A DNA stretch of 64,000 bases from an uncultured Bacteroidales bacterium (GTDB taxonomy: Bacteria; Bacteroidota; Bacteroidia; Bacteroidales; UBA932): contig ONSU01000009.1 in NCBI GenBank assembly GCA_900320545.1, positions 1 through 64,000 of the forward strand. The letters run 5' to 3'. A model generated the notes under the pieces. The model did not search any database. It was not told where the DNA came from and worked only from the letters and a program-made list of their open reading frames with translations. Positions 1-64,000 of this stretch are shown in pieces. A program made the position numbers and the translations under genes. The first letter of the stretch is position 1; each line of letters begins with the position of its first letter.

Positions 1-1
1 C

Positions 2-337
2 ATCACCAAGGGAGCCCAATACTATGTCATCGACCGGTCCAGCGAAAAAGTGACCGTTCCCACAGCTTTCTTCAAAGCGGTTCTCCGCTATAGCCAGGCC
101 ACAACCATCGGGACGGACGGATTCTGCTCCATCGCCTTTCTCTTCGACCACGAAGAGTATAGCGAGAGCGGCAAGAGCAGTCTTAAGGTCAGCAAGAGTA
201 TGAGCATATCCGTGAATGATCTTGAAGATGTACTTGGATACAGACTCTTTGTCAATCTTGACAACGCCATCGGCAAAGACAAAGCAGCCATCGTCAAAAT
301 GGAAAACCCCCATAATAATAATTGGTGGTGGAAATAA
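2..337 (+). CDS. DNA/RNA non-specific endonuclease, C-terminal part (5' end outside window)
   Basis: An open frame enters from the left edge and ends at TAA 335-337, so only the last 111 residues or so are visible. The stretch VTVPTAFFKAVLRYS and the later LFVNLDNAIGKDKAA, ending in NNWWWK, match the C-terminal half of Bacteroidales NUC-family (DNA/RNA non-specific endonuclease) proteins, which usually end in a tryptophan cluster. The catalytic DRGH region would lie upstream and cannot be checked. Members of this family are often secreted and cut DNA and RNA without sequence preference. Assignment rests on pattern memory of the family tail. Confidence 0.7.
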   Translation: MTKGAQYYVIDRSSEKVTVPTAFFKAVLRYSQATTIGTDGFCSIAFLFDHEEYSESGKSSLKVSKSMSISVNDLEDVLGYRLFVNLDNAIGKDKAAIVKMENPHNNNWWWK

Positions 338-396
338 GGTTTCTACGGCCACTCTATCCGTCCGGACTGGGAAGAATAAAAACTATCTTCCCCCGT

Positions 397-534
397 CTGA
401 TTAACTCCGGGAGCAGGGTTTGAGAAACTTCCGGAGCTTCGCTCCTCCATCCCTCCCACAGGCATATCAGCGTTGCTGATGATGCCGTGCGGGCCCCTCC
501 CGTGTTTTCAAACCCTGCCCCCTGCGTCAATCAG
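397..534 (+). repeat. Foldback element copy 1 (about 138 bp, 27-bp imperfect terminal inverted repeats)
   Basis: The left end starts CTGATTAACTCCGGGAGCAG and continues into GGTTTGA. The right end is its imperfect inverse, TCAAACCCTGCCCCCTGCG followed by TCAATCAG. The centre carries a strong hairpin (GGCATATCAGC 461-471 with GCTGATGATGCC 474-485), enclosed by TCCCTCCCA on the left and GGGCCCCTCCCG on the right. A second copy in reverse orientation lies at 14732-14862. No coding capacity. It could be a MITE-like mobile repeat or a structured RNA-coding repeat. Confidence 0.8.
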
Positions 535-550
535 CCGAGTTCCCGCAGGT

Positions 551-612
551 GTCGATAACCCTCCCAACGAATGGACGGTTATCGACATTTTCGGGCAAAT
601 TCGTCGATAATC
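551..612. promoter_or_regulatory. Three GTCGATAA-type sites at exact 26-bp spacing
   Basis: GTCGATAACC (551-560), its exact inverse GGTTATCGAC (577-586) and GTCGATAATC (603-612) start exactly 26 bp apart. The first two can also form a hairpin. They sit about 100 bp upstream of the hsdM promoter, so a repressor or activator site for the restriction operon is a reasonable inference. Confidence 0.4.
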
Positions 613-717
613 ACCCGCACCTCCGGAGGGATATCAACAGTCTTCTGTACGATTTATCTTATTTTAAATTCCCCCGAACCGAGAGAATCCGTAAAGTATC
701 TGATAATGTTAATTTTA

Positions 718-749
718 TTGTGTTTTGAACGGGTTTTTTATTAAATTTG
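718..749 (+). promoter_or_regulatory. Promoter for hsdM operon
   Basis: TTG at 718-720 and TAAATTTG at 742-749 are separated by 21 bp, matching the Bacteroidota -33/-7 consensus. The hsdM start is 43 bp after the -7 box. Confidence 0.55.
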
Positions 750-791
750 TGGGATTAGCAGAAAGCAAGAAACCAAAAATACGGCAACTCA

Positions 792-2285
792 ATGATCACG
801 GGCGAGATTAAAAATCGCATTGATTCGATATGGGATACCTTCTGGACAGGCGGTATTACCAACTCGATCACCATCCTGGAGCAGATGACATACCTCTTCT
901 TTATGAAGATGTTGGATGATGCCCAGCGTACCAAGGAAGCCAACGCCAATGCCTTCGGTGTGGCCGTCAAGGATCCCACGTTCAAGGAGGGAACCTGGCA
1001 TAATCCGGAGACCGACAGGGACATCCCCTACAGCAGCCTTCGGTGGAGCGTCTTCAAGAATATGGAGCCCGAGACGATGTTCCGTACCATCAGCCGGGAT
1101 GTGTTCGTCTTCATCAAAACTCTGAACTCCGGAAAGGAATCCGCCTATAGCAAGTTTATGGCGAATGCGACCTTCCTCATTCAGAGCCCCAGAACCCTCG
1201 TGAAGATCGTGGAGGGGATCGACGCCCTGGACATGAACAACCGCGACACGATGGGCGACGTCTATGAATACGTACTCGGGAAGATGGCGGCGTCGGGCAA
1301 CAACGGCCAGTTCCGCACCCCGCGTCATATTATCCGGATGATGGTAGAGCTGATGAAGCCGACCTTGAAGGATACAATCTGCGACCCGGCAATGGGAAGT
1401 GCGGGCTTCATCGTCGAATCCGCCAAATACATCCAGGCGAATTACAAACAGGAATTGCTGAAGAAGGAGAATTCCGACCATTACAAGAACGGAATGCTTC
1501 ACGGCTTCGACACCGACTCCACGATGCTGCGGATCGGGGCGATGAACCTAATGCTCCACGGCGTTGACAACCCGGACATTGCCTACCGCGACAGTCTCTC
1601 CACCGACAATACCGACACCGACCGCTATTCCCTCTGTCTTGCCAATCCGCCCTTTACGGGAAGCCTGGACTACGAGGCAGTGTCGAAGAATCTCCTGGCC
1701 ATCACCAAGACCAAGAAGACGGAGCTGCTCTTCCTGGCGCTCTTCGTCCGGATGCTGGAGATCGGTGGCCGTTGTGCCAGTATCGTTCCCGACGGCGTCC
1801 TCTTCGGCAACAGTACCGGTCATAAATCCATCCGGACGGAACTCATCGACCACCAGCGGCTCCAGGCGGTAATCTCAATGCCTTCGGGCGTATTCCAACC
1901 CTATTCCGGAGTCTCCACGGCCGTTCTTATCTTCACCAAAACCAACGCCGGTGGAACGGACAAGGTGTGGTTCTACGATATGCAGGCCGACGGATACTCG
2001 CTGGACCAGAAGCGGACGGAGGTGCAGGAGAACGATATCCCTGACATCATCGCCCGGTACAACAACCTTGCAGGCGAAGAAAGCAGGACCCGGAAAGAGA
2101 AGAGTTTCCTCGTGCCGGTGGACGAAATCCGGGCTAAGGACTACGACCTTTCCATCAACAAGTACAAGGAGATCGAGCGGGAGGTGGTAGAATACGAGAA
2201 GCCTGATGTCATCCTTGGCCGCATTGACGCCCTCGAAAGTGAAATCAGCGGAGATCTCGCCGAGTTCCGAGCCAAGTTCTTGTAG
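792..2285 (+). CDS. hsdM: Type I restriction-modification DNA methyltransferase subunit (HsdM)
   Basis: This N6-adenine methyltransferase subunit modifies the recognition sequence chosen by HsdS and is needed for both modification and restriction complexes. The 497-residue protein has an HsdM N-terminal helical domain (residues 1-150), SAM-binding motif I DPAMGSAGF near residue 198 and the catalytic NPPF motif at 285-288. The length is normal for the family. The ATG at 792 is followed by an HsdM-like N terminus, and the promoter lies just upstream. The stop is 3 bp before hsdS, so the two are clearly co-transcribed. Confidence 0.95.
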   Translation: MITGEIKNRIDSIWDTFWTGGITNSITILEQMTYLFFMKMLDDAQRTKEANANAFGVAVKDPTFKEGTWHNPETDRDIPYSSLRWSVFKNMEPETMFRTISRDVFVFIKTLNSGKESAYSKFMANATFLIQSPRTLVKIVEGIDALDMNNRDTMGDVYEYVLGKMAASGNNGQFRTPRHIIRMMVELMKPTLKDTICDPAMGSAGFIVESAKYIQANYKQELLKKENSDHYKNGMLHGFDTDSTMLRIGAMNLMLHGVDNPDIAYRDSLSTDNTDTDRYSLCLANPPFTGSLDYEAVSKNLLAITKTKKTELLFLALFVRMLEIGGRCASIVPDGVLFGNSTGHKSIRTELIDHQRLQAVISMPSGVFQPYSGVSTAVLIFTKTNAGGTDKVWFYDMQADGYSLDQKRTEVQENDIPDIIARYNNLAGEESRTRKEKSFLVPVDEIRAKDYDLSINKYKEIEREVVEYEKPDVILGRIDALESEISGDLAEFRAKFL

Positions 2286-2288
2286 GCG

Positions 2289-3407
2289 ATGAGAGAAGGT
2301 TGGGAAATACGAAAACTGGGAGATGTCTGCGACTTGTATCAGCCGAAGACAATCTCGACAGATATGCTAGTCAGCGATGGGAAGTATCTCGTTTATGGGG
2401 CGAATGGAATAATTGGGCGGTATGACGAATACAACCACGAACAACCAGAAGTCCTAATGACTTGCCGAGGGGCAACGTGTGGTTCAATCAATATCTCCAA
2501 GCCCTTTTCTTGGATAAACGGCAACGCAATGGTCGTTCATCCCAAATATAATAATCTTGGGCAATCCTTCTTAAAATATCTTCTGCAAGGCATAGACTTG
2601 TCTTGTGTCATAACCGGTGCTGCTCAACCACAAATCACAAGGCAATCGTTGCAACCGGTAAAGGTGGTTGTTCCTCCCATTCTGGAACAGGAGAAGATTG
2701 TTGCCGAGTTGGATTGCTTGACCGGCATCATTGAGAAGAAGAAGCAACAACTGGAAGAGCTGGACAAGCTGGCCCAATCCATCTTCTACGATATGTTCGG
2801 GGACCCCATCACCAATGAAAAAGGATGGGAGATGAAGAGATTGGAGGATATCTCCTCCCTTATTACTGACGGCTCTCATTATAGTCCTCAGAATGACGAA
2901 AACGGCGATATACCGATGCTATCAGTGAAGGATATGCAGCAGACGCGTTTCTCATACGATGCTTGTAAATGGATTGGCCGAGAAGAGTATGCGAAGTTGC
3001 TTGCAAATGGATGTAAGCCCCTGAAAAATGATGTCCTGATTGCCAAGGACGGGAGCTTCTTCAAATACATTTTTGTCCTTACGGAAGAAAGAGAGCAAGC
3101 AATTCTTTCCTCAATTGCTATTTTGAGGCCGAAGACGAGCGTCGTAAATCCCCGTTTTGTGTCTGGCTATCTTTCTACCGCAGAGGTGTTCTCCAAAGTT
3201 GAACGAGAATACCTGACCGGGACTGCTATCAAGAGAGTTATCCTAAAAGGAATTAGGCGGATGCCCATCATTCTTCCTCCTCTTTCCAACCAAAACGAGT
3301 TCGCCCAGAAGGTTGAAGCGATTGAGAAACAAAAGGAACTGGTGAAGCAATCAATCGTGGAAACCGAAACGCTCTTCAATAGCCGGATGGATTACTGGTT
3401 CAACTAA
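2289..3407 (+). CDS. hsdS: Type I restriction-modification specificity subunit (HsdS)
   Basis: HsdS picks the bipartite DNA target for the methylase and restriction complex. The 372-residue protein shows two target-recognition domains (about 1-130 and 178-340), each followed by a coiled-coil spacer. The central spacer contains EQEKIVAELD and FYDMFGDP, and the C-terminal one has the similar NEFAQKVEAIEKQKELVKQS. It is slightly shorter than the usual 400 residues. Its base composition is more AT-rich than hsdM and hsdR, as expected for a gene that exchanges recognition domains by recombination. I see no inverted second copy of hsdS nearby, so no sign of a shufflon. Confidence 0.93.
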   Translation: MREGWEIRKLGDVCDLYQPKTISTDMLVSDGKYLVYGANGIIGRYDEYNHEQPEVLMTCRGATCGSINISKPFSWINGNAMVVHPKYNNLGQSFLKYLLQGIDLSCVITGAAQPQITRQSLQPVKVVVPPILEQEKIVAELDCLTGIIEKKKQQLEELDKLAQSIFYDMFGDPITNEKGWEMKRLEDISSLITDGSHYSPQNDENGDIPMLSVKDMQQTRFSYDACKWIGREEYAKLLANGCKPLKNDVLIAKDGSFFKYIFVLTEEREQAILSSIAILRPKTSVVNPRFVSGYLSTAEVFSKVEREYLTGTAIKRVILKGIRRMPIILPPLSNQNEFAQKVEAIEKQKELVKQSIVETETLFNSRMDYWFN

Positions 3408-3410
3408 TAT

Positions 3411-3632
3411 ATGAATATGGCACACTCTGACTCTTGGACAATGTGGATTATGCTCGCTCTTCTGGTCGGGCTTGTCGTTCTTGTGGTCAGGATGATCCGC
3501 AACGGTGTCCCGAATACGCCAACTTGGAAAGGGATCATCATCAGTGCTTTGATTGGGCTGCTCCCTTTCTATCTTGTTTGCTGTTTCTTCGGCTGGATGG
3601 GTGAAGACCGGACACGTCAACTTTATGAATGA
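3411..3632 (+). CDS. Small two-span membrane protein inside the hsd operon
   Basis: A 73-residue protein I do not recognise. It has two hydrophobic segments (about residues 10-28 and 41-62) joined by a basic loop with RMIRNG, and a charged tail EDRTRQLYE. It starts 3 bp after hsdS, and its stop overlaps the hsdR start in an ATGA junction, which predicts translational coupling to the endonuclease subunit. Type I systems do not need a membrane protein, so it may be a helper, a membrane anchor for the complex, or a cargo gene. The tight junctions on both sides argue that it is really translated. Confidence 0.7.
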   Translation: MNMAHSDSWTMWIMLALLVGLVVLVVRMIRNGVPNTPTWKGIIISALIGLLPFYLVCCFFGWMGEDRTRQLYE

Positions 3633-6600
3633 CTATGCGTAATTTCGACTATCTCAAGGACCTCGGGCTCAATGACCTGCATCGCTTCTGCTCTGCCGCG
3701 GAGGAGTTCCAGGCGAGCAATCCGGATTTCAGTGCCATCAATGCCAGAAAGGCGCTGGAGTACGTTGTCCGGGCCCTGTATGAGATGAAACACATTCCCG
3801 TGTCCGAGAGGGATTCCCTGTTTGAACTCATCGACGGGGAGCCTTTCCGGGAGTTCATTGCCGACGACCGGGTGATGATGGCCGTCCACTATGTCCGTAA
3901 GGTAGGAAACTCCGCCGCCCACAGCGGGAACATTACCCGGAGGGAGTCCTTCTTCTCCCTGCTGAATATCTACAATGTCGTCGGAGCCGTTCTGCTGAAA
4001 CTTCGGATCGTAAGCGAGGTCAAACCGTTCGACAATTCCCTCGTCCCCGCTGTCGTCGAGACCCCGGTCATCGTTCCTCCGAAGGTGGAGGTAAAGCCGG
4101 CGGATCCTGTCGTGGCGGCTGCTGATAAAGATGCGGTCGCTTCCCCTGAGCCCGTAAAGGAACTTCCTCTCAGTATTTCGGAGGCGGAAACCCGGAAGAT
4201 GTATATCGACCTAATGCTACGGGAGGCCGGCTGGAATGTCCTTTCTACGGAAGGCGCCATTCAGCCGCTAAAGGCCTGCATCGAGGTGGAACTCCAGGGG
4301 ATGCCCAACGAACATGGTGTGGGTTATGCCGATTATGTCTTATTCGGCGGGGACGGCCGGCCGCTCGCTGTGGTAGAGGCCAAGCGTACCTCTGTGTCGC
4401 CTATTAAGGGTAAGCATCAGGCGGAACTTTACGCCGACTGCCTGGAGCAGCAATACGGCGTCCGCCCCGTGATTTATTATTCCAACGGCTTTGAGACCTG
4501 GATTATCGACGGTCTGGGCTACCCGCCGCGGCGGCTCTTCGGCTTCCATACGGCGAAGGATCTGGAACGGATGATTCAGAAGCGGGGCCGGAAGGATATT
4601 TCCGATTTCTCCGTCAACGACAATATCACCGACCGCCACTATCAGAAGATGGCGATCAAGGCGGTCTGTGAGCATTACAACAAGAAGCATCGGAAGGCGC
4701 TGCTGGTGATGGCGACGGGAACGGGCAAGACGCGGGTGTCCATCTCGCTAGTGGATGTCCTCACCCGGAACGACTGGGTGAAGAACGTTCTCTTCCTAGC
4801 CGACCGGATCAGCCTCGTCAACCAGGCCCATAAGAATTTCGTCAAGCTGCTTCCGAACACGACCACCTGTATCCTGAGCGACAGCAAATCCGAGAGAGAT
4901 ACCAATGCCCGGATTATGTTCAGCACTTACCAGACGATGATCGGGTATATCGACACGGAGGAAAAGCCCTTCTCCGTAGGGAAATTCGACCTGATCATTA
5001 TCGACGAGGCCCATAGGAGTATATTCGGCAAGTATGGTGCTATTTTCCACTATTTCGACGCGATGCTTGTCGGCCTCACCGCCACCCCGAGGGAGGATGT
5101 CGAGAAGAGTACCTACGATATCTTTGAACTGGAGCAGGGCGAGCCGAATTATGCCTACGAACTCCAGGCGGCCGTGGACGACGATTATCTTGTGAATTAT
5201 CACGGATTCAAACGCGGCTCCCTCATCATCAAGGACGGCATCAAGTACAACAACCTGTCCGAAGCCGAGAAGAAGCAGATGGAGATCGTGTGGGAGTACG
5301 AACAGGCGAGAAAGGCGCTGGACCTCAATTCGGAGCAATACCATCGGGATATCGCCGGGAACGAGATATTCAGTTATATCTTCAACGAGGACACGATCGA
5401 CGCCGTTCTGCAAGACCTGATGGAGAACGGATTGAAGGTGCAGAGTGGGGAGCGTATCGGCAAGTCCGTCATCTTCGCCTACAATCATCGCCACGCCGAG
5501 CTCATCGTCCAGCGGTTCCACGTCCTCTATCCGGAGTACGGGGCGGACTTCTGTACCCTCATCGACAATTACGTCACGTACTCTCAGGATCTGATTGACA
5601 AGTTTGAAATCCGGGATGCAGACCCGCAGATCGCCGTATCGGTGGATATGCTCGATACAGGTATTGATGTGCCGGATATTCTGAACCTCGTTTTCTTCAA
5701 GATTGTCAAGAGCAAGATCAAGTTCTGGCAGATGATCGGCCGGGGGACGCGGAAGAGTCCCGGCATCTTCGGCCCGGGAAAGGACAAGAAGGCGTTCTAT
5801 ATCTTCGACTGGTGCCGCAACTTTGAATATTTCGACGAACATCCGGATGGGCAGAAGGCGATGACCGTCCTGTCCCTGACCGAGCGGCTGTTCGGGCTCC
5901 GGGCCGATATCGCATTCCACCTCCAGCACCAACAGTGGCAGGAGGATGCGTTTGCCAAGGGTCTTCACGACGAGATCAAGGCATTGCTGCGGGAACAGGT
6001 GGGAGCTCTTTCTGACAGCCATATCTCGGTAAGGGAGAAGTGGGAGCAGGTGAGTCATTTCAAGGATCCGGACGCCTGGGTCTATCTGTCGGACGTAGAT
6101 GTCCTGACGCTGAAGACCGACATCGCCCCGCTCCTCGCCAAGAATACGATGGATGAGAGCGCCAAGAAGTTCGATGTCCTGGCCCTGACGATCGAGCTCG
6201 GCCTCTTGAGCGATGATATTGACCCCGGAAAATGCATCCAGCGGGTCCAGGTGATTGCCGAGAGATTAGAGGAGAAAGCGACGTTGCCGCAGGTTCAGTC
6301 GAAGATGGAGACGATCAAGGAGGTCCTCTCTGCGGTCGCTTGGGAGAATGCGTCGCTGCAATGGCTGGAGAAGGTCCGGAAAGATATGCGGGATTTGATG
6401 AAGTTCCTCGTCGGCGACAAAGGCAAATGGTTCGTTGTGGACATCGAGGACGTCATCACCGACAACGGAGAGGTCCAGGGCGTCACGCCGAGGGTCAGCT
6501 ACAAGCAGCGGATTCTCGACTTCCTGGCCAACAACCGCCACCTGCCGGTCCTGGACAAGATCTATAACCTTGAGCAGCTGACCAACGCCGACATCGTAGA

Positions 6601-6985
6601 GCTGGAGCGAATCCTCTGGCAGGAGCTCGGCAGCAAGGAAGACTATGAGCGATATACCGCCGGCCAGCCCTGCGGAACCAACGTCGCCATTTTCATCCGG
6701 TCCCTCATCGGCATCGACCGGAAGCAAGCAATGAAACGCTTCGGCGAATTCATCTCCGGCAACGATTTGAATGCCGAACAAGAAGACTTTCTGGAAACCG
6801 TCATTACCTACGTCTGCAAGAACGGCGATATCACCAAGGAGATCGTGGTCAACGACCCGCCCTTCGACGAGCGCCTCGCCGTCTTCAATACCTTTATGCT
6901 TCCCCTCGCCAAGTACATTGACAATATTCATAACGTGGTAATACCCACGAATTATACACCTATCAACAGAACATTCGCTTCTTAA
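3629..6985 (+). CDS. hsdR: Type I restriction endonuclease subunit R (HsdR, EcoEI type with N-terminal DUF4145)
   Basis: This is the ATP-dependent translocase and nuclease that cleaves unmodified DNA. Domains in the 1118-residue protein: a DUF4145-like region (about 1-110); an acidic proline-rich linker; the HSDR_N nuclease (about 190-290) with a YADYVLF...VVEAKRT metal-binding core; a superfamily 2 helicase with ATGTGKT at about 362-368 and DEAH at about 459-462; helicase domain 2 with DTGIDVPD and QMIGRGTR; and an EcoEI_R_C tail. All the key motifs are present, so the system looks functional. It begins inside the stop of the small membrane gene and is followed after 2 bp by the DUF262 gene. 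Confidence 0.95.
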   Translation: MTMRNFDYLKDLGLNDLHRFCSAAEEFQASNPDFSAINARKALEYVVRALYEMKHIPVSERDSLFELIDGEPFREFIADDRVMMAVHYVRKVGNSAAHSGNITRRESFFSLLNIYNVVGAVLLKLRIVSEVKPFDNSLVPAVVETPVIVPPKVEVKPADPVVAAADKDAVASPEPVKELPLSISEAETRKMYIDLMLREAGWNVLSTEGAIQPLKACIEVELQGMPNEHGVGYADYVLFGGDGRPLAVVEAKRTSVSPIKGKHQAELYADCLEQQYGVRPVIYYSNGFETWIIDGLGYPPRRLFGFHTAKDLERMIQKRGRKDISDFSVNDNITDRHYQKMAIKAVCEHYNKKHRKALLVMATGTGKTRVSISLVDVLTRNDWVKNVLFLADRISLVNQAHKNFVKLLPNTTTCILSDSKSERDTNARIMFSTYQTMIGYIDTEEKPFSVGKFDLIIIDEAHRSIFGKYGAIFHYFDAMLVGLTATPREDVEKSTYDIFELEQGEPNYAYELQAAVDDDYLVNYHGFKRGSLIIKDGIKYNNLSEAEKKQMEIVWEYEQARKALDLNSEQYHRDIAGNEIFSYIFNEDTIDAVLQDLMENGLKVQSGERIGKSVIFAYNHRHAELIVQRFHVLYPEYGADFCTLIDNYVTYSQDLIDKFEIRDADPQIAVSVDMLDTGIDVPDILNLVFFKIVKSKIKFWQMIGRGTRKSPGIFGPGKDKKAFYIFDWCRNFEYFDEHPDGQKAMTVLSLTERLFGLRADIAFHLQHQQWQEDAFAKGLHDEIKALLREQVGALSDSHISVREKWEQVSHFKDPDAWVYLSDVDVLTLKTDIAPLLAKNTMDESAKKFDVLALTIELGLLSDDIDPGKCIQRVQVIAERLEEKATLPQVQSKMETIKEVLSAVAWENASLQWLEKVRKDMRDLMKFLVGDKGKWFVVDIEDVITDNGEVQGVTPRVSYKQRILDFLANNRHLPVLDKIYNLEQLTNADIVELERILWQELGSKEDYERYTAGQPCGTNVAIFIRSLIGIDRKQAMKRFGEFISGNDLNAEQEDFLETVITYVCKNGDITKEIVVNDPPFDERLAVFNTFMLPLAKYIDNIHNVVIPTNYTPINRTFAS

Positions 6986-6987
6986 TT

Positions 6988-8766
6988 ATGAAAGCTAACG
7001 ACCTATTCCTTCTTAAAGTATTCAGCACCCACACCGTATTTGAGGTTCCGTACTACCAGCGTGCCTATGTCTGGGAGGAGGGGAACTGGAAACGGTTCCT
7101 TGAAGATATGGAGAACATATCCGCCGTTGAGAAACCGTATTTCATCGGTTCGCTCATTTTGAAGCAAAAGGAAACCGAAACGGGGAGCAAGTACGGTGAT
7201 ATAAGGGTAGTTATCGACGGCCAACAGCGACTGACAACCATTACCATCTTCTTCAAGGTCCTGAGCCTTATGAGGAATCGGCCGCAAATCTTCAACGATT
7301 TCTTGATTACGATAAGCGATGAGTCTGATGAGAAGGAGATTTGCATTCACCATAACCATATTGACAAGGACGCATTCAACAAAATCGTCAACCTTACTGA
7401 GCTGGAAGACCTTTCCGTTGACAAGAACGGCAAGAAGATTGAGAACCAGAGCCGCATAATTCGTCTTTATAACTATTTCCGTAAGAATCTCGATGTTGAG
7501 AAGATATCCTCGGATAAGGTGAAGAAATACCTCCATTTCGTTGTCATCGATCTGGGAGCAGAGGAAAACGAGCAGCAGATTTTCGATACGATCAACTCCC
7601 TTGGCGTCACCCTGACCACCTCCGAACTTCTGAAAAACTATCTCTTCGACGAGCGGAACGAAGACAAGTACAATAAATACTGGAAGCCTGTCTTTGAGGC
7701 GAATGAGGAACAGAAACTGTATTGGGATCAGATCATCAACTCCGGAACGAAGAAATACCACTTGATTGACCTCTTCCTGTATGCCCTTTTGATGATAAAA
7801 GTCAGAGGCGAAGGATATACGGTGACGACGGAGGACAAGTTGGAATACGAGAAGGTCGACAAACTCTTTGGCTCCTACAAGGACTTCGTCGAGAAATATC
7901 TGAAGCGGGATAAGGAGGAACTGATGGTCTCGATCTATAATGCCGCCACCCTCTTTATGCAGAACTTTAATCCAAGGTGCAAATCCGAGGCTGTGTCGTC
8001 AGAACCGGGATTTGAACGTGTCAACCTGATGATGTTCGCCCTTGACTTCACCGTAATGCTACCTTATGTTCTGTATGTGATGATGAATGCGGATCCGGCG
8101 GAACAGGTCAAAATCTTCGAATACATCGAGACCTTCATGATGAGGAGGACGATTGCAAGAATGGAGACGAGGGGATATAACGGCCTCTTTAACGATGGTC
8201 TTATTGCCAACAAGGTTCTGACGGCCGAAGCGTTAAGAACCTATGTGGACAAAGACAAGGATGCCACTTACCGGGCCGCTCGTCAGGAAGATATCAAGAA
8301 TGGCGTCAAGAATATCGTTTACATTAATCGTCAAGCTTTGGGATTCCTGTATATGCTGGAAAGCCGGTTAAGGTCCGATAAGATGGCCGCAACCCAACTT
8401 TATGGAATCGGCAACTACAGCCTCGAACATCTTCTGCCGAAAAAGTGGAGACAATACTGGACCGTCCCTGCCGATGAAGATATAGTGAAGCAAACGGACT
8501 TCGCTCTATACACCTTCGGAAACCTGGCAATTATCCCTGGAGCCCTCAATACCAGTATCAGTAATGCCCCCTGGCCGGTAAAATTGTCCGGGAAGGGAAA
8601 TAAGGAAGGGCTCTTAAAGTACGCCAAAGGACTGGTCACGCTGGATGAATATTTGACGCTACCGACTTGGGACCTGGATGCTATCAGAGCCCGTGCCAAG
8701 AAACTATATGGACAGATACTGGCAACGTGGTCGGAGCCCTATGATGTAGAAGAGACCGAATTCTAA
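6988..8766 (+). CDS. DUF262 and DUF1524 domain nuclease (GmrSD-like)
   Basis: This 592-residue protein has the DUF262 signatures YQRAYVWEE near residue 23 and IDGQQRLTT near 76-84 (a ParB-like nucleotide-hydrolysing fold). Its C-terminal DUF1524 HNH-type nuclease has SLEHLLPKKW near 478-487 followed by LGNLAIIPG-like residues (FGNLAIIPGALNTSISN). Known relatives include GmrSD and BrxU, which restrict modified DNA, and SspE of phosphorothioate defence. The gene starts 2 bp after hsdR, so it is part of the same transcript. Inference: a second defence layer that attacks phages carrying modified bases, which would evade the type I enzyme. Confidence 0.85.
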   Translation: MKANDLFLLKVFSTHTVFEVPYYQRAYVWEEGNWKRFLEDMENISAVEKPYFIGSLILKQKETETGSKYGDIRVVIDGQQRLTTITIFFKVLSLMRNRPQIFNDFLITISDESDEKEICIHHNHIDKDAFNKIVNLTELEDLSVDKNGKKIENQSRIIRLYNYFRKNLDVEKISSDKVKKYLHFVVIDLGAEENEQQIFDTINSLGVTLTTSELLKNYLFDERNEDKYNKYWKPVFEANEEQKLYWDQIINSGTKKYHLIDLFLYALLMIKVRGEGYTVTTEDKLEYEKVDKLFGSYKDFVEKYLKRDKEELMVSIYNAATLFMQNFNPRCKSEAVSSEPGFERVNLMMFALDFTVMLPYVLYVMMNADPAEQVKIFEYIETFMMRRTIARMETRGYNGLFNDGLIANKVLTAEALRTYVDKDKDATYRAARQEDIKNGVKNIVYINRQALGFLYMLESRLRSDKMAATQLYGIGNYSLEHLLPKKWRQYWTVPADEDIVKQTDFALYTFGNLAIIPGALNTSISNAPWPVKLSGKGNKEGLLKYAKGLVTLDEYLTLPTWDLDAIRARAKKLYGQILATWSEPYDVEETEF

Positions 8767-8784
8767 TCAAACAAGATTATCACT

Positions 8785-9603
8785 ATGATACCACAAGACG
8801 CAAGGGGAATTTTTTTAATTGTTCCTATCGTATTCCTGTTCCTATTATGTGTTTTGTCCTGTGGTCAAAGACCGTCTACAGAGACAAGTTTTGAGAAACA
8901 GCTACGGGAGGAAAGAGAAGTGCGTGAACATCTACAACAAGAATATGCTGATTCCACTGTTCGCCTTTCTTTCTGTGGTATTAAACTCGCCGAGCCATTT
9001 AAGAGCACTCTTAATGAAGCGAGGAAGGCGGGCACCATAAAGAGACTGAAATATGATGCCGGTGGAGAGTCGGCTACATGCCAGGGCGAAATCTATATTG
9101 CCGCATGGGACAAAGTTTTACCGATAGACGTTAAGGTCACATCGTACCAAGATACTATTACAAGTTTCTTGTTAATGTACAATACTTATGATGGCTACAA
9201 AGCTATCTGGAGGCTTTTTTCGGATAAATACAATACGGATGCATCTAGCACTGAGGATAAGGCGGATCCTTGGCTTGACAACTCGGCTCGGAGCGGATCA
9301 TTTTCATTAATTTGGTCTTTCAAAAATCAGACGATTCGAATGACTGAGTTTTATAGAGAAGAGAGAGAATGGTATGTGAAGAATCCCGATATGCAGTATG
9401 CTGAGAACCGATATGATATAAAGTATACAAAGTACTTTCAAGCCTTGACAATCATTTATAGTGATCTGAAACATTGTGCTAAGGTTGAGGCTATTGAGGC
9501 ACAAGAGGCTAAAGAGAAAGCGGCTATTGAAGCAGATGCCAAGGCTCAGAAGGAGAAACAAGATAGAGAGAAACAAAAAAGAGAATCCTCTCAAGACTTT
9601 TAA
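8785..9603 (+). CDS. Predicted lipoprotein of unknown function
   Basis: A 272-residue protein with a hydrophobic signal (about 9-25) and a lipobox LSCG giving a lipidated cysteine at residue 26. The body has no domain I recognise. The C terminus (about 230-272) is a highly charged KAE/EKQ-rich helix, probably a coiled coil. It lies 18 bp after the DUF262 gene, so it may share the transcript. The lower GC content and different codon use compared with the core genome fit horizontally acquired DNA. Confidence 0.65.
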   Translation: MIPQDARGIFLIVPIVFLFLLCVLSCGQRPSTETSFEKQLREEREVREHLQQEYADSTVRLSFCGIKLAEPFKSTLNEARKAGTIKRLKYDAGGESATCQGEIYIAAWDKVLPIDVKVTSYQDTITSFLLMYNTYDGYKAIWRLFSDKYNTDASSTEDKADPWLDNSARSGSFSLIWSFKNQTIRMTEFYREEREWYVKNPDMQYAENRYDIKYTKYFQALTIIYSDLKHCAKVEAIEAQEAKEKAAIEADAKAQKEKQDREKQKRESSQDF

Positions 9604-9617
9604 TTGCTGAATAATAT

Positions 9618-10400
9618 ATGAATAAGCTTTTATTCACACTCCTTTCCCTTGCCGCGATAATATCCTCATGCCCGCTCTTCGCTCAGGAGATTCAATTTAC
9701 GACGGTCAAAGATTTAGTCGAGACACAGGAAAAAGGATGGTTCCGAGTAGAGGGTAAATACGTAAAAACGTATGATAAATCTAAATTACTCTTTTCCATT
9801 GAAGATGAAGATTATATCATCCCCGTTCAACTGGTGAAAAAGGATCTCGGAGCGGAGAACCGCTTCGAGGCTTTGAACCTGCAGAAAGGCGATATGCTTT
9901 TGGTGGAGGGGAGGCTCGCCAGACTTGAAGTCGACTGGGAGTATTATAAAGGACTTGCAGATGCAGTTATCCTTGAAAAGATAGAAATGGTAGAAGAGGT
10001 AGAAAAGGTAGAAGAGGTAGAAAAGGTAGAAGAGGTAGAAGAGGTAGAAGAGGTAGAAGAGGTAGAAGAGGTAGAAGAGGTAGATGTACTTACTTACCCT
10101 GAAACGATGCCTTTCTTCAACAGCGGAGACACCATGGAGTTCTCTATGTGGGTTAACTCACAATTGAATTATCCGAAAGTTGCCAAAGAGAATGGAATAC
10201 AAGGACGAGTTACCCTTTCTTTCACGGTGGCGAAAGATGGTAGCGTAACCGATGTTAAAGTGCTTAAAGGAGTGGATCCGTCCCTCGATAAAGAGGCTGT
10301 CCGCGTGGTTTCCCAATCTCCCAAGTGGACGCCGGCTACATTAAACGGCCAACCTGTAGCCGTCACATATACATTCCCTGTCATATTCGGACTGAAATAA
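9618..10400 (+). CDS. TonB C-terminal domain protein with OB-like N-terminal domain and VEE repeats
   Basis: A 260-residue secreted protein with a signal peptide ending near FAQ (residues 1-23). Residues 24-120 resemble a small OB-fold, with GWFRVEGKYVKTYDKSKLLF and a second strand block DMLLVEGRLARLE. A strongly acidic repeat of VEE/VEK triplets (125-155) leads to a TonB_C domain (about 180-260) with QGRVTLSFTVAKDGSVTDVKV. TonB_C domains usually contact outer-membrane receptors, but this protein has no inner-membrane anchor beyond the signal, so it may act as a periplasmic partner. Its gene starts 14 bp after the lipoprotein gene. Confidence 0.75.
   Translation: MNKLLFTLLSLAAIISSCPLFAQEIQFTTVKDLVETQEKGWFRVEGKYVKTYDKSKLLFSIEDEDYIIPVQLVKKDLGAENRFEALNLQKGDMLLVEGRLARLEVDWEYYKGLADAVILEKIEMVEEVEKVEEVEKVEEVEEVEEVEEVEEVEEVDVLTYPETMPFFNSGDTMEFSMWVNSQLNYPKVAKENGIQGRVTLSFTVAKDGSVTDVKVLKGVDPSLDKEAVRVVSQSPKWTPATLNGQPVAVTYTFPVIFGLK
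9990..10079 (+). repeat. Ten-copy 9-bp tandem repeat within the TonB-domain gene
   Basis: Ten consecutive units of GTAGAAGAG or GTAGAAAAG encode VEE or VEK. The later six units are identical, which suggests recent expansion by slippage. Because the unit is 9 bp, changes in copy number keep the reading frame and alter only linker length. Confidence 0.9.
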
Positions 10401-10404
10401 AGAA

Positions 10405-10803
10405 ATGCCCACCCACCCCTCCCTCCGCCACACCCACGCCCCCGGCTTCTGGTTCGGCCTGATAGATTTCTGCACGGCCGGGTTGTTTTTCCTGCTGTAT
10501 ATGCCGTTGAGCGGGCTGCAGGATGAGCTGGACTTTATCGTGGGGAGGAGGACGCAGCGGTATTGGGTGGCGTATCTGCTGGGGATTCCGACGGCGTTTA
10601 TCTATCCGCTCGTGTGGATGGCGAGGATTGCGGAGGAGTTGAAGGCGAAGGCGGTCGAGATGGGGGTCGAGGGGCCTTATACTTCGTGGTGGCATATGTT
10701 CGGATGGAATACGTTCGGGGTGCTGCTGTTCGGGCCGGCTGTCGCGACGAAACGTTTTTTCGATACGCTGGGGAAGATAGAGTGTAAGATGAAAAATAAT
10801 TGA
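10405..10803 (+). CDS. Small membrane protein, DUF4234-like
   Basis: A 132-residue protein with two or three membrane spans (about 14-34, 52-73 and 94-112). The pattern HTHAPGFWFGLIDFCTAGLFF, the GLQDELDFIVG loop and the late WHMFGWNTFGVLL resemble DUF4234 proteins, whose function is unknown. It starts 5 bp after the TonB-domain gene, so it probably belongs to the same operon, but its GC content is much higher and closer to the core genome. Confidence 0.6.
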   Translation: MPTHPSLRHTHAPGFWFGLIDFCTAGLFFLLYMPLSGLQDELDFIVGRRTQRYWVAYLLGIPTAFIYPLVWMARIAEELKAKAVEMGVEGPYTSWWHMFGWNTFGVLLFGPAVATKRFFDTLGKIECKMKNN

Positions 10804-10820
10804 TTAACAAACCCTTCATT

Positions 10821-11237
10821 ATGAATTACCGTAATACCGCCTATGACCATCACGCTTCCCGGAAGGGCCGGGGGAGAGGGGGATGGTGGATATTCCTGCT
10901 GGTGCTGATCGGCCTTGTCGCCGGGGCTGCGGCTACGTGTCCCGACAAGGAGAAGCATGTCGCGGTCCTTTCCGACAAGATGGGATATGCCCTGATGGGA
11001 GAATCCGGTTCGAATGCCTCCGGCCTTGAGGCTCTGGGCGGCCTCCTTGGAAAAGGCATTGCCAACCTTGCCCTGAACAGCCTGTTGGTCGTCGAGGATT
11101 ATTTCGTGGTAAGCATCGGAAAACTCGATGACCTGGACGGCAATTCCCAAGTCGTTTCGATCGGCATCTTCGGCCACGTCCTGACCGCCTCCCGCGAACA
11201 GATGCGGAAGCGGGTGAGAGAGAATCTGGAATTATAA
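10821..11237 (+). CDS. Single-span membrane protein, DUF4359-like
   Basis: A 138-residue protein with a basic N terminus (RKGRGRGG), one membrane span (about 22-40) and a small extracytoplasmic domain starting ATCPDKEKH. DUF4359 proteins share the motif CP...H after the membrane anchor. A TTG start at 10800 is possible, but ATG 10821 places the start after the previous stop and gives a conventional topology. Function unknown. Confidence 0.6.
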   Translation: MNYRNTAYDHHASRKGRGRGGWWIFLLVLIGLVAGAAATCPDKEKHVAVLSDKMGYALMGESGSNASGLEALGGLLGKGIANLALNSLLVVEDYFVVSIGKLDDLDGNSQVVSIGIFGHVLTASREQMRKRVRENLEL

Positions 11238-11262
11238 TATGACATCCCGAACAATATACATA

Positions 11263-11293
11263 TTGTATAACACGAATAATGTTATTAACTTTG
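11263..11293 (+). promoter_or_regulatory. Promoter upstream of the fimbrillin-like unit
   Basis: TTG at 11263-11265, 20 bp, then TAACTTTG at 11286-11293: a good Bacteroidota -33/-7 pair. The intergenic region (11238-11369) is AT-rich and starts a new transcription unit. Confidence 0.6.
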
Positions 11294-11369
11294 GCAAAGA
11301 TAAGTATTTATTTACTAGTATTGAACGACATTTAATCGTGTCTACTTTTAGACGTTATTCACGCAACTA

Positions 11370-11501
11370 ATGGAAGATTTACGCAAAATTACTTATGAAC
11401 CACCCGTGATGAGGGTCACTGAGGTCAGGTTGGAAGGCATTGTCTGTAATCATACCGGGGAGGTCCCTGATATGGAGCACGGCTGGGATCTGGATTTTTA
11501 A
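11370..11501 (+). CDS. Small peptide upstream of fimbrillin-like lipoprotein
   Basis: A 43-residue reading frame starting MEDLRKITYEPPVMRVTEVR and ending MEHGWDLDF. Short proteins of the form Y-x-P-P-x-x-x-V, then a hydrophobic turn with GIVC or GLLC, then an acidic tail with tryptophan, are frequently found just before fimbrillin-like or cell-surface lipoprotein genes in Bacteroidales. It ends 19 bp before the lipoprotein start and follows a good promoter. Function unknown. Confidence 0.6.
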   Translation: MEDLRKITYEPPVMRVTEVRLEGIVCNHTGEVPDMEHGWDLDF

Positions 11502-11520
11502 CCCATTAATTGTCTGCAAG

Positions 11521-12573
11521 ATGAAACGCATCATAACGAGTATTATAATTACGGCCTGCGCGGCTGCGCTGATAAGCGCCTGCCAGAAGACGCCGGTCGA
11601 AAAGAAGGCAGGCGTCCCGATGACGATCCAGGCGTCCGTCGTCGCTCCGACGGGCACAAAGACGCTTTATGAATACGACACGGAAAGCAAGACGCTGGAA
11701 GGATTCTGGAATTCGGAGGAAGCCATTACGGTGGTTTCTTTCGGACGGGACGGCATCACGGCCGTAGATGAGTTCGTTTCTTACGGGGAGGAAGGCCGCA
11801 AAATTGCGGAATTCAGCGGAACCTGGACCGGGAACGAGGGTGACAGGGTCATCTGCCTGTATCCGTCAGTGGACTCGTACGCGGGTAATTCGATCTTCGA
11901 TGGCGTGAGGCACGGCTCTCCGACCATTTACATGAGAAACCTTTCGACTGCTTCGGGTGCCCTGCAGCACGATGATCCGTCTTCTGTCTCCGACGTCGAC
12001 CTGATGATTGGTGAGGTGGAGTTAGGGGATGGCGACGAGATCTATGTGCATATGGGGCATATGTTCGCCGTGTTCCGCATTGAGGTGACCCTCAGGAACT
12101 TCCCGTACGAAGCGCCTCCCGGTTCTCCTTTCGACCAGGCGCGGATCAATTCCATACGCATCAAGTGCGTGGATCCCGACTCGGACGAAGAGGAAGAGTG
12201 GGGGGTGAACGGTGACCCGGTCTTCGTCCGGTTCTCCGGCCTTGATGTGACCACCGAAAGCTATACCGGGACTCCCTTCACAATCGAGAGAGGACCGCAG
12301 GACTATTATCTGCTAGATTCCGGCAATAATAGCGATCTCACGTTGATGGATGAAGATGTTGTCGAAAAGACTTTCTTCGTGCCAGTCCGCTTCGACAGGG
12401 ACCTCGAGGCAGGGTACGAACTATGCTTCCAATTCGGCGGCAACTATTACGACGACGAGGAGGAACGCCGAAATTCGGTCACCGTGTTCCCGGGCTGCGA
12501 CATGCGGAAGACGATCACGAGCAAGCTCTCGCTTGAAAATGGTAAAATCTACGGCTTCACAGTAACCATATAG
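11521..12573 (+). CDS. Fimbrillin-like (BF2867/FimA-type) lipoprotein
   Basis: A 350-residue protein with signal MKRIITSIIITACAAALISA and lipobox ISAC. The following KTPVEKK, then MTIQASVVAPTGTKTLYEYD and GFWNSEEAITVVSF, is the usual start of fimbrillin-family N-terminal domains in Bacteroidales, where TKT and W-x-x-E-D/E mark the first beta sheet. The end, ENGKIYGFTVTI, is typical of a terminal strand. These proteins form or decorate fimbria-like surface fibres. An upstream in-frame ATG at 11440 is unlikely because it would add about 27 residues before the signal peptide. Confidence 0.75.
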   Translation: MKRIITSIIITACAAALISACQKTPVEKKAGVPMTIQASVVAPTGTKTLYEYDTESKTLEGFWNSEEAITVVSFGRDGITAVDEFVSYGEEGRKIAEFSGTWTGNEGDRVICLYPSVDSYAGNSIFDGVRHGSPTIYMRNLSTASGALQHDDPSSVSDVDLMIGEVELGDGDEIYVHMGHMFAVFRIEVTLRNFPYEAPPGSPFDQARINSIRIKCVDPDSDEEEEWGVNGDPVFVRFSGLDVTTESYTGTPFTIERGPQDYYLLDSGNNSDLTLMDEDVVEKTFFVPVRFDRDLEAGYELCFQFGGNYYDDEEERRNSVTVFPGCDMRKTITSKLSLENGKIYGFTVTI

Positions 12574-12806
12574 GCTTATATCCTGTCTGAAGTCCTTTTG
12601 GATTACATTTGCGGCTAACTCAACGCTGCGATATAAACTCTTTTTATATCACAACAATCCCGGCCATATTTTTAGTGGACACTAATGAAGCGGATACTTG
12701 AATGAACCTGCTTACCCCGGAAATACGGATACCACAGGAACATCCGCCCTCGTGGATGGCTATTTCCCCGGGAAAAGAAAAAAGAAGGATAAGAAATAAG
12801 TTCCCT

Positions 12807-13487
12807 ATGTCCCAACAACACTACCCCTGCGAGATTTGTAAATACCTGATTGTTCTCGGTATTTTTGTCTCATCTTTGACTTCTTTTGCCGCCACATCTT
12901 CATTCCCGGATAATACCCCCCACGGAGATGGAGGCATTTATATGGACGGAAGGATGGAGGACGGAACCCGTTATATTATATCTTATTCCAGGCAGTGGTG
13001 GATTTACGAATTAGGCATTTGCAAATTCATTTACGAGGACGGGACGGCGGATTATTTCATTTCTGCCGAATCCGAAATGTTTATACCGGAAAACGGGCAG
13101 ATGGTGTTCATTTATATGGATGCCGATGGCAAAAGGCAGGCTATTGTGCTGCAGCAATGGTTCGCCGATGAGGAAACGACGACGAAAAGAGCTATGTTAA
13201 TTAAACCGGTCTTTCATTTATTCGGCGGTGTGGGTTTGTCATTGGCTCCATCCAGTATGACGAAGACGCAGGAGCATTATTCTGCTCTGTACGCTATTTC
13301 GGAAGATGAGATCAACCTCTTGACCAAGGTCGGGATTAAGGAGGTTCGAATCTCCGAGCGTTCCACCTACAATAGTTTGAAAGGTGCGTATCTTTCAAAG
13401 ATGTCATCTTGGATATATGAGACTAAACTAAAGGTTGACAGCAGGGGCTCGAAAAGTGTTAATCTGATTTTGGAAGATATCGAATGA
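12807..13487 (+). CDS. Hypothetical secreted protein with a chimeric 5' end
   Basis: A 226-residue protein from ATG 12807; an upstream in-frame start at 12702 is possible. Residues 1-11 (MSQQHYPCEIC) are almost identical to the start of the separate small gene at 13925. They are followed by a hydrophobic stretch YLIVLGIFVSSLTSFAATSS that looks like the remains of a signal peptide. The rest is beta-rich with no domain I recognise. Likely scenario: an upstream duplication of the small gene's 5' end was fused to a secreted protein gene. The true start may therefore be an artefact of the fusion. Confidence 0.5.
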   Translation: MSQQHYPCEICKYLIVLGIFVSSLTSFAATSSFPDNTPHGDGGIYMDGRMEDGTRYIISYSRQWWIYELGICKFIYEDGTADYFISAESEMFIPENGQMVFIYMDADGKRQAIVLQQWFADEETTTKRAMLIKPVFHLFGGVGLSLAPSSMTKTQEHYSALYAISEDEINLLTKVGIKEVRISERSTYNSLKGAYLSKMSSWIYETKLKVDSRGSKSVNLILEDIE

Positions 13488-13504
13488 TAATGAATTGTTT
13501 TGCC

Positions 13505-13912
13505 ATGAAAAATCTGATTCCTTTCCTCTCGGCCGTCCTGTTTCTCGGTCTGATGGCGGTATCGTGCCGCACGACGTCGATGATTAGTCTGCAACCCGAG
13601 CTTGAGCAGCAGTGGGTAGGGCGGTCTTGTGCCGATGTGATTGACGCTATGGGGCAGCCGGAGCGTGAAGTGGCGGATCTCCAGGACGGGAAGATTCTGG
13701 TCTATGAGGCTGGAGCGACACGTTTCTATATGAACGGCGATTCTTTCTGCTATGCCGTCCGTACCAATAAGCAGCGGAAGGAAACCAAGCTCGATATGCC
13801 TAAGAGCTGGGCTCTGGGAGGTGCTATCGCCGGAGGAGTCCTCGCTACCAGTTCACTTGTTCAGTTGATCCTGATGATAGTCCAGTCAGGAGTTCGTAAT
13901 AGCAGTAAATAA
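13505..13912 (+). CDS. Small lipoprotein with SmpA-like fold and C-terminal membrane span
   Basis: A 135-residue protein with signal MKNLIPFLSAVLFLGLMAVSC, a lipobox AVSC, then a domain with WVGRSCADVIDAMGQPERE, which recalls BamE/SmpA-type lipoproteins (G-x-x-x-x-D-V-x-x-x-x-G-x-P). A glycine-rich hydrophobic segment near the end (WALGGAIAGGVLATSSLVQLILMIV) may be a membrane span. The start at 13505 is preferred over 13484 because the signal peptide begins there. The similarity to BamE is weak and is an inference. Confidence 0.55.
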   Translation: MKNLIPFLSAVLFLGLMAVSCRTTSMISLQPELEQQWVGRSCADVIDAMGQPEREVADLQDGKILVYEAGATRFYMNGDSFCYAVRTNKQRKETKLDMPKSWALGGAIAGGVLATSSLVQLILMIVQSGVRNSSK

Positions 13913-13924
13913 TGTATTCGCCAT

Positions 13925-14116
13925 ATGTCCCAACAACACTACCCCTGCGAGACCTGTAAATTCCGGGCTCACTACGACAAGAATCCCAAGTCGTTCCTCG
14001 GCCGCTTCTGGCGGTGGCACATCAATTTCTGCCCCGGCTGGAAGAACTACTTCACCCATCAGCCGGAGGAGAAGAAGGCCGAACTGAGGGAGAAGTACGG
14101 CTTCACGAAGTATTGA
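13925..14116 (+). CDS. Small cysteine-containing protein
   Basis: A 63-residue protein starting MSQQHYPCETCKFRAHYD and ending EKYGFTKY. The C-x-x-C at 8-11 plus a later cysteine and histidines (HINFCPGW) could bind zinc. It contains many aromatic and basic residues (RFWRWHINF). Its first 28 bases are repeated at 12807. I do not recognise a named family. It starts 12 bp after the preceding lipoprotein gene. Confidence 0.55.
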   Translation: MSQQHYPCETCKFRAHYDKNPKSFLGRFWRWHINFCPGWKNYFTHQPEEKKAELREKYGFTKY

Positions 14117-14175
14117 CGGCTTCTTGAGCCGTCAGAAGTGACGGAAACTATCAGTAATAAATCACTCTACTTCCC

Positions 14176-14205
14176 TTGACTTTACGAAGAATTTCGTTAT
14201 CTTTG
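14176..14205 (+). promoter_or_regulatory. Promoter for the two-microORF unit
   Basis: TTG (14176-14178), 19 bp, TATCTTTG (14198-14205): a near-perfect Bacteroidota promoter. It predicts a transcript starting at about 14212, at the edge of the first inverted-repeat arm. Confidence 0.7.
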
Positions 14206-14248
14206 CAACAGATTATTTGAATCAGCAAGTGGAGATAAGCGCCCACCA

Positions 14249-14374
14249 ATGCTGGAACCCAAACAGAGCACCGATTCTTTATTGACTCCGGTGCTCTGTA
14301 TTTTTAAAAACGGGCAGCGGTACTGTTACAAGCCGCCCAAATGCTCACAATCGCTTTTATGTAATCAACTATGA
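14249..14374 (+). CDS. Candidate microprotein 1 (41 aa)
   Basis: Reading frame starting MLEPKQSTDSLLTPVL and ending SQSLLCNQL. It contains four cysteines and the motif NGQRYCYKPPKC. It overlaps the start of the next small frame by ATGA. It shares a NG-x-x-x-Y-x-KP pattern with the second frame. Against coding: an intrinsic terminator lies inside it. It could instead be part of a regulatory leader RNA. Confidence 0.35.
   Translation: MLEPKQSTDSLLTPVLCIFKNGQRYCYKPPKCSQSLLCNQL
14263..14306 (+). terminator. Strong hairpin with T-run inside the microORF unit (attenuator-like)
   Basis: ACAGAGCACCG (14263-14273) pairs perfectly with CGGTGCTCTGT (14289-14299), followed by ATTTTT. This is a classical intrinsic terminator about 90 bases downstream of the predicted transcription start, consistent with a short leader RNA or an attenuator. 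Confidence 0.75.
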
Positions 14375-14523
14375 TTCAAATAATCTATTCTCAAACCAGC
14401 ATTGTGGAGCGCCTTTGCATAGTATGCGAGGATGAGTTCCAGCGAACCGTATTGGTCAGAGGTCATTTTAGGGTGATCAATGGCAAAAAGGTTTATGTGA
14501 AGCCACATTACCGTAAAAAGTAA
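14371..14523 (+). CDS. Candidate microprotein 2 (50 aa, C-x-x-C, basic tail)
   Basis: Reading frame starting MIQIIYSQTSIVERLC and ending NGKKVYVKPHYRKK. It has a C-x-x-C (LCIVCEDEF) and a strongly basic C terminus. It lies between an upstream promoter and a downstream terminator (14568-14600), which supports real transcription. No known family recognised. Confidence 0.45.
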   Translation: MIQIIYSQTSIVERLCIVCEDEFQRTVLVRGHFRVINGKKVYVKPHYRKK

Positions 14524-14567
14524 TCAGAGTCACATTAGAGCTTAGTTTTCAATCCAAACTGTCCGTT

Positions 14568-14600
14568 CTGCAGTCATCCTGTCGGATGGCTGCAGTTTTT
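14568..14600 (+). terminator. Intrinsic terminator after the microORF unit
   Basis: CTGCAGTCATCC (14568-14579) and GGATGGCTGCAG (14584-14595) form a stem with one mismatch and a 4-base loop, followed by TTTTT. Confidence 0.75.
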
Positions 14601-14731
14601 CCACCAGGAGAAGATCCCGGACCTGGTTATAGGGAAGCCTACAAGAAGAGGACATTCACGCGAAAGCAATTACTATACAATAAAATATTGTTATTCCCTT
14701 TTCTAAAGTGGATCAGTAATGGCTGTCCCGG

Positions 14732-14862
14732 CTGATTGACGCAGGGGGCGGGGTTTGAAAACCGTGGCCGCCCGTGGCCTCGTGAACGGGAGGGGCCCGC
14801 ACGGCATCATCAGCAACGCTGATATGCCTGTGGGAGGGATGGAGGAGCGCGGAGTTAATCAG
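14732..14862 (-). repeat. Foldback element copy 2, inverted relative to copy 1
   Basis: Read on the minus strand, this matches the element at 397-534: CTGATTAACTCCG, then CTCCTCCATCCCTCCCACAG, the same central hairpin, GGGCCCCTCCCGT, a variable stretch, then TTTTCAAACCC-GCCCCCTGCG and TCAATCAG. The inner part of one terminal repeat is missing, and the loop next to the other is longer. Together the two copies bracket about 14.2 kb. Confidence 0.8.
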
Positions 14863-14880
14863 ACGGAACCGGACGTAGGT

Positions 14881-14966
14881 TCCGGGCGAAACCCCGTACA
14901 AACGCCCGGAGTCTATGGCTGAGAATAAAGGATCCGGGCGAAACCCCGTACAAACGCCCGGAGTCT
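14881..14966 (-). repeat. Two tandem small palindromes, 52-bp period
   Basis: The 34-bp unit TCCGGGCG...CGCCCGGAGTCT occurs identically at 14881-14914 and 14933-14966. Each copy forms a hairpin (CCGGGCG/CGCCCGG) around AAACCCCGTACAAA. Related copies in the opposite orientation lie at 23223-23312 with the same 52-bp period. Confidence 0.8.
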
Positions 14967-15031
14967 TTTCCGACAGACCCGCGATCCGGCAAATGATTGC
15001 TGACTATACTTTACGAATGATGAATTTTGTT

Positions 15032-15039
15032 TATATTTG
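15032..15039 (+). promoter_or_regulatory. -7 promoter element for the FISUMP-like gene
   Basis: TATATTTG at 15032-15039, 23 bp before the ATG. No clear TTG at the -33 position. Its presence rules out translation from the earlier in-frame TTG at 15027. Confidence 0.45.
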
Positions 15040-15062
15040 CGGATGACATATCAGTATTCCCT

Positions 15063-15737
15063 ATGAAACGCATTCTCCTTCTTTCCGCAGCCCTGCTGGT
15101 TCTTCTGCTCCCCGTCGGGAGTTGCAAGAAACATCCATATTCCCCTGGGACCGACACCCCCGGCGGCTCCGATACACCCTTAAGGCCCGGCGACGGCGTG
15201 ACGCCAGTCCCCGATGCCGTCGACCTCGGGATGATCGTCAACGGGAAGAATGTCAAGTGGGCGTCCTTCAATCTCGGCGCCTCCTCTCCGGAGCAGTTCG
15301 GGCTGTTTCTGGCCTGGGGAGCCCTTGAGGAAGTCGAGCCCGGCTATAAGATGCCTCTCGGGGCCTCGGTAACCCTGCCGGCAGATTATGATGCCGCAAT
15401 CGTTAAACTGGGCGGCAAATGGCGTATGCCGCTCAAGGAGGAACTGGAAGCCCTGTATACGCAGTGCAATTATGAATGGGACATGATAGGTACCGTCAAG
15501 GGGATTCGGTTCTCCAGCAAGAAGAACAGCAATTCCATCTTCCTTCCCGCCGGCGGCTATATGAACAGCGTCAATCATTACAATATCAATGAGTCTGGTA
15601 ACTACTGGTCATCCAATATCAATCCGGAAGACTATCCTCATCCTTTCTACACCTGGTTCAGCATTCAGTACGGCCACAACGTCGTCAGCGGCAACTTCTC
15701 CGACCGCCATTCGATCCGTGCCGTCCAGACAGACTAG
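15063..15737 (+). CDS. FISUMP/DUF1566-like lipoprotein
   Basis: A 224-residue lipoprotein (signal MKRILLLSAALLVLLLPVG, lipobox VGSC). The body has the pattern of FISUMP-type domains: VDLGMIVNGKNVKWASFNLGA at the start, WRMPLKEELEAL in the middle, GGYMNSVNHYNINESGNYWSSN, and SIRAVQTD at the end. This C-type-lectin-like fold is common in Bacteroidetes and Fibrobacteres surface proteins, usually with unknown ligand. The chosen start gives a clean signal peptide and lies after the -7 box. Confidence 0.75.
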   Translation: MKRILLLSAALLVLLLPVGSCKKHPYSPGTDTPGGSDTPLRPGDGVTPVPDAVDLGMIVNGKNVKWASFNLGASSPEQFGLFLAWGALEEVEPGYKMPLGASVTLPADYDAAIVKLGGKWRMPLKEELEALYTQCNYEWDMIGTVKGIRFSSKKNSNSIFLPAGGYMNSVNHYNINESGNYWSSNINPEDYPHPFYTWFSIQYGHNVVSGNFSDRHSIRAVQTD

Positions 15738-15792
15738 GCAGTGTTCCGTGAGCGCCGCCCGCTTCCGTTGTTAATCAAAAAAAAGGGGCCGC

Positions 15793-17358
15793 TCAGTCGA
15801 GCTTGCCCCCATTTTCATCAAACATTTCATTCTGCAGGACGGAGAAGTCCGTGGATTCCTGGATGACGATCTTGCAGCCGTAGCGCTTCCTCCATTTCTT
15901 GACGTAGGAATTGAACAGGCCCCTCGTGAGATAGGCTCCGAGAATCGGGCTGGTCTTGAGGATGAAGCTGCGGATGCCTTTTTCAATCACGTAGTAGGAG
16001 AGCCGCCGCTCGATCTGTTCGTCGATCACGACGCTGGAGGTGATCTTGCCGGTGCCGTGGCAGACGGGGCACACCTCGGTGGTGTTGATCTCCGTTACGG
16101 GCCGGATCCGCTGCCGGGTGATCTGCATCAGCCCGAACTTTGTGAGCGGGAGCACGTTATGCTTGGCCCTGTCGTTTTCCATCAGCTCCTGCATATACTT
16201 GAAGAGGGCGTTCTTGTGATCGTTCGTCTCCATGTCGATGAAGTCGACGATGACGATGCCTCCCATATCGCGGAGCCGGAGTTGGCGCGCAATCTCCTCG
16301 GCGGCCGCCTTGTTGACCTCGAAGGAATTCTCCTCGTGGTCGCTGGTCTTGGCGCGGATGCCGCTGTTGACGTCGATTACGTTCAGCGCTTCTGTGGTCT
16401 CGATGACAAGGTAGGCGCCCGCGCGGAGCGGAACCACCTTTCCGAAGGAACTCTTGATCTGCCGGGTGACCTCGAAATGGTCGAAGATGGGCTTCTTGCT
16501 GTCGTACAGGTGCACGATCTTCTCCTGCTCGGGGGAGATCAGCGAAATGTACTTGCGGGCCTCGTCGCACACCTTCTCGTCGTTGATGTAGATGTTGGAG
16601 AAGGAGTCGTTGAGGAGATCCCTCAGAATCGTGGTGGTCTTGCTGTACTCATTGAACAGCGGGCTGACGACCTTGTGCCGTGCGATTTTCGTCCATGAGG
16701 ACTCCCACTTCTCGATGAGGGCCTGCACCTCCGCTACCAGGATGGCCGCTTTCTTGCCTTCGGCCGCGGTGCGGATGATGGCCCCGTAGTTGCCGGGAAG
16801 GATGCTCCTCACGAGCGTTTCCAGTCTACGTTTCTCCTCTTTCGAGCCGATCTTCTGCGAGATCGAAACCTTCTCTGCAAAGGGGAGAAGCACGATGTTG
16901 CGTCCTGCCAATGAAATCTCCGCGGTCAGTCTCGAACCTTTGGTGGAAATGGGCTCCTTGACGATCTGCACCACCATCATCTGCCCGGGCCTTACCTGCT
17001 CTTCAATCCGGCCTTCCTTGGGGAGGACATCTTTCAGTTTGATACCGTGGTAGAGGTCCTCGAGGTTGGTGTTGGGATTGCTCCTCCTGACGAATTCGTC
17101 GAAGGCGTAGAAATAAAGCCCCAGGTCGAGATAATGGACGAATGCTTCCTTCTGGTCACCGATATCCACAAAGGCAGCGTTGAGGGAGGGGAGGATCTTC
17201 TTGACTTTGCCGAGATAGACGTCCCCCACACCGAAATGCTCCCCTTCGCTGGACTCCTTGCTGAGTTCGATCAGCCTGTGGTTCTCCATCAGGGCGATGC
17301 GAACTTCTCTCGCCGACACGTCGACGATCAGGTCTTTGTCCGGTTTTTCAGACTCCAT
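15793..17358 (-). CDS. rng: Ribonuclease G/E family protein
   Basis: Endoribonuclease for rRNA processing and mRNA decay. The 521-residue protein starts MESEKPDKDLIVDVSAREVRIALMEN, has an S1-like domain (about 35-130, with VYLGKVKKILPSLNAAFVDIGDQKEAFVH), the metal-binding catalytic core around IDVNSGIRAK and IVIVDFIDM, and the zinc-link motif CPVCHGTGK near 435. It lacks the long E. coli RNase E scaffold tail, as expected for RNase G. Gene order COX24-type protein then rng downstream of HU is common in this phylum. Confidence 0.93.
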   Translation of the reverse strand: MESEKPDKDLIVDVSAREVRIALMENHRLIELSKESSEGEHFGVGDVYLGKVKKILPSLNAAFVDIGDQKEAFVHYLDLGLYFYAFDEFVRRSNPNTNLEDLYHGIKLKDVLPKEGRIEEQVRPGQMMVVQIVKEPISTKGSRLTAEISLAGRNIVLLPFAEKVSISQKIGSKEEKRRLETLVRSILPGNYGAIIRTAAEGKKAAILVAEVQALIEKWESSWTKIARHKVVSPLFNEYSKTTTILRDLLNDSFSNIYINDEKVCDEARKYISLISPEQEKIVHLYDSKKPIFDHFEVTRQIKSSFGKVVPLRAGAYLVIETTEALNVIDVNSGIRAKTSDHEENSFEVNKAAAEEIARQLRLRDMGGIVIVDFIDMETNDHKNALFKYMQELMENDRAKHNVLPLTKFGLMQITRQRIRPVTEINTTEVCPVCHGTGKITSSVVIDEQIERRLSYYVIEKGIRSFILKTSPILGAYLTRGLFNSYVKKWRKRYGCKIVIQESTDFSVLQNEMFDENGGKLD

Positions 17359-17381
17359 TGGGAATTAAATTAAAAGAACAT

Positions 17382-17412
17382 AAGGGCCGTCCGGATTGGC
17401 CGGTCGGCCCTT
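17382..17412 (-). terminator. Possible weak terminator or attenuator before rng
   Basis: AAGGGCCG (17382-17389) and CGGCCCTT (17405-17412) form an 8-bp stem. On the minus strand it is followed by a short T-rich stretch (ATGTTCTTTT). It may limit readthrough from the small ribosomal gene into rng. Confidence 0.35.
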
Positions 17413-17451
17413 GAAATCAAGCAGAGACTGCTAAAATGTCAGACACCGAAA

Positions 17452-17541
17452 TTATTTCTTCTTGTGACGGTTCTTGCGCAAACGTTTTTTACGTTTGTGC
17501 GTTGCCATTTTATGTCTCTTTCTCTTTTTACCGCTGGGCAT
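17452..17541 (-). CDS. AURKAIP1/COX24-type small ribosomal protein (about 29 aa)
   Basis: A very short, highly basic protein: MPSGKKRKRHKMATHKRK continuing KRLRKNRHKKK. This matches the tiny Bacteroidota proteins annotated as AURKAIP1/COX24 domain (related to bS22 and mitochondrial mS38), which bind the small ribosomal subunit. It lies between hup and rng on the same strand, its usual neighbourhood. Confidence 0.8.
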   Translation of the reverse strand: MPSGKKRKRHKMATHKRKKRLRKNRHKKK

Positions 17542-17561
17542 AATTAGAAAAATTTAGAGAT

Positions 17562-17837
17562 TTACTTCTTCACAGCAGCTATGAAAACCTTTGCAGGTTT
17601 GAAGGCCGGGATGTCGTGCGCGGGGATCGTCAGCGTGGTGTGCTTCGTGATATTCCTTGCAGCCTTCTGGGCGCGGTGCTTGATGATAAAGCTACCGAAG
17701 CCCCGGAGGTAAACGGGATTGCCCTGGGCGAGAGAATCCTTCACGGTCTCCATAAATGCCTCAACTACTGCCTGTACCTGATTTTTCTCAATGCCGGTTG
17801 ACTTTGCAACCTCATTTACGATTTCTGCCTTTGTCAT
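17562..17837 (-). CDS. hup: HU family DNA-binding protein
   Basis: Nucleoid-associated protein that bends DNA as a dimer. The 91-residue sequence MTKAEIVNEVAKSTGIEK has the standard HU start. The GNPVYLRGFGSFIIKHR segment is the G-F-G-x-F core, and the arm region ends with the proline-containing IPAFKPAKVF. Length and order are normal. Confidence 0.95.
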   Translation of the reverse strand: MTKAEIVNEVAKSTGIEKNQVQAVVEAFMETVKDSLAQGNPVYLRGFGSFIIKHRAQKAARNITKHTTLTIPAHDIPAFKPAKVFIAAVKK

Positions 17838-17895
17838 AGTAACTGTAAAATTTATATAATGTTTTATGAATATAATTAATCATAATTTCAGTCCA

Positions 17896-17925
17896 CAAAA
17901 ATACTCCTATTTTTTCAAATATCAA
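17896..17925 (-). promoter_or_regulatory. Promoter for hup
   Basis: On the minus strand TTG (17925-17923), 19 bp, TATTTTTG (17903-17896). The leader of about 58 bases is AT-rich. Confidence 0.55.
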
Positions 17926-18101
17926 AATCTTTTTACTCCTAATTGTGGCACAGGATGCATTACAGCTCCAATACGCAGGATCCGCAGGGCGCGAGAAGGA
18001 CTGTAAGTTGCCCCGTCGAGGGCCGTCATGATTATTGGCACGAAGATTGACCATATAGGGATTCGCCCCCGATAAGGGGGAAAATATGCCATTTTGTCAG
18101 T

Positions 18102-20495
18102 ATGAATATGTACGATTTGAAAGATATGCAAAGAGAAGTCAACATCATCCCGGTTCTCCAGGGAGAAGGCCTTCCGAAAGTGAAAGATTCCGAACTGCCC
18201 GACGTGCTCCCGATTCTGGCGCTGCGCAACGCCGTCATCCTGCCGGGGACGGTCTATCCCGTCACCATCGGGCGCGACAAGTCGATGCGCCTGGTGCGTG
18301 AGGCGGAGGAGAAAAACCTGTTTATCGGCGCCCTTCCGCAGAAGGACGTGTCCGTCGAGGAACCCGGCAAGGCCGACCTGTACGGCTACGGCGTCGTCGC
18401 CCGCGTGGTGAAGATGCTGGAGATGCCGGACGGCAGCGTCACGGCCATCCTGCAGAGTTTCAAGCGGTTCGAGCTCGAGGATATCATCCAGTCCGACCCC
18501 TATCTGGTCGCGCGCGTCCACTATCTGGACGATTTTGTCCCGCAGATCGAGCCCTCCACGCAGAAGATGCTCTCGGAGTCGCTCCGGGAGAAGGCCGGCA
18601 ACATCATCCGCGGCGCCTCGTTCGCCCCGAAGGAGGCCATCACGGCGATGGAATCCATCGACAGTTTCGAATTCCTCGTCAACTTCATCGGCACCACCAT
18701 CGAGGTCGACAATTTCGCCGACCGCGTGTCCCTGCTTTCCTATACGGACGTGTACGAGCGCGCGATGGCGCTGCTGAAGGTGCTCGACACCCAGGTGGAG
18801 CTCCTCAAGATCAAGCAGGAGATCAACCAGAAGGTCAAGTCCGACATCGACCAGCAGCAGCGGGAATACTATCTGAACAATCAGCTCAAGACCATCCAGG
18901 AAGCCCTCGGAATGGACGAGGAGGAGGAATTCGCCAAGCTCCGCGCCAAGGCCGACGGGAAGAAGTGGTCGAAGGAAGTCCGCGAGATCTTCGACCGCGA
19001 GATGCAGAAGCTCGAGAAGTACAACCCCTCGTCGCCGGACTACAGCATCCAGTACAATTACATCCAGTTTATGCTGGATCTGCCCTGGGGCGAATGTTCG
19101 GAGGACAATCTCGACCTCGCCAACGCCCAGAAGGTGCTGGACGAGGACCATTTCGGGCTCGAGAATGTGAAGGACCGCATCATCGAATATCTGGCCGTCC
19201 TCAAGCTCAAGGGCAATATGAAATCGCCGATCCTCTGCCTGTACGGCCCTCCGGGCGTGGGCAAGACTTCGCTCGGCAAATCCATCGCCCGGGCCCTCGG
19301 CCGCAAGTATATCCGGATTTCCCTCGGCGGCATGCACGACGAGGCGGAGATCCGCGGTCACCGCAAGACCTACATCGGCGCCCTTCCCGGCCGGATCCTG
19401 AACGGCATCCAGCGGGCGGGTACCTCCAATCCTGTCATCGTCCTCGACGAGATTGACAAATTGTCGGCCGACTTCAAGGGCGATCCGTCCTCCGCGCTGC
19501 TGGAGGCCCTCGATCCCGAGCAGAATTCGACCTTCCACGACAATTACCTCGACATCGACTACGACCTCTCCAACGTGATGTTCATCACTACGGCCAATGT
19601 CACTTCCACCATCCAGCCGGCCCTCAAGGACAGGATGGAGATGATCAATGTGACGGGCTACCTGGCCGAGGAGAAGATGGAGATCGCGAGGAACTATCTG
19701 ATTCCCAAGCAGATCGAGGAGCACGGACTCGGGAAGAATGACCTGAAGATCGACAAGGATACCCTCCGGGAGATCATCGATTCGTATACGCACGAGTCCG
19801 GCGTCCGCGGGCTGGAGAAGCAGATTGCGAAGATTGCCCGCGTGACGGCGAAGAAGATCGCGCTCGGCGAGAAGAACGAGGGCCCGAAGAAGGACAACCT
19901 GAAGGATTATCTGGGCCTTCCGACGGCGTTCCACGATCTCCAGAAAGGCAATGAGGCGCCCGGCGTGGTGACCGGCCTCGCCTGGACGGAGATGGGCGGG
20001 GAGATCCTCTTCATCGAGAGTTCCGTGTCGAAGGGCAAGGGTGTCCTCACGATGACGGGCAATCTCGGAGACGTGATGAAGGAATCGGCGCAGATCGCCT
20101 ATCAGTACATCAAGGCGCATCCGGAGCTGGCGAATATGCCGTACGATACGTTCGCGGAGAAGGATATCCACGTGCACGTGCCGGAAGGCGCGGTGCCGAA
20201 GGACGGTCCTTCCGCCGGTATCACGATGGTGAGTTCGATGGTCTCGGCCCTCCGCGGCGAGAAGATCCGCAGCGGGGTGGCGATGACGGGCGAGATGACC
20301 CTCCGCGGCCGCGTGCTGCCGGTGGGCGGCATCAAGGAGAAGATCCTCGCCGCCAAGCGCGCCGGGGTCCACACGATCGTCATTTCCGAAGAAAACCGCA
20401 AAGATGTCGAAGATATCAAGGATATTTACGTAAAAGGTCTTACCTTTGTCTACGTGAAAGATATTCAGGAAGTGATTAAATACATATTTGAATGA
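18102..20495 (+). CDS. lon: ATP-dependent Lon protease
   Basis: Cytoplasmic AAA+ serine protease for damaged and regulatory proteins. The 797-residue protein has the N-terminal substrate domain (about 30-230), the AAA+ module with GPPGVGKT at 382-389 and VLDEIDKL, and the protease domain with catalytic Ser704 in PKDGPSAG and Lys747 in GGIKEK. Start choices at 18102, 18108 and 18129 differ little. I see a CCCCC-GATAA-GGGGG hairpin just upstream (18067-18081) but no clear -7 box. Confidence 0.97.
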
Positions 20496-20502
20496 AAATT
20501 TA

Positions 20503-20610
20503 GTGATACCCTTTCTTCCATCCTCGGGCCGTCCGGCCCTCGTCCCTCCCAACAAGTTGGGCCCCTCCCGCTACTTGCGCGGGTGCAAATGATTGCAGAA
20601 AGGGTATCAC
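20503..20610 (+). repeat. Foldback element copy 3 (related core, different ends)
   Basis: A 14-bp perfect terminal inverted repeat, GTGATACCCTTTCT and AGAAAGGGTATCAC, encloses about 80 bases with TCCCTCCCAACAAGTTGGGC followed by CCCTCCCG. The core pattern TCCCTCCCA-stem-GGGCCCCTCCCG is shared with the elements at 397 and 14732, but the terminal repeats differ. It lies between lon and ung and may also terminate lon transcription. Confidence 0.7.
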
Positions 20611-20628
20611 ATAAATTTTCCGAATAAA

Positions 20629-21297
20629 ATGGATGTAAGAATAGAACAGAGCTGGAAGGAAGCGCTTGCGCCGGAGTTCGGGAAGCCGTACTTCGCCTCT
20701 CTGGTGCAGTTCCTCCATGGGGAAAAGGCGTCCGGGCAGACGATTTATCCGCCCGGAAAGGATATTTTCCGCGCCTTCGAACTGACACCCGTCTCTTCCG
20801 TCAAGGTCGTCATCCTCGGGCAGGATCCCTATCACGGCCCCGGCCAGGCGATGGGCCTCTCGTTCTCCGTTCCGGACGGGGTGCCCGCTCCGCCTTCGCT
20901 CAAGAATATCTTCCGCGAAATCAACACCGACCTCGGCATCCCGATGAGCGGCCGCCCCAACCTCGAGAACTGGGCGCGGCAGGGCGTGCTCCTGCTGAAC
21001 ACCTGCCTCACCGTGCGCGCCGGACAGCCCGCCTCGCACAGCCGGATCGGCTGGCAGGAATTCACCGATGCGGTCATCCGCTACATTTCGGACCACTGCG
21101 AGGGCGTCGTCTTCCTGCTCTGGGGCAATTTCGCCCGGGGCAAAAAGGCGCTCGTCGACACCACGCGGCACACCGTGCTCGAAGCGGCCCATCCCTCTCC
21201 GCTCGCCGGCGGGGCCTTCTTCGGCTGCAAGCATTTCTCCAAGACCAACGAGATCCTCGTGCGCGAGGGCAAAACTCCCATCAACTGGCAATTATGA
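20629..21297 (+). CDS. ung: Uracil-DNA glycosylase (family 1)
   Basis: Removes uracil from DNA in base-excision repair. The 222-residue protein has the water-activating motif GQDPYHG with Asp66, LLLNTCLTVRAGQPASH in the middle and the HPSPLA loop with His188, so all catalytic features are present. ATG 20629 is the right start; an upstream start at 20593 would run through the repeat element. Its stop overlaps the coaD start (ATGA). Confidence 0.96.
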   Translation: MDVRIEQSWKEALAPEFGKPYFASLVQFLHGEKASGQTIYPPGKDIFRAFELTPVSSVKVVILGQDPYHGPGQAMGLSFSVPDGVPAPPSLKNIFREINTDLGIPMSGRPNLENWARQGVLLLNTCLTVRAGQPASHSRIGWQEFTDAVIRYISDHCEGVVFLLWGNFARGKKALVDTTRHTVLEAAHPSPLAGGAFFGCKHFSKTNEILVREGKTPINWQL

Positions 21298-21761
21298 GCA
21301 ATCAAATGCGCAGAGCCCTCTTCCCGGGCTCGTTCGACCCCTTTACGGCGGGTCATCTCAATATTCTACGCCGTGCCCTCACGATGTTCGACGAGGTCGT
21401 CGTGGCGGTGGGCATCAACCAGGACAAGCGGGGCTTCTTCGACATGGAGAAGCGGCTCGACATCATCCGCAGGGCGACGGCCGGTCTAAAGGGCGTCTCG
21501 GTCATTCAGTATGACACCCTGACCATCGACATCTGCCGGTCGCTGGGGATTCATCACATTGTCCGCGGCGTGCGCAATATGATCGACTTCGAGACGGAGC
21601 GCTCCATCGCCGACGCCAACCGCCGGCTGGCGCCCGACATCGAGACGGTCATCATTCCGACGGCCCAGGAATTCGCCCATATTTCCTCTTCCGCCGTCCG
21701 GGACATTCTCAAGCATCATGGCGATTATTCCGCTTTCATTCCCGAGGGCATCGAGTTATGA
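21294..21761 (+). CDS. coaD: Phosphopantetheine adenylyltransferase
   Basis: Catalyses the penultimate step of coenzyme A synthesis, 4'-phosphopantetheine plus ATP to dephospho-CoA. The 155-residue protein has the nucleotidyltransferase motif FPGSFDPFTAGH at 8-19 and the ISSSAVRDI motif near the end. Length is normal. It is linked to ung and to the next gene by ATGA overlaps on both sides. Confidence 0.96.
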   Translation: MSNQMRRALFPGSFDPFTAGHLNILRRALTMFDEVVVAVGINQDKRGFFDMEKRLDIIRRATAGLKGVSVIQYDTLTIDICRSLGIHHIVRGVRNMIDFETERSIADANRRLAPDIETVIIPTAQEFAHISSSAVRDILKHHGDYSAFIPEGIEL

Positions 21762-23224
21762 GACGCTTCCTCCCGGTGCTGACGGCCCTGCTGCTGTCCC
21801 TTTTCGGGGCGGCGGCGCAGGACTATTCGGCCCTGGACGGGAAGATGGACGCCTACTTCAAGACCATCGAGGCCGCACCGGCGGCGGAGAAGTGCTCCGA
21901 GGCGGATTTCCTGATCTCCGCGGCGACCGAGCCCGCCGTCCGCGCCCATATCGCGGAGTACGTCTTCGACCACTACAGCGAGTCGCCCGTGATGGGGGAT
22001 GAAACGGTGGCGGTGTATGTCGCCAGGGAATGGCTGATCTCCGGGAAAGCGGCGGTGTCGGCATCGTCGCGCACGGCCGCGGAGTCGTATGTCCGGTTTA
22101 CCGGCCGCTCGCTGATCGGAATGAAAGCCCCGGTGCTGACGCTCCGGGATGTCAACCAGCAGACGGTCAGCGTGTTCGATCAGCCGCGGGAGCACTACAC
22201 GGTGCTGCTTTTTTATGATACTACCTGCGCTCCCTGCGCGCTGGAGACGGAATATCTCAAGCGCTATATTCCGGAAGCACCCATTCCGCTGGATGTCGTA
22301 GCGGTGTATGTCGGCATCCGGGAACCTTCCTGGGCGCGCTACCGGGCGACGGGGCTCACGCTGGAGGGCGTGCAGCATCTCTGGGATCCGGGGATGCAGT
22401 CCGATTTCCACGAGGCCTACGGCGTCATCAAGACCCCGGCGCTGTTCCTCATCGCTCCCGACCTGACCATCGTGGGCCGGCGCCTCGACACCAAAGCCCT
22501 GACCACGCTTGTCGACGCCCTCGCTCCGCATCCGGAGGACGCGCCCGCCTATGTTTACGGCTCCAAGGAGTCGGAGGCCATGTTGGATGGGATTTTCTCC
22601 AGCGGCGCCGATGTGCTGGAAACGGCCGCCTATATCGAGCGCCGAACCCTCGGCGAAGGAAACCCCGCGGCCTACGCCCGTACGATCGGCGACATGCTGT
22701 ACTATCTCTCCTTCCACCGTAGCGAGGCGTTCCGGGAGGCGCTGACTCCTTTCATGGATCGGTATATCTACGGCCGGGACGTCTGGACGGCGACGGATTC
22801 GCTGCAGGTGCTTACCCTTGCGGATATGATGAAAGGTCTGCTTTCGAAGTGCCCGGTCGGATCTCCTGTGCCGGATGTCGCCGTGGACGGAACGCTCCGG
22901 CGGCCTGGCCGGCGCGCGAAAGTGGCCAATGGGCGCAGCGACGCGCCGTTTGTTCCACGTGCCGACAAAACGGTGAAGGGCTTGAATTTGAGAAAATTAC
23001 GCGGAGATCCCGGCGTAGTCGTATTTGCATCCGACTCCTGTGCCTCCTGCGCTGATGCCGCCCCCGGCATCGACCGCCTTCTGTCCCAGGGGCCCCGCAA
23101 ACTCAAAGTCCTCATCACCAAGGCCGACCCCTCCCTCCTGGACGATTTCGACCTCTCCAGTCTTCCTTATATCATATTCCTCGATAAAAAGGGTATCGTC
23201 ACGCGCCGCTACGTCGATCTGTGA
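21758..23224 (+). CDS. Secreted thioredoxin-like protein (DUF5106 plus TlpA-like domain)
   Basis: A 488-residue exported protein (signal about 1-20, ending AAAQ). The N-terminal helical part resembles DUF5106. A thioredoxin fold follows with TCAPC at about 157-161, the redox-active C-x-x-C of TlpA/ResA-type proteins. A second, shorter thioredoxin-like region at the C terminus has DSCASC near 426-431. It could reduce periplasmic disulfides or support cytochrome maturation; the exact substrate is not visible. It is translationally coupled to coaD. Confidence 0.75.
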   Translation: MRRFLPVLTALLLSLFGAAAQDYSALDGKMDAYFKTIEAAPAAEKCSEADFLISAATEPAVRAHIAEYVFDHYSESPVMGDETVAVYVAREWLISGKAAVSASSRTAAESYVRFTGRSLIGMKAPVLTLRDVNQQTVSVFDQPREHYTVLLFYDTTCAPCALETEYLKRYIPEAPIPLDVVAVYVGIREPSWARYRATGLTLEGVQHLWDPGMQSDFHEAYGVIKTPALFLIAPDLTIVGRRLDTKALTTLVDALAPHPEDAPAYVYGSKESEAMLDGIFSSGADVLETAAYIERRTLGEGNPAAYARTIGDMLYYLSFHRSEAFREALTPFMDRYIYGRDVWTATDSLQVLTLADMMKGLLSKCPVGSPVPDVAVDGTLRRPGRRAKVANGRSDAPFVPRADKTVKGLNLRKLRGDPGVVVFASDSCASCADAAPGIDRLLSQGPRKLKVLITKADPSLLDDFDLSSLPYIIFLDKKGIVTRRYVDL

Positions 23225-23312
23225 GACTCCGGCCGTTTACCCGGCATTCCGCCCGGATCCTATGCTCTCCGCGTGAGACTCCGGGCAATTCTGCGGCATT
23301 CCGCCCGGATCC
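23223..23312 (+). repeat. Two tandem small palindromes, 52-bp period (second locus)
   Basis: GAGACTCCGG...ATTCCGCCCGGATCC occurs at 23223-23260 and 23275-23312. It is the reverse-orientation relative of the units at 14881-14966 and has the same 52-bp spacing. The first copy overlaps the stop codon of the thioredoxin-like gene. Confidence 0.8.
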
Positions 23313-23325
23313 TCCGCCCATAGCG

Positions 23326-23354
23326 CGTCATTCCCGGACGTGTTCCGGGAATCT
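23326..23354. terminator. Palindrome CGTCATTCCCGG...CCGGGAATCT, likely bidirectional terminator or intergenic repeat
   Basis: ATTCCCGGA and TCCGGGAAT form a stem around CGTGT between two convergent genes. The same sequence with a shorter loop occurs at 54308-54334, so it is a dispersed repeat family. There is no long T-run. Confidence 0.6.
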
Positions 23355-23356
23355 CC

Positions 23357-24466
23357 TTAGCGTACGATTACCCGGTCAATGCGGCGGGGGACGGAGGTGA
23401 GGATTTCGTAGGGGATGGTGCCGAGGATGCCGGCGAGTTCGGAGGCGGTGGGGTCGTCGCCGAAGATGGTGACGGTGTCGCCGACGGCGGCGTCGACGCC
23501 CGTGATGTCGAGCATGCACATGTCCATGCAGATGTTGCCGATGGTGGGGACGCGGTGCCCGTTGAGGGAGAAGGAGGCGGCGCCGCGGCCGAGGTGGCGG
23601 TCGATGCCGTCCGCGTAGCCGACGGGGATGGTGGCGATGGTGGTTCCGCCCGGGGCGATGTGTCCGTAGCGGCCGTAGCCGATGGTGCCGTCTTCGGGCT
23701 GGAGGTGCTTGATCTGCAGGATCTTGCATTTGAGCGAGGCGACGGGGGAGAGGTGGACGCCGGGAAGGGCGCTGATGCCGTAGATGCCGATGCCGAGCCG
23801 CACCATGTCGAACTGATACTGCGGGAAGCGTTCGATGCCGGCGGAGTTGAGGATGTGCCACATGGGCTTGTAGCCGAGCGAATCTGTCAGCGAGGCGGCG
23901 TTGGCCTGGAACATTTCGATCTGTCCGAGCGTGTAGGGATCTTCTTCCGGAGTCTCGGCCACGCAGAGGTGCGAATACACCGAGCGGACGCGGACGCGGC
24001 TTTCCTGCCGCAGCGCTTCCTGCAGGGCGGGGAGTTCCGAGGTCGTGAAGCCGAGCCGGTGCATCCCGGTGTCGAGTTTGATGTGGATCGGGTAATCCCG
24101 CAGGTCGCGGCGCTTCAGTACGTCCAGGAGGGCCTGGAGCGTGAAAAGGTTGGGGATGCCGGGCTCGAGGCGGTTCCGGATGATTTCGTCGAACGAATCG
24201 GTGCGGGCCGTCAGCACGAGAATGGGCAGCGAGATACCCGCCTTGCGGAGTTCGATGCCTTCCAGCGGGGAGGCGACGGCGAGGTAATCCGCGCCGGCCG
24301 CCTGCATCAGGGAGGCGAATTCCACGGCGCCGTGCCCGTAGGCGTTGGCCTTTACCAGCACCAGCATCTTCGTCCGCGGCCGCAGCAGCGAGCGGAAATA
24401 GCGGTAGTTGTCGGTACAGCCCTTCAGGTTGATCTCGAGTCTGGTAAAATCCTCTTCCCTTGTCAT
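23357..24466 (-). CDS. alr: Alanine racemase
   Basis: PLP enzyme that makes D-alanine for peptidoglycan. The protein from ATG 24466 has 369 residues, with the PLP lysine in VKANAYGHG (Lys39), the C-terminal catalytic tyrosine region IGYGRYGHIAPGG, and GNICMDMCMLDITG. It is a stand-alone Alr and not the MurF-Alr fusion seen in many Bacteroidetes. An upstream ATG at 24475 would overlap the -7 box, so 24466 is preferred and the mRNA may be leaderless. Confidence 0.93.
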   Translation of the reverse strand: MTREEDFTRLEINLKGCTDNYRYFRSLLRPRTKMLVLVKANAYGHGAVEFASLMQAAGADYLAVASPLEGIELRKAGISLPILVLTARTDSFDEIIRNRLEPGIPNLFTLQALLDVLKRRDLRDYPIHIKLDTGMHRLGFTTSELPALQEALRQESRVRVRSVYSHLCVAETPEEDPYTLGQIEMFQANAASLTDSLGYKPMWHILNSAGIERFPQYQFDMVRLGIGIYGISALPGVHLSPVASLKCKILQIKHLQPEDGTIGYGRYGHIAPGGTTIATIPVGYADGIDRHLGRGAASFSLNGHRVPTIGNICMDMCMLDITGVDAAVGDTVTIFGDDPTASELAGILGTIPYEILTSVPRRIDRVIVR

Positions 24467-24472
24467 AGTCTG

Positions 24473-24480
24473 CAAAGATA
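24473..24480 (-). promoter_or_regulatory. -7 element for alr, a few bases before the start
   Basis: TATCTTTG on the minus strand (24480-24473) ends 6 bases before the chosen alr start. No TTG is visible at -33. Confidence 0.5.
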
Positions 24481-24502
24481 GTAAAAATCGGGAAAAGTTT
24501 GC

Positions 24503-24510
24503 TACATTTG
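24503..24510 (+). promoter_or_regulatory. -7 element for the FAD/Fe-S oxidoreductase gene
   Basis: TACATTTG at 24503-24510 ends 4 bases before the ATG at 24515, predicting a leaderless or nearly leaderless transcript. No TTG is visible at -33. Confidence 0.5.
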
Positions 24511-24514
24511 TACT

Positions 24515-27274
24515 ATGGAAAAGATCACGGACGAACTTCTCCGATTCTGTCTGGGCACAGACGCGAGTTTCTACCGGAAGACCCCGAAACAGGTCATCCG
24601 CGCCGACAGCGAAGCGGATGTGGCCGCCGTGCTGAAAGAATGCAGTGCGACGAAGACTCCCGTCACCTTCCGGGCGGCCGGAACGAGTCTCAGCGGACAG
24701 AGCGTAAGCGATTCCGTCCTGCTCGTCGCCGGAAAGGGCTGGGAGAAGTATTCCGTCGGGAAGAGAGGGGAGACAGTCACCCTGCAGCCCGGCATCGTCG
24801 GTGCGAAGGTCAACCGGATCCTGAAGCCCTACGGCCGCAAATTCGGTCCCGATCCGGCCTCAATCGGCAGCTGCATGGTGGGCGGCATCATCGCCAATAA
24901 CGCCTCCGGAATGAGCTGCGGCGTGCACGCTAACGCCGACAAGACGCTGCTCTCGGCCCGTCTGATTCTCGCCGACGGAACCCTCCTCGACACGGGCGAT
25001 CCCGCGAGCCGGGAGGCCTTCCGGAATTCCCATCCGGCCTTCCTGGAGAAACTGGAGGCCCTTCGCGACGAGGTCCGCCGCGACGGGGAGCTCTCCGGGC
25101 GCATCCGCTACAAATATTCCATCAAGAACGTCACCGGACTCAACCTCCTGCCGCTCGTGGAGCAGGACGACGTCTTCGATATGATCGCCCATCTGCTGGT
25201 GGGCTCCGAAGGCACGCTAGCCTTCCTCAGCGAGGCGACGCTCCGCACCGTTCCGCTCGCGCCGCTCCAGGCCAGCGCGATGATCTATTTCCGCGACATT
25301 TCCGACGCGGCGCGCTCCGTCGTCCGGATGCGGCAGCTTCCCATCGAGGCGGCCGAACTCCTCGACAAGCGCTCCCTCGCGGCGGCCGGCGACACGACCG
25401 GGGAAGGCCTGACGGCCATTCTCCTCCGCACCGAGGCCTCCGACGAAGCGTCGCTCCTCCGTCAAATGCGTGAAATAGAGGATGCGCTCGGCGGCTTCGA
25501 TACCGTCACCGGCGTCCGCTTCTCCCGCGACAAAGAAGAATGCGCCCGCTACTGGGCCGTCCGTTCAGGCATCTTCCCGATGGTAGGCGGAATGCGTCCA
25601 GAGGGCACGACCTGCCTTATCGAAGACATCGCCTTCCACATCGAGGACCTTCCACAGGCGACCGCTGACCTCTGCGCCCTGCTGGACCGCCACGGCTACG
25701 AGGATTCCTGCATCTACGGCCACGCGCTGGAGGGCAACTTCCACTTCATCATCAACCAGTCCTTCGATACGGAGGCGGAGATCGGGCGCTACGAAGCGAT
25801 GATCCGTGACGTGGCGGAAATGGTGGTCGGCAAATACGACGGATCCCTCAAGGCCGAGCACGGCACCGGCCGGAATATGGCGCCGTTCGTCCCGTACGAA
25901 TGGGGAGAGAAGGCCTTCGGCGTGATGCGTCGCATCAAGGAGATCTTCGACCCGGAGGGCATCCTCAATCCCGGCGTCATCTTCAACGACGACCCGGAAT
26001 GCTTCATCCGGGACATCAAGGCGCTGCCCATCCTGCAGCCCGGCCCCGGCGCTCCCGCGGAGACACAGGCGGCATACGCCAGACTCAATAAGTGCATCGA
26101 ATGCGGCTTCTGCGAGGTGAATTGCGTCTCGTGCGGCTTTACCCTTTCCTCGCGGCAGCGGATCGCGGCCGTCCGGGAAATGGCACGGCTCGAAAGGGAA
26201 AGCGGCGCCCCCGTCCCTCTTCGCCGGCTGTACGCCTGGCCCGGCGAGGAGACCTGCGCGGGCGACGGCCTCTGCTCGATGAGCTGCCCGATGAAGATCA
26301 ACGTGGCGGACCTGACCCACGAAATCCGGCGGCAAAACGCCTCCGGCACGGCGCTATGGCGCTGGGCGGCCGGGCACTACCACAGCGTCAAGACGATGCT
26401 CCGAGGGGCGCTGGGGCTCGCCTGGGCGGGCCGGGCGCTGCTCGGCGACTCGCTGATGGGCGGGCTCTGCCGCGGCCTTCACGGTCTCGGCCTCCCGCTC
26501 TGGACTCCGTCGATGCCTCGCCCGTACAATGCCCGCAAGGCTGTTTCCGATCGGCCCGGCGACAAGCCCCGGGTAGTCTACTTCCCGAGCTGCCTCAATC
26601 AGATGATGGGACCTTCCAAGGCCGCGTCCTCGCGCCGGCCGCTCGTGGAGGAAACGGTAGACCTGCTGCACAAAGCCGGCTACGAGGTCATTTTCCCGGA
26701 AGGGAAAGACAGTCTCTGCTGCGGCACCGTCTGGGAGAGCAAGGGAATGCCGGAGGTGGCGGAGGCGAAGGTGCGCGAATTGGAAGACGCCCTATGGAAG
26801 GCCTCGGAGGAGGGAGAATACCCCGTTCTCTGCGACCAGAGCCCCTGCCTCCACCGGATGCGTGCCAGAATCGGAAGGATGCATCTTTACGAACCGGCTG
26901 AATTCATCTGGAAATTCCTCCGGGAGCGGCTCCGCTTCACGCAGACCGATACGCCCGTGGTCGTCCACCAGACCTGCACGATGCGCCTGATGGGTCTCGG
27001 CGATACGCTGGTGTCGCTCGCCCGCCTGTGCTCCTCGCAGGTGACGGTGCCGGAGGATGTCGGCTGCTGCGGCTTCGCCGGTGACCGGGGAATGACGCAT
27101 CCCGAACTCAACGCCTGGGCGCTCCGGCATCTGCGGGAGGCGGTGGAAAAATCCGGCGCGCCGACGGGCTACTCCAACAGCCGTACCTGCGAGATCGGCC
27201 TGGAAACCCATTCGGGCATTCCGTATATGTCCATTGTGTATCTGGTCAATGCCTGCACGGTCCGGGCGGTGTGA
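24515..27274 (+). CDS. FAD- and Fe-S-binding oxidoreductase (D-lactate/2-hydroxyacid dehydrogenase type)
   Basis: A 919-residue fusion. The N-terminal half is an FAD_binding_4 domain (VTFRAAGTSLSGQSVSD, then GSCMVGGIIANNASGM), followed by an FAD-oxidase C-terminal domain with EHGTGRNMAPF. The C-terminal half has two Fe-S motifs, CIECGFCEVNC and CAGDGLCSMSCPMK, and two CCG-type domains (CCGTVWESKG, CCGFAGDRG). This layout is that of Dld-type D-lactate or 2-hydroxyglutarate dehydrogenases fused to a GlpC-like electron-transfer module. The physiological substrate and electron acceptor cannot be read from sequence. Confidence 0.88.
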   Translation: MEKITDELLRFCLGTDASFYRKTPKQVIRADSEADVAAVLKECSATKTPVTFRAAGTSLSGQSVSDSVLLVAGKGWEKYSVGKRGETVTLQPGIVGAKVNRILKPYGRKFGPDPASIGSCMVGGIIANNASGMSCGVHANADKTLLSARLILADGTLLDTGDPASREAFRNSHPAFLEKLEALRDEVRRDGELSGRIRYKYSIKNVTGLNLLPLVEQDDVFDMIAHLLVGSEGTLAFLSEATLRTVPLAPLQASAMIYFRDISDAARSVVRMRQLPIEAAELLDKRSLAAAGDTTGEGLTAILLRTEASDEASLLRQMREIEDALGGFDTVTGVRFSRDKEECARYWAVRSGIFPMVGGMRPEGTTCLIEDIAFHIEDLPQATADLCALLDRHGYEDSCIYGHALEGNFHFIINQSFDTEAEIGRYEAMIRDVAEMVVGKYDGSLKAEHGTGRNMAPFVPYEWGEKAFGVMRRIKEIFDPEGILNPGVIFNDDPECFIRDIKALPILQPGPGAPAETQAAYARLNKCIECGFCEVNCVSCGFTLSSRQRIAAVREMARLERESGAPVPLRRLYAWPGEETCAGDGLCSMSCPMKINVADLTHEIRRQNASGTALWRWAAGHYHSVKTMLRGALGLAWAGRALLGDSLMGGLCRGLHGLGLPLWTPSMPRPYNARKAVSDRPGDKPRVVYFPSCLNQMMGPSKAASSRRPLVEETVDLLHKAGYEVIFPEGKDSLCCGTVWESKGMPEVAEAKVRELEDALWKASEEGEYPVLCDQSPCLHRMRARIGRMHLYEPAEFIWKFLRERLRFTQTDTPVVVHQTCTMRLMGLGDTLVSLARLCSSQVTVPEDVGCCGFAGDRGMTHPELNAWALRHLREAVEKSGAPTGYSNSRTCEIGLETHSGIPYMSIVYLVNACTVRAV

Positions 27275-27312
27275 TTTTTGCAGTTAAAACGGACCTTGAA
27301 AAACGAAATGTT

Positions 27313-27996
27313 ATGATGAATTCCGCAATGATCTGGGTGGTGATGATCGCCGTGATGATCCTGAGTTTCGTCATTCAGTGGATGCTCAGGAAACGCTTCC
27401 GCGAATATGGCGAAGTCCTGATTTCCTCCGGTCTCACGGGCGCGCAGGTGGCGCAGCGGATGTTGCTCGACAACGGCATCCGGGACGTCTCCGTCGTGTG
27501 TGTGGACGGTTCCCTGACCGATCACTACAATCCCGAAACCCGCACGGTCAATCTCAGTGAAGAGGTGTTCCACGGGCGCAGCGTGGCTTCGGCCGCCGTT
27601 GCGGCGCACGAGTGCGGCCACGCCCTCCAGCACGCGGCGGGCTACGGCCCGCTCCGGCTCCGCACGGCCCTCGTTCCGGTGGTCACCTTTGCCAGCAAAT
27701 GGGTGATGTGGGTGCTGCTCGCGGGCATCCTCCTGATCGAGGTCTTCCCGCAGCTGCTCTGGGCCGGCATCGGCCTCTTCGCCCTCACGACCCTCTTCAG
27801 CATCATCACGCTCCCGGTCGAAGTCAACGCCAGCCGCCGCGCCCTCGCCTGGCTGGAAGTCGCCGGCATCACCAACTACGAAACCCGTCCGATGGCCGCC
27901 TCCGCTCTCCGCTGGGCTGCCTATACTTACGTCATCGCCGCCCTCGGCTCCATCGCGACACTGTTCTATTATATTTCCATTGGTTCGAGAAGGTAA
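27313..27996 (+). CDS. Zinc metallopeptidase, YugP family
   Basis: A 227-residue membrane protein with an N-terminal span, the metalloprotease motif HECGHALQH near residue 101 and two or three further spans (about 125-165 and 205-225). YugP-type peptidases are common in Bacteroidota and have unknown substrates. ATG 27313 gives the family's usual length; a longer GTG start at 27271 would overlap the preceding stop. Confidence 0.85.
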   Translation: MMNSAMIWVVMIAVMILSFVIQWMLRKRFREYGEVLISSGLTGAQVAQRMLLDNGIRDVSVVCVDGSLTDHYNPETRTVNLSEEVFHGRSVASAAVAAHECGHALQHAAGYGPLRLRTALVPVVTFASKWVMWVLLAGILLIEVFPQLLWAGIGLFALTTLFSIITLPVEVNASRRALAWLEVAGITNYETRPMAASALRWAAYTYVIAALGSIATLFYYISIGSRR

Positions 27997-27997
27997 T

Positions 27998-28678
27998 ATG
28001 AAAAAATTTGCGCTTATACTCCTGGCCCTGTCGCTTCTTACCGTGTCCTGCCGGAAAGACAGGGTGCTGTTCACGGACGTGGCCTTTGTCAACGCCGTCT
28101 CCGGCGTATACACTACCGACTTCGGTCTGGTATTCAACATTGTCGAGAATGCTTCGGGGAAGGAAATTCCCGCCGAAGGCCGCCTGATCATGCAGTGCGA
28201 CGTCCTCAAGGCGTCCGGCAAGGGCGTGTACGATGTCCGCGTCACGGATTTCGCTATCCCGCTGACGAAGGATCCCATCCCCGCCGTCGAAACGCCGGAG
28301 GCCGACGACCCGCTGTCCATCGAGAGCGGCTGGTTCTCGGGCGGCTATTTCAATCTCCTGCTCGGGCTGTATACCAGGAAGGATTCTGAAGTGAAGCACC
28401 TCATCAACGCGGAATACACCTTCCCGACCGAGACCAACGATACTCTCTACCTCCGCATCCGGCACAACGCCTTCGGCGAGCTGCCCCTCGATCCGGACGA
28501 CAGCGAGGATGAATACGGCTACTCCCGCACCTACGCCTGCTTCCACCTCGACGGCCTTCTCCCGTCAGGGACGGAGGTCCCTTTCAAGGTCCTCTGGAAA
28601 TGGTATGGCGAAAAGGGGGAAGACGACGAGGTGACAGTCGAGGACTGCTCCCACATCATCGATAAGCTAATTTTTTAG
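27998..28678 (+). CDS. NigD-like lipoprotein
   Basis: A 226-residue lipoprotein (signal MKKFALILLALSLLTVSC). The late segments LYLRIRHNAFGELPLD, then ACFHLDGLLPSGTEVPFKVLW, match the C-terminal beta domain of NigD-type proteins of Bacteroidales. NigD was named from a bacteriocin operon, but most members have no tested role. It starts one base after the zinc peptidase stop. Confidence 0.65.
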   Translation: MKKFALILLALSLLTVSCRKDRVLFTDVAFVNAVSGVYTTDFGLVFNIVENASGKEIPAEGRLIMQCDVLKASGKGVYDVRVTDFAIPLTKDPIPAVETPEADDPLSIESGWFSGGYFNLLLGLYTRKDSEVKHLINAEYTFPTETNDTLYLRIRHNAFGELPLDPDDSEDEYGYSRTYACFHLDGLLPSGTEVPFKVLWKWYGEKGEDDEVTVEDCSHIIDKLIF

Positions 28679-28688
28679 CGGACCGCCT

Positions 28689-28919
28689 CTAGAATAGCGT
28701 CGGATGGCTCTGGTCGAGCTCATCCAGGATGCGCTGCATGATGGCTTCGCGGAGGAGGACGCCGCGGGCGCGGGGCTTGAAGCGGCGGCAGTATTCTTCG
28801 ATGGCCTCGCGCTCCATGTCGTTCAGGTAGATTACCTGGCGGTGCCTGTGGAGGAGCGCCTGCCTCTGCTTGTCGAGATAGCCGGGGTCGATGCCCGGAA
28901 TGTTCTTTTTCCGAGCCAT
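28689..28919 (-). CDS. Small conserved Bacteroidales protein, ribbon-helix-helix-like
   Basis: A 76-residue basic protein: MARKKNIPGIDPGYLDKQRQ at the start, then a strand VIYLNDMERE, a helix EAIEEYCRRF, a turn and a second helix LLREAIMQRILDEL, ending DQSHPTLF. The strand-helix-helix layout fits a ribbon-helix-helix DNA-binding fold. I recall similar small proteins in many Bacteroidales but no named function. It overlaps no neighbour and is 2 bp from the DJ-1 gene, which may be co-transcribed. Confidence 0.7.
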   Translation of the reverse strand: MARKKNIPGIDPGYLDKQRQALLHRHRQVIYLNDMEREAIEEYCRRFKPRARGVLLREAIMQRILDELDQSHPTLF

Positions 28920-28921
28920 AA

Positions 28922-29491
28922 TTACGTGAGCAGCAACCCTTTCCGGACGCTTTCCGCTACGTCGGCGCCCTGGAGGAATGAAACGATGGCGAGGCCGAAG
29001 GGGATGGCGAATGCCGGACCCCTGCCGGTGATCAGACGGCCGTCAGTAACGGTGCCTTCGCCGGTATAGACGGCGCCTTTGTCTTGCAGGAACCCTTCGA
29101 AACCGTCGTAGCAGGTGACTTTCAGCCCCCGGATGCCGGGCAGCTGCGATGCGACGAGGCCGGGCGCCGCGCAGATGGCCGCGACGGGGCCGCCGTCCGC
29201 GAAATGCCGCTTGGCGAGGTCCATTAGGGACTCGCATTCCGCCAGGTTGGCCGCGCCGGGAAGTCCGCCGGGGAAGACGAGCATCGCGTCCGTGCCGGGG
29301 GCCGCGTCGAAGAATTCGGGCAGCGACATGTCAGCAAGGACCGTCACGCCGTGTGCACTGGTGACTTCCAGGGTGCCATTGTTGATGGAAACTGTGGCGG
29401 CTGCGACTCCGCCCCTGCGCAGGATATCCAGGGTTCCGAGGGCCTCGATGTCCTCAAACCCGTCGGCGAGGAAGATGTATGCGCCTTTCAT
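28922..29491 (-). CDS. DJ-1/PfpI family protein
   Basis: A 189-residue class I glutamine-amidotransferase-like protein. MKGAYIFLADGFEDIEAL has the family glutamate; AICAAPG holds the reactive cysteine at the nucleophile elbow; GRGPAFAIPFGLAIV is the usual C-terminal segment. Relatives are often annotated as thiazole-phosphate biosynthesis proteins or glyoxalase/deglycase. Start at 29491 chosen because the family motif begins there and the upstream frame runs into the tRNA. Confidence 0.88.
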   Translation of the reverse strand: MKGAYIFLADGFEDIEALGTLDILRRGGVAAATVSINNGTLEVTSAHGVTVLADMSLPEFFDAAPGTDAMLVFPGGLPGAANLAECESLMDLAKRHFADGGPVAAICAAPGLVASQLPGIRGLKVTCYDGFEGFLQDKGAVYTGEGTVTDGRLITGRGPAFAIPFGLAIVSFLQGADVAESVRKGLLLT

Positions 29492-29507
29492 AACGATCAG
29501 AATAAGT

Positions 29508-29578
29508 TGAGATATCAGGACTCGAACCTGAACTGAGGGAACCAAAATCCCTAGTGCTAGCCATTACACCATATCTCA
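29508..29578 (-). tRNA. tRNA-Gln (anticodon TTG)
   Basis: On the minus strand, the acceptor stem TGAGATA/TATCTCA closes a 71-base cloverleaf. The anticodon arm AGGGA-TTTTGGT-TCCCT has TTG at the centre, and the T arm is CAGG-TTCGAGT-CCTG. CCA is not encoded. A short gap separates it from the DJ-1 gene. Confidence 0.93.
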
Positions 29579-29635
29579 AGGATTCCGAAAATGGAGGTAC
29601 AAAGATACCGCCATTTTCGGAGATTTCCAAAACAA

Positions 29636-30502
29636 CTACTGGATCTTGAAGACCAGCGGGCAGGTGTAGGAGACCTCTACCGGCTTGCCGTCCTGCGAAC
29701 CGGGCCCCCACGCGGGAGAGCTCTTGACGGCACGGAGAACCTCGGCGTCGATGTCGGGATCGATGCCCTTCACCAGGACGATGTCCTTGATGTTGCCGTC
29801 GGTGCCGACCTTGAAGTTGACGACGACACGGCCTGCGGCGCCACGCTCACGGGCGGCCTCGGGGAAGGTGATCTGGCTGTTGAGCCACTGGGCGAAGCCG
29901 TTGGCGTCACCGCCGTTGAAGGTCGGCTTCTTCTCGACCGCGATGTAAGGGATGACCTCGGGGATCTCCTCGGCTACCTCTTCCTCGACTTTGACGTCGG
30001 CGGCGGAGTAGTCACCGATGGCCTCGATGACCTTGTCGGCGGCCTCGTCGACGATCTCCTTGACACCGTCAAGGCTGGTGTCCACGCTGTCGGCGAGATC
30101 TTCGGCGGGCTGCTCCTGCTCACCTTCGGCGGGCTCTTCGCCCTCATTCTTCACGACGGCCCTGGGGCCTTCGGGAATCTCGATGCCGCGCTTCTTGAGG
30201 AGCTCGATGATGGCGTCCTTGACGATACCGTTGTCCTCAAGGGTGTTCTCGTAGGTGTCGTTGTAGAGGGAGACCAGTTCGGGGGTCTTCTCTTCGCTGA
30301 TGCCGAGGGTCGCGAAAGCGGCGGCGTCGGCGGCGAGGGCGGCCTTGATGTTGTCGGTGTCATTGGCGGAGACCGCGGTCACGAGGTCGCTCGCATTCTT
30401 GACGGCAGCGGCTTCGACGGCCTCTGCGGAGGGTTTGTTGCAGCAGGAAGCGGCGGCGAAGATCGTCGCTGCGGCTGCGAGGATAGAAAGGATTTTTTTC
30501 AT
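29636..30502 (-). CDS. TonB C-terminal domain lipoprotein
   Basis: A 288-residue lipoprotein with signal MKKILSILAAAATIFAAASC. Residues 20-120 form an alanine-rich helical domain. A long acidic linker (EEPAEGEQEQPAED) follows, and the protein ends with a TonB_C domain (about 200-288) with GRVVVNFKVGTDGNIKDIV. It resembles the TonB-domain protein at 9618 in its last domain. No inner-membrane anchor is present, so its role as energy transducer is uncertain. The upstream CACAAAAGTAGCAATTTTCG region on the other strand suggests a -7 box (TACTTTTG). Confidence 0.8.
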   Translation of the reverse strand: MKKILSILAAAATIFAAASCCNKPSAEAVEAAAVKNASDLVTAVSANDTDNIKAALAADAAAFATLGISEEKTPELVSLYNDTYENTLEDNGIVKDAIIELLKKRGIEIPEGPRAVVKNEGEEPAEGEQEQPAEDLADSVDTSLDGVKEIVDEAADKVIEAIGDYSAADVKVEEEVAEEIPEVIPYIAVEKKPTFNGGDANGFAQWLNSQITFPEAARERGAAGRVVVNFKVGTDGNIKDIVLVKGIDPDIDAEVLRAVKSSPAWGPGSQDGKPVEVSYTCPLVFKIQ

Positions 30503-30574
30503 TTTATTATAAGGTTTATAAGTTTCGCGACACAAAAGTAGCAATTTTCGGGGAGATAATCAAATCATTGGCAG

Positions 30575-31012
30575 TCACGGCCTTTTCTCGCGGAAGAAAT
30601 CCAGCATCAGCGCCGCGCACTCCTCCGAGAGGATGCCGCCGAGCACCTCGGTTTTGGGATGAAGCAGGGAGGGGGAGTAGAGGGAATAGCCCCTGCGCGG
30701 GTCGGGTGCGCCGTACACGATGCGCCCGATCTGCGACCAGTTGAGGGCCCCGGCGCACATCGGACAGGGCTCCACGGTGACGTACAGGGTGCAGTCGGCG
30801 AGATACTTCGCGCCGATGGATTCGGTGGCGGCGGTGACGGCGATCATCTCGGCGTGGGCCGTGGCGTCGTGCAGGCGCTCGGTCATGTTGTGGCCGCTGC
30901 CGATGATCCTCCCGCGCGAGACGACAACCGCCCCGATGGGGATTTCCCCTTCCTCCGCGGCCTTCCGGGCCTCGCGGAGCGCCTCTGTCAGGAATTTCTC
31001 GTCCAGTGTCAT
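30575..31012 (-). CDS. tadA: tRNA-specific adenosine deaminase
   Basis: Converts A34 to inosine in tRNA-Arg. The 145-residue protein has HAEMIAV with the zinc histidine and catalytic glutamate, and PCPMCAGAL with the two zinc cysteines, plus the C-terminal LMLDFFREKR helix. ATG 31012 is preferred over the upstream TTG at 31024. A terminator (31032-31062) separates it from rpmH. Confidence 0.93.
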   Translation of the reverse strand: MTLDEKFLTEALREARKAAEEGEIPIGAVVVSRGRIIGSGHNMTERLHDATAHAEMIAVTAATESIGAKYLADCTLYVTVEPCPMCAGALNWSQIGRIVYGAPDPRRGYSLYSPSLLHPKTEVLGGILSEECAALMLDFFREKRP

Positions 31013-31031
31013 ATCGGGCTGCAAGATACGA

Positions 31032-31062
31032 AAAAATGCAGACCTTTCCTCGGGTCTGCATC
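31032..31062 (-). terminator. Terminator of rpmH
   Basis: TGCAGACC (31039-31046) pairs with GGTCTGCA (31055-31062). On the minus strand the hairpin is followed by TTTTTT. Confidence 0.8.
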
Positions 31063-31085
31063 AATTTCTTCGGCGTACCGGTATC

Positions 31086-31238
31086 TTAGAAGCGGTCTTC
31101 GTCGGATACGGTGAGTTTCTTGCGGCAGTGACGACGACGGGCGCTCAGCACGCGGCGGCCGTTGGCGGAAGCCATTCTCTCGCGGAAACCGTGTTTGTTG
31201 ACACGTTTGCGACGTGAAGGTTGGAAAGTCCTTTTCAT
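31086..31238 (-). CDS. rpmH: 50S ribosomal protein L34
   Basis: A 50-residue basic protein, [20 protein letters not shown] with [19 protein letters not shown], typical of bL34. The protein is slightly longer than E. coli L34 (46) with an acidic tail SDEDRF, as usual for Bacteroidota. A promoter and a terminator frame it as a single-gene unit. Confidence 0.97.
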
Positions 31239-31273
31239 AGTATCTGTTTTTTATATTTTCGACAAATGGACTG

Positions 31274-31303
31274 CAAAGGTAGCACTTTTCCCCGAAACTG
31301 CAA
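31274..31303 (-). promoter_or_regulatory. Promoter for rpmH
   Basis: On the minus strand TTG (31303-31301), 19 bp, TACCTTTG (31281-31274): a textbook Bacteroidota promoter 35 bases before the start codon. Confidence 0.75.
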
Positions 31304-31349
31304 AATTTTTTTCGCAATCCTTTCCTTCCGGCCCGGCGGCCGCGGCGGA

Positions 31350-31622
31350 TCAGTGCCGCCTTGTGTGGGAAATATACACGTCCGTGCCGTTGATCTCGTA
31401 TTCGAGCATGGAGGAGAACCGGATGAGGTCGAGGACGCGGGTGATGGATTCGGTCGTGAAAGTCGCCGTGAAGTGATATTTGAGAATGTCCTCGTCGGCG
31501 ATGTGGATTCTGACGCCGTACCAGCGCTCGAGTTGTCTGGCGACCTCGGGCATCGGCGTGTCGTCGAAGATGAGGTCGCCGTGGATCCAGCCTGTGTTCT
31601 TCTTGATATCGGCCCGCGGCAA
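31350..31622 (-). pseudogene. Truncated FecR-like anti-sigma factor (C-terminal DUF4974 only)
   Basis: The last 90 codons or so of a FecR-type regulator: DLIFDDTPMPEVARQLERWY and GVRIHIADEDILKYHFTATF are typical of the DUF4974 domain. The membrane span and the FecR domain should lie upstream (higher coordinates on this strand), but the sequence changes abruptly into a tyrosine recombinase fragment. The start codon at 31622 is fortuitous. No SusC/SusD or ECF sigma gene is nearby. Confidence 0.75.
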
Positions 31623-31836
31623 TCAGCGGGAAGATACTTATTTCCATAAATGGCAGCTGGTATGCACCCATACAGGCCGCAGAACCTTCATCGTACAGGC
31701 GCTTTCCATGGGCATTCCACCCAATGTGGTAATGAAATGGACCGGTCACTCCAGTTACAGGGCGATGATGCCGTACATAGACATTGTTGATTCCGCCAAG
31801 GCAAAGTCGATGGCTAAATTTGACAAACTGTTGTAA
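31623..31836 (+). pseudogene. Tyrosine recombinase remnant (C-terminal catalytic part)
   Basis: Only about 70 codons of an integrase end are present: LVCTHTGRRTFIVQAL contains the H-x-x-R catalytic box, WTGHSSYRAM the second histidine box, and MMPYIDI the tyrosine nucleophile, ending at TAA 31836. The N-terminal SAM-like and core domains are missing, and the 5' side merges into the FecR remnant. It resembles conjugative-transposon integrases of Bacteroidales and marks a former insertion boundary. Confidence 0.75.
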
Positions 31837-31848
31837 AAATAATGCAAA

Positions 31849-31883
31849 TTGTATCAATTTACACGGAAAATGCATTATATTTG
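31849..31883 (+). promoter_or_regulatory. Promoter for the RelB/PIN pair
   Basis: TATATTTG at 31876-31883 with TTG at 31849-31851; spacing of 24 bp is longer than usual, so the -33 is uncertain. The antitoxin ATG is 26 bases after the -7 box. Confidence 0.5.
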
Positions 31884-31908
31884 CAGGACAATTCATAAAA
31901 CCATCGTT

Positions 31909-32208
31909 ATGTCACAGGCAACTATATCCATAAGGGTCGATCAAGGGGTCAAAAAAAATTTTGATGCCTTGTGCGAGGATTTCGGTATCAGCACCACCGC
32001 CGCTTTCATCATTTTTATGAAAACTGTTATTCGGGAACGAAGGATTCCTTTTGAAATTCGTTCGGAAACGGATCTTCAGAAACGGCAGAAAGCTCTCGAT
32101 GCCTTCACGTCAATGCGTATGGCCATCGCAGAATCCGGTATTCCGGAAATGTCTTTGGAAGAAATAAATGCGGAGATTAAGGAGGCGCGTAATGAGCGGA
32201 GAAAATAA
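31909..32208 (+). CDS. RelB/DinJ family antitoxin
   Basis: A 99-residue protein with an N-terminal ribbon-helix-helix (MSQATISIRVDQGVKKNFDA, LCEDFGISTTAAFIIFMKTV) and a charged C-terminal tail expected to wrap the toxin. Such antitoxins repress their own promoter together with the toxin. Its end overlaps the toxin gene by 17 bp. Confidence 0.85.
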   Translation: MSQATISIRVDQGVKKNFDALCEDFGISTTAAFIIFMKTVIRERRIPFEIRSETDLQKRQKALDAFTSMRMAIAESGIPEMSLEEINAEIKEARNERRK

Positions 32209-32623
32209 GGTGTTAGTGGTCGTTGATACCAATGTTCTCGTTTCATCTCTATTCTCCTTGGACGGATTATCAAATCCTGCCATAATAATTAGGGCTATTT
32301 TAGAGGGAAAAATAATTCCATTGTATAACGATGAAATATTGGATGAATACCGGGATGTCCTGTCCCGTCCAAAATTTCCTTTTGATAGCCTGATAATCAA
32401 CACGATTGTCTCCGCTTTTCGTGATTTTGGAATTGACACCCAAAAATCAAAAGTTCCTGATGAGATGTTCCCGGATCCGGACGATATCGTATTTTATGAG
32501 GTAAAGATGAGCGTGGATGATGCGTATCTTATAACAGGGAACATAAAACATTTCCCTAAGAATCCTCTGGTTGTAACTCCTTTGCAGATGGTTGAAGTAT
32601 TGAGGAGAAAAGGGTTAGTTTAA
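32192..32623 (+). CDS. PIN-domain toxin (COG1569 type)
   Basis: A 143-residue predicted ribonuclease. The first acidic residue lies in VVDTNVLVSSLF, others in LYNDEILDEYRDVLSRP and in PDPDDIVFYEVKM. The LITGNIKHFP motif is typical of COG1569 toxins. Partner of the RelB-type antitoxin upstream; a RelB-type antitoxin with a PIN toxin is a mixed but known pairing. Confidence 0.82.
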   Translation: MSGENKVLVVVDTNVLVSSLFSLDGLSNPAIIIRAILEGKIIPLYNDEILDEYRDVLSRPKFPFDSLIINTIVSAFRDFGIDTQKSKVPDEMFPDPDDIVFYEVKMSVDDAYLITGNIKHFPKNPLVVTPLQMVEVLRRKGLV

Positions 32624-32675
32624 TCGGGGATACGATTCGGGATACGGTGGGAGACGTTGTGCATTAGAAAGGCGT

Positions 32676-32948
32676 TTGAGTCGTAATCATTCATTCGTGC
32701 ACGGAACCGAAATCCACTGCAGCTTCACCGACCAGGGCGGCTTCCTCTCATCGCTCAACAATTACAACTATGTCGTCGCGGACGGAGAGGGTCTCGAGCC
32801 GAGTTTCGACTTTGAGAACGGAACGAAACTTTCCTATATTATGCGAATCAAGCTCCCTGCAGGCATTAAATGCATCGAGTACACCTGTCCTGCGTATTAC
32901 AAAGTAACTGCTTCCGGTGCGGAGACGACAAAGACCTATTCCTATTAG
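32676..32948 (+). CDS. Uncertain short reading frame, possible gene remnant
   Basis: A 90-codon open frame without a recognisable family. It contains GGFLSSLNNYNYVVADGEGL and a later beta-like stretch LSYIMRIKLPAGIKCIEYTC. Codon use is plausible, but the N terminus is not convincing (the first codons may be fortuitous). It could be the end of a truncated surface protein in this scar region. A hairpin follows at 32983-33013. Confidence 0.25.
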   Translation: MSRNHSFVHGTEIHCSFTDQGGFLSSLNNYNYVVADGEGLEPSFDFENGTKLSYIMRIKLPAGIKCIEYTCPAYYKVTASGAETTKTYSY

Positions 32949-32982
32949 CAGGCTCTTAGAGAACGCTCTCTTTATATTCTTT

Positions 32983-33013
32983 CCGCCCCGCTGCCTTCCC
33001 GGCTCCGGGGCGG
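32983..33013 (+). terminator. Hairpin CCGCCCC/GGGGCGG
   Basis: A 7-bp GC stem with a 17-base loop followed by AATTTGTT. Possible terminator of the preceding region. Confidence 0.45.
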
Positions 33014-33053
33014 AATTTGTTGAGGCCTGACACAAAAGGTCTGAGGATTAAAT

Positions 33054-33084
33054 TTGCGAGTATCGTTTTTGTTACCTATATTTG
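33054..33084 (+). promoter_or_regulatory. Promoter for the DUF4160/DUF2442 pair
   Basis: TTG (33054-33056), 20 bp, TATATTTG (33077-33084). The start codon is 20 bases downstream of the -7 box. Confidence 0.7.
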
Positions 33085-33103
33085 CAAATAAACAAATGAT
33101 TTT

Positions 33104-33364
33104 ATGCCAGAACTATTCAGACAATACGGTTTTATCTTCCTGTTCTTTTCACACGAACATGAGCCCATTCATGTTCACGTTCGCGGCCACAATGGTGATG
33201 CCAAGTATAACTGGACTGGAGAGGGCTTCGAGTTGGAGTATTCCCATAACATTAAGGCTAACGACTTACGAAGGATTGAAAGGATGATTGCGGAAAATAC
33301 CGACATCATCATCAATCGTTGGTATGAAATTTTTGGCAAGGAAGAAGATGATGAAAATCAATAA
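33104..33364 (+). CDS. DUF4160 domain protein
   Basis: An 86-residue protein: MPELFRQYGFIFLFFSHEHE followed by PIHVHVRGHNGDAKYNW, the defining DUF4160 pattern with its H-x-H-V-x-G core. Function unproven. It is commonly found just upstream of a DUF2442 gene, and the pair is suspected to be a toxin-antitoxin module. It overlaps the next gene by 14 bp. Confidence 0.85.
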   Translation: MPELFRQYGFIFLFFSHEHEPIHVHVRGHNGDAKYNWTGEGFELEYSHNIKANDLRRIERMIAENTDIIINRWYEIFGKEEDDENQ

Positions 33365-33755
33365 AATATGGTTCGAAGGAGACTGGCTGTATGGTCTTGG
33401 GGACGATGGGAAAACCTATCGTCAGTCCCTGTTATGGTATAAACGGCTTATGGAGGCATCACCGGATGAGCGCGCGGAATTCGAGATCAGCACCATCGGC
33501 ATTCACTGGCCTAGACTGGATGAGGACGTGAGTTTTGAGAGTTTCGAGTATGAGGACGCAGAACCAACCCGACTCCAGAAATTCTTTCTGTCCCATCCTG
33601 AAATCAACATCTCCGGTTTCGCACGTAAGTTCGGATACAATCCCTCCCTTCTTCGCAGCTATGTCAATGGATTCAAGACACCATCGCCAGAACGCGAACG
33701 GCAAATCATGGAGGATGTTGCCAAACTGGGCCACGAGTTGGCAATGACCGCTTGA
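33351..33755 (+). CDS. DUF2442 domain protein with C-terminal helix-turn-helix-like part
   Basis: A 134-residue protein: MKINKIWFEGDWLYGLGDDG and WPRLDEDVSFESF match DUF2442. The later EINISGFARKFGYNPSLLRSYVNG looks like a helix-turn-helix that could bind DNA, fitting an antitoxin or repressor role. Start 33351 chosen because the domain begins there and overlaps the DUF4160 stop. Some members of the family act with DUF4160 as partners. Confidence 0.82.
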   Translation: MKINKIWFEGDWLYGLGDDGKTYRQSLLWYKRLMEASPDERAEFEISTIGIHWPRLDEDVSFESFEYEDAEPTRLQKFFLSHPEINISGFARKFGYNPSLLRSYVNGFKTPSPERERQIMEDVAKLGHELAMTA

Positions 33756-33813
33756 ATCTCGATAAGTAAGTAGGAGTCCCGGTTTGCGGGCGGAAATTGT
33801 GTATTAATAAAAT

Positions 33814-35235
33814 ATGAAAAAATTCTCCATTATTGTCATTACGGCAATGCTGGCCTGCTTCGGAAGCGTCTCGGCCCAGATTGTCGTGTCGCCCGATGAT
33901 GCCATCGGCCCCGTCAAAAGGATGAACGCCGTCAACAACGGCCCGCGTATCAACAACGCCGAGCAGGTATATACCGGCACGACCGGCTATTTCCGGGCGG
34001 CCAATGTCGGTTATTCCCGCAACCACGATGCGGCGGGGTATGGCGCCTACGGCGAACACGTGGTGGACATTTCCATCATTTTCCCGGATTTCTCGAAGAA
34101 CCCCGACAAGCCGGAATCGTACGATTTCACGCTCACGGACAGGTATGTGAAGAGCATTCAGGATGCGGGCGTCGAGGTATTTTACCGCCTGGGCCAGTCG
34201 ATTGAGAATCAGCCGCTTAAGAAGTATAACATCTATCCACCCAAGGACAATAAGAAATGGGCCCGGGTCGCCGAGCATATCATCCGTCATTATAATGAGG
34301 GCTGGGCCGACGGCTTCCACTTCAACATCCAGTACTGGGAAATCTGGAACGAGCCCAACCTGGAGTGGGACAACGACAAATGGAAGGTAGATCCGCGCTG
34401 CTGGGCCGGCTCTCCGGAAGAGTTCTACGACTTTTTCGAGGTGGCGGTGAAGCACCTCAAGGGATGCTTCCCGAACCTGCGGATTGGCGGTCCGGCGATG
34501 TCCGGCACGGATCCGGGCGTAAGGACCGTTCCGGTCTGGTACGAGCGGATTCTCTCCGAGATGCAGCGCAGGAATGTCCCGCTGGATTTCTTCGCCTGGC
34601 ACATTTACGAGAATGATCCTACGATTTATACGGATTATTCCTACCAGGTCCGCGCCCTCCTTGACAAGTACGGCTACAAAGATACCGAATCTTTCCTGAA
34701 CGAGTGGGGCTTCATTAAAAGCTGGACGGACGATTATCCCTACTCGATCCGCGAAATGGCTTCCCATAAAGGCGGCGCCTTTGTCTGCGCCTCGATGCAG
34801 GAAGGGCAGAACAGCCCTACGGATATGATGATGTATTATGTCTGGACGCCCGGCGCCAATTTCAACGGCCTGTTCAACCGGCTGAGCGACACACCCATCT
34901 GGAGCTACTGGGCCCTGTATGCCTGGGGCAAACTCAAGACGCTGGGCACGCAGGTCAAGGCTTCCTGCGACATTCCCGACGTGCGCGTGACTGCCGCCCG
35001 TGACGCCGACGGCCATCTTGGTATCCTCGTGAGCCGCTACGTGATGGACGACAACATCACGGCCGTCAAGGACGTGACGGTCCGGCTTGCCGGCGACGCC
35101 AAATTCGGCTCCGGCGTCCGCTGCCACATCACCGACCAGTTCAACATGTACACCGAATACCCCGTCGCCCTCCAGGAAGACGGCACGCTTCTCCTCCAGC
35201 TCTACCCGCACTCGTTCGTGTTCATAGAGGAATAA
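33814..35235 (+). CDS. Secreted clan GH-A glycoside hydrolase (GH39-like)
   Basis: A 473-residue exported enzyme (signal MKKFSIIVITAMLACFGSVSAQ). The TIM-barrel has the clan GH-A acid/base in WEIWNEPN (Glu180) and the nucleophile in FLNEWG (Glu297), followed by a small beta domain. The fold and motifs resemble GH39 beta-xylosidases and related families; the substrate cannot be fixed from sequence. It is followed after 1 bp by a GH2-like gene, so both probably act on the same glycan. Confidence 0.8.
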   Translation: MKKFSIIVITAMLACFGSVSAQIVVSPDDAIGPVKRMNAVNNGPRINNAEQVYTGTTGYFRAANVGYSRNHDAAGYGAYGEHVVDISIIFPDFSKNPDKPESYDFTLTDRYVKSIQDAGVEVFYRLGQSIENQPLKKYNIYPPKDNKKWARVAEHIIRHYNEGWADGFHFNIQYWEIWNEPNLEWDNDKWKVDPRCWAGSPEEFYDFFEVAVKHLKGCFPNLRIGGPAMSGTDPGVRTVPVWYERILSEMQRRNVPLDFFAWHIYENDPTIYTDYSYQVRALLDKYGYKDTESFLNEWGFIKSWTDDYPYSIREMASHKGGAFVCASMQEGQNSPTDMMMYYVWTPGANFNGLFNRLSDTPIWSYWALYAWGKLKTLGTQVKASCDIPDVRVTAARDADGHLGILVSRYVMDDNITAVKDVTVRLAGDAKFGSGVRCHITDQFNMYTEYPVALQEDGTLLLQLYPHSFVFIEE

Positions 35236-35236
35236 G

Positions 35237-38200
35237 ATGAAATATTTCCGACTTTTGCTTGTCTCCCTGGCGGCGGTGGCGTGCGCGCAGGGGGCGGATG
35301 TGAATCTGGCGCGGTTCTGCACGGCGACGGCGTCTTCTTCGTATGATCATAACCTGACGGCGCAGCTGCTGACGGACGGGATCGTGGAGGCGGAGATGCC
35401 CGCGTACCTGGAGGTGGAATCCTCGGAGGAGGGCCTCATCGGCCGGGTGGAGCGGGAGAACTGCCTGGACGGGGATACGAATTCCCGCAATATCCTGACC
35501 GGTACTTCCGGGTGGATCGCCTTCCGGCCCCACGGATATGCCATCGATGCGGACCGGGCGGAGGTGCTGTATCAGGAGGCGCTCGCCGGCGGGCGCGGCG
35601 GGGCGCAGACGACAGTTTCCCTGCCGGTGGAGAAGGATAGCACCGGTGCGTTGCGTCTCACGCTGACGTTCCCGCACGAGGGGCGCTGGCGCGTCAAGGA
35701 GGTGGCGTTTTCCCACTCCGGCGAGCCGGTGACAGGCGTGCTGCCTTCGGAGCATTTCTCCAGTGCCTGGATGAGCGGCGGCGGTACGGAGGAATGGGTG
35801 CAGGTGGATCTCGGATCCGTTCGGAAGATCCGGAAAATCCGGCCTCACTGGTTGCAGGAGCCGGCTTCATACAGGATAGAAGTATCACGGGACGGTGAGA
35901 AATGGAGTGCGGCCTCCGGCAGTTGCAGGGGACGCTATGTCCGGCTGACGATGCAGGGGCAGGGGGAGCGGTTCTGCATGACGGAACTGGAGGTGCTGGG
36001 GCCTGCCGCGAAGGTTGAGGCTGACGGCTCCTGGCGTGTCTGCCGCGCCTCCGAGGCGCCTGATGACGGTGCGGCCATCGCTTCCGCTTCGTTCGACGCC
36101 TCTTCCTGGCTTCCCGCCACGGTGCCCGGGACGGTGCTGGCGAGTTACATCAAAGCCGGCGCGGTGCCGGATCCGGACTACGGGGACAACTGGGAACAGA
36201 TCTCGGAGTCCTATTTCAACAGCGATTTTTGGTATCGCAGGAACCTTGGCGCTGTCAGCGTCGGTGAAGGACGCCGCGCGGTCCTGGCGTTTGACGGCAT
36301 CAACTGGAAGGCCGATGTCTGGCTCAACGGTCACGCGCTGGGCGATATCCGGGGCGCTTTTATCCGCGGAGAATTTGACATTACGCCGTATCTCGAAAAA
36401 GAGCATAACATCCTCGCCGTCAGGATTCACCGCAATGCGCATCCCGGCGCAGTCAAGGAGAAAACGGCCCGTTGGACGGGTTACAACGGCGGCATTCTCG
36501 GGGCGGACAGCCCCACCTTCCTCTGCGGCATCGGCTGGGACTGGCTCACGACGGTCCGGGGCCGGAATATCGGCATCTGGGATGCGGTCCGCCTCTCGGA
36601 AAAGGGCCCGGTGACGGTCTCGGATCCGCTGGTGGTCTCGAAGATTTCTCCGGAGGGACGTGCCAGCATGACGGCTTCGGTGTTTGTCCGGGGAATCTCC
36701 GGTGAGGCAGAGGTGGAGGGGTGGATCGGCGACATTCATTTCACGAAATCCGTGTCCGCGGATGGGGAAGTGGTCTTCGATCCGGTGGAATTTCCGCAGT
36801 TGAATGACCGGGAAATCGGCCTCTGGTGGCCGAACGAATACGGCGAACCGACCCTGCACGAAGCGGGATTCATCGTTCGCGAAAGTGGAGTGGAATCGGA
36901 TTCCCTGCACTTCAAGGCGGGTATCCGGGAAGTGACCTGGAACGAAGAGGACGGCGCGCTCCGGCTCTTTGTCAACGGCCGCCGGCTGGTCCCGCAGGGC
37001 GGCAACTGGGGTTTCCCGCAGCAGAATCTTCTCTACGGCCCCGCGGAGTACGATGCGGCCTTGAGTTACCACCGTCAGATGCATTTCAATATGGTCCGCA
37101 ACTGGGGCGGACAGGTGGCGGACGAGGCCTTCTACGAGGCCTGTGACCGCTACGGCATCCTGGTCTGGCAGGAATTCCCCCTGGCCAATCCGGCCGACGG
37201 CCCCGACCCATCCGACGAGGCGATGTTCCTCGCCAATGCCACCGACCGGGTACGCCGTCTCCGCAGGCATCCTTCCATCGCCCTCTGGTGCGGGCGCAAC
37301 GAGGGGTTCCCGCCTCCGTCGCTGGACGGTCCGCTTCGCGAAACGGTCGGCACGCTGCATCCCGGAATCCCGTATCTTTCTTCTTCCGCAGACGGTTCCG
37401 TCAGCGGCCACGGCCCCTACAATGCGATGTCGGCGGAGTATTATTTCGACCATCAGAGCGGAAAATTCCATACCGAGCGCGGAATGCCGAACGTGCCGAC
37501 ATACGAGAGTCTGTGCCGGATGATGGCCCCGGAGGACCGCTGGCCCGTCGGGGAAATGTGGGGGAAGCACGATTTTACCGAAGTCGGCGCCCAGAAGGGG
37601 ACGACCTATCTCAAGATGATGGAGGACGCCTTCGGGGAATGCGCTTCCGCAGAAGAATTCACGTCCCTGGCTCAGTGGATCAATTACGACGGCTACCGTG
37701 CGATGTTCGAGAGTGCGAATGCCGCCGGCAGGATGGGCCTCTTCCTCTGGATGTCCCACGCGGCCTGGCCGTCGCTGGTCTTCTGCACGTACGACTATTA
37801 CTTCGAGCCGGGCGGCGCGTTTTTCGGCTGCAAGAAGGCCTGCGAGCCGCTTCACGTCCAGTACAATCCCGTTCAGAAGCAAGTCGAAGTGGTGAATCTC
37901 TGCTGTCCGGGGCTTGGTTCCCTCCATGCATCGGCACGTATCTACGGGTATCGCGGCAACCTGCTTTCCGAACGCACCGCATCGGTCGACAGCCCCGAGG
38001 ACTCCACGGTTCCGGTCGATTTCGCCTCTGCCGACCTGTTCGGCAGTCTTCCCGCTGAGCCGGTGTATTACCTGGCACTGTCGCTCCGGGATGCTTCCGG
38101 TGATCTTCTTTCCGAGAATTTCTACATCCTCGGCGCCGAGCCCGGCAACCTGAAAGCCCTCCGGACACTTCCTGCCGCGAAACTCTCCATCCTTCCCGGA

Positions 38201-38476
38201 GATAAGTCACAAGAACGGGCTGAAACAAAAACTCCTCAAAACGTTACTTGCCTCAAGACCTGGACCCTCCGGAACGACAGCGACACCCCGGCGCTCCTGG
38301 TCCGCCTCATCCTGAAGGACCGCAGCGGCGAGGAAATCCTCCCCGTGGACTATTCCGATAACTATTTCGCGCTGATGCCGGGAGAGGAGAAGACCGTCAC
38401 GGTCCGCTGGCGAGGGACGTCCAATGCGCATATCGCCGTCACGCAGCTCGGCGATTATGAATTGTCCGTAAAATAA
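35237..38476 (+). CDS. GH2-family beta-mannosidase/glucosaminidase-like enzyme with N-terminal discoidin domain
   Basis: A 1079-residue exported protein. After a short signal, residues 20-230 are an F5/8 type C (discoidin) carbohydrate-binding domain (WVQVDLGSVRKIRKIR, GRYVRLTMQG), interrupted by an insert. Then the GH2 sugar-binding, immunoglobulin-like and TIM-barrel domains follow, with the acid/base in WCGRNEG (Glu689) and the probable nucleophile in FHTERGMP (Glu747). WCGRNE resembles the endo-beta-mannosidase/exo-glucosaminidase branch rather than LacZ. Co-transcribed with the GH39-like gene. No SusCD pair is nearby. Confidence 0.82.
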   Translation: MKYFRLLLVSLAAVACAQGADVNLARFCTATASSSYDHNLTAQLLTDGIVEAEMPAYLEVESSEEGLIGRVERENCLDGDTNSRNILTGTSGWIAFRPHGYAIDADRAEVLYQEALAGGRGGAQTTVSLPVEKDSTGALRLTLTFPHEGRWRVKEVAFSHSGEPVTGVLPSEHFSSAWMSGGGTEEWVQVDLGSVRKIRKIRPHWLQEPASYRIEVSRDGEKWSAASGSCRGRYVRLTMQGQGERFCMTELEVLGPAAKVEADGSWRVCRASEAPDDGAAIASASFDASSWLPATVPGTVLASYIKAGAVPDPDYGDNWEQISESYFNSDFWYRRNLGAVSVGEGRRAVLAFDGINWKADVWLNGHALGDIRGAFIRGEFDITPYLEKEHNILAVRIHRNAHPGAVKEKTARWTGYNGGILGADSPTFLCGIGWDWLTTVRGRNIGIWDAVRLSEKGPVTVSDPLVVSKISPEGRASMTASVFVRGISGEAEVEGWIGDIHFTKSVSADGEVVFDPVEFPQLNDREIGLWWPNEYGEPTLHEAGFIVRESGVESDSLHFKAGIREVTWNEEDGALRLFVNGRRLVPQGGNWGFPQQNLLYGPAEYDAALSYHRQMHFNMVRNWGGQVADEAFYEACDRYGILVWQEFPLANPADGPDPSDEAMFLANATDRVRRLRRHPSIALWCGRNEGFPPPSLDGPLRETVGTLHPGIPYLSSSADGSVSGHGPYNAMSAEYYFDHQSGKFHTERGMPNVPTYESLCRMMAPEDRWPVGEMWGKHDFTEVGAQKGTTYLKMMEDAFGECASAEEFTSLAQWINYDGYRAMFESANAAGRMGLFLWMSHAAWPSLVFCTYDYYFEPGGAFFGCKKACEPLHVQYNPVQKQVEVVNLCCPGLGSLHASARIYGYRGNLLSERTASVDSPEDSTVPVDFASADLFGSLPAEPVYYLALSLRDASGDLLSENFYILGAEPGNLKALRTLPAAKLSILPGDKSQERAETKTPQNVTCLKTWTLRNDSDTPALLVRLILKDRSGEEILPVDYSDNYFALMPGEEKTVTVRWRGTSNAHIAVTQLGDYELSVK

Positions 38477-38478
38477 CG

Positions 38479-38486
38479 TATATTTG
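38479..38486 (+). promoter_or_regulatory. -7 element for trxB
   Basis: TATATTTG at 38479-38486, starting 3 bases after the previous stop codon and 20 bases before the trxB ATG. Confidence 0.5.
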
Positions 38487-38505
38487 CAGGCTATTATTTT
38501 ATTTT

Positions 38506-39435
38506 ATGGAAAAGACCAGATGCTTGATATTGGGGGGAGGGCCTGCAGGATATACCGCGGCGATCTACGCTTCGCGGGCAGGGCTTTCGCCGGTGCTGTA
38601 CGAAGGCCCGGAGCCGGGCGGCCAGCTGATGACGTCGACCGTCATCGAGAATTTCCCGGGATTTGAAAACGGCATCGACGCGACCTCGCTGATGGACGGC
38701 ATGCGCAAGCAGGCCGCCGCGATGGGCGCCGACATCCGGCGCGGGATCGTGACCGGGGCCGATCTTTCCAGGCGTCCTTTCCACCTTACGCTGGAAGGCG
38801 GCGAAGTTATCGAGGCGGCCACCCTGATCATCGCCACCGGCGCCTCCGCCAAGTATCTCGGCCTTCCTTCCGAGACCCGGTTCCGCGGCCTTGGCGTGTC
38901 GGCCTGCGCCACCTGCGACGGTTTCTTCTACCGCAAGAAGGATGTCGCCGTGGTCGGCGGGGGAGACACCGCCTGCGAGGAAGCCCTCTACCTGGCCGGC
39001 CTGTGCCGCAAGGTATATATGATCGTCCGCCGCGATGTCCTGCGCGCCTCCAAGGCGATGCAGGAGCGCGTTCTCTCCCGGGAGAATATCGAAGTCCTCT
39101 GGAACTGCAACACCCAGGAGATTCTGGGCGACAATTCCGGCGTCACCGGCGCCCGCCTTCTCCACAAGGACGGCACCGTATTCGACATCGCCGTCGACGG
39201 CTTCTTCCTCGCCATCGGCCATCATCCCAATTCGGACCTCTTCTCCGGCTGGATCGAGACCGATGCGGAGGGCTACATCGTCACCCGCGGCAAGACCACC
39301 GAGACCTCCCTTCAGGGCGTATTCGCCGCCGGAGACGTGCAGGATCCCCTTTACCGCCAGGCCGTCACCGCCGCCGGTTCGGGCTGCCGTGCCGCCCGCG
39401 ACGCCGAGAGATTTCTGATCGAGAACAACGAGTAA
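38506..39435 (+). CDS. trxB: Thioredoxin-disulfide reductase
   Basis: FAD/NADPH enzyme that keeps thioredoxin reduced. The 309-residue protein has the FAD motif GGGPAGYTAAIYASRAG at 8-24, the redox pair CATC (Cys134 and Cys137), the NADPH motif VVGGGDTACEEALYL, and the C-terminal FAAGDVQD motif. The gene is followed one base later by bamD. Confidence 0.95.
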   Translation: MEKTRCLILGGGPAGYTAAIYASRAGLSPVLYEGPEPGGQLMTSTVIENFPGFENGIDATSLMDGMRKQAAAMGADIRRGIVTGADLSRRPFHLTLEGGEVIEAATLIIATGASAKYLGLPSETRFRGLGVSACATCDGFFYRKKDVAVVGGGDTACEEALYLAGLCRKVYMIVRRDVLRASKAMQERVLSRENIEVLWNCNTQEILGDNSGVTGARLLHKDGTVFDIAVDGFFLAIGHHPNSDLFSGWIETDAEGYIVTRGKTTETSLQGVFAAGDVQDPLYRQAVTAAGSGCRAARDAERFLIENNE

Positions 39436-39436
39436 T

Positions 39437-40342
39437 ATGAAAAAATACTACATCCTGTTGCTGTTTCCCTTCCTGCTGGCATCCTGCAAGAGCCAGTTCG
39501 ATGCACTGCTCTCCAGCAACGACGCCGACGCCAAGTACAAGGCGGCTTTCGAGTATTTCAACAACAAGAAATACCAGAAGGCCTCCCAGCTCTTCGAGTC
39601 GCTTTCCGCCCTCACCAGCGGCACGGCCCGCGATGATACGGTGCAGTTCTACTGGGGCCTCAGCAACTATCGCTACAAGGATTTCTATACGGCCGAGACC
39701 AACTTCACCAAGTTCCTCACCAACTATCCGATGAGCCCCTTCTCGGACGAGGCCCGTTTCCTCCGGATCGACTGCCTCTTCCGCAGCACGCTGCGCTACG
39801 AGCTCGACCAGACGCCCACCCGGACGGCCATCGCCTCCATCAACCAGTATCTGAGCGAGGTGCCGGAGGATGATATCCACCGCGAGGCCTGCGGGAAGAT
39901 GCTCGAGGACCTCGAGGGCCGGCTCGACCGCAAGGCCTACGAAGCCGCGCGCCTGTATTACAAGATGGAGGACTACAAGGCCTCCCGCGTCGCTTTCCGC
40001 AACATCCTCAAGGACGATTCCGAGAACATCTTCCGGGAGGATATCCTCTATTATACGGCGATGTCCTCGTACAACTATGCCTTCCACAGCGTGGCCTCCA
40101 AGCGGAAAGAGCGCTATCTGACCTTCGTCGACGACTACCTCAATTTCATCGGCGAAAATCCCGAATCCAAGTACCGGAAAGAACTGGACGTGATGTACAA
40201 GCGCGCGCTGAAGGCCCTCGGCCGTTACACCGGGACCGACAAGGAACTGGAGGCCAAGAGCCGCGAATTCGAGCGGGAGCGCCGTCAGATCGAGCGGGCC
40301 GAATCGAAAAAAAATGAAACCTCCGGGAAGAAAGCCAAGTAA
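39437..40342 (+). CDS. bamD: Outer-membrane protein assembly lipoprotein BamD
   Basis: A 301-residue lipoprotein (lipobox LASC at residue 16) of TPR-type helices. KYKAAFEYFNNKKYQKASQL, FYWGLSNYRYKDFYTAETNF and PMSPFSDEARFL are the BamD repeats. It partners BamA in inserting beta-barrel proteins. A charged KRERRQIERAESKK tail extends beyond the usual core. bamD-rpoZ order is typical of Bacteroidota. Confidence 0.93.
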   Translation: MKKYYILLLFPFLLASCKSQFDALLSSNDADAKYKAAFEYFNNKKYQKASQLFESLSALTSGTARDDTVQFYWGLSNYRYKDFYTAETNFTKFLTNYPMSPFSDEARFLRIDCLFRSTLRYELDQTPTRTAIASINQYLSEVPEDDIHREACGKMLEDLEGRLDRKAYEAARLYYKMEDYKASRVAFRNILKDDSENIFREDILYYTAMSSYNYAFHSVASKRKERYLTFVDDYLNFIGENPESKYRKELDVMYKRALKALGRYTGTDKELEAKSREFERERRQIERAESKKNETSGKKAK

Positions 40343-40372
40343 TACATATTAGACAATAATAAAAAGCAGAAT

Positions 40373-40696
40373 ATGGAATCGAAAAAGAAAATTCCCGTGA
40401 ACACCATCACCCGGGACATCAAGAATCTCGCGGAACCTACCGGCAACATCTATGAGTCCGTCGTCATTCTCTATAAGCGGGCCAACCAGATCGCCCTCGC
40501 CGAGAAGAAAGAACTCCAGCGCAAACTGGAAGACTTCCGCAACGACCGCGACACGATGGAGGAAGTGTTCGAGAACAAAGAGCAGATCGAAATCTCCAAA
40601 TACTACGAGCGTCAGCCCAAGCCCGACCTCGTCGCGATTTCCGAGTTCGAGAACGGAGAACTGTATTACCGCAACGCCGGCAGCGAGGAAAAATAA
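40373..40696 (+). CDS. rpoZ: RNA polymerase omega-like subunit
   Basis: A 107-residue protein: VNTITRDIKNLAEPTGNIYE and SVVILYKRANQIALAEKKEL match the Bacteroidota RpoZ family, which is diverged from E. coli omega but holds the same place in the polymerase. The C-terminal half is acidic. It lies in the usual bamD-rpoZ position. Confidence 0.85.
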   Translation: MESKKKIPVNTITRDIKNLAEPTGNIYESVVILYKRANQIALAEKKELQRKLEDFRNDRDTMEEVFENKEQIEISKYYERQPKPDLVAISEFENGELYYRNAGSEEK

Positions 40697-40705
40697 TCCC
40701 CCGGG

Positions 40706-42379
40706 ATGCTCTCGCGCCTGCACATCCGGAATTACGTACTGATCGACTCCCTGGATATTTCTTTTCCGGGGGGTCTCATCATTATTACCGGCCGCACCGG
40801 CGCGGGAAAATCCATCCTGCTCGGCGCGCTGAATCTCGTGCTCGGCGGCAAGGCCGGTCCCGAGATGATCGGCGCCCACGGTGACGGCTGCGTGGTCGAG
40901 GCCGATTTCGAACTGCGTCCCGACAGCCCCCTCAAGGCGCTTTTCGAGGAGAATGACCTCGAATGGAACGACGGGTTGATCACGATCCGCCGCACGATTT
41001 CCGCCGCCGGACGCTCCCGGAGTTTTGTCGGGGATATCCCCGTCCCGGTGGGCGTGCTGGGCGAGATTGCCGCCTACCTCGTCGATATCCATTCCCAGCA
41101 TCAGACGCGCATTCTGACAGATTCCGCCTACCAGATGGAACTGCTGGACCACTATGGCGGCAACGCGGCCGATGCGGATGCCTGCCGGGCCCTTTGGAAG
41201 CGCCTCGGCGCGCTCAGAAGGGAATATGAGGCCCTTGAGGAGCGGATTGCACGCCAGGATGAGCAGCGGGAGTTCGACGCCGCCAGACTGGAGCGCCTGA
41301 ATGCCGCCCGGCTCGTCGCCGGCGAGTTGGAAGAACTGGAAGCCGAGCAGAAACGCCTCTCCAACGCCGAGGACATTAAAGAGAATCTTTTTGCGGCAAC
41401 GTCCGCCCTCTCGCCCGAGGAGGGCGGCGGGGTGCTGTCGCAGTTGAAGGAGGCCTCCCGCGCCCTTTCCCGCGCCGGGAAGTTCATTCCCGAAGCGCAG
41501 GCCCTCGGGGAGCGGATGGACGCCTCCCGCACGGAACTGGACGACATCCTCTCCGCCCTGGATGACATTGCGGAAGGGATCGAAGTCTCCGGCGACCGCC
41601 TGCAGCAGGTGGAAGACCGTCTGTCCACGCTTTATACGCTGATGAAACTCCACCGCGTGACGACCGTGGAGGAACTCATCGCAGTCCGCGACCGGCTGCA
41701 GGCCGAGTTCGGCGACGCGGAGTCCCTGGAAGAACAGTTGTCGCGGCTCTCCGCCGACATCGGGAAGGCCGAGTCCGAATACGATGCCCTATGCCACCGC
41801 CTCACCGTCTCCCGTCAGCATTGCTCCGAGGGGTTCTCGCCGGAGGTCGAGTATCAGCTCCGTTTCATGGAACTGGAAAAGGCCACCTTCCGGGCGGAGG
41901 TTACCGACGCGCCTCCCGGACCGACGGGCAAGGACGCTGTCCGATTCCTGTTCTCCGCCGACGGCGGCCGGGAGATCGAAGTCGGCAAGGCGGCTTCCGG
42001 CGGTGAAATGTCGCGCATCATGCTCGCCCTCAAGGCAATGATGGCCCGCCACGCCGAGATGCCGACGATGATCTTCGACGAGATCGACACCGGCGTTTCG
42101 GGAAGCGCCGCCGATGCGATGGGCTCCGTCATCTGTTCGATGGGGAGCTATATGCAGGTCATCGCCATCACGCATCTCCCGCAGGTGGCGGCCAAGGGGA
42201 ACGCGCATTATCTCGTCACCAAAAACGAAGATCCCGCGACAGGGGAATCTGTCACGGGAATCTCGGAAATTTCCGGCGAAGACCGTCTGCTGGAACTTGC
42301 GCGGATGCTCAGCGGCTCGTCCCTGACGGACGCGGCCATCCGCAACGCCGCAGCCCTTATTCAGGCTTCTCAAGCGTAA
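40706..42379 (+). CDS. recN: DNA repair protein RecN
   Basis: SMC-like ATPase for double-strand-break repair. The 557-residue protein has Walker A GRTGAGKS at about 29-36, a long coiled coil (about 165-370), the ABC signature ASGGEMSRIMLALK, and Walker B TMIFDEIDTGVSG near the end. Its 3' end overlaps the convergent LysM gene by 23 bp. Confidence 0.95.
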   Translation: MLSRLHIRNYVLIDSLDISFPGGLIIITGRTGAGKSILLGALNLVLGGKAGPEMIGAHGDGCVVEADFELRPDSPLKALFEENDLEWNDGLITIRRTISAAGRSRSFVGDIPVPVGVLGEIAAYLVDIHSQHQTRILTDSAYQMELLDHYGGNAADADACRALWKRLGALRREYEALEERIARQDEQREFDAARLERLNAARLVAGELEELEAEQKRLSNAEDIKENLFAATSALSPEEGGGVLSQLKEASRALSRAGKFIPEAQALGERMDASRTELDDILSALDDIAEGIEVSGDRLQQVEDRLSTLYTLMKLHRVTTVEELIAVRDRLQAEFGDAESLEEQLSRLSADIGKAESEYDALCHRLTVSRQHCSEGFSPEVEYQLRFMELEKATFRAEVTDAPPGPTGKDAVRFLFSADGGREIEVGKAASGGEMSRIMLALKAMMARHAEMPTMIFDEIDTGVSGSAADAMGSVICSMGSYMQVIAITHLPQVAAKGNAHYLVTKNEDPATGESVTGISEISGEDRLLELARMLSGSSLTDAAIRNAAALIQASQA

Positions 42380-43997
42380 CGGTCATATCCTTGTTGAATA
42401 CCACCCGGCGGATGCCCTTGTTGACGAGGGCGCCGTTTTCCACGGGCCGCATCCGGATGTCGGAATGCATCAGACTCAGGTCCATTTCTCCGGCGTATTC
42501 CTTCCACTTGTCGCTGTAGACCGAGTATAACTTGACGAAATAATAGGCCACGTCGTATCCTTGCAGGGCAAACTGGTTGGGCTCGAACTGGAACACGTCC
42601 CAGTACCGGTTGTAGAAACTGTTGTAGGCCGCGTCGTTCTCGTCCACGAAATAGGCCGTCGAGAGATGCATCCGGACGGGGTAGAAGATGTCGGTGTCGA
42701 GTTCTTTCAGCGAGCGGACCTTGTTGGGTGCGTAAGTGTTGAAACTCAATTCTTTGGACAGTGTTTCCAGCGCGGTGAGCGCGTCGGTGACATAGAGTTC
42801 GTTCTCGGAGGCGATGATGATGTCGGTGTAGCGTCCCTTGCGGAGGGCCGAATAGAGCGTGCTTCCGTCGGAGACCACGGTATAGCGGACGCCCTTTCTG
42901 TCCAGCGCCGCTTTCATTTTGTCGGGAACGGGGCCCGGCGAGGTGCGGCTCACGAGGACGGCGACCTTGGCGGAGGCGTTGCCGCCGATCCAGTCGGCGA
43001 TGTCATCCCACTGGTAGTCGTTGTTGCACGCGGCGTGGAATACGTTGGGGTATTCCGCGGAGAGCGGGGCGGATTTCGGATCGAGCGGGGAGATGAGGGT
43101 GATGCTGTCACCCGCCACCTTCAGCACGTTCTTGATGTCGGCGGGGGCGGAGGGGCCGATGACGAGGTCGGCCGCCATCAGCGAGTCGAGGCCGGGAATG
43201 GCGTTGTCGGTGATGTCGAAGACATTGAGCGTGGTGCCGACGCCTTCCGATTCGAGCTGCTTGAGCGCCATCAGCACACCGCTGTAGAAGTCCATGTTGA
43301 TGTTGCTGAATCCTTTCTGGGCGTTCAGGGCGAGGAGAAGATTGACCGTCACGCGGTTGGTGCCTACGTAGGCGGGACCGAGGTCGACGGTGTCGGGAAG
43401 GGCGATGACGGTGGTGTCGGGCCGGACGGCGACGACGGCGGTGGTGTCGACGGCGGGAACGGACACGGCGGTGACATCGGCGGGCTCGGTGAGTCCGGCT
43501 ACCGTCTTGACGGGGATTTTCAGTTCCTGACGGCTCTTGATGGTCTTGGAGGTAAGTCCGTTGGCATCCATGATCTCCTTGACCGTCACGCCGTACTGGG
43601 CGGCGATGTCGTCGAGGTTCTCATACCATTTTACCGTATGCGTGCGATATTCGCCCGTGGCGACGACGGCCGTCTCCTCCGGCTTGCCCGGCTGCTCGAC
43701 TTCCTTTTCCCGGACGGGAATCAGGATGATCGAATTCTTCGTCAGGCCGGAACCGTCCTCGCTGACGGCGGGATTCATCTCGATAATCTCCCGGATGGTC
43801 ACTCCGTAGGCGCGGCTGATCGAGTAGAGCGTCTGCCGCTCCAGGACGATGTGCGAATAGTACATCTTCCCGCCGATCTTGACCTTGTCCTTTGAGATGG
43901 TGACGGGCACGGGCTCGTAGGCCTGTGCGCGGACGGTCTCCGCCGTCCCCGCGAGGAGACAGAGGCCGAGAAGGATCACCGGAATCGCTTTTCTCAT
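42357..43997 (-). CDS. LysM-domain protein with periplasmic-binding-protein fold
   Basis: A 546-residue exported protein (signal MRKAIPVILLGLCLLAGTAE). Two LysM domains (about 45-100 and 112-165: YSHIVLERQTLYSISRAYGV and THTVKWYENLDDIAAQYGVT) bind peptidoglycan. The rest (about 220-540) resembles type 1 periplasmic binding proteins as used for amino acids, with INMDFYSGVLMALKQLESEG. Bacteroidota often carry this fusion; the ligand is unknown. Its start overlaps the glycosyltransferase stop (ATGA). Confidence 0.8.
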   Translation of the reverse strand: MRKAIPVILLGLCLLAGTAETVRAQAYEPVPVTISKDKVKIGGKMYYSHIVLERQTLYSISRAYGVTIREIIEMNPAVSEDGSGLTKNSIILIPVREKEVEQPGKPEETAVVATGEYRTHTVKWYENLDDIAAQYGVTVKEIMDANGLTSKTIKSRQELKIPVKTVAGLTEPADVTAVSVPAVDTTAVVAVRPDTTVIALPDTVDLGPAYVGTNRVTVNLLLALNAQKGFSNINMDFYSGVLMALKQLESEGVGTTLNVFDITDNAIPGLDSLMAADLVIGPSAPADIKNVLKVAGDSITLISPLDPKSAPLSAEYPNVFHAACNNDYQWDDIADWIGGNASAKVAVLVSRTSPGPVPDKMKAALDRKGVRYTVVSDGSTLYSALRKGRYTDIIIASENELYVTDALTALETLSKELSFNTYAPNKVRSLKELDTDIFYPVRMHLSTAYFVDENDAAYNSFYNRYWDVFQFEPNQFALQGYDVAYYFVKLYSVYSDKWKEYAGEMDLSLMHSDIRMRPVENGALVNKGIRRVVFNKDMTVTLEKPE

Positions 43998-45124
43998 AAG
44001 CATTGGGGTTTTGTGCCTTGGAAGGCGAGCATTTGTTGGCAAAATTCCTGCCAGGAGAGGCGCTGTTTCTCGGCGCGGATCGCTCCGATGCAGGACTCGC
44101 GGATGGAAGGATCGGCGAAGTAGCGCAGGATGCCGTCCCGTACCGCACCGCTTTCCGGCGCGGCGACGAGCATCCCCGTCCCGCGGTCTCCGATGGTGTC
44201 GCGGAGCCCGCCGACGTCGGTCACGATCATCGGCACCTCGAAGTGGTACGAAACCGAACTGATGCCGCTCTGGGTGGCCGACCGGTAGGGCAGGACCGTC
44301 ACGTCCGCGGCGCTGAAATACCGCTTGACTTCCGAATCCTTGATATAATGCAGGAAGAGGTGGATGCGGTCTTTCCCGGGGAGGGAATCGATAATGCGCC
44401 GGTAGCGGTCGAAGGAGCCGTAGGGCTCTCCCGCGACGATGAGCTGATACTCCTCGGGCAGGTCCCGGAATGCTTCCAGCAGGATGTCGAGCCCCTTGTA
44501 TTCCCGGATGAGGCCGAAGAAGAGCAGATTCTTCCTGCCGTGGGCGAGCCCGAGGGCCTTTTCGGCCTCTTCCCGGGGGAGTTTTTCCCCGAAATGGCTG
44601 TAGAGTGGGTGGGGGAGGACGGTGACGTCGGCGTCCGGCTTCAGGGCCAGAAGGTCGCCCTTGACGGCCTCGGACAGCGTGATGAACTTGTCGCAGCCCT
44701 TCAGGAAGTATTTCGTGAGGGGTTTGTCGAAAAAGCGCGGCTCGTGCGGAATGACGTTGTCGACGATGGCGAGCGCGGGGCATCCGGCCCTCCGGGCGAC
44801 ATATCCGAGCGACGGGGCGAACCACGACATCCAGTACCGCATCACGAGGAAGTCGGGTTTCCAGGCGCGGACGGCCCGGGCGGTCCGGCCCCAGGAGAAG
44901 GGGTTGACGGTGTCGAGGACGGCCTCGCTCTCCACGCGGACGGCTTCATCGTCCGCCGTGACGTACTGCGTCTTGCCGGGGAAGAGCAGGGAAGGGTACT
45001 GTCTTGTGAAATTGAACGCCTTCACGGTGTGACCGGCCGCTTCCAGTCCTTGCAGGATGCCTGCGTTGAACTGGGAGATGCCGCCCCGGAAGGGGTGGAA
45101 GCAAGACAGGACCGCAACCTTCAT
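43994..45124 (-). CDS. Glycosyltransferase family 4-like
   Basis: A 376-residue GT-B enzyme. MKVAVLSCFHPFRGGISQFN is the acceptor-side glycine loop, LLFFGLIREYKGLDILLEAF is the start of the donor domain, and the E-x7-E-like region with PLPYRSATQSGISSVSYHFE is the nucleotide-sugar binding segment. Donor and acceptor are not visible. Placed between a Skp-like gene and the LysM gene on one transcript. Confidence 0.88.
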   Translation of the reverse strand: MKVAVLSCFHPFRGGISQFNAGILQGLEAAGHTVKAFNFTRQYPSLLFPGKTQYVTADDEAVRVESEAVLDTVNPFSWGRTARAVRAWKPDFLVMRYWMSWFAPSLGYVARRAGCPALAIVDNVIPHEPRFFDKPLTKYFLKGCDKFITLSEAVKGDLLALKPDADVTVLPHPLYSHFGEKLPREEAEKALGLAHGRKNLLFFGLIREYKGLDILLEAFRDLPEEYQLIVAGEPYGSFDRYRRIIDSLPGKDRIHLFLHYIKDSEVKRYFSAADVTVLPYRSATQSGISSVSYHFEVPMIVTDVGGLRDTIGDRGTGMLVAAPESGAVRDGILRYFADPSIRESCIGAIRAEKQRLSWQEFCQQMLAFQGTKPQCL

Positions 45125-45787
45125 TTATTTCGTCTTGGTGCTGTCGGCCGGCGCGGCTTTGTCCTTGGATTTGACGTATTCCTCGTTGAGGCCCTTCAGA
45201 AGGGCGTCCGTGATGTCGAGCGCCGGGTCTGCGGCGGAGACGGGAACGGAAAGAAGGTCGCCCTGGGCGGCGCTGGAGGTGGCGATGATCATCGAGTAGT
45301 GATGCTCGTCGTTGAATTTCTGGATGTAGGTGTTGATGGCGTCGAAGATCTGGCGCATGGTCACGGCCTGCTCTTCGGCGATCTCTTCCTGCTTGCGCAT
45401 CGCGAAGGCCTGGTAGTCGCTCTGTTTCTTCTGCAGTTTGGCGCCCTGCTCTTCGGCGACGGTGCGGGTCAGGAGGCCTTTCTCATACTTCTGCTGGAAA
45501 CTGTTCATCTCGGCCTTGAGGTTGTTCTCACGGCGGGTGATCTCGTTCTGGATCCCCTTGACCTTGGTCTCCAGGGCGGAGGTGAGGTCGTGGGCCATGT
45601 CGTATTCGTCCGAAATGCGGTCGATGTTGTAGAAGACGATCTGGCTGTTGTACGGGACCTTGGCTACGGCGGTGCTGTCGCTCTGGGCGCCGGTGCCGTT
45701 GTCGGACGTGCCGTTCTGGTTGCAGGATACCATGGAGAATGCCGCTGCGAGGGCGGCCACACTGAGAATGATGATGCTCTTTTTCAT
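45125..45787 (-). CDS. Skp/OmpH-like lipoprotein
   Basis: A 220-residue lipoprotein (lipobox VSCN at about 20-23) with an OmpH-like core: VFYNIDRISDEYDMAHDLTS, a long coiled coil (about 75-145) and ending ALDITDALLKGLNEEY. Skp holds unfolded outer-membrane proteins in the periplasm; the lipid anchor would tether this version to a membrane. A second, soluble Skp lies at 50843. Linked directly to the glycosyltransferase. Confidence 0.85.
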   Translation of the reverse strand: MKKSIIILSVAALAAAFSMVSCNQNGTSDNGTGAQSDSTAVAKVPYNSQIVFYNIDRISDEYDMAHDLTSALETKVKGIQNEITRRENNLKAEMNSFQQKYEKGLLTRTVAEEQGAKLQKKQSDYQAFAMRKQEEIAEEQAVTMRQIFDAINTYIQKFNDEHHYSMIIATSSAAQGDLLSVPVSAADPALDITDALLKGLNEEYVKSKDKAAPADSTKTK

Positions 45788-45830
45788 ATTTGTTCGAATA
45801 ATTTTTTAATTGCGTGCAATATACAAACTA

Positions 45831-45838
45831 CAAATATA
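45831..45838 (-). promoter_or_regulatory. -7 element for the Skp-like lipoprotein gene
   Basis: TATATTTG on the minus strand (45838-45831), 43 bases before the start codon and just after the pdxJ stop. No clear TTG is visible at -33. Confidence 0.45.
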
Positions 45839-45839
45839 G

Positions 45840-46559
45840 TCAAATATTCCGGATTTCCGAAAGATATGCGGCCACGGTTTTCTCCAGGCCCAGGTAGAGG
45901 GCGTCGCTGATGAGGGCGTGGCCGATGGAGACCTCGTCCGTCCAGGGGATGGTCCGGATGAAATAGTTGAGGTTCTCCAGACTGAGGTCGTGGCCCGCAT
46001 TGAGGCCGAGCCCCGCGTCCCGGGCCGCCCGTGCCGTCGCCAGATAGGGGGCGATGGCTTTCTCCCGTCCGCTTCCGTACTCCTCGGCGTAGGCGGCGGT
46101 GTAGAGTTCCACCCGGTCGGCCCCGCAGGCGGCGGCCCCTCCGGCCATCCGCGGGTCGGGATCGATGAAGATGGAGGTCCGGATGCCGTGGCTTTTGAAC
46201 AGGGCGCACATTTCGGTCAGGAAGTCCTTGTTTTCCAATGTGTTCCACCCCGCGTTGGAGGTGATGGCGTCGCGGGCGTCCGGCACCAGCGTCACCTGGT
46301 CGGGCCGGACCTCGAGTACGAGGTCGATGAAGGACGGGATGGGGTTGCCCTCGATGTTGAATTCGGTCCTGATCAGCGGCCGGATCTCCCGCACGTCGGC
46401 ATAGCGGATGTGCCGCTCGTCGGGCCGGGGATGGACGGTGATCCCTTCCGCCCCGAAGTCCTCTATGTCAAGCGCCGCCTTCCGCACGTCGGGCACATTC
46501 CCGCCCCGCGCGTTGCGGATCGTCGCGATCTTGTTGATGTTTACGCTCAGTCTGGTCAT
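45840..46559 (-). CDS. pdxJ: Pyridoxine 5'-phosphate synthase
   Basis: Final ring-forming step of the DXP-dependent vitamin B6 pathway. The 239-residue TIM barrel starts MTRLSVNINKIATIRNARGG, with GITVHPRPDERHIRYADV and VTLVPDARDAITSNAGW as family signatures and the C-terminal LNAGHDLSLENL. Full length. Confidence 0.95.
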   Translation of the reverse strand: MTRLSVNINKIATIRNARGGNVPDVRKAALDIEDFGAEGITVHPRPDERHIRYADVREIRPLIRTEFNIEGNPIPSFIDLVLEVRPDQVTLVPDARDAITSNAGWNTLENKDFLTEMCALFKSHGIRTSIFIDPDPRMAGGAAACGADRVELYTAAYAEEYGSGREKAIAPYLATARAARDAGLGLNAGHDLSLENLNYFIRTIPWTDEVSIGHALISDALYLGLEKTVAAYLSEIRNI

Positions 46560-46635
46560 CGTTAAAAATGATATTTCCTACAAAAATAACCAAAATTCAA
46601 GGATTTTAGTTAAATTTGAAAGTTTTAACGGTAAA

Positions 46636-47427
46636 ATGATGATTCTTGCGATCTATATAAAAAAGAAGGCGCTGCGGAGCGACGTGCGGACGAAGGCGCT
46701 GAAGGAGCGCCTCGCCGAGGCCGGCTTCACCTGCTATGACATCGCCGACGGGGAGCCGCTGCGCGAGGGGACGGACATGGTCCTGAGTCTCGGCGGCGAC
46801 GGCACGTACCTCTGCGCGGCGCGGCTGGTCGGCGACAGCGGCGTTCCCGTCGCCGGGGTCAATTTCGGCCGGCTGGGATTCCTGTCGGAGAATACGCCTG
46901 AGGATATGTTCAACGCCCTCGTGAGCGGCAATTACCGGATCAAGGACCGTTCGCTGCTCTCCGTAAACGGGCAGTACGCCCTCAATGAAGTGGCGGTGCA
47001 CCGCCACGGCGGCGCGATGCTCGGCATCGAGGTCCGGGTGGACGGCCTTCCGCTTCCGGTCTACTGGGCGGACGGCCTGCTGGTCGCGACGAGTTCCGGC
47101 TCCACGGCCTATTCCCTGAGCGCCGGCGGCCCGATCTGCATGCCCAGCACCCGGGTCCTGATCATCACCCCGATCGCTCCCCACAACCTCAACGTCCGTC
47201 CGCTGATCGTCCCGGACACCGCCGAAATCGAAATTTCCGTCCGGTCCCGCGATCCCAAGGTAACCCTCTCCATCGACAACAAGAGCACCGACCTCGCCAC
47301 CGGCTTTGTTCTCAAGGTGACGACGGCCCCCTTCAAGCTCCGCCGGGTCTGCCTGGACGGCCACACCTTCATCCAGGCCCTCACCAGCAAACTCTTCTGG
47401 GGGGAGGACGTACGCAACAACGACTAG
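46636..47427 (+). CDS. nadK: NAD kinase
   Basis: Phosphorylates NAD to NADP. The 263-residue protein has the GGDGTYL motif, NFGRLGFLSE, and the second signature TSSGSTAYSLSAGGPI. An earlier in-frame ATG at 46408 lies inside the divergent pdxJ gene and is rejected. A -7 like TAAATTTG lies at 46611-46618. Confidence 0.95.
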   Translation: MMILAIYIKKKALRSDVRTKALKERLAEAGFTCYDIADGEPLREGTDMVLSLGGDGTYLCAARLVGDSGVPVAGVNFGRLGFLSENTPEDMFNALVSGNYRIKDRSLLSVNGQYALNEVAVHRHGGAMLGIEVRVDGLPLPVYWADGLLVATSSGSTAYSLSAGGPICMPSTRVLIITPIAPHNLNVRPLIVPDTAEIEISVRSRDPKVTLSIDNKSTDLATGFVLKVTTAPFKLRRVCLDGHTFIQALTSKLFWGEDVRNND

Positions 47428-47430
47428 AAG

Positions 47431-48147
47431 ATGCCTATGACAGAGCAAAGCAACACGCCCGTCCACGTGTCGATCATTATGGACGGCAACGGCCGCTGGG
47501 CCAAGGCCCGGGGAAAGGAGCGGATCTACGGACATTTCGAGGGTGTGAACAGCGTCCGCGCCTGCACGGAAGCCGCCGTCGAGGCGGGTGTCCGGTACCT
47601 GTCGCTATTCGCCTTCTCGGAAGAGAACTGGAACCGTCCGGCCGCCGAGGTGGAGACCCTGATGGGCCTGATGATGCGCTCGATCGAGCGTGAAGTGGAT
47701 TCACTGATGAAGAACGGGGTCCGATTCGTCGTCCTCGGCAACCTGGCCCGCCTGAGCGAAGGGCTCCGGGCCGCCATCGCCGGACTGATGGAGAAGACCG
47801 CCGCCTGTGACCGGCTGACGCTTGTCGTCTTCCTCAGCTACAGCGGCAAATGGGACATCCTGCAGGCCTCCCGCCGCCTGGCGGAAGATGTGGCGGCGGG
47901 GAAGGTCAGGCCCGAAGATGTCGACCAGGACGCCTTCTCGCAGTACCTTGTCACGGCCGACATTCCCGATCCCGACCTCCTGATCCGCACTTCCGGCGAG
48001 CAGCGCATCAGCAATTTCCTCCTCTGGCAGTGCGCCTATACGGAATTCTATTATACGGATGTCCTCTGGCCGGATTTCCGAAAACCCGAATTTCGCGCGG
48101 CCCTGGACGCCTATGCGCACCGCGCCCGCAGATTCGGTAAGGTATGA
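47431..48147 (+). CDS. uppS: Undecaprenyl diphosphate synthase
   Basis: Makes the lipid carrier for peptidoglycan and O-antigen. The 238-residue protein has the catalytic DGNGRWAKARG at about 18-28, GVRYLSLFAFSEENWNRP, and the C-terminal YTEFYYTDVLWPDF. It starts 3 bp after nadK. Confidence 0.95.
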   Translation: MPMTEQSNTPVHVSIIMDGNGRWAKARGKERIYGHFEGVNSVRACTEAAVEAGVRYLSLFAFSEENWNRPAAEVETLMGLMMRSIEREVDSLMKNGVRFVVLGNLARLSEGLRAAIAGLMEKTAACDRLTLVVFLSYSGKWDILQASRRLAEDVAAGKVRPEDVDQDAFSQYLVTADIPDPDLLIRTSGEQRISNFLLWQCAYTEFYYTDVLWPDFRKPEFRAALDAYAHRARRFGKV

Positions 48148-48151
48148 TGGT

Positions 48152-48182
48152 TTGTAAGATATAAGTTTTTTGGTTATATTTG
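48152..48182 (+). promoter_or_regulatory. Promoter for bamA
   Basis: TTG (48152-48154), 20 bp, TATATTTG (48175-48182). The bamA ATG is 24 bases further. Confidence 0.7.
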
Positions 48183-48205
48183 CAGACTTGTTTTAATTGG
48201 AAAGA

Positions 48206-50785
48206 ATGAAATTGAGACGGATATTCTTCACGCTTGCGGCGCTGCTCCTCGGCTCCTTCGGGATGCGGGCGCAGAGCGGCAGCGGTGTAGAAGTGGATTA
48301 TAACGCTCCCAAATCCTATATCCTCGGCGGTGTCAAAGTCGAGGGCAACACCTATTTCAGCGAGCAGCAGATCCTGTCTCTGACGGGTCTCCGCAAAGGA
48401 AAGCAGATCACCATTCCCGGTGAGGACGTGACCGCCGTGGTGAAGCGCCTGTGGCAGCAGCGCTATTTCGAAGACGTGTCCGTCGCCGCCGATTCGCTCA
48501 GCGCCGGCCGCGACAGCGTCTGGCTCAAGATCTCCCTGCTGGAGCGTCCCAGGGTGTCCAAATGGTCGTTCTCCGGCGTCAAGGGCGGTGAGAAAAAAGA
48601 CCTTCAGGAGCGTCTGAACCTCCGTCCCGGCCGTGAATTCTCCGAATACGTGTCTTCCGCTTCGGTCGACATTATCAAGCGTTACTACCAGGAGAAAGGC
48701 TTCCAGCTGGTCGACGTCCTGGTGCAGACCAGGCGCGACTCCGTCATCCGCAACGCCATCCGGGTCAACTTCCACGTCGACCGTGGCGAGAAGGTCCGCG
48801 TCAAGACCATCAACTTCATCGGCAACGACGGCGTCAAGCCCTTCAAGATCGCCAAGGCGATGAAGAAGACCAAGGACGCCAAGCTCTACAACATCTTCAA
48901 GAGCCACAAGTTCATCGAGAAGGAATACAAGAACGACCGCCGCACCGCCATCGAGGCCTTCAATGAGGCCGGCTACCGCGACGCCCGGCTCGTAAAAGAC
49001 TCCGTCTATTACATCGATCCCGGCCACGTCGGCATCGACATGACCTTCGACACCGGTAAGAAATATTATTTCCGCAACATTTCCTGGACGGGCAACTCCG
49101 TCTATTCCAGCGAAACCCTCAACGAGGTCCTGCAGGTCAAGAAAGGGGATGTCTATGACGTGGTGACGATGAACAAGCGCCTCTTCGGCGGCGGCAAGCA
49201 GACCGACTACGACGTCTCCAAGCTCTACCGCGACAACGGCTATCTCTTCTTCAACCTCACCCCCGTCGAGCTCAATATCCAGAACGACTCCGTCGACGTG
49301 GAGATGCGCATCGTCGAGGGCAAGCCCGCCACGCTCAACAACATCATCATCAACGGCAACGACCTCACCAACGAGCGCGTCGTGCGCCGCCAGGTGTTCA
49401 CGCGGCCGGGCTACCTGTTCAGCCAGTCCGACTTCGAGCGGTCCGTCCGTGAAATCGCCTCCCTCGGCCAGTTCGACCCGGAGGCCATCATGGATCCCGC
49501 CAAGGGCTACTCCATCATCCCGAACCAGCTCAACAACACGGTCGACATCGTCTATAACGTGACGGAAAAGCCGTCCTCGCAGCTGGAACTCTCCGGAGGA
49601 TGGGGCGGTTACACCTTCGTCGCCACCGCCGGCGTGAGTTTCAACAACTTCTCCACGCGGCGCTTCTTCGACAAGACGGCCTGGCGGCCCGTTCCGCTCG
49701 GCGACGCGCAGAACCTCTCGTTCCGCTTCCAGACCAACGGCCGCTACTACACCGCCCTCACCGCGAGTTTCATGGAGCCCTGGCTCTTCGGCAAGAAGCC
49801 GACTTCGCTGAGTCTCTCGGCCTACTACACCCGGCTCACGAACTCCACCTTCTTCATCCAGTCCACCGACCAGGCCTTCGAGGTGTTCGGCTTCTCGGCC
49901 GGCATCGGCAACCGCCTCAAGTGGCCCGACAACTACTTCGTCCTTTACAACGGCCTCAGCTGGCAGACCTATAAACTGACCGAATGGAACAGCGGCTACA
50001 CGTCGTCGTTCATCTTCGATACGGGTATCTCCCACAACCTGAGCTACACCCTGAGTCTGTCGCGTAACTCGACCGACCAGCAGATCTACCCGCGCCAGGG
50101 CTCCGAGTTCAGCTTCTCGCTGCAGCTCACGCCGCCTTACTCGCTGTTCCGCAAGCATTCCTACGATGCGGCCGGCAACCGCGTGGCCAAGAACAGCTGG
50201 CGCGACGTCACCTACGAGAACTGGACCGACGCCCAGCACTACAAGTGGATCGAGTACCACAAATGGAAATTCAGCGCCACCGTCTACACCAAACTGGTCG
50301 ACAACCTGGTCCTGATGTGCCGCGCGCAGTTCGGCTACCTCGGCTACTACAACCGCAACTGGGGATATTCCCCGTTCGAGTACTTCCTCGTCGGCGGCGA
50401 CGGTATGACCGGCTACTACAGCTCCTACGGCTCCGAGATCGTCTCCCTCCGCGGTTACGACAACTACAAGCTGACGCCTGAGATCTCGACCAAGCGTGGC
50501 ACCATCCTCCAGGGCAACGTCTACGACAAGTTCACGATCGAGCTCCGTTACCCCGTCATCATGCAGCCGCAGTCGACGATCTATGTACTCGCCTTCCTCG
50601 AGGGCGGTAACTGCTGGTACGACATCCGCGACTTCAACCCGTTCCAGATCAAGCGGTCGGCCGGCGTCGGCGTCCGCGTGTTCCTCCCGATGATCGGCCT
50701 GCTGGGTATCGACTGGGGCTGGGGCTTCGACGATCCGATCAACGGCAAGAGCCAGTTCCACTTCGTGATCGGCCAGCAATTCTAA
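48206..50785 (+). CDS. bamA: Outer-membrane protein assembly factor BamA
   Basis: Essential outer-membrane beta-barrel insertase. The 859-residue protein has a signal (ending MRAQ), POTRA repeats to about 430 (YILGGVKVEGNTYFSEQQIL, PRVSKWSFSGVKGGEKKDLQ) and a 16-strand barrel, ending NGKSQFHFVIGQQF with the C-terminal aromatic usual for this class. ATG 48206 is preferred to TTG 48197. Followed by skp, as in many genomes. Confidence 0.95.
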   Translation: MKLRRIFFTLAALLLGSFGMRAQSGSGVEVDYNAPKSYILGGVKVEGNTYFSEQQILSLTGLRKGKQITIPGEDVTAVVKRLWQQRYFEDVSVAADSLSAGRDSVWLKISLLERPRVSKWSFSGVKGGEKKDLQERLNLRPGREFSEYVSSASVDIIKRYYQEKGFQLVDVLVQTRRDSVIRNAIRVNFHVDRGEKVRVKTINFIGNDGVKPFKIAKAMKKTKDAKLYNIFKSHKFIEKEYKNDRRTAIEAFNEAGYRDARLVKDSVYYIDPGHVGIDMTFDTGKKYYFRNISWTGNSVYSSETLNEVLQVKKGDVYDVVTMNKRLFGGGKQTDYDVSKLYRDNGYLFFNLTPVELNIQNDSVDVEMRIVEGKPATLNNIIINGNDLTNERVVRRQVFTRPGYLFSQSDFERSVREIASLGQFDPEAIMDPAKGYSIIPNQLNNTVDIVYNVTEKPSSQLELSGGWGGYTFVATAGVSFNNFSTRRFFDKTAWRPVPLGDAQNLSFRFQTNGRYYTALTASFMEPWLFGKKPTSLSLSAYYTRLTNSTFFIQSTDQAFEVFGFSAGIGNRLKWPDNYFVLYNGLSWQTYKLTEWNSGYTSSFIFDTGISHNLSYTLSLSRNSTDQQIYPRQGSEFSFSLQLTPPYSLFRKHSYDAAGNRVAKNSWRDVTYENWTDAQHYKWIEYHKWKFSATVYTKLVDNLVLMCRAQFGYLGYYNRNWGYSPFEYFLVGGDGMTGYYSSYGSEIVSLRGYDNYKLTPEISTKRGTILQGNVYDKFTIELRYPVIMQPQSTIYVLAFLEGGNCWYDIRDFNPFQIKRSAGVGVRVFLPMIGLLGIDWGWGFDDPINGKSQFHFVIGQQF

Positions 50786-50842
50786 AATGGTATTGTATTT
50801 GCAAAAGAAACCCGACGTTTGAAAAATTTAACAGTTATTGAT

Positions 50843-51394
50843 ATGAAAAAGATTTTTGCAATTGCCGCAATGGCGCTTCTCACCCTTTCTGCTTCCGCGC
50901 AGAAAATCGCCCGTGTCAACTTTACCGAACTCGTGCAGCTGATGCCCGAGTCGGACAAGGCCCGTGAAACGATGGCCGCCGCCAGCAAGGAGGCCGACGA
51001 GACCTACAAGACGATGGTGGAGGAATTCCAGGGCAAGTATCAGGAGTATCAGCAGAAGCAGTCGACCTGGACCGCCTCGATCAAGGAAAGCAAGGAGCGC
51101 GCTCTCAGCGACCTGCAGCAGCGCATCCAGGATTTCCAGCAGTCCGTCAGCCAGGAACTCCAGGAGCAGCAGAGCACCCTGATGGCCCCGATCTACCAGA
51201 AGGCCCAGGAAGAAGTCCAGAAGATTGCGAAGGAGCAGGGCATCGACGTGCTTCTCGACTCCACCGGCGCGCTTTACTTCAGTGACGCGATCATCGACAT
51301 CACCGCCCAGGCCCGCAAGGCCCTCGGCATCAAGGAAGGCCGCACCCTCGAGCAGCTTCAGCAGGAGATGGCCGCACAGCAACAGCAACAATAA
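50843..51394 (+). CDS. skp: Periplasmic chaperone Skp/OmpH
   Basis: A 183-residue exported protein (signal MKKIFAIAAMALLTLSASAQ). The core KIARVNFTELVQLMPESDKA and the long coiled coil (about 45-115) match OmpH. The C terminus is glutamine-rich (EMAAQQQQQ). It sits 57 bp after bamA and supplies it with unfolded barrels. Confidence 0.92.
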   Translation: MKKIFAIAAMALLTLSASAQKIARVNFTELVQLMPESDKARETMAAASKEADETYKTMVEEFQGKYQEYQQKQSTWTASIKESKERALSDLQQRIQDFQQSVSQELQEQQSTLMAPIYQKAQEEVQKIAKEQGIDVLLDSTGALYFSDAIIDITAQARKALGIKEGRTLEQLQQEMAAQQQQQ

Positions 51395-51436
51395 TCATTT
51401 ACCACACATACAACCTACATAACAGCAATCCACATA

Positions 51437-53281
51437 ATGCAACACAAGGTACTTGATGTTCAGGATGTTGTAATCAGGTTTGCAGGAGATTCGGGAGATG
51501 GCATGCAGCTCACCGGATCTCTTTTTGCAAATACCTCCGCCGTTTACGGCAATTCGCTTTCGACATTTCCTGACTTTCCTGCCGAAATCCGCGCCCCGAA
51601 GGGTACGGTTTCCGGCGTTTCCGGTTTCCAGGTCCACATCGGCAGCACCGATGTCCGGACGCCCGGAGATTTCTGCGACATGCTTGTCGCGATGAATCCC
51701 GCGGCCCTCAAGGTCTGCGCCGGTTTCGTCAAGCGCACCGGGACGATCCTCGTCAACCAGGACGCCTTTGACGACGCGTCCCTCCTGAAGGCGGGCTTCA
51801 CGAAAAATCCGTTCGAGGAACTCGGTCTCCAGGACCGCGACATCCTCGTCGTTCCCGTTTCGACCCTTACCGGCAAGAGCCTGGAGGGCAGCGGCCTCGA
51901 CAACAAGTCCGTCGACAAGTGCAAGAATATGTTCGTGCTCGGAATGGCGTGCTACATCTTCTCGCGTCCGCTGGACTATCTCTACGGCTATATCGAGAGC
52001 AAATTCGGGAAGAAGCATCCCGAGATGGTCGCCCCCAACAAGAAGGTCCTCTTCGACGGGTTCAACTACGCGGCCAACCTGCAGATGGTCCCGAATACCT
52101 ACCACATCGCGCCGGCTCCGCTGGAGAAGGGTACCTACCGCAACATTACCGGCAACCAGGCGACGGCCTGGGGCCTGATGGCCGCGGCCGAGAAGGCGGG
52201 GCTCCAGCTGTTCTGCGGCTCCTATCCCATCACGCCCGCGACGGCCATCCTGGAGGAACTCGCGATCTATAAGAGTCTCAATGTGAAGACGATGCAGGCC
52301 GAGGACGAGATTGCCGGCATCTGCACGGCCATCGGTGCCGCCTACGCAGGCAGCCTGGCCGTCACGACGACCTCCGGCCCGGGCCTGTCGCTCAAGAGCG
52401 AGGCCCTCGGCCTCGCGGTGATGGCGGAACTTCCCCTCGTGGTGGTCGACGTCCAGCGCGCGGGCCCCTCGACGGGTATTCCGACAAAGACCGAGCAGAC
52501 GGATCTCAACCAGATCCTTTACGGACGCAACGGCGAATGCCCGGTGGCGGTCGTCGCCCCGCATTCTCCGTCCGACTGCTTCGACGCGGCGTTCTATGCC
52601 GCCAAGACGGCCCTGGAGCATATGGTGCCCGTGGTCGTCGCCTCCGAGGGCTTCCTCGGCAACGGTTCCGAGCCCTGGCGCATCCCTTCGATGAAGGATT
52701 ATCCCGCCATCAAGCCGCCGTTCGTTTCCGGTGAATCACCCGAAGGCGGTTTCAAGCCGTTCGAGCGCGACCCTGAGACGCTGGTGCGGAAATGGGCGGT
52801 CCCGGGACTGAAGGATTACGAGCATCGTGTCGGCGGTCTGGAGAAGGATCACAACGGCGTGCTGTCTTCGGCGCCGCTCAACCACGAAACGATGGTGCGC
52901 GAACGCGCGGAGAAGATTGAAAAGATCGCCGCCTCGATTCCGCCGCTCGCGGTGGACGGCCCTTCCGGGGGTAAGCTCCTCGTCGTCGGCTGGGGCGGTA
53001 CCTACGGACATATTCTCTCGGCCGTGGACGAAGTCCGCGCCGGGGGGACGGAGGTGAGTTTCGCCCACTTCGAATGGATCAATCCGCTGCCCGCCAACAC
53101 GGCGGAGGTGCTCCGCGGCTTCGACAAAGTGCTCGTATGCGAGCTCAACAGCGGTCATTTCGCCTCCTGGCTCCGCATCAAGGTGCCCGGAGTGTCCGTC
53201 CTGCAGTGCAACAAGGTGCAGGGACAGCCCTTCCTCGTCGGGGAAATCGTCGAGGCCATCCGTAAAGCAGTGGAGGAATAG
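51437..53281 (+). CDS. korA: 2-oxoacid:ferredoxin oxidoreductase alpha subunit (gamma-alpha fusion)
   Basis: Half of the enzyme that oxidises 2-oxoglutarate (or a related 2-oxoacid) to acyl-CoA with reduction of ferredoxin. The 614-residue protein begins with a gamma domain (RFAGDSGDGMQLTGSLFANT), followed by the alpha pyrimidine-binding domains (GSYPITPATAILEELA, VTTTSGPGLSLKSEALGLAV). Layout is the KorA type. Substrate preference is an inference from the neighbouring glutamate dehydrogenase. Confidence 0.9.
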   Translation: MQHKVLDVQDVVIRFAGDSGDGMQLTGSLFANTSAVYGNSLSTFPDFPAEIRAPKGTVSGVSGFQVHIGSTDVRTPGDFCDMLVAMNPAALKVCAGFVKRTGTILVNQDAFDDASLLKAGFTKNPFEELGLQDRDILVVPVSTLTGKSLEGSGLDNKSVDKCKNMFVLGMACYIFSRPLDYLYGYIESKFGKKHPEMVAPNKKVLFDGFNYAANLQMVPNTYHIAPAPLEKGTYRNITGNQATAWGLMAAAEKAGLQLFCGSYPITPATAILEELAIYKSLNVKTMQAEDEIAGICTAIGAAYAGSLAVTTTSGPGLSLKSEALGLAVMAELPLVVVDVQRAGPSTGIPTKTEQTDLNQILYGRNGECPVAVVAPHSPSDCFDAAFYAAKTALEHMVPVVVASEGFLGNGSEPWRIPSMKDYPAIKPPFVSGESPEGGFKPFERDPETLVRKWAVPGLKDYEHRVGGLEKDHNGVLSSAPLNHETMVRERAEKIEKIAASIPPLAVDGPSGGKLLVVGWGGTYGHILSAVDEVRAGGTEVSFAHFEWINPLPANTAEVLRGFDKVLVCELNSGHFASWLRIKVPGVSVLQCNKVQGQPFLVGEIVEAIRKAVEE

Positions 53282-53284
53282 GTC

Positions 53285-54307
53285 ATGGCAGAGAAATATA
53301 CATTCAAGGATTTCAAGAGCAACCAGGAAGTGAGATGGTGCCCCGGCTGCGGCGACCACGGCGTGCTCGCCGCCCTGCAGCGGGCCCTCCCGACGGTCTG
53401 CGAGGTGAGAAACTATACCCGTGAGCAGTTCGTGATGGTGTCCGGCATCGGATGTTCGTCGCGTCTGCCGTATTATCTCGATACGTACGGATTCCACAGC
53501 ATTCACGGACGCGCCCTTCCCATCGCGACGGGCATCAAGGTCGCCAATCCGCACCTGAGCGTCTGGGTTTCCACCGGTGACGGCGATTCCCTCGCCATCG
53601 GCGGCAACCATTTCATCCACGCGATCCGGCGCAACATCGACATCAACGTCATCCTCTTCAACAACCGGATTTACGGCCTCACCAAGGGACAGTATTCCCC
53701 GACTTCCAAGTTCGGAATGATCACGAAGACGTCCCCTTACGGCACCGTGGAGCATCCGTTCAATCCAGGCTCGCTCGTGCTGGGCGCCAAGGGCACCTTC
53801 TTCGCCCGGAGCCTCGACACCGAACTGCAGCTCAACCAGGAGATCATGGTCGAAGCGGCGCGCCACGACGGCACGTCCGTGATCGAGATGCTCACCAACT
53901 GCGTCATTTTCAATAACGGCACCCACGCCGACATCTCCGACCGCGAAGTCCGTGCCGACCGCACCATCCTCCTCCGCCACGGCGAGAAGATGATCTTCGG
54001 CAAGAACCGCGACAAGGGTCTCATCCTCGTCGGCCGCAAGCTCAAGGTGGTGACCCTCGGCGAAGACGGCATCACCGAGCACGACATCCTGGTCCACGAC
54101 GCGCACAATCCCGATCTCGGCCTCCATACGATGCTCGCCGAGATGAAGTATCCCGAGTATCCCGTCGCCCTCGGCGTCATCCGCGCGGTACCCGACCTGA
54201 CCTACGACGACTGCGTCACCGAGCAGTTCGAGAAGGTCAAGGCCTCCTCCCGCATCCGGTCGATGGACGACCTTCTCCACAGCGGAGCCACCTGGGAAGT
54301 AGAGTAA
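53285..54307 (+). CDS. korB: 2-oxoacid:ferredoxin oxidoreductase beta subunit
   Basis: The thiamine-diphosphate subunit. The 340-residue protein has CPGCGDHGVLAALQRAL (a metal-cluster type cysteine pair), the TPP motif STGDGDSLAIGGNHFIHA with ILFNNRIYGLTKGQYSPTS. It lies 3 bp after korA. No iron-sulphur delta subunit is fused. Confidence 0.92.
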   Translation: MAEKYTFKDFKSNQEVRWCPGCGDHGVLAALQRALPTVCEVRNYTREQFVMVSGIGCSSRLPYYLDTYGFHSIHGRALPIATGIKVANPHLSVWVSTGDGDSLAIGGNHFIHAIRRNIDINVILFNNRIYGLTKGQYSPTSKFGMITKTSPYGTVEHPFNPGSLVLGAKGTFFARSLDTELQLNQEIMVEAARHDGTSVIEMLTNCVIFNNGTHADISDREVRADRTILLRHGEKMIFGKNRDKGLILVGRKLKVVTLGEDGITEHDILVHDAHNPDLGLHTMLAEMKYPEYPVALGVIRAVPDLTYDDCVTEQFEKVKASSRIRSMDDLLHSGATWEVE

Positions 54308-54334
54308 CGTCATTCCCGGCTTGACCGGGAATCT
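54308..54334. terminator. Palindrome CGTCATTCCCGGC...CCGGGAATCT between korB and gdhA
   Basis: ATTCCCGG and CCGGGAAT form a stem around CTTGA. A close copy exists at 23326-23354. It may partly terminate korAB transcription or protect the 3' end. Confidence 0.55.
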
Positions 54335-54353
54335 AAATAAAACTAATAACTAT

Positions 54354-55697
54354 ATGCGTACAAGTGAAATCATGGCGCGCCTGAGCGCCAAGTACGGCGA
54401 CCAGAAGGAATTCCTTCAGGCCGTTCAGGAAGTGCTCGAATCCATCGAGGACGTGTACAACCAGCACCCCGAATTCGAGGCGGCTAAAATCGTCGAGCGC
54501 ATCGTGGAGCCCGACCGCATCTTTACCTTCAAGGTGACCTGGGTGGACGATGAAGGACAGATCCAGGTCAACACCGGCTACCGCGTCCAGTTCAACAACG
54601 CGATCGGCCCCTACAAGGGCGGCCTGCGCTTCCATCCGTCCGTGAACCTCTCGATCCTCAAGTTCCTGGGCTTCGAACAGACCTTCAAGAACAGCCTCAC
54701 CACCCTCCCGATGGGCGGCGGCAAGGGCGGCAGCGACTTCAACCCGAAAGGCAAGTCCGATGCCGAGATCATGCGTTTCTGCCAGGCCTTCATGCTGGAA
54801 CTCTGGCGCAACATCGGTCCCGACATGGACGTTCCCGCCGGTGATATCGGCGTCGGCGGCCGCGAGATCGGCTTCCTCGAGGGAATGTACAAGAAACTTA
54901 CCCGTGAGCACAACGGTGTCCTCACCGGCAAGGGCCTCCAGTACGGCGGCTCCCTGATCCGTCCCGAGGCGACCGGTTTCGGCGCCGTGTATTTCGTCCA
55001 GCACATGCTGCACGAGAAGGACGCTTCGCTGAATCTCGAGGGCAAGAAGGTCGCCATCTCCGGCTTCGGCAACGTGGCCTGGGGCGCCGCGACGAAAGCG
55101 ACGCAGCTCGGCGCGACCGTAGTGGCCATCTCGGGTCCCGACGGCGCCATCTATAATCCGAACGGGATGACGCAGGAGAAGCTCGACTATATGCTCGAGC
55201 TCCGCGCCTCCAACAATGACGTCGTGGCTCCGTTCGCCGAGAAGTTCCCCGATGCGACCTTCCTCCCCGGAAAGAAGGCCTGGAGCGTCAAGTGCGACAT
55301 CGCCCTTCCTTGCGCCTTCCAGAACGAGATGAGCGCGGCCGACGCCGAGGAACTGCTTGCGAACGGCACCTGGCTCTGCGCCGAAGTCTCCAACATGGGC
55401 TGCCAGCCGGGCGCCATCGAGGCGTTCCAGAAGGCCCGCATCCTCTTCGCTCCGGGCAAGGCGGTCAACGCCGGCGGCGTCGCCACTTCCGGCCTGGAGA
55501 TGAGCCAGAACGCGATGCACATCAGCTGGAAGGCCGAGGAGGTCGACCAGCGCCTGCACGGCATTATGGACTCGATCCACAAGGCCTGTGTCAAGTATGG
55601 CACCCAGCCGGACGGCTACATCAACTATGTCAAGGGCGCGAATGTCGCGGGCTTTATGAAAGTCGCCGAGGCCATGCTCGCCCAGGGCGTCATTTAA
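54354..55697 (+). CDS. gdhA: Glutamate dehydrogenase
   Basis: Interconverts glutamate and 2-oxoglutarate plus ammonia. The 447-residue hexameric-type enzyme has the catalytic lysine region GPYKGGLRFHPSVNLS and MGGGKGGSDFNPKGKSDAEI, plus the nucleotide-binding AISGFGNVAWGAATKA. Length and motifs fit the NADP(H)-type family. Start at 54354 chosen over an upstream TTG that would run through the palindrome. Confidence 0.95.
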   Translation: MRTSEIMARLSAKYGDQKEFLQAVQEVLESIEDVYNQHPEFEAAKIVERIVEPDRIFTFKVTWVDDEGQIQVNTGYRVQFNNAIGPYKGGLRFHPSVNLSILKFLGFEQTFKNSLTTLPMGGGKGGSDFNPKGKSDAEIMRFCQAFMLELWRNIGPDMDVPAGDIGVGGREIGFLEGMYKKLTREHNGVLTGKGLQYGGSLIRPEATGFGAVYFVQHMLHEKDASLNLEGKKVAISGFGNVAWGAATKATQLGATVVAISGPDGAIYNPNGMTQEKLDYMLELRASNNDVVAPFAEKFPDATFLPGKKAWSVKCDIALPCAFQNEMSAADAEELLANGTWLCAEVSNMGCQPGAIEAFQKARILFAPGKAVNAGGVATSGLEMSQNAMHISWKAEEVDQRLHGIMDSIHKACVKYGTQPDGYINYVKGANVAGFMKVAEAMLAQGVI

Positions 55698-55703
55698 TAC
55701 TTT

Positions 55704-58271
55704 ATGAAAAGAAAACTCCTTCTGGCGGCAACCGTCCTTCTTGTGGCGGTTGCCCCTTTGTTCGCCGTTCTCAGTGAACGCAACCTCGGCGAAACGCTGA
55801 AAGTCCTCCGTTACGAACTCCGCTCGGCCTATAAGAGCCAGGAGCGCCGGTCCGCCCGCGTCCGGGGCAACGGAGAACGTCAGCACCAGCGCCTGGTCGC
55901 GGAGATGCAGCGCAGCCACGAACTCTCGCTGATGCTCTATTCGCAGAAGCAGGATTATACCTTCGACATGACCTACGCCCTCAACGAAGTCTCGAAGAAT
56001 TACAACGAGTTCTCTTCGCGGCGGGTTCCGTTCGATGATATCATCACACGGCTGGATATCGACATCGACCGCTACGACCGGCTCGTGCACGCGCTGCGGA
56101 GCCTTCCGCCGTCTCCCTCCGTGGAGTACGTGGACAGTCTCGGCAACGTGGTGGTGCTGCAGGTCGGCCTTCCCGCTCCGGAAGGGCAGACGCCGGTCAG
56201 GCCCCGTGCGGAAGAGGAAAGGCCCTTCGTGCTGGACTCGCTGAGCCGGATCGACCGCGACAGCTGCCTGTTCTACGCGGAATCCCTGCTGCAGGCCTGT
56301 CAGGACCAGAAGGAGAAACTGGTGCGTGACAGCACCCATTATTCCGAGACGGCGGCCCTCCTGAAATCGGCCTACGACTATGCCCAGGCCCGGTATAAGA
56401 CGGTGCAGAACCGGATTTTCATCGAGGGCCAGACCTCTTACGACAAAATTATCGGCCGGTTCGGATTCTTTTGGCATCAGGCGAAGCGCGACGCGGTGGA
56501 GAAATACGCCCCTTCCGAACTGGACTCGGTCGAGAGTCAGTGGAGGGGACCGCTCGTGGTCGGATTCTCCGGTTTCGTCCTGGCATACTTCCTCATCTCG
56601 GTCTGTATCGGCGCTCTCCTGGTCGCTCTCCTGACCCGCAAGGTCGCCTTCTTCAAGCGGCCGCGGTTCACGCGCCATAAGATGTCGATGATCACTATCG
56701 TCGCGATGCTCATCTTCTCGGTGTCGATCCTGATCGCCAGCGTCTTCTCGAAGAAGAATTTCTTCAGCATGGCTTCCCGTCTCCTGGTGGAATTCGCGTG
56801 GATGCTGGCGGCGGTCCTCGTCTCGCTCGTGATCCGGTTCAAGGAGGAGAACAAGGTGCGTCGCGGCGTGCTGCTGTACATGCCGGTGATGCTGATGTGT
56901 CTCCTGATCATCTCGCTGCGCATCGTCTTTATCCCCAACAGTCTGCTCAACATCATCTTCCCGCCGCTGCTGCTGGTCTTTATGGTATATCAGCTGATCG
57001 CCCAGCTGCATCACCGGAAGTACGTTCCGCAGATGGACGCCATTTTCGGATGGATTTCCCTGCTGATGATGGTTGTGACGACGGTGGTGGCCTTCCGCGG
57101 CTTCGTGCTGCTGGGCGTGCAGCTCCTGATCTGGTGGATCTTCCTCCTGACGCTCCTGCAGACGGTGACGGCCGTTTCGGAACTGGTCGGGCGCTATTAC
57201 CGCAAGCACAGGGACGCCCTCCGCGACCTGTACCGCGAGGCCCATCCCAATCTCAAGTCCCGCACGGACGAAGACCTCATCACGGTTACCTGGCCGTTCT
57301 CGCTGGTCCGCAAGGCCCTGCTGCCCATCGCCTATGTGCTTTCGGTTCCGCTGAGCATCTATATGGCTTCGGGCGTCTTCGACCTGAAGGATGTCTTCCG
57401 GGAGTACTACGCCTATCCGTTCCTCAATGTGGAGGGCTACATCAGTCTGTCATTCGCCCGCATCGTGGTCGTCGTGGTGCTCGCGTTCATCTTCAACTAT
57501 CTTAACTACGTGGCGAAGGCCTGCTACCGGCTGTTCAAGACCCGTTCGGTGATGAAGAGCCGCGGCATCAAGGTCCTGCACGAGAACGAGGTGAATTTCA
57601 CACTGGTGGAAAATGTGATCTCCATTTCGCTGTGGGGCGTTTACGTGATCACGCTGTTTATCCTCCTGAAGATTCCGACGGCTGCCGTGAAGGTGGTCGC
57701 GGCGGGTCTGGCGACCGGTCTCGGATTTGCCATGAAGGATATCCTGAACAACTTCTTCTACGGGGTACAGCTGATGTCGGGCCGCCTCCGGGTAGGGGAT
57801 TCCATCGAATGTGACGGCATCCGCGGCAGGGTCGACAACATCAGCTATCAGACGACCACCATCGTTTCGACGGACGGCGCCGTGATGGCTTTCCCGAATG
57901 CGACGCTGTTCAACAAGAATTTCAAGAACCTCACGCGCAACAATTCCTACGAGCTCCTGTCCTTCGAGGTGGGTGTGAAATACGGTGTGGACGTGGAGGA
58001 GGTCCGTCGGATCATTCAGGAGGCCTTGCGGCCCCTGCAGGTAAAGGACAAGTACGGCAGGGAAGTGGTGGATCCCAAGCGGGGCGTCGAAATCCGTTTC
58101 AAGGATTTCGGCGACAACAGCGTCAATCTCCAGATTGTCCAGTACACCACCGTCGAGGAGCACTTCACCTACGCCGCCCGCGCCAAGGAACTGGTCTACA
58201 ACGCCCTCAACGCCCACGGTATCGAAATTCCGTTCCCGCAGAGGGACCTCTATATCAAGCAGATGCCCTGA
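55704..58271 (+). CDS. Mechanosensitive channel, MscS family, large N-terminal domain
   Basis: An 855-residue inner-membrane protein. A signal-like N terminus and a periplasmic helical domain (to about 270) precede a series of membrane spans (about 290-520 and 540-660). The MscS pore region GLATGLGFAMKDILNNFFYG is near 670-690, followed by the cytosolic beta domain with GDSIECDGIRGRVDNISYQT and the C-terminal domain. It would release solutes on hypo-osmotic shock. Its stop meets the convergent M23 gene with no gap. Confidence 0.88.
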   Translation: MKRKLLLAATVLLVAVAPLFAVLSERNLGETLKVLRYELRSAYKSQERRSARVRGNGERQHQRLVAEMQRSHELSLMLYSQKQDYTFDMTYALNEVSKNYNEFSSRRVPFDDIITRLDIDIDRYDRLVHALRSLPPSPSVEYVDSLGNVVVLQVGLPAPEGQTPVRPRAEEERPFVLDSLSRIDRDSCLFYAESLLQACQDQKEKLVRDSTHYSETAALLKSAYDYAQARYKTVQNRIFIEGQTSYDKIIGRFGFFWHQAKRDAVEKYAPSELDSVESQWRGPLVVGFSGFVLAYFLISVCIGALLVALLTRKVAFFKRPRFTRHKMSMITIVAMLIFSVSILIASVFSKKNFFSMASRLLVEFAWMLAAVLVSLVIRFKEENKVRRGVLLYMPVMLMCLLIISLRIVFIPNSLLNIIFPPLLLVFMVYQLIAQLHHRKYVPQMDAIFGWISLLMMVVTTVVAFRGFVLLGVQLLIWWIFLLTLLQTVTAVSELVGRYYRKHRDALRDLYREAHPNLKSRTDEDLITVTWPFSLVRKALLPIAYVLSVPLSIYMASGVFDLKDVFREYYAYPFLNVEGYISLSFARIVVVVVLAFIFNYLNYVAKACYRLFKTRSVMKSRGIKVLHENEVNFTLVENVISISLWGVYVITLFILLKIPTAAVKVVAAGLATGLGFAMKDILNNFFYGVQLMSGRLRVGDSIECDGIRGRVDNISYQTTTIVSTDGAVMAFPNATLFNKNFKNLTRNNSYELLSFEVGVKYGVDVEEVRRIIQEALRPLQVKDKYGREVVDPKRGVEIRFKDFGDNSVNLQIVQYTTVEEHFTYAARAKELVYNALNAHGIEIPFPQRDLYIKQMP

Positions 58272-59291
58272 TTATTTCACCCGGATCCGCTTCCCGATCT
58301 GGAGTTTCGTATTCACCGTCATGCCGTTGAGACGGCAGAGCGTGTTGACGGAAGTATGATACCTCGCGGCGATCTTGGAAAGGGTGTCGCCGGATTTGAT
58401 GACATAGTACTGCATCGCGGCTTCGGCCGCTTTCTGGCGGGCGATGGCCTCTTCGCGGGCTTTCTGCTCGGCGGCGATGCGGTCTTTCTCGTCTCCTTCG
58501 GCGATGACTTCTTCGTCATCTTCCTCCTGCACGTAACGGCTGTTGGCGTCGAAGTAGCGCTTGCGGAGGGTGAACAGGCGGTGGCGGAGTTCGCCGGTCT
58601 TGAAGTCGATCAGCCACATCGGGTCGAAGGCGTAGCCCTTGTAGCGCGTCTCGAAATGCAGGTGCGGGCCGGAGGAACGGCCGGTCGAGCCGCCTAGGGC
58701 GATGACGTCGCCCGCGTGCACCCAGTCGCCGGCCTTGACCTTTAGCTCGCTGCAATGCGCGTAGTAGGTCTCCAGACCGTTGGCGTGGCGGAGGACGACG
58801 AGGTTGCCGTAACCGCTGTTCCAGTCGGCCATCCGGACCTTGCCGTCAAAGGTGGCATAGACGGGCGTGCCGGTCGGATAGGGGAGGTCGATGCCCTGGT
58901 GCCGGCGTCCGTGCCGGTAGCCGAACAGGGAGGAATACTGGGTTTTGTTGGGACAGCAGTAGGAATCGAGCGTGTCGACGACCCAGAGCGTCACCTTCTC
59001 GGGAAGACTCTCCAGGCCCACTCCGTAGTAGGGATTGGTGATGTTCTCTTTCCAGTATTCGGTGAAGACTTTGGTTTTGGAAACCTTTTTCTCGTCGCGG
59101 ATATACCGCCAGGTGTGGTCGCTGTAAAGAATGACCTTGACGTCCGGATTGCCGGTGTCGAGGGTGTCCGCCTGCGTGGCGGTGCCGGGCAGTTTCGGAG
59201 TCGGAACGGACTCTTTGCCGAAAGCCGTCCGGAGCGAATCGGGATTCGCCCCGGCGACTGTCAGGATCGCTGCCAGAATCAGGCCCCTCAT
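58272..59291 (-). CDS. M23 family metallopeptidase with C-terminal LysM
   Basis: A 339-residue exported endopeptidase. RRHQGIDLPYPTGTPVYATF carries the H-x(3)-D zinc site, and GPHLHFETRY the second histidine pair. The C terminus is a LysM domain (YYVIKSGDTLSKIAARYHTS). It would cut peptidoglycan cross-links during growth or division. The upstream PMM gene overlaps its start by 4 bp. Confidence 0.9.
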   Translation of the reverse strand: MRGLILAAILTVAGANPDSLRTAFGKESVPTPKLPGTATQADTLDTGNPDVKVILYSDHTWRYIRDEKKVSKTKVFTEYWKENITNPYYGVGLESLPEKVTLWVVDTLDSYCCPNKTQYSSLFGYRHGRRHQGIDLPYPTGTPVYATFDGKVRMADWNSGYGNLVVLRHANGLETYYAHCSELKVKAGDWVHAGDVIALGGSTGRSSGPHLHFETRYKGYAFDPMWLIDFKTGELRHRLFTLRKRYFDANSRYVQEEDDEEVIAEGDEKDRIAAEQKAREEAIARQKAAEAAMQYYVIKSGDTLSKIAARYHTSVNTLCRLNGMTVNTKLQIGKRIRVK

Positions 59292-60649
59292 TTGGCGCCG
59301 AATTTTTCCGTCAGGAGGGCGCGGGTCTCGGCGACCTTCTTTGCCAGCAGGTCATCGGACTTGGCCTCGCAGAGGAAGCGCAGGTAGGGCTCTGTATTGG
59401 AAGGACGGATGTTGAACCACCAGTCGGGGAATTCCACGCGGTAGCCGTCGAAGTCCATGAAGGCGGTGGGTTTTTCCTGTGAGGTGAAGAGTTCTTTCAC
59501 GGCCTCCATCGCGCCGGCTTTGTCCTCGATGCGGAAATTGATCTCGCCGGAATTCTTGTATTTGACGATCTCGGCGATAGCGTCGCTCAGGGTGCGGCCC
59601 TCTTTCTTGAGGTCGGCGACGATGTTCAGCAGGATGATCGAGGCCAGCAGGCCGCTGTCGCTGTAGAAGAAGTCGCGGAAATAGTAGTGTCCGGCGAGTT
59701 CTCCGCCCCAGATGCCGTCGATCTCGCGGAGTTTGGCGGCGGCGAAGGCGCGGCCGACCTTCCAGGTGCGCATCTCGCAGCCCATCGGCTCGAGGTATTC
59801 GCCGACGGCCTTGGAGGAACGGATGTCCTGCAGGACAATGCCCTTGAGGCCCCGTTTCCCGACGAAATAGCGTCCCATCAGGGCGATCATCAGGTCGGGA
59901 GAGATGAAGGTCCCTTTCTCGTCGATGAACATCACGCGGTCTGCGTCGCCGTCATAGATGACACCGGCGTCGGCGCCCACTTCGCGGACTTTTTCCTCGA
60001 GGGGAATGCAGTTCTTCTCCACCAGCGGGTTGGGCTCGTGGTTGGGGAAGCGGCCGTCGAGGGTGTCGAACAGGTAGTGGATGGCGGGGCCTTCGCCGAA
60101 GATCCGTTTGGCGAAGAGGTTGGCCATTCCGTTGGAGAGATCCATCGCGATGGTGAGGCCGGAGAGGTCTTCGACGAATTTGCGCATGAAGGCGAGGTAA
60201 TCCTCGAGGATTTCTTTCTGATAGACGCTGCCGCGCTTCTCCGCGACCGGGGTGGGGACTCCTTCGTCGATCCAGGCCTTGATCTGGCCGAGACCGGCGT
60301 CGAAGCCGACGGCCTGTGCGTCCGTGGTGGACACCTTCATTCCGTTGTATTCGGCCGGGTTGTGCGACGCGGTGATCTGCACCGAAGCGTCGAATCCGTA
60401 ATTGGCGGTGCCGAAATAAACCATCGGCGTCGAGCTGAGCCCGATGTCGTACACGTCGGCTCCGGCATCGTTGATGCCCTTGACGACGGCGTCGTGCACC
60501 TCGGGGGAAGAAACGCGGCAGTCGCGGCCCACCAGGACCTTGTCTGCCCTGAGCAGCCGGGGAATGAAATAGCCGACCTTATAAGCGGTTTCGCGGTCCC
60601 AGTCTTTGCCGTAGATGCCGCGGATGTCGTAAGCGTGAAATGCTCCCAT
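59288..60649 (-). CDS. Phosphomannomutase/phosphoglucomutase
   Basis: A 453-residue alpha-D-phosphohexomutase. The phosphoserine is Ser95 in TASHNPAEYNG, the metal-binding loop is DGDADRVMFID, and the sugar-binding loop GELAGHYYF. The C-terminal phosphate-binding loop is RPSNTEPYLR. It may supply mannose- or glucose-1-phosphate for envelope glycans. Coupled by overlap to the M23 peptidase. Confidence 0.93.
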   Translation of the reverse strand: MGAFHAYDIRGIYGKDWDRETAYKVGYFIPRLLRADKVLVGRDCRVSSPEVHDAVVKGINDAGADVYDIGLSSTPMVYFGTANYGFDASVQITASHNPAEYNGMKVSTTDAQAVGFDAGLGQIKAWIDEGVPTPVAEKRGSVYQKEILEDYLAFMRKFVEDLSGLTIAMDLSNGMANLFAKRIFGEGPAIHYLFDTLDGRFPNHEPNPLVEKNCIPLEEKVREVGADAGVIYDGDADRVMFIDEKGTFISPDLMIALMGRYFVGKRGLKGIVLQDIRSSKAVGEYLEPMGCEMRTWKVGRAFAAAKLREIDGIWGGELAGHYYFRDFFYSDSGLLASIILLNIVADLKKEGRTLSDAIAEIVKYKNSGEINFRIEDKAGAMEAVKELFTSQEKPTAFMDFDGYRVEFPDWWFNIRPSNTEPYLRFLCEAKSDDLLAKKVAETRALLTEKFGAK

Positions 60650-60773
60650 AGTGAATATCAGTTTATGTTATTAACCATTCGTATCGTACAAAAATACAAA
60701 AAAAATGGTTATATTCATTCATCCAGTCGAATCTGGTGACTACTGGTGGGGCTATCCATAAAATTTCCTCAGC

Positions 60774-60830
60774 TATATCTTAGAAAATTTAGATTTTTAC
60801 TATTTTCCTTGTATATATCTTAGAAAATTT
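60774..60830. promoter_or_regulatory. Two direct copies of TATATCTTAGAAAATTT, 40 bp apart, overlapping a promoter
   Basis: Identical 17-bp sequences at 60774-60790 and 60814-60830. The second lies exactly between a TTG (60809-60811) and a CATCTTTG -7-like box (60832-60839) of the downstream ATPase gene. Protein bound there would block RNA polymerase, so they look like repressor sites. Confidence 0.55.
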
Positions 60831-60839
60831 CCATCTTTG
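60809..60839 (+). promoter_or_regulatory. Promoter for the AAA/DUF4143 ATPase
   Basis: TTG (60809-60811), 20 bp, CATCTTTG (60832-60839). The start codon follows after 4 bases, so the transcript is nearly leaderless. Confidence 0.5.
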
Positions 60840-60843
60840 TCGT

Positions 60844-62049
60844 ATGGAAATATTACAAAGACCAGAGTACCTTCAACAGGTACAGCATTATTTCGGAAAG
60901 GAAACCATCATTGTACTCACCGGCCAACGGCGAGTGGGGAAAAGTTATATTCTGATGTCTCTGAGAGATCTGCTCACGGAGGCGGATGGAAATAATGTGA
61001 TCTATATCAACAAGGAGAAGAAGAATTGGGACAATATTCTCACATACAAGGATCTGAACAAGTATGTAGAGGACAGATATTTGCCAGACAAACAAAACTA
61101 CATTTTGATTGATGAGGTTCAGGAGATTGACTCTTTTGAAAAAAGTGTAAGGCACTGGAGGACAGAGCCCCATACCGATCTGGTTCTTACCGGCAGCAAT
61201 GCCGAGACGCTTTCCAGTGATTTGTCCACACTTTTAGGAGCCAGATATCACGAGGTTTATATCCAGGCCTTGACGTATAAAGATTTCATCCGCTTTCATC
61301 AATTGGAAGAAGGGGAGGAAGCGTTGTCCCTTTTTATCCATTCCGGAGGGCTCCCCGGGCTTGTCAGGTTTGACATTCACGACGAAAACGAGGTGTATTC
61401 ATACGCGCAGGACGTGCTCAATACGGCCCTCGTCAAAGACATCATCCTGAAGCATAAAATCAGGAATGTTCCGTTCCTGTACAATCTTGTCCGCTTCCTC
61501 GCCGACAACACAGGTAAACTGGTATCGGCCACCAGTATCTCCAGGTATATGAGGGGGCAAAAGAGCGCCGTGTCCATAGAGTTGGTCCTGAAATACTTGA
61601 AATATCTCTGTGACGCATACATCGTAACAAAAGTCCCCCGCGTTGATATACGGGGTAAGAAACTTTTGCAATCCAACGATAAATTTTACTTTGAAGATAT
61701 CGGAATCCGTAATTCCTGTGTCGAGACCAGTCGCGATAAGGATATCGAAAAAGTAATCGAGAACATCATTTACCACCAGTTGATTCACGATGGATATAAA
61801 GTAACTGTCGGGCAATTGCTGGCCGGAGAAGTTGATTTCGTATGCGTTAAAGACCAGCGGAAGATATACATTCAGGCTTCCTACATAATCGGCACCGATC
61901 AGACACATCAGCGTGAATTCGGCGCGCTGAGGGCCATCCCCGACAACTATCCCAAATACGTGATTTCTATGACTCCTTTGGTCTCAAGAAATGATGACGA
62001 GGGAGTTCAGCATGTCAGCCTGAGGGAATTCCTGTTACGGGGATTATGA
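60844..62049 (+). CDS. AAA ATPase with DUF4143
   Basis: A 401-residue protein with Walker A GQRRVGKS at about 27-34, Walker B YILIDEVQEI, a sensor region LVLTGSNAETLSSDLSTLLG, and a DUF4143 C-terminal nuclease-like domain with LAGEVDFVC and IYIQASYI. Hundreds of Bacteroidales proteins of this type exist without a proven role; some occur near mobile DNA. The gene is AT-richer than its neighbours. Confidence 0.88.
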   Translation: MEILQRPEYLQQVQHYFGKETIIVLTGQRRVGKSYILMSLRDLLTEADGNNVIYINKEKKNWDNILTYKDLNKYVEDRYLPDKQNYILIDEVQEIDSFEKSVRHWRTEPHTDLVLTGSNAETLSSDLSTLLGARYHEVYIQALTYKDFIRFHQLEEGEEALSLFIHSGGLPGLVRFDIHDENEVYSYAQDVLNTALVKDIILKHKIRNVPFLYNLVRFLADNTGKLVSATSISRYMRGQKSAVSIELVLKYLKYLCDAYIVTKVPRVDIRGKKLLQSNDKFYFEDIGIRNSCVETSRDKDIEKVIENIIYHQLIHDGYKVTVGQLLAGEVDFVCVKDQRKIYIQASYIIGTDQTHQREFGALRAIPDNYPKYVISMTPLVSRNDDEGVQHVSLREFLLRGL

Positions 62050-62460
62050 TTTTCTTTATGAATTAAAGAAGATATCCCTAAGTTACCATATTTTTCAAAT
62101 TATTATTATCTTTGCATAGCTTTATTATTCAGGGAAAAGAAGCCCGGGATTTTAAGGCTATTACATATAGAAGACGTTTATTGACGTTTTTCTTCTGTCA
62201 TCAAAACTTGGCGGTTTAGATATTCAATCGGAAGAAACGGCAACTCAAACGTCCACCGGTGATGACTATTCAGACACTGCGCTTTAGCGTGGGATTTACT
62301 GTATATCATCCTTGACGTGGGCCAGTTGCGTTGCTTATTCTGATTGAAAGGCACGCCAAGGCCGGATGACGGGATAAGCTTCAGTAAGACTCCCACGTCT
62401 TTTTTTGTATCCGTTCGGTTGGGGAGATCTCCGAGCATAATAGATGACACGATCTTTCAA
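62050..62460. other. Gene-free leader of the Big2 protein gene
   Basis: About 410 bases with no convincing gene. A TATCTTTG -7 box lies at 62107-62114 without a clear -33. The long leader up to the start at 62461 could carry a regulatory structure. An in-frame ATG at 62344 would give a protein without a signal at its N terminus and is less likely. Confidence 0.5.
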
Positions 62461-63756
62461 ATGTCTCGTTCGTTTCATTCTTTGTCGGGCAGGATACTCC
62501 AGTCAGTTTTATGGGTATTCCTTCTGTCGATAATCTCTTGTAAACAGGAACCCAAGACCATACCGGTTTCTTCCATTTCTTTCAGTGAAACATCCCTTGA
62601 AATGAAGACCGGAGAGAGCAAGACGATAAATGTGACCATTAGCCCGGAAAACGCCACCGATAAATCTATAGTTTGGACGAGTTCCGAGCCATCGGTTGTT
62701 ACAGTGAAGGATGGATTGCTAAATGCCTTAGCTGCCGGCACGGTTATGATTACCGCAGAAGCGGATGGAAAAATTGCCCGGTGTACTGTAAAGGTGATAC
62801 CATCTTTTATTAATGTGGAATCGGTTTCATTGGATAAGCCGAACGCCTCCTTGAAAGTGGGCGAGACCGTAACTCTCACTGCGACGGTGAAGCCGGACGA
62901 TGCCACGGACAAGACCGTCACCTGGTCGAGCACCGACGGATCCGTTGCGAGTGTAAGCGACGGTGTCGTCACGGCCCACAAGGTGGGCACTGCGACCATC
63001 ACGGCGAAGTCCGGGGACAAGGGTGCGACGTGCGCAATTACCGTTGAGCCAACTCCCGTGACCAGCGTCACGCTTAACGAGACGAGTGCCTCCTTGAAAG
63101 TGGGCGAGACCGTGACTCTCACCGCGACGGTGAAGCCGGACGATGCCACGGACAAGACAGTTATCTGGTCGAGCACCGACGGATCCGTCGCGAGTGTAAG
63201 CGACGGTGTCGTTACGGCACATAAGTTAGGAACTGCGACCATCACGGCGAAGTCCGGGGACAAGAGTGCGACGTGTGCAATAACTGTTGTACCTACCCCT
63301 GTGACCAGCGTCACGCTTAACGAGACGAGTGCCACCTTGAAGGCTGGCGAGACCGTGACCCTCACCGCGACGGTGAAGCCGGACGATGCCACGGACAAGA
63401 CCGTTATCTGGTCAAGCACCGACGGGTCCGTTGCAAGTGTAAGCGCCGGTGTCGTTACGGCCCACAAGGTAGGCACTGCGACTATCACAGCGAAGTCCGG
63501 GGACAAGAGTGCGACGTGTGCAATTACCGTTGTGCCAACCCCTGTGACCAGCGTCACGCTTAACAAGACGAGCGCATCCTTGAAGGCTGGCGAGACCGTA
63601 ACTCTCACCGCGACGGTGAAGCCGGATAGTGCTACGGATAAGACCGTCACTTGGTCGAGCACCGACGGATCCGTTGCGAGTGTAAGCGATGGTGTCGTCA
63701 CGGCCCACAAGGTGGGCACTGCGACCATCACGGCGAAGTCCGGGGACAAGGCTTAA
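62461..63756 (+). CDS. Big2-domain surface lipoprotein (truncated by frameshift)
   Basis: A lipoprotein (signal ending LSIISC at about 20-26) carrying one diverged and four near-identical Big2 immunoglobulin-like domains. Each domain runs S-x-SLKVGETVTLTATVKP through SGDKGATCAITVEPTPVTS, and the DNA unit is 243 bp (81 codons). Starts of the repeated SLKVGE segment are at 62851, 63094, 63337 and 63580. The frame ends at TAA 63754-63756, where a 50-bp piece of the next repeat junction is missing. Such proteins usually act in adhesion or as stalks for other surface domains. Confidence 0.75.
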   Translation: MSRSFHSLSGRILQSVLWVFLLSIISCKQEPKTIPVSSISFSETSLEMKTGESKTINVTISPENATDKSIVWTSSEPSVVTVKDGLLNALAAGTVMITAEADGKIARCTVKVIPSFINVESVSLDKPNASLKVGETVTLTATVKPDDATDKTVTWSSTDGSVASVSDGVVTAHKVGTATITAKSGDKGATCAITVEPTPVTSVTLNETSASLKVGETVTLTATVKPDDATDKTVIWSSTDGSVASVSDGVVTAHKLGTATITAKSGDKSATCAITVVPTPVTSVTLNETSATLKAGETVTLTATVKPDDATDKTVIWSSTDGSVASVSAGVVTAHKVGTATITAKSGDKSATCAITVVPTPVTSVTLNKTSASLKAGETVTLTATVKPDSATDKTVTWSSTDGSVASVSDGVVTAHKVGTATITAKSGDKA

Positions 63757-64000
63757 CAAGCCGAGCGCCTCTCTAAAAGTTGGCGAGACCGTGACTCTCA
63801 CCGCGACGGTGAAACCGGATAGTGCCACGGATAAGACCGTCACCTGGTCGAGCACCGACGGATCCGTTGCGAGTGTGAGCGACGGTGTCGTAACGGCACA
63901 TAAGTTGGGAACTGCGACCATCACGGCGAAGTCCGGGGACAAGAGTGCGACATGCGCAATTACCGTAGTACCGACACCTGTGACCAGCATCACGCTCAAC
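62814..64000 (+). repeat. 243-bp tandem repeat array encoding Big2 domains
   Basis: Five units share nearly identical sequence, such as ACGGTGAAGCCGGA and AGCACCGACGGATCCGTTGC. The period is exactly 243 bp for the first three steps; the fourth step is 193 bp because 50 bp are missing at about 63751. The array continues past the window edge. Confidence 0.9.
63757..64000 (+). pseudogene. Out-of-frame continuation of the Big2 protein
   Basis: From about 63752 the Big2 coding sequence continues in another frame: KPSASLKVGETVTLTAT to SATCAITVVPTPVTSITLN, open to the window end. It can be translated only if the 50-bp deletion is absent in the real genome, or by reinitiation. The true end of the gene is not visible. 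Confidence 0.7.

Follow-up and report, generated by a model that had tools for sequence, protein, structure and literature searches.

A large family of tiny RNA-plus-peptide units in uncultured Bacteroidales that looks like a self-contained antisense switch

The c4 RNA stands first in its operon, and two segments of c4 pair with two sites at the start of icd. Published accounts place c4, icd, and ant1/2 of phage P1 in one operon (PMC8198154) and catalogue C4 as RF01695 (PMC2864571). The closest described case that was found is IsrK of the Salmonella prophage Gifsy-1, a 77-nt RNA whose read-through form has a 45-codon ORF that is locked by pairing; the same report also compares IsrK with the RNAs of P4 (PMC4825925). 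Seven putative type I pairs with a divergent antisense layout are described in Bacteroides thetaiotaomicron, in a source that also gives the Bacteroidetes promoter consensus as TTTG/TAnnTTTG (PMC7366714).

The unit described here lies in a 64,000-nucleotide stretch of contig ONSU01000009.1 from an uncultured gut bacterium of the Bacteroidales, a stretch referred to as the window. No literature on its family was found in open-licence PMC, and the impression in a preliminary description that it belongs to no known family agrees with Rfam, which had no match for the unit. Over the whole window the gathering score was reached only by a distant tRNA, and over 14150-14650 (E <= 5) the only match was rydB, at E 4. 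Six loci had no match at the gathering score; six relatives searched at E <= 1 gave one miRNA model (E 0.17), outside the unit in one relative. Likewise, the C4 covariance model (RF01695) found no match in the window (gathering score), in 14150-14650 (E <= 5), or in the six relatives (E <= 1).

Layout of the unit at 14176-14600

Sequence comparison indicates that the unit is real and is one of a large family of tiny RNA-plus-peptide units. It spans about 430 bases from promoter (14176) to terminator (14600). The units of this family are probably self-contained antisense modules, each joining an RNA to a peptide. Its parts are as follows.

14176..14205, + strand: Bacteroidetes-type promoter, with TTG at about -33 (14176-14178) and the -7 box TATCTTTG (14198-14205)
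about 14208-14212, + strand: putative transcription start, placed from the promoter position
14210..14224, + strand: arm A at the transcript 5' end, complement of A' (inverted-repeat search and cognate-partner tests)
14229..14246, + strand: small hairpin P1, GTGG/CCAC with loop AGATAAGCGC, read by eye
14239..14255, + strand: arm B, complement of B' (inverted-repeat search and cognate-partner test)
14249..14374, + strand: 41-codon frame, judged non-coding (frameshifted in the relative L003; no common frame in 15 units)
14263..14306, + strand: terminator-like hairpin H1 with U-tract, perfect 11-bp stem 14263-14273/14289-14299
14309..14317, + strand: arm C, complement of C' (cognate-partner test)
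14371..14523, + strand: protein-coding frame of 50 aa (78% identical relative; family in 136 of 400 genomes; dN/dS 0.43 against L003)
14372..14386, + strand: arm A', over the ORF start codon (inverted repeat and cognate-partner tests)
14396..14412, + strand: arm B', within the ORF (inverted repeat and cognate-partner test)
14559..14567, + strand: arm C', in the 3' UTR (cognate-partner test)
14568..14600, + strand: final intrinsic terminator, stem 14568-14579/14584-14595, kept in L003

Inverted repeat A joins 14207-14224 to 14372-14389 (18 nt, 94%), and inverted repeat B joins 14239-14255 to 14396-14412 (17 nt, 82%). The features listed in the preliminary description are present in the sequence, namely the two ORFs of 41 and 50 aa sharing an ATGA overlap, the inverted repeats with arms crossing as A-B-A'-B' and reaching the start codon of the 50-codon frame, the perfect internal terminator-like hairpin, and the terminator stem. 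A third long-range pairing, C:C' (14309-14317/14559-14567), was absent from that list. Along the transcript the arms follow one another as A B C A' B' C', and each of the three helices thereby crosses the other two. H1 has an energy of -20.9 kcal/mol. P1 overlaps arm B, P1 and B:B' being mutually exclusive, and its loop is common to several relatives (both by eye). The layout that recurs in the family is promoter, arm A at the 5' end of the RNA, arm B, a terminator-like U-tract hairpin, arm C, the ORF with A' at its start codon and B' in its interior, C', and terminator.

A structure arising by chance was rejected. The predicted fold of the 391-nt transcript has an energy of -123 kcal/mol (z = -5.07), which was equalled by 0 of 100 shuffles, and a 15-bp perfect distant inverted repeat was reached in 0 of 500 dinucleotide shuffles. 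The promoter had been called strong. A site is indeed there, and a -7 box recurs upstream of the ORF in 72 of 77 family rows (by a permissive regular expression, with no chance control), but the consensus scan does not rise above shuffles (1 site against a mean of 1.3) and is no evidence by itself; the same applies to the terminator scan (2 sites against 1.5). Among the five rows lacking the box, L098 and L099 are cut by the contig end, L112 has a variant box and keeps the other parts, and L116 and L089 have no clear box.

Two tiny proteins had been proposed, and only the second of these stands. Indels in the leader of L003, the closest relative, shift the 41-codon frame, which is hence not regarded as a gene. 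No common frame occupies that position in the 15 units checked, L003 included; in 6 of the 15 some frame of at least 30 codons reaches the ORF start, at varying positions.

Other repeats are seen elsewhere in the window. Just downstream of the unit, 14881-14966 contains two direct copies of the stretch TCCGGGCGAAACCCCGTACAAACGCCCGGAGTCT, beginning at 14881 and 14933. Two frames about 1.1 kb apart, 13925-14116 (63 aa, at its start) and 12702-13487 (261 aa, internally), have the stretch MSQQHYPCE(T/I)CK in common, after which the 261-aa frame diverges; this looks like a partial duplication or fusion. The frame 9618-10400 has an end that is TonB-like by eye and carries a long EEVEKVEEVEEVEEV repeat.

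The peptide and the distribution of its family

The 50-aa peptide has a basic C-terminus, VRGHFRVINGKKVYVKPHYRKK, and the peptides of the family are basic and 45-55 residues long. Among 35 similar equal-length ORF pairs drawn from 68 readable ORFs of the 77 rows, pairs which overlap and are not independent, dN/dS was below 0.5 in 32, undefined in one, and at least 1.0 in two. Between the window and L003 the 0.43 reflects 7 synonymous and 13 non-synonymous changes. By this measure the 50-codon frame acts as a selected protein under purifying selection, although so tiny a frame is easily missed in annotation.

Searches with 18 members found no Pfam family matching more than one of them (best E 0.011), and NCBIfam and PADLOC matched 0 of 40 members (E <= 0.1). 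In PHROGs, phrog_21154, which is annotated as of unknown function, was matched by 12 of 18 members (best E 2e-9), the window's own protein not being among them. The same phrog is present in one genome of 198 from across the phylum and in one (E. coli) of 14 controls, hence the C-terminal motif is wider than the unit. In an AlphaFold model made with 40 relatives, residues 31-50 alone are predicted with confidence, the mean pLDDT being 97 for residues 31-40 and 92 for 41-50; the whole model has a pLDDT of 74.5 and a pTM of 0.39. The predicted structure has a helix at 9-20 followed by four short strands, with a small beta unit in the C-terminal half, and a fold search with the model gave 0 of 46 matches at E <= 0.001. 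Reading of the sequence and the predicted helix and strands do not point to a hydrophobic membrane peptide, the usual type I toxin.

An 18-member profile of the 50-codon frame (A1) matched 136 of 400 same-genus genomes (E <= 1e-3), which are uncultured Bacteroidales of the Candidatus Cryptobacteroides kind, with up to six matches per genome. At E <= 1e-5 it matched 2 of 295 genomes of the order, both in the window's genus. A search with the 50-codon frame itself found matches in 18 of 150 genomes (E <= 0.1), and the window's own genome holds a single match by DNA, by profile, and by RNA model. Sixteen records of a second collection, all of them metagenome-assembled genomes, are assigned to Bacteroidales, Rikenellaceae, Candidatus Cryptobacteroides aphodequi, Candidatus Egerieousia equi, and others. 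The Candidatus Egerieousia equi record suggests that the family is not strictly confined to the window's genus.

In L003 (genome G040) the 50-codon frame is 78% identical to that of the window, other relatives being weaker. The DNA similarity of the two covers the unit and stops short of the flanks, and the L003 copy lies between an alanine racemase gene and a thioredoxin-like gene (the latter by eye). In the leader, 157 of 168 alignment columns are identical and 4 of the other 11 are gaps; the ORF, with 132 of 153 bases identical, is less conserved than the leader. A DNA search of the 400 genomes gave matches in 89 (E <= 0.1), all but a handful of which are short, many lying over the promoter. 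The 77 family rows include two overlapping frames of one broken copy (L012).

Some copies (L098, L099, L084, L121, and others) are only a few hundred bases or less from a contig end, as would be expected of repeated sequence. In L079 two full units resembling each other are separated by about 950 bases, and the C-terminus of the first is altered. In L156, L164, and L181 the familiar 5' unit precedes another type of ORF (AKSGRVRIELSEEQPT...VHVRAHWRRRPAKP), which is probably a further subfamily.

A phage origin was also considered and rejected, as searches of INPHARED, PLSDB, and IMG/VR gave no full relative. In INPHARED the window's protein had one partial match (44%, E 0.9) and two other members had none; the one member searched in PLSDB had no match, and neither did profile A2 in IMG/VR. 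The window's protein matched one IMG/VR contig (L124, 3593-3844), a lipoprotein-like frame ending IYVQGYWRKEGTDSVYVKPHYRSPKQ that shares only the C-terminal motif of the family, the RNA not being seen by eye.

Cognate arms and ORF-less 5' units

Covariation among relatives had been suggested as a check in the preliminary description, and compensatory change was found for all three helices: the arms of A:A', B:B', and C:C' change together among relatives. For A:A', the score was that of the best helix without gaps that the first 65 nt can form with the region around the start codon. Over 52 units cognate arms scored 27.1 against 15.8 (sd 2.7) for swapped partners, and the cognate was best of row and column in 37 units; the control pairings 5':3' UTR, C:ORF, and C:A' were best in 0, 0, and 1 of 52. 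Most units of the family have a pairing sequence of their own, and the whole looks like a self-contained antisense switch.

Nineteen units were hand-picked from two related subfamilies, that of the window and one with the ORF core VCERLFDELVKEW, w and L127 being close relatives and L149 having a truncated ORF. In these, cognate scores were 31.1 against 16.2 for A:A' and 33.2 against 23.1 for B:B', each reached by 0 of 20000 permutations, and the cognate was best of row and column in 12 and 5 units, respectively. B:B' is clear only in these two subfamilies and is not significant over the whole family (best in 9 of 52 units); hence it is taken as a property of subfamilies.

For C:C', the bases after H1 were compared with the 3' UTR in 41 of 51 units, the others having no U-tract found or too short a region. 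The difference is small, 20.9 against 17.4 (sd 3.7), and was reached by 0 of 20000 permutations; 36 distinct helix sequences were counted, some of them mislocated. Over a wider region C:C' was best in just 1 of 52 units, because C sequences are common within subfamilies and the region is wide. In H1, 7 of 12 pairs were changed on both sides at least once among 15 sequences.

A covariance model of the 5' unit (R1), built on 15 sequences, matched in 45 of 250 genus genomes (E <= 0.01). Of the 62 places listed, 43 were examined, with some subfamily ORFs translated by hand. Twenty-two have a family ORF within 420 nt, though L149 and L150 look truncated. Up to 21 have none, among which L161 is a likely false match, the ORF of L155 is a divergent one, and less than 210 nt remain in L154 and L172. 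The reverse, an ORF with no recognisable 5' unit, concerns at most 2 of the 75 rows that could be judged (L116 and L089). L092 has three 5' units in tandem, the last one before the ORF, and L104 has two; within these tandems the A arms differ and the units are otherwise alike. By eye, L157 and L178 are the same ORF-less unit in two genomes. The ORF-less units may be decaying remnants.

A stretch of the window at 62106-62205 matches R1 weakly (E 0.56); it includes a TATCTTTG box, and a hairpin there runs into T-rich sequence. It may be a distant stand-alone unit or a chance resemblance.

Specificity within one genome was examined in G165 and G270, three ORF units each being paired with three targets and further family members of these genomes (e.g., G165:C23) being omitted. 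In all six ORF units arm A was best on its own target, with scores of 22.0 to 31.0 against 11.0 to 16.5 for other targets. Arm B scored 24.0 to 40.0 on its own target against 12.0 to 21.0 in five of the six; the exception is L092, with 16.0 on its own and 21.5 on another. The ORF-less unit L173a of G165 keeps C, C', and the arm A of L133, an ORF unit of the same genome, and scored 23.0 with the A' of L133, equal to L133 itself. For A, L173b scored 20.0 at one and 20.5 at a second A' site other than that of L133; its B score with L133 was 30.0. The other six of eight ORF-less units in these genomes matched no tested target as ORF units do.

Candidate explanations and comparison with known systems

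The explanation we favour is that an early-terminated short antisense RNA is made together with a read-through peptide mRNA that the RNA keeps silent, a logic for which phage c4 RNA and, for much of it, IsrK of Salmonella are precedents. Transcription would start at about 14210 and much of the RNA would stop at H1, giving a short RNA of about 95 nt with arm A free at its 5' end and arm B in a hairpin loop. The read-through RNA would be the mRNA of the 50-aa basic peptide and silent from birth, its own arm A covering the start codon, arm B pairing inside the ORF, and C pairing with the 3' UTR, which would enclose the coding part in a single domain; simultaneous formation of all three helices is not required. 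Since A and B differ between copies, silencing should be largely restricted to the unit's own mRNA and barely reach neighbouring units. When free, the short RNA could also bind A' and B' sites in trans, on copies whose arm A is lost or occupied. However, silencing in cis by A would make a trans-acting RNA unnecessary, so the sequence is no proof of trans action.

Because the layout is one of silencing and many units have lost the ORF, the peptide may be harmful, a cost that would make silencing worthwhile and would fit an addiction or immunity-like role. As a tentative extension, the family could be a new kind of Bacteroidales addiction/immunity module whose antitoxin has no gene of its own and is the 5' end of the toxin mRNA, produced by early termination, with a private two- or three-part pairing code and with orphan 5' units that give immunity. 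If so, private codes would be kept by compensatory change so that modules in one cell avoid cross-silencing, and the orphan 5' units would act against related peptides.

The main competitor, to which we give a rather low probability, is activation of the IsrK type, in which the short RNA in trans frees the cis-locked read-through mRNA and the peptide is switched on. IsrK shares the order of promoter, short RNA, terminator, leaky read-through, and a 45-aa ORF, and its middle RNA segment either folds into a local hairpin or pairs with the ORF (PMC4825925); arm B is likewise either in a local hairpin (by eye) or paired with B'. The paired stretch of IsrK, however, is the 3' part of orf45 in the same account (PMC4825925), whereas arm A pairs over the start codon or directly at it, and a trans RNA at A' would cover this codon as well. 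This position of A favours silencing over activation.

Still less probable is autogenous control in cis only, with the short RNA as a by-product and the basic peptide binding its own pseudoknotted leader for self-repression. A small basic peptide with a confidently predicted C-terminal beta unit (pLDDT 97 and 92) and crossing helices at the start codon would suit such control. The ORF-less units nevertheless retain promoter, P1, and H1 (by eye), and the helices vary freely where a protein-binding site would be expected to limit variation; the 0 of 46 fold matches at E 0.001 also lend it no support.

It is very unlikely that the inverted repeats act as DNA in the mobility of a small element, the RNA reading being secondary. 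In 17 of 20 pairs of similar copies the alignment does stop no more than about 100 bases ahead of the -7 box and 175 past the stop codon (in the other three it extends further). Phage-type integrases account for 5 of the 71 neighbouring proteins given to Pfam, out of 107 of at least 110 aa, and the other neighbours are mixed among the first 25 Pfam families listed. On the other hand, no transposase lies inside the unit, and the arms, which sit where the RNA begins, over the start codon, and by the terminator, follow RNA logic; at least 3 of the 17 pairs have further shared stretches, so the similarity is partly common descent of the site. Finally, that the unit is an ordinary leader with a chance frame can practically be dismissed, for although the 41-codon frame is indeed chance, the family-wide covariation, the cognate-partner tests, and the purifying selection on the second frame contradict it.

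Silencing by the unit's own RNA remains the preferred reading. The family adds to a phylum with little-known RNA regulation a multi-copy, fast-diversifying antisense family that is apparently outside phages. For studies of the evolution of antisense specificity, its three crossing helices with many distinct cognate sequences provide a natural library of RNA switches that are mutually specific. The basic peptides, a family without a name, offer a new subject for functional work.

Among known systems, type I toxin-antitoxin pairs resemble the unit as proposed here in having a tiny ORF, an mRNA that is often translationally inactive, and an antisense RNA (PMC11228461). The complementarity of the RNA and its putative target is specific in the permutations of A:A' and B:B' and in the preference within two genomes, as would suit an RNA antitoxin. 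Type I toxins, however, are usually hydrophobic (PMC6563280) whereas this peptide is basic, and their antisense RNA is a separate gene whereas here it would form the 5' portion of the transcript that encodes the peptide; the layout of the Bacteroides thetaiotaomicron pairs differs from that of the unit as well. The CI RNA of phage P4 is likewise an antisense RNA; it is made from a primary transcript, pairs with sequences on both its upstream and its downstream side, and is associated with premature termination (PMC4825925), but it acts on transcription termination, the paired site here being the start codon. With c4 of phages P1 and P7, the unit shares a putative antisense RNA in one operon with its target, the co-transcription here being presumed; unlike it, c4 belongs to the immunity region of proteobacterial phages. 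To our knowledge, H1, the C:C' helix, and the conserved basic peptide are extra relative to c4.

With IsrK, the unit as predicted from its sequence shares a short RNA with its own promoter, a Rho-independent terminator, and leaky read-through into a tiny ORF, and also a long form locked by pairing between RNA and ORF with an alternative local hairpin (PMC4825925). According to the same account, IsrK is an activator in trans that acts for the downstream gene anrP, and the amino-acid sequence of orf45 varies (PMC4825925); here the tiny ORF is the sole product seen and the peptide is conserved. In contrast to IsrK, arm A covers the start codon and a third helix, C:C', is present.
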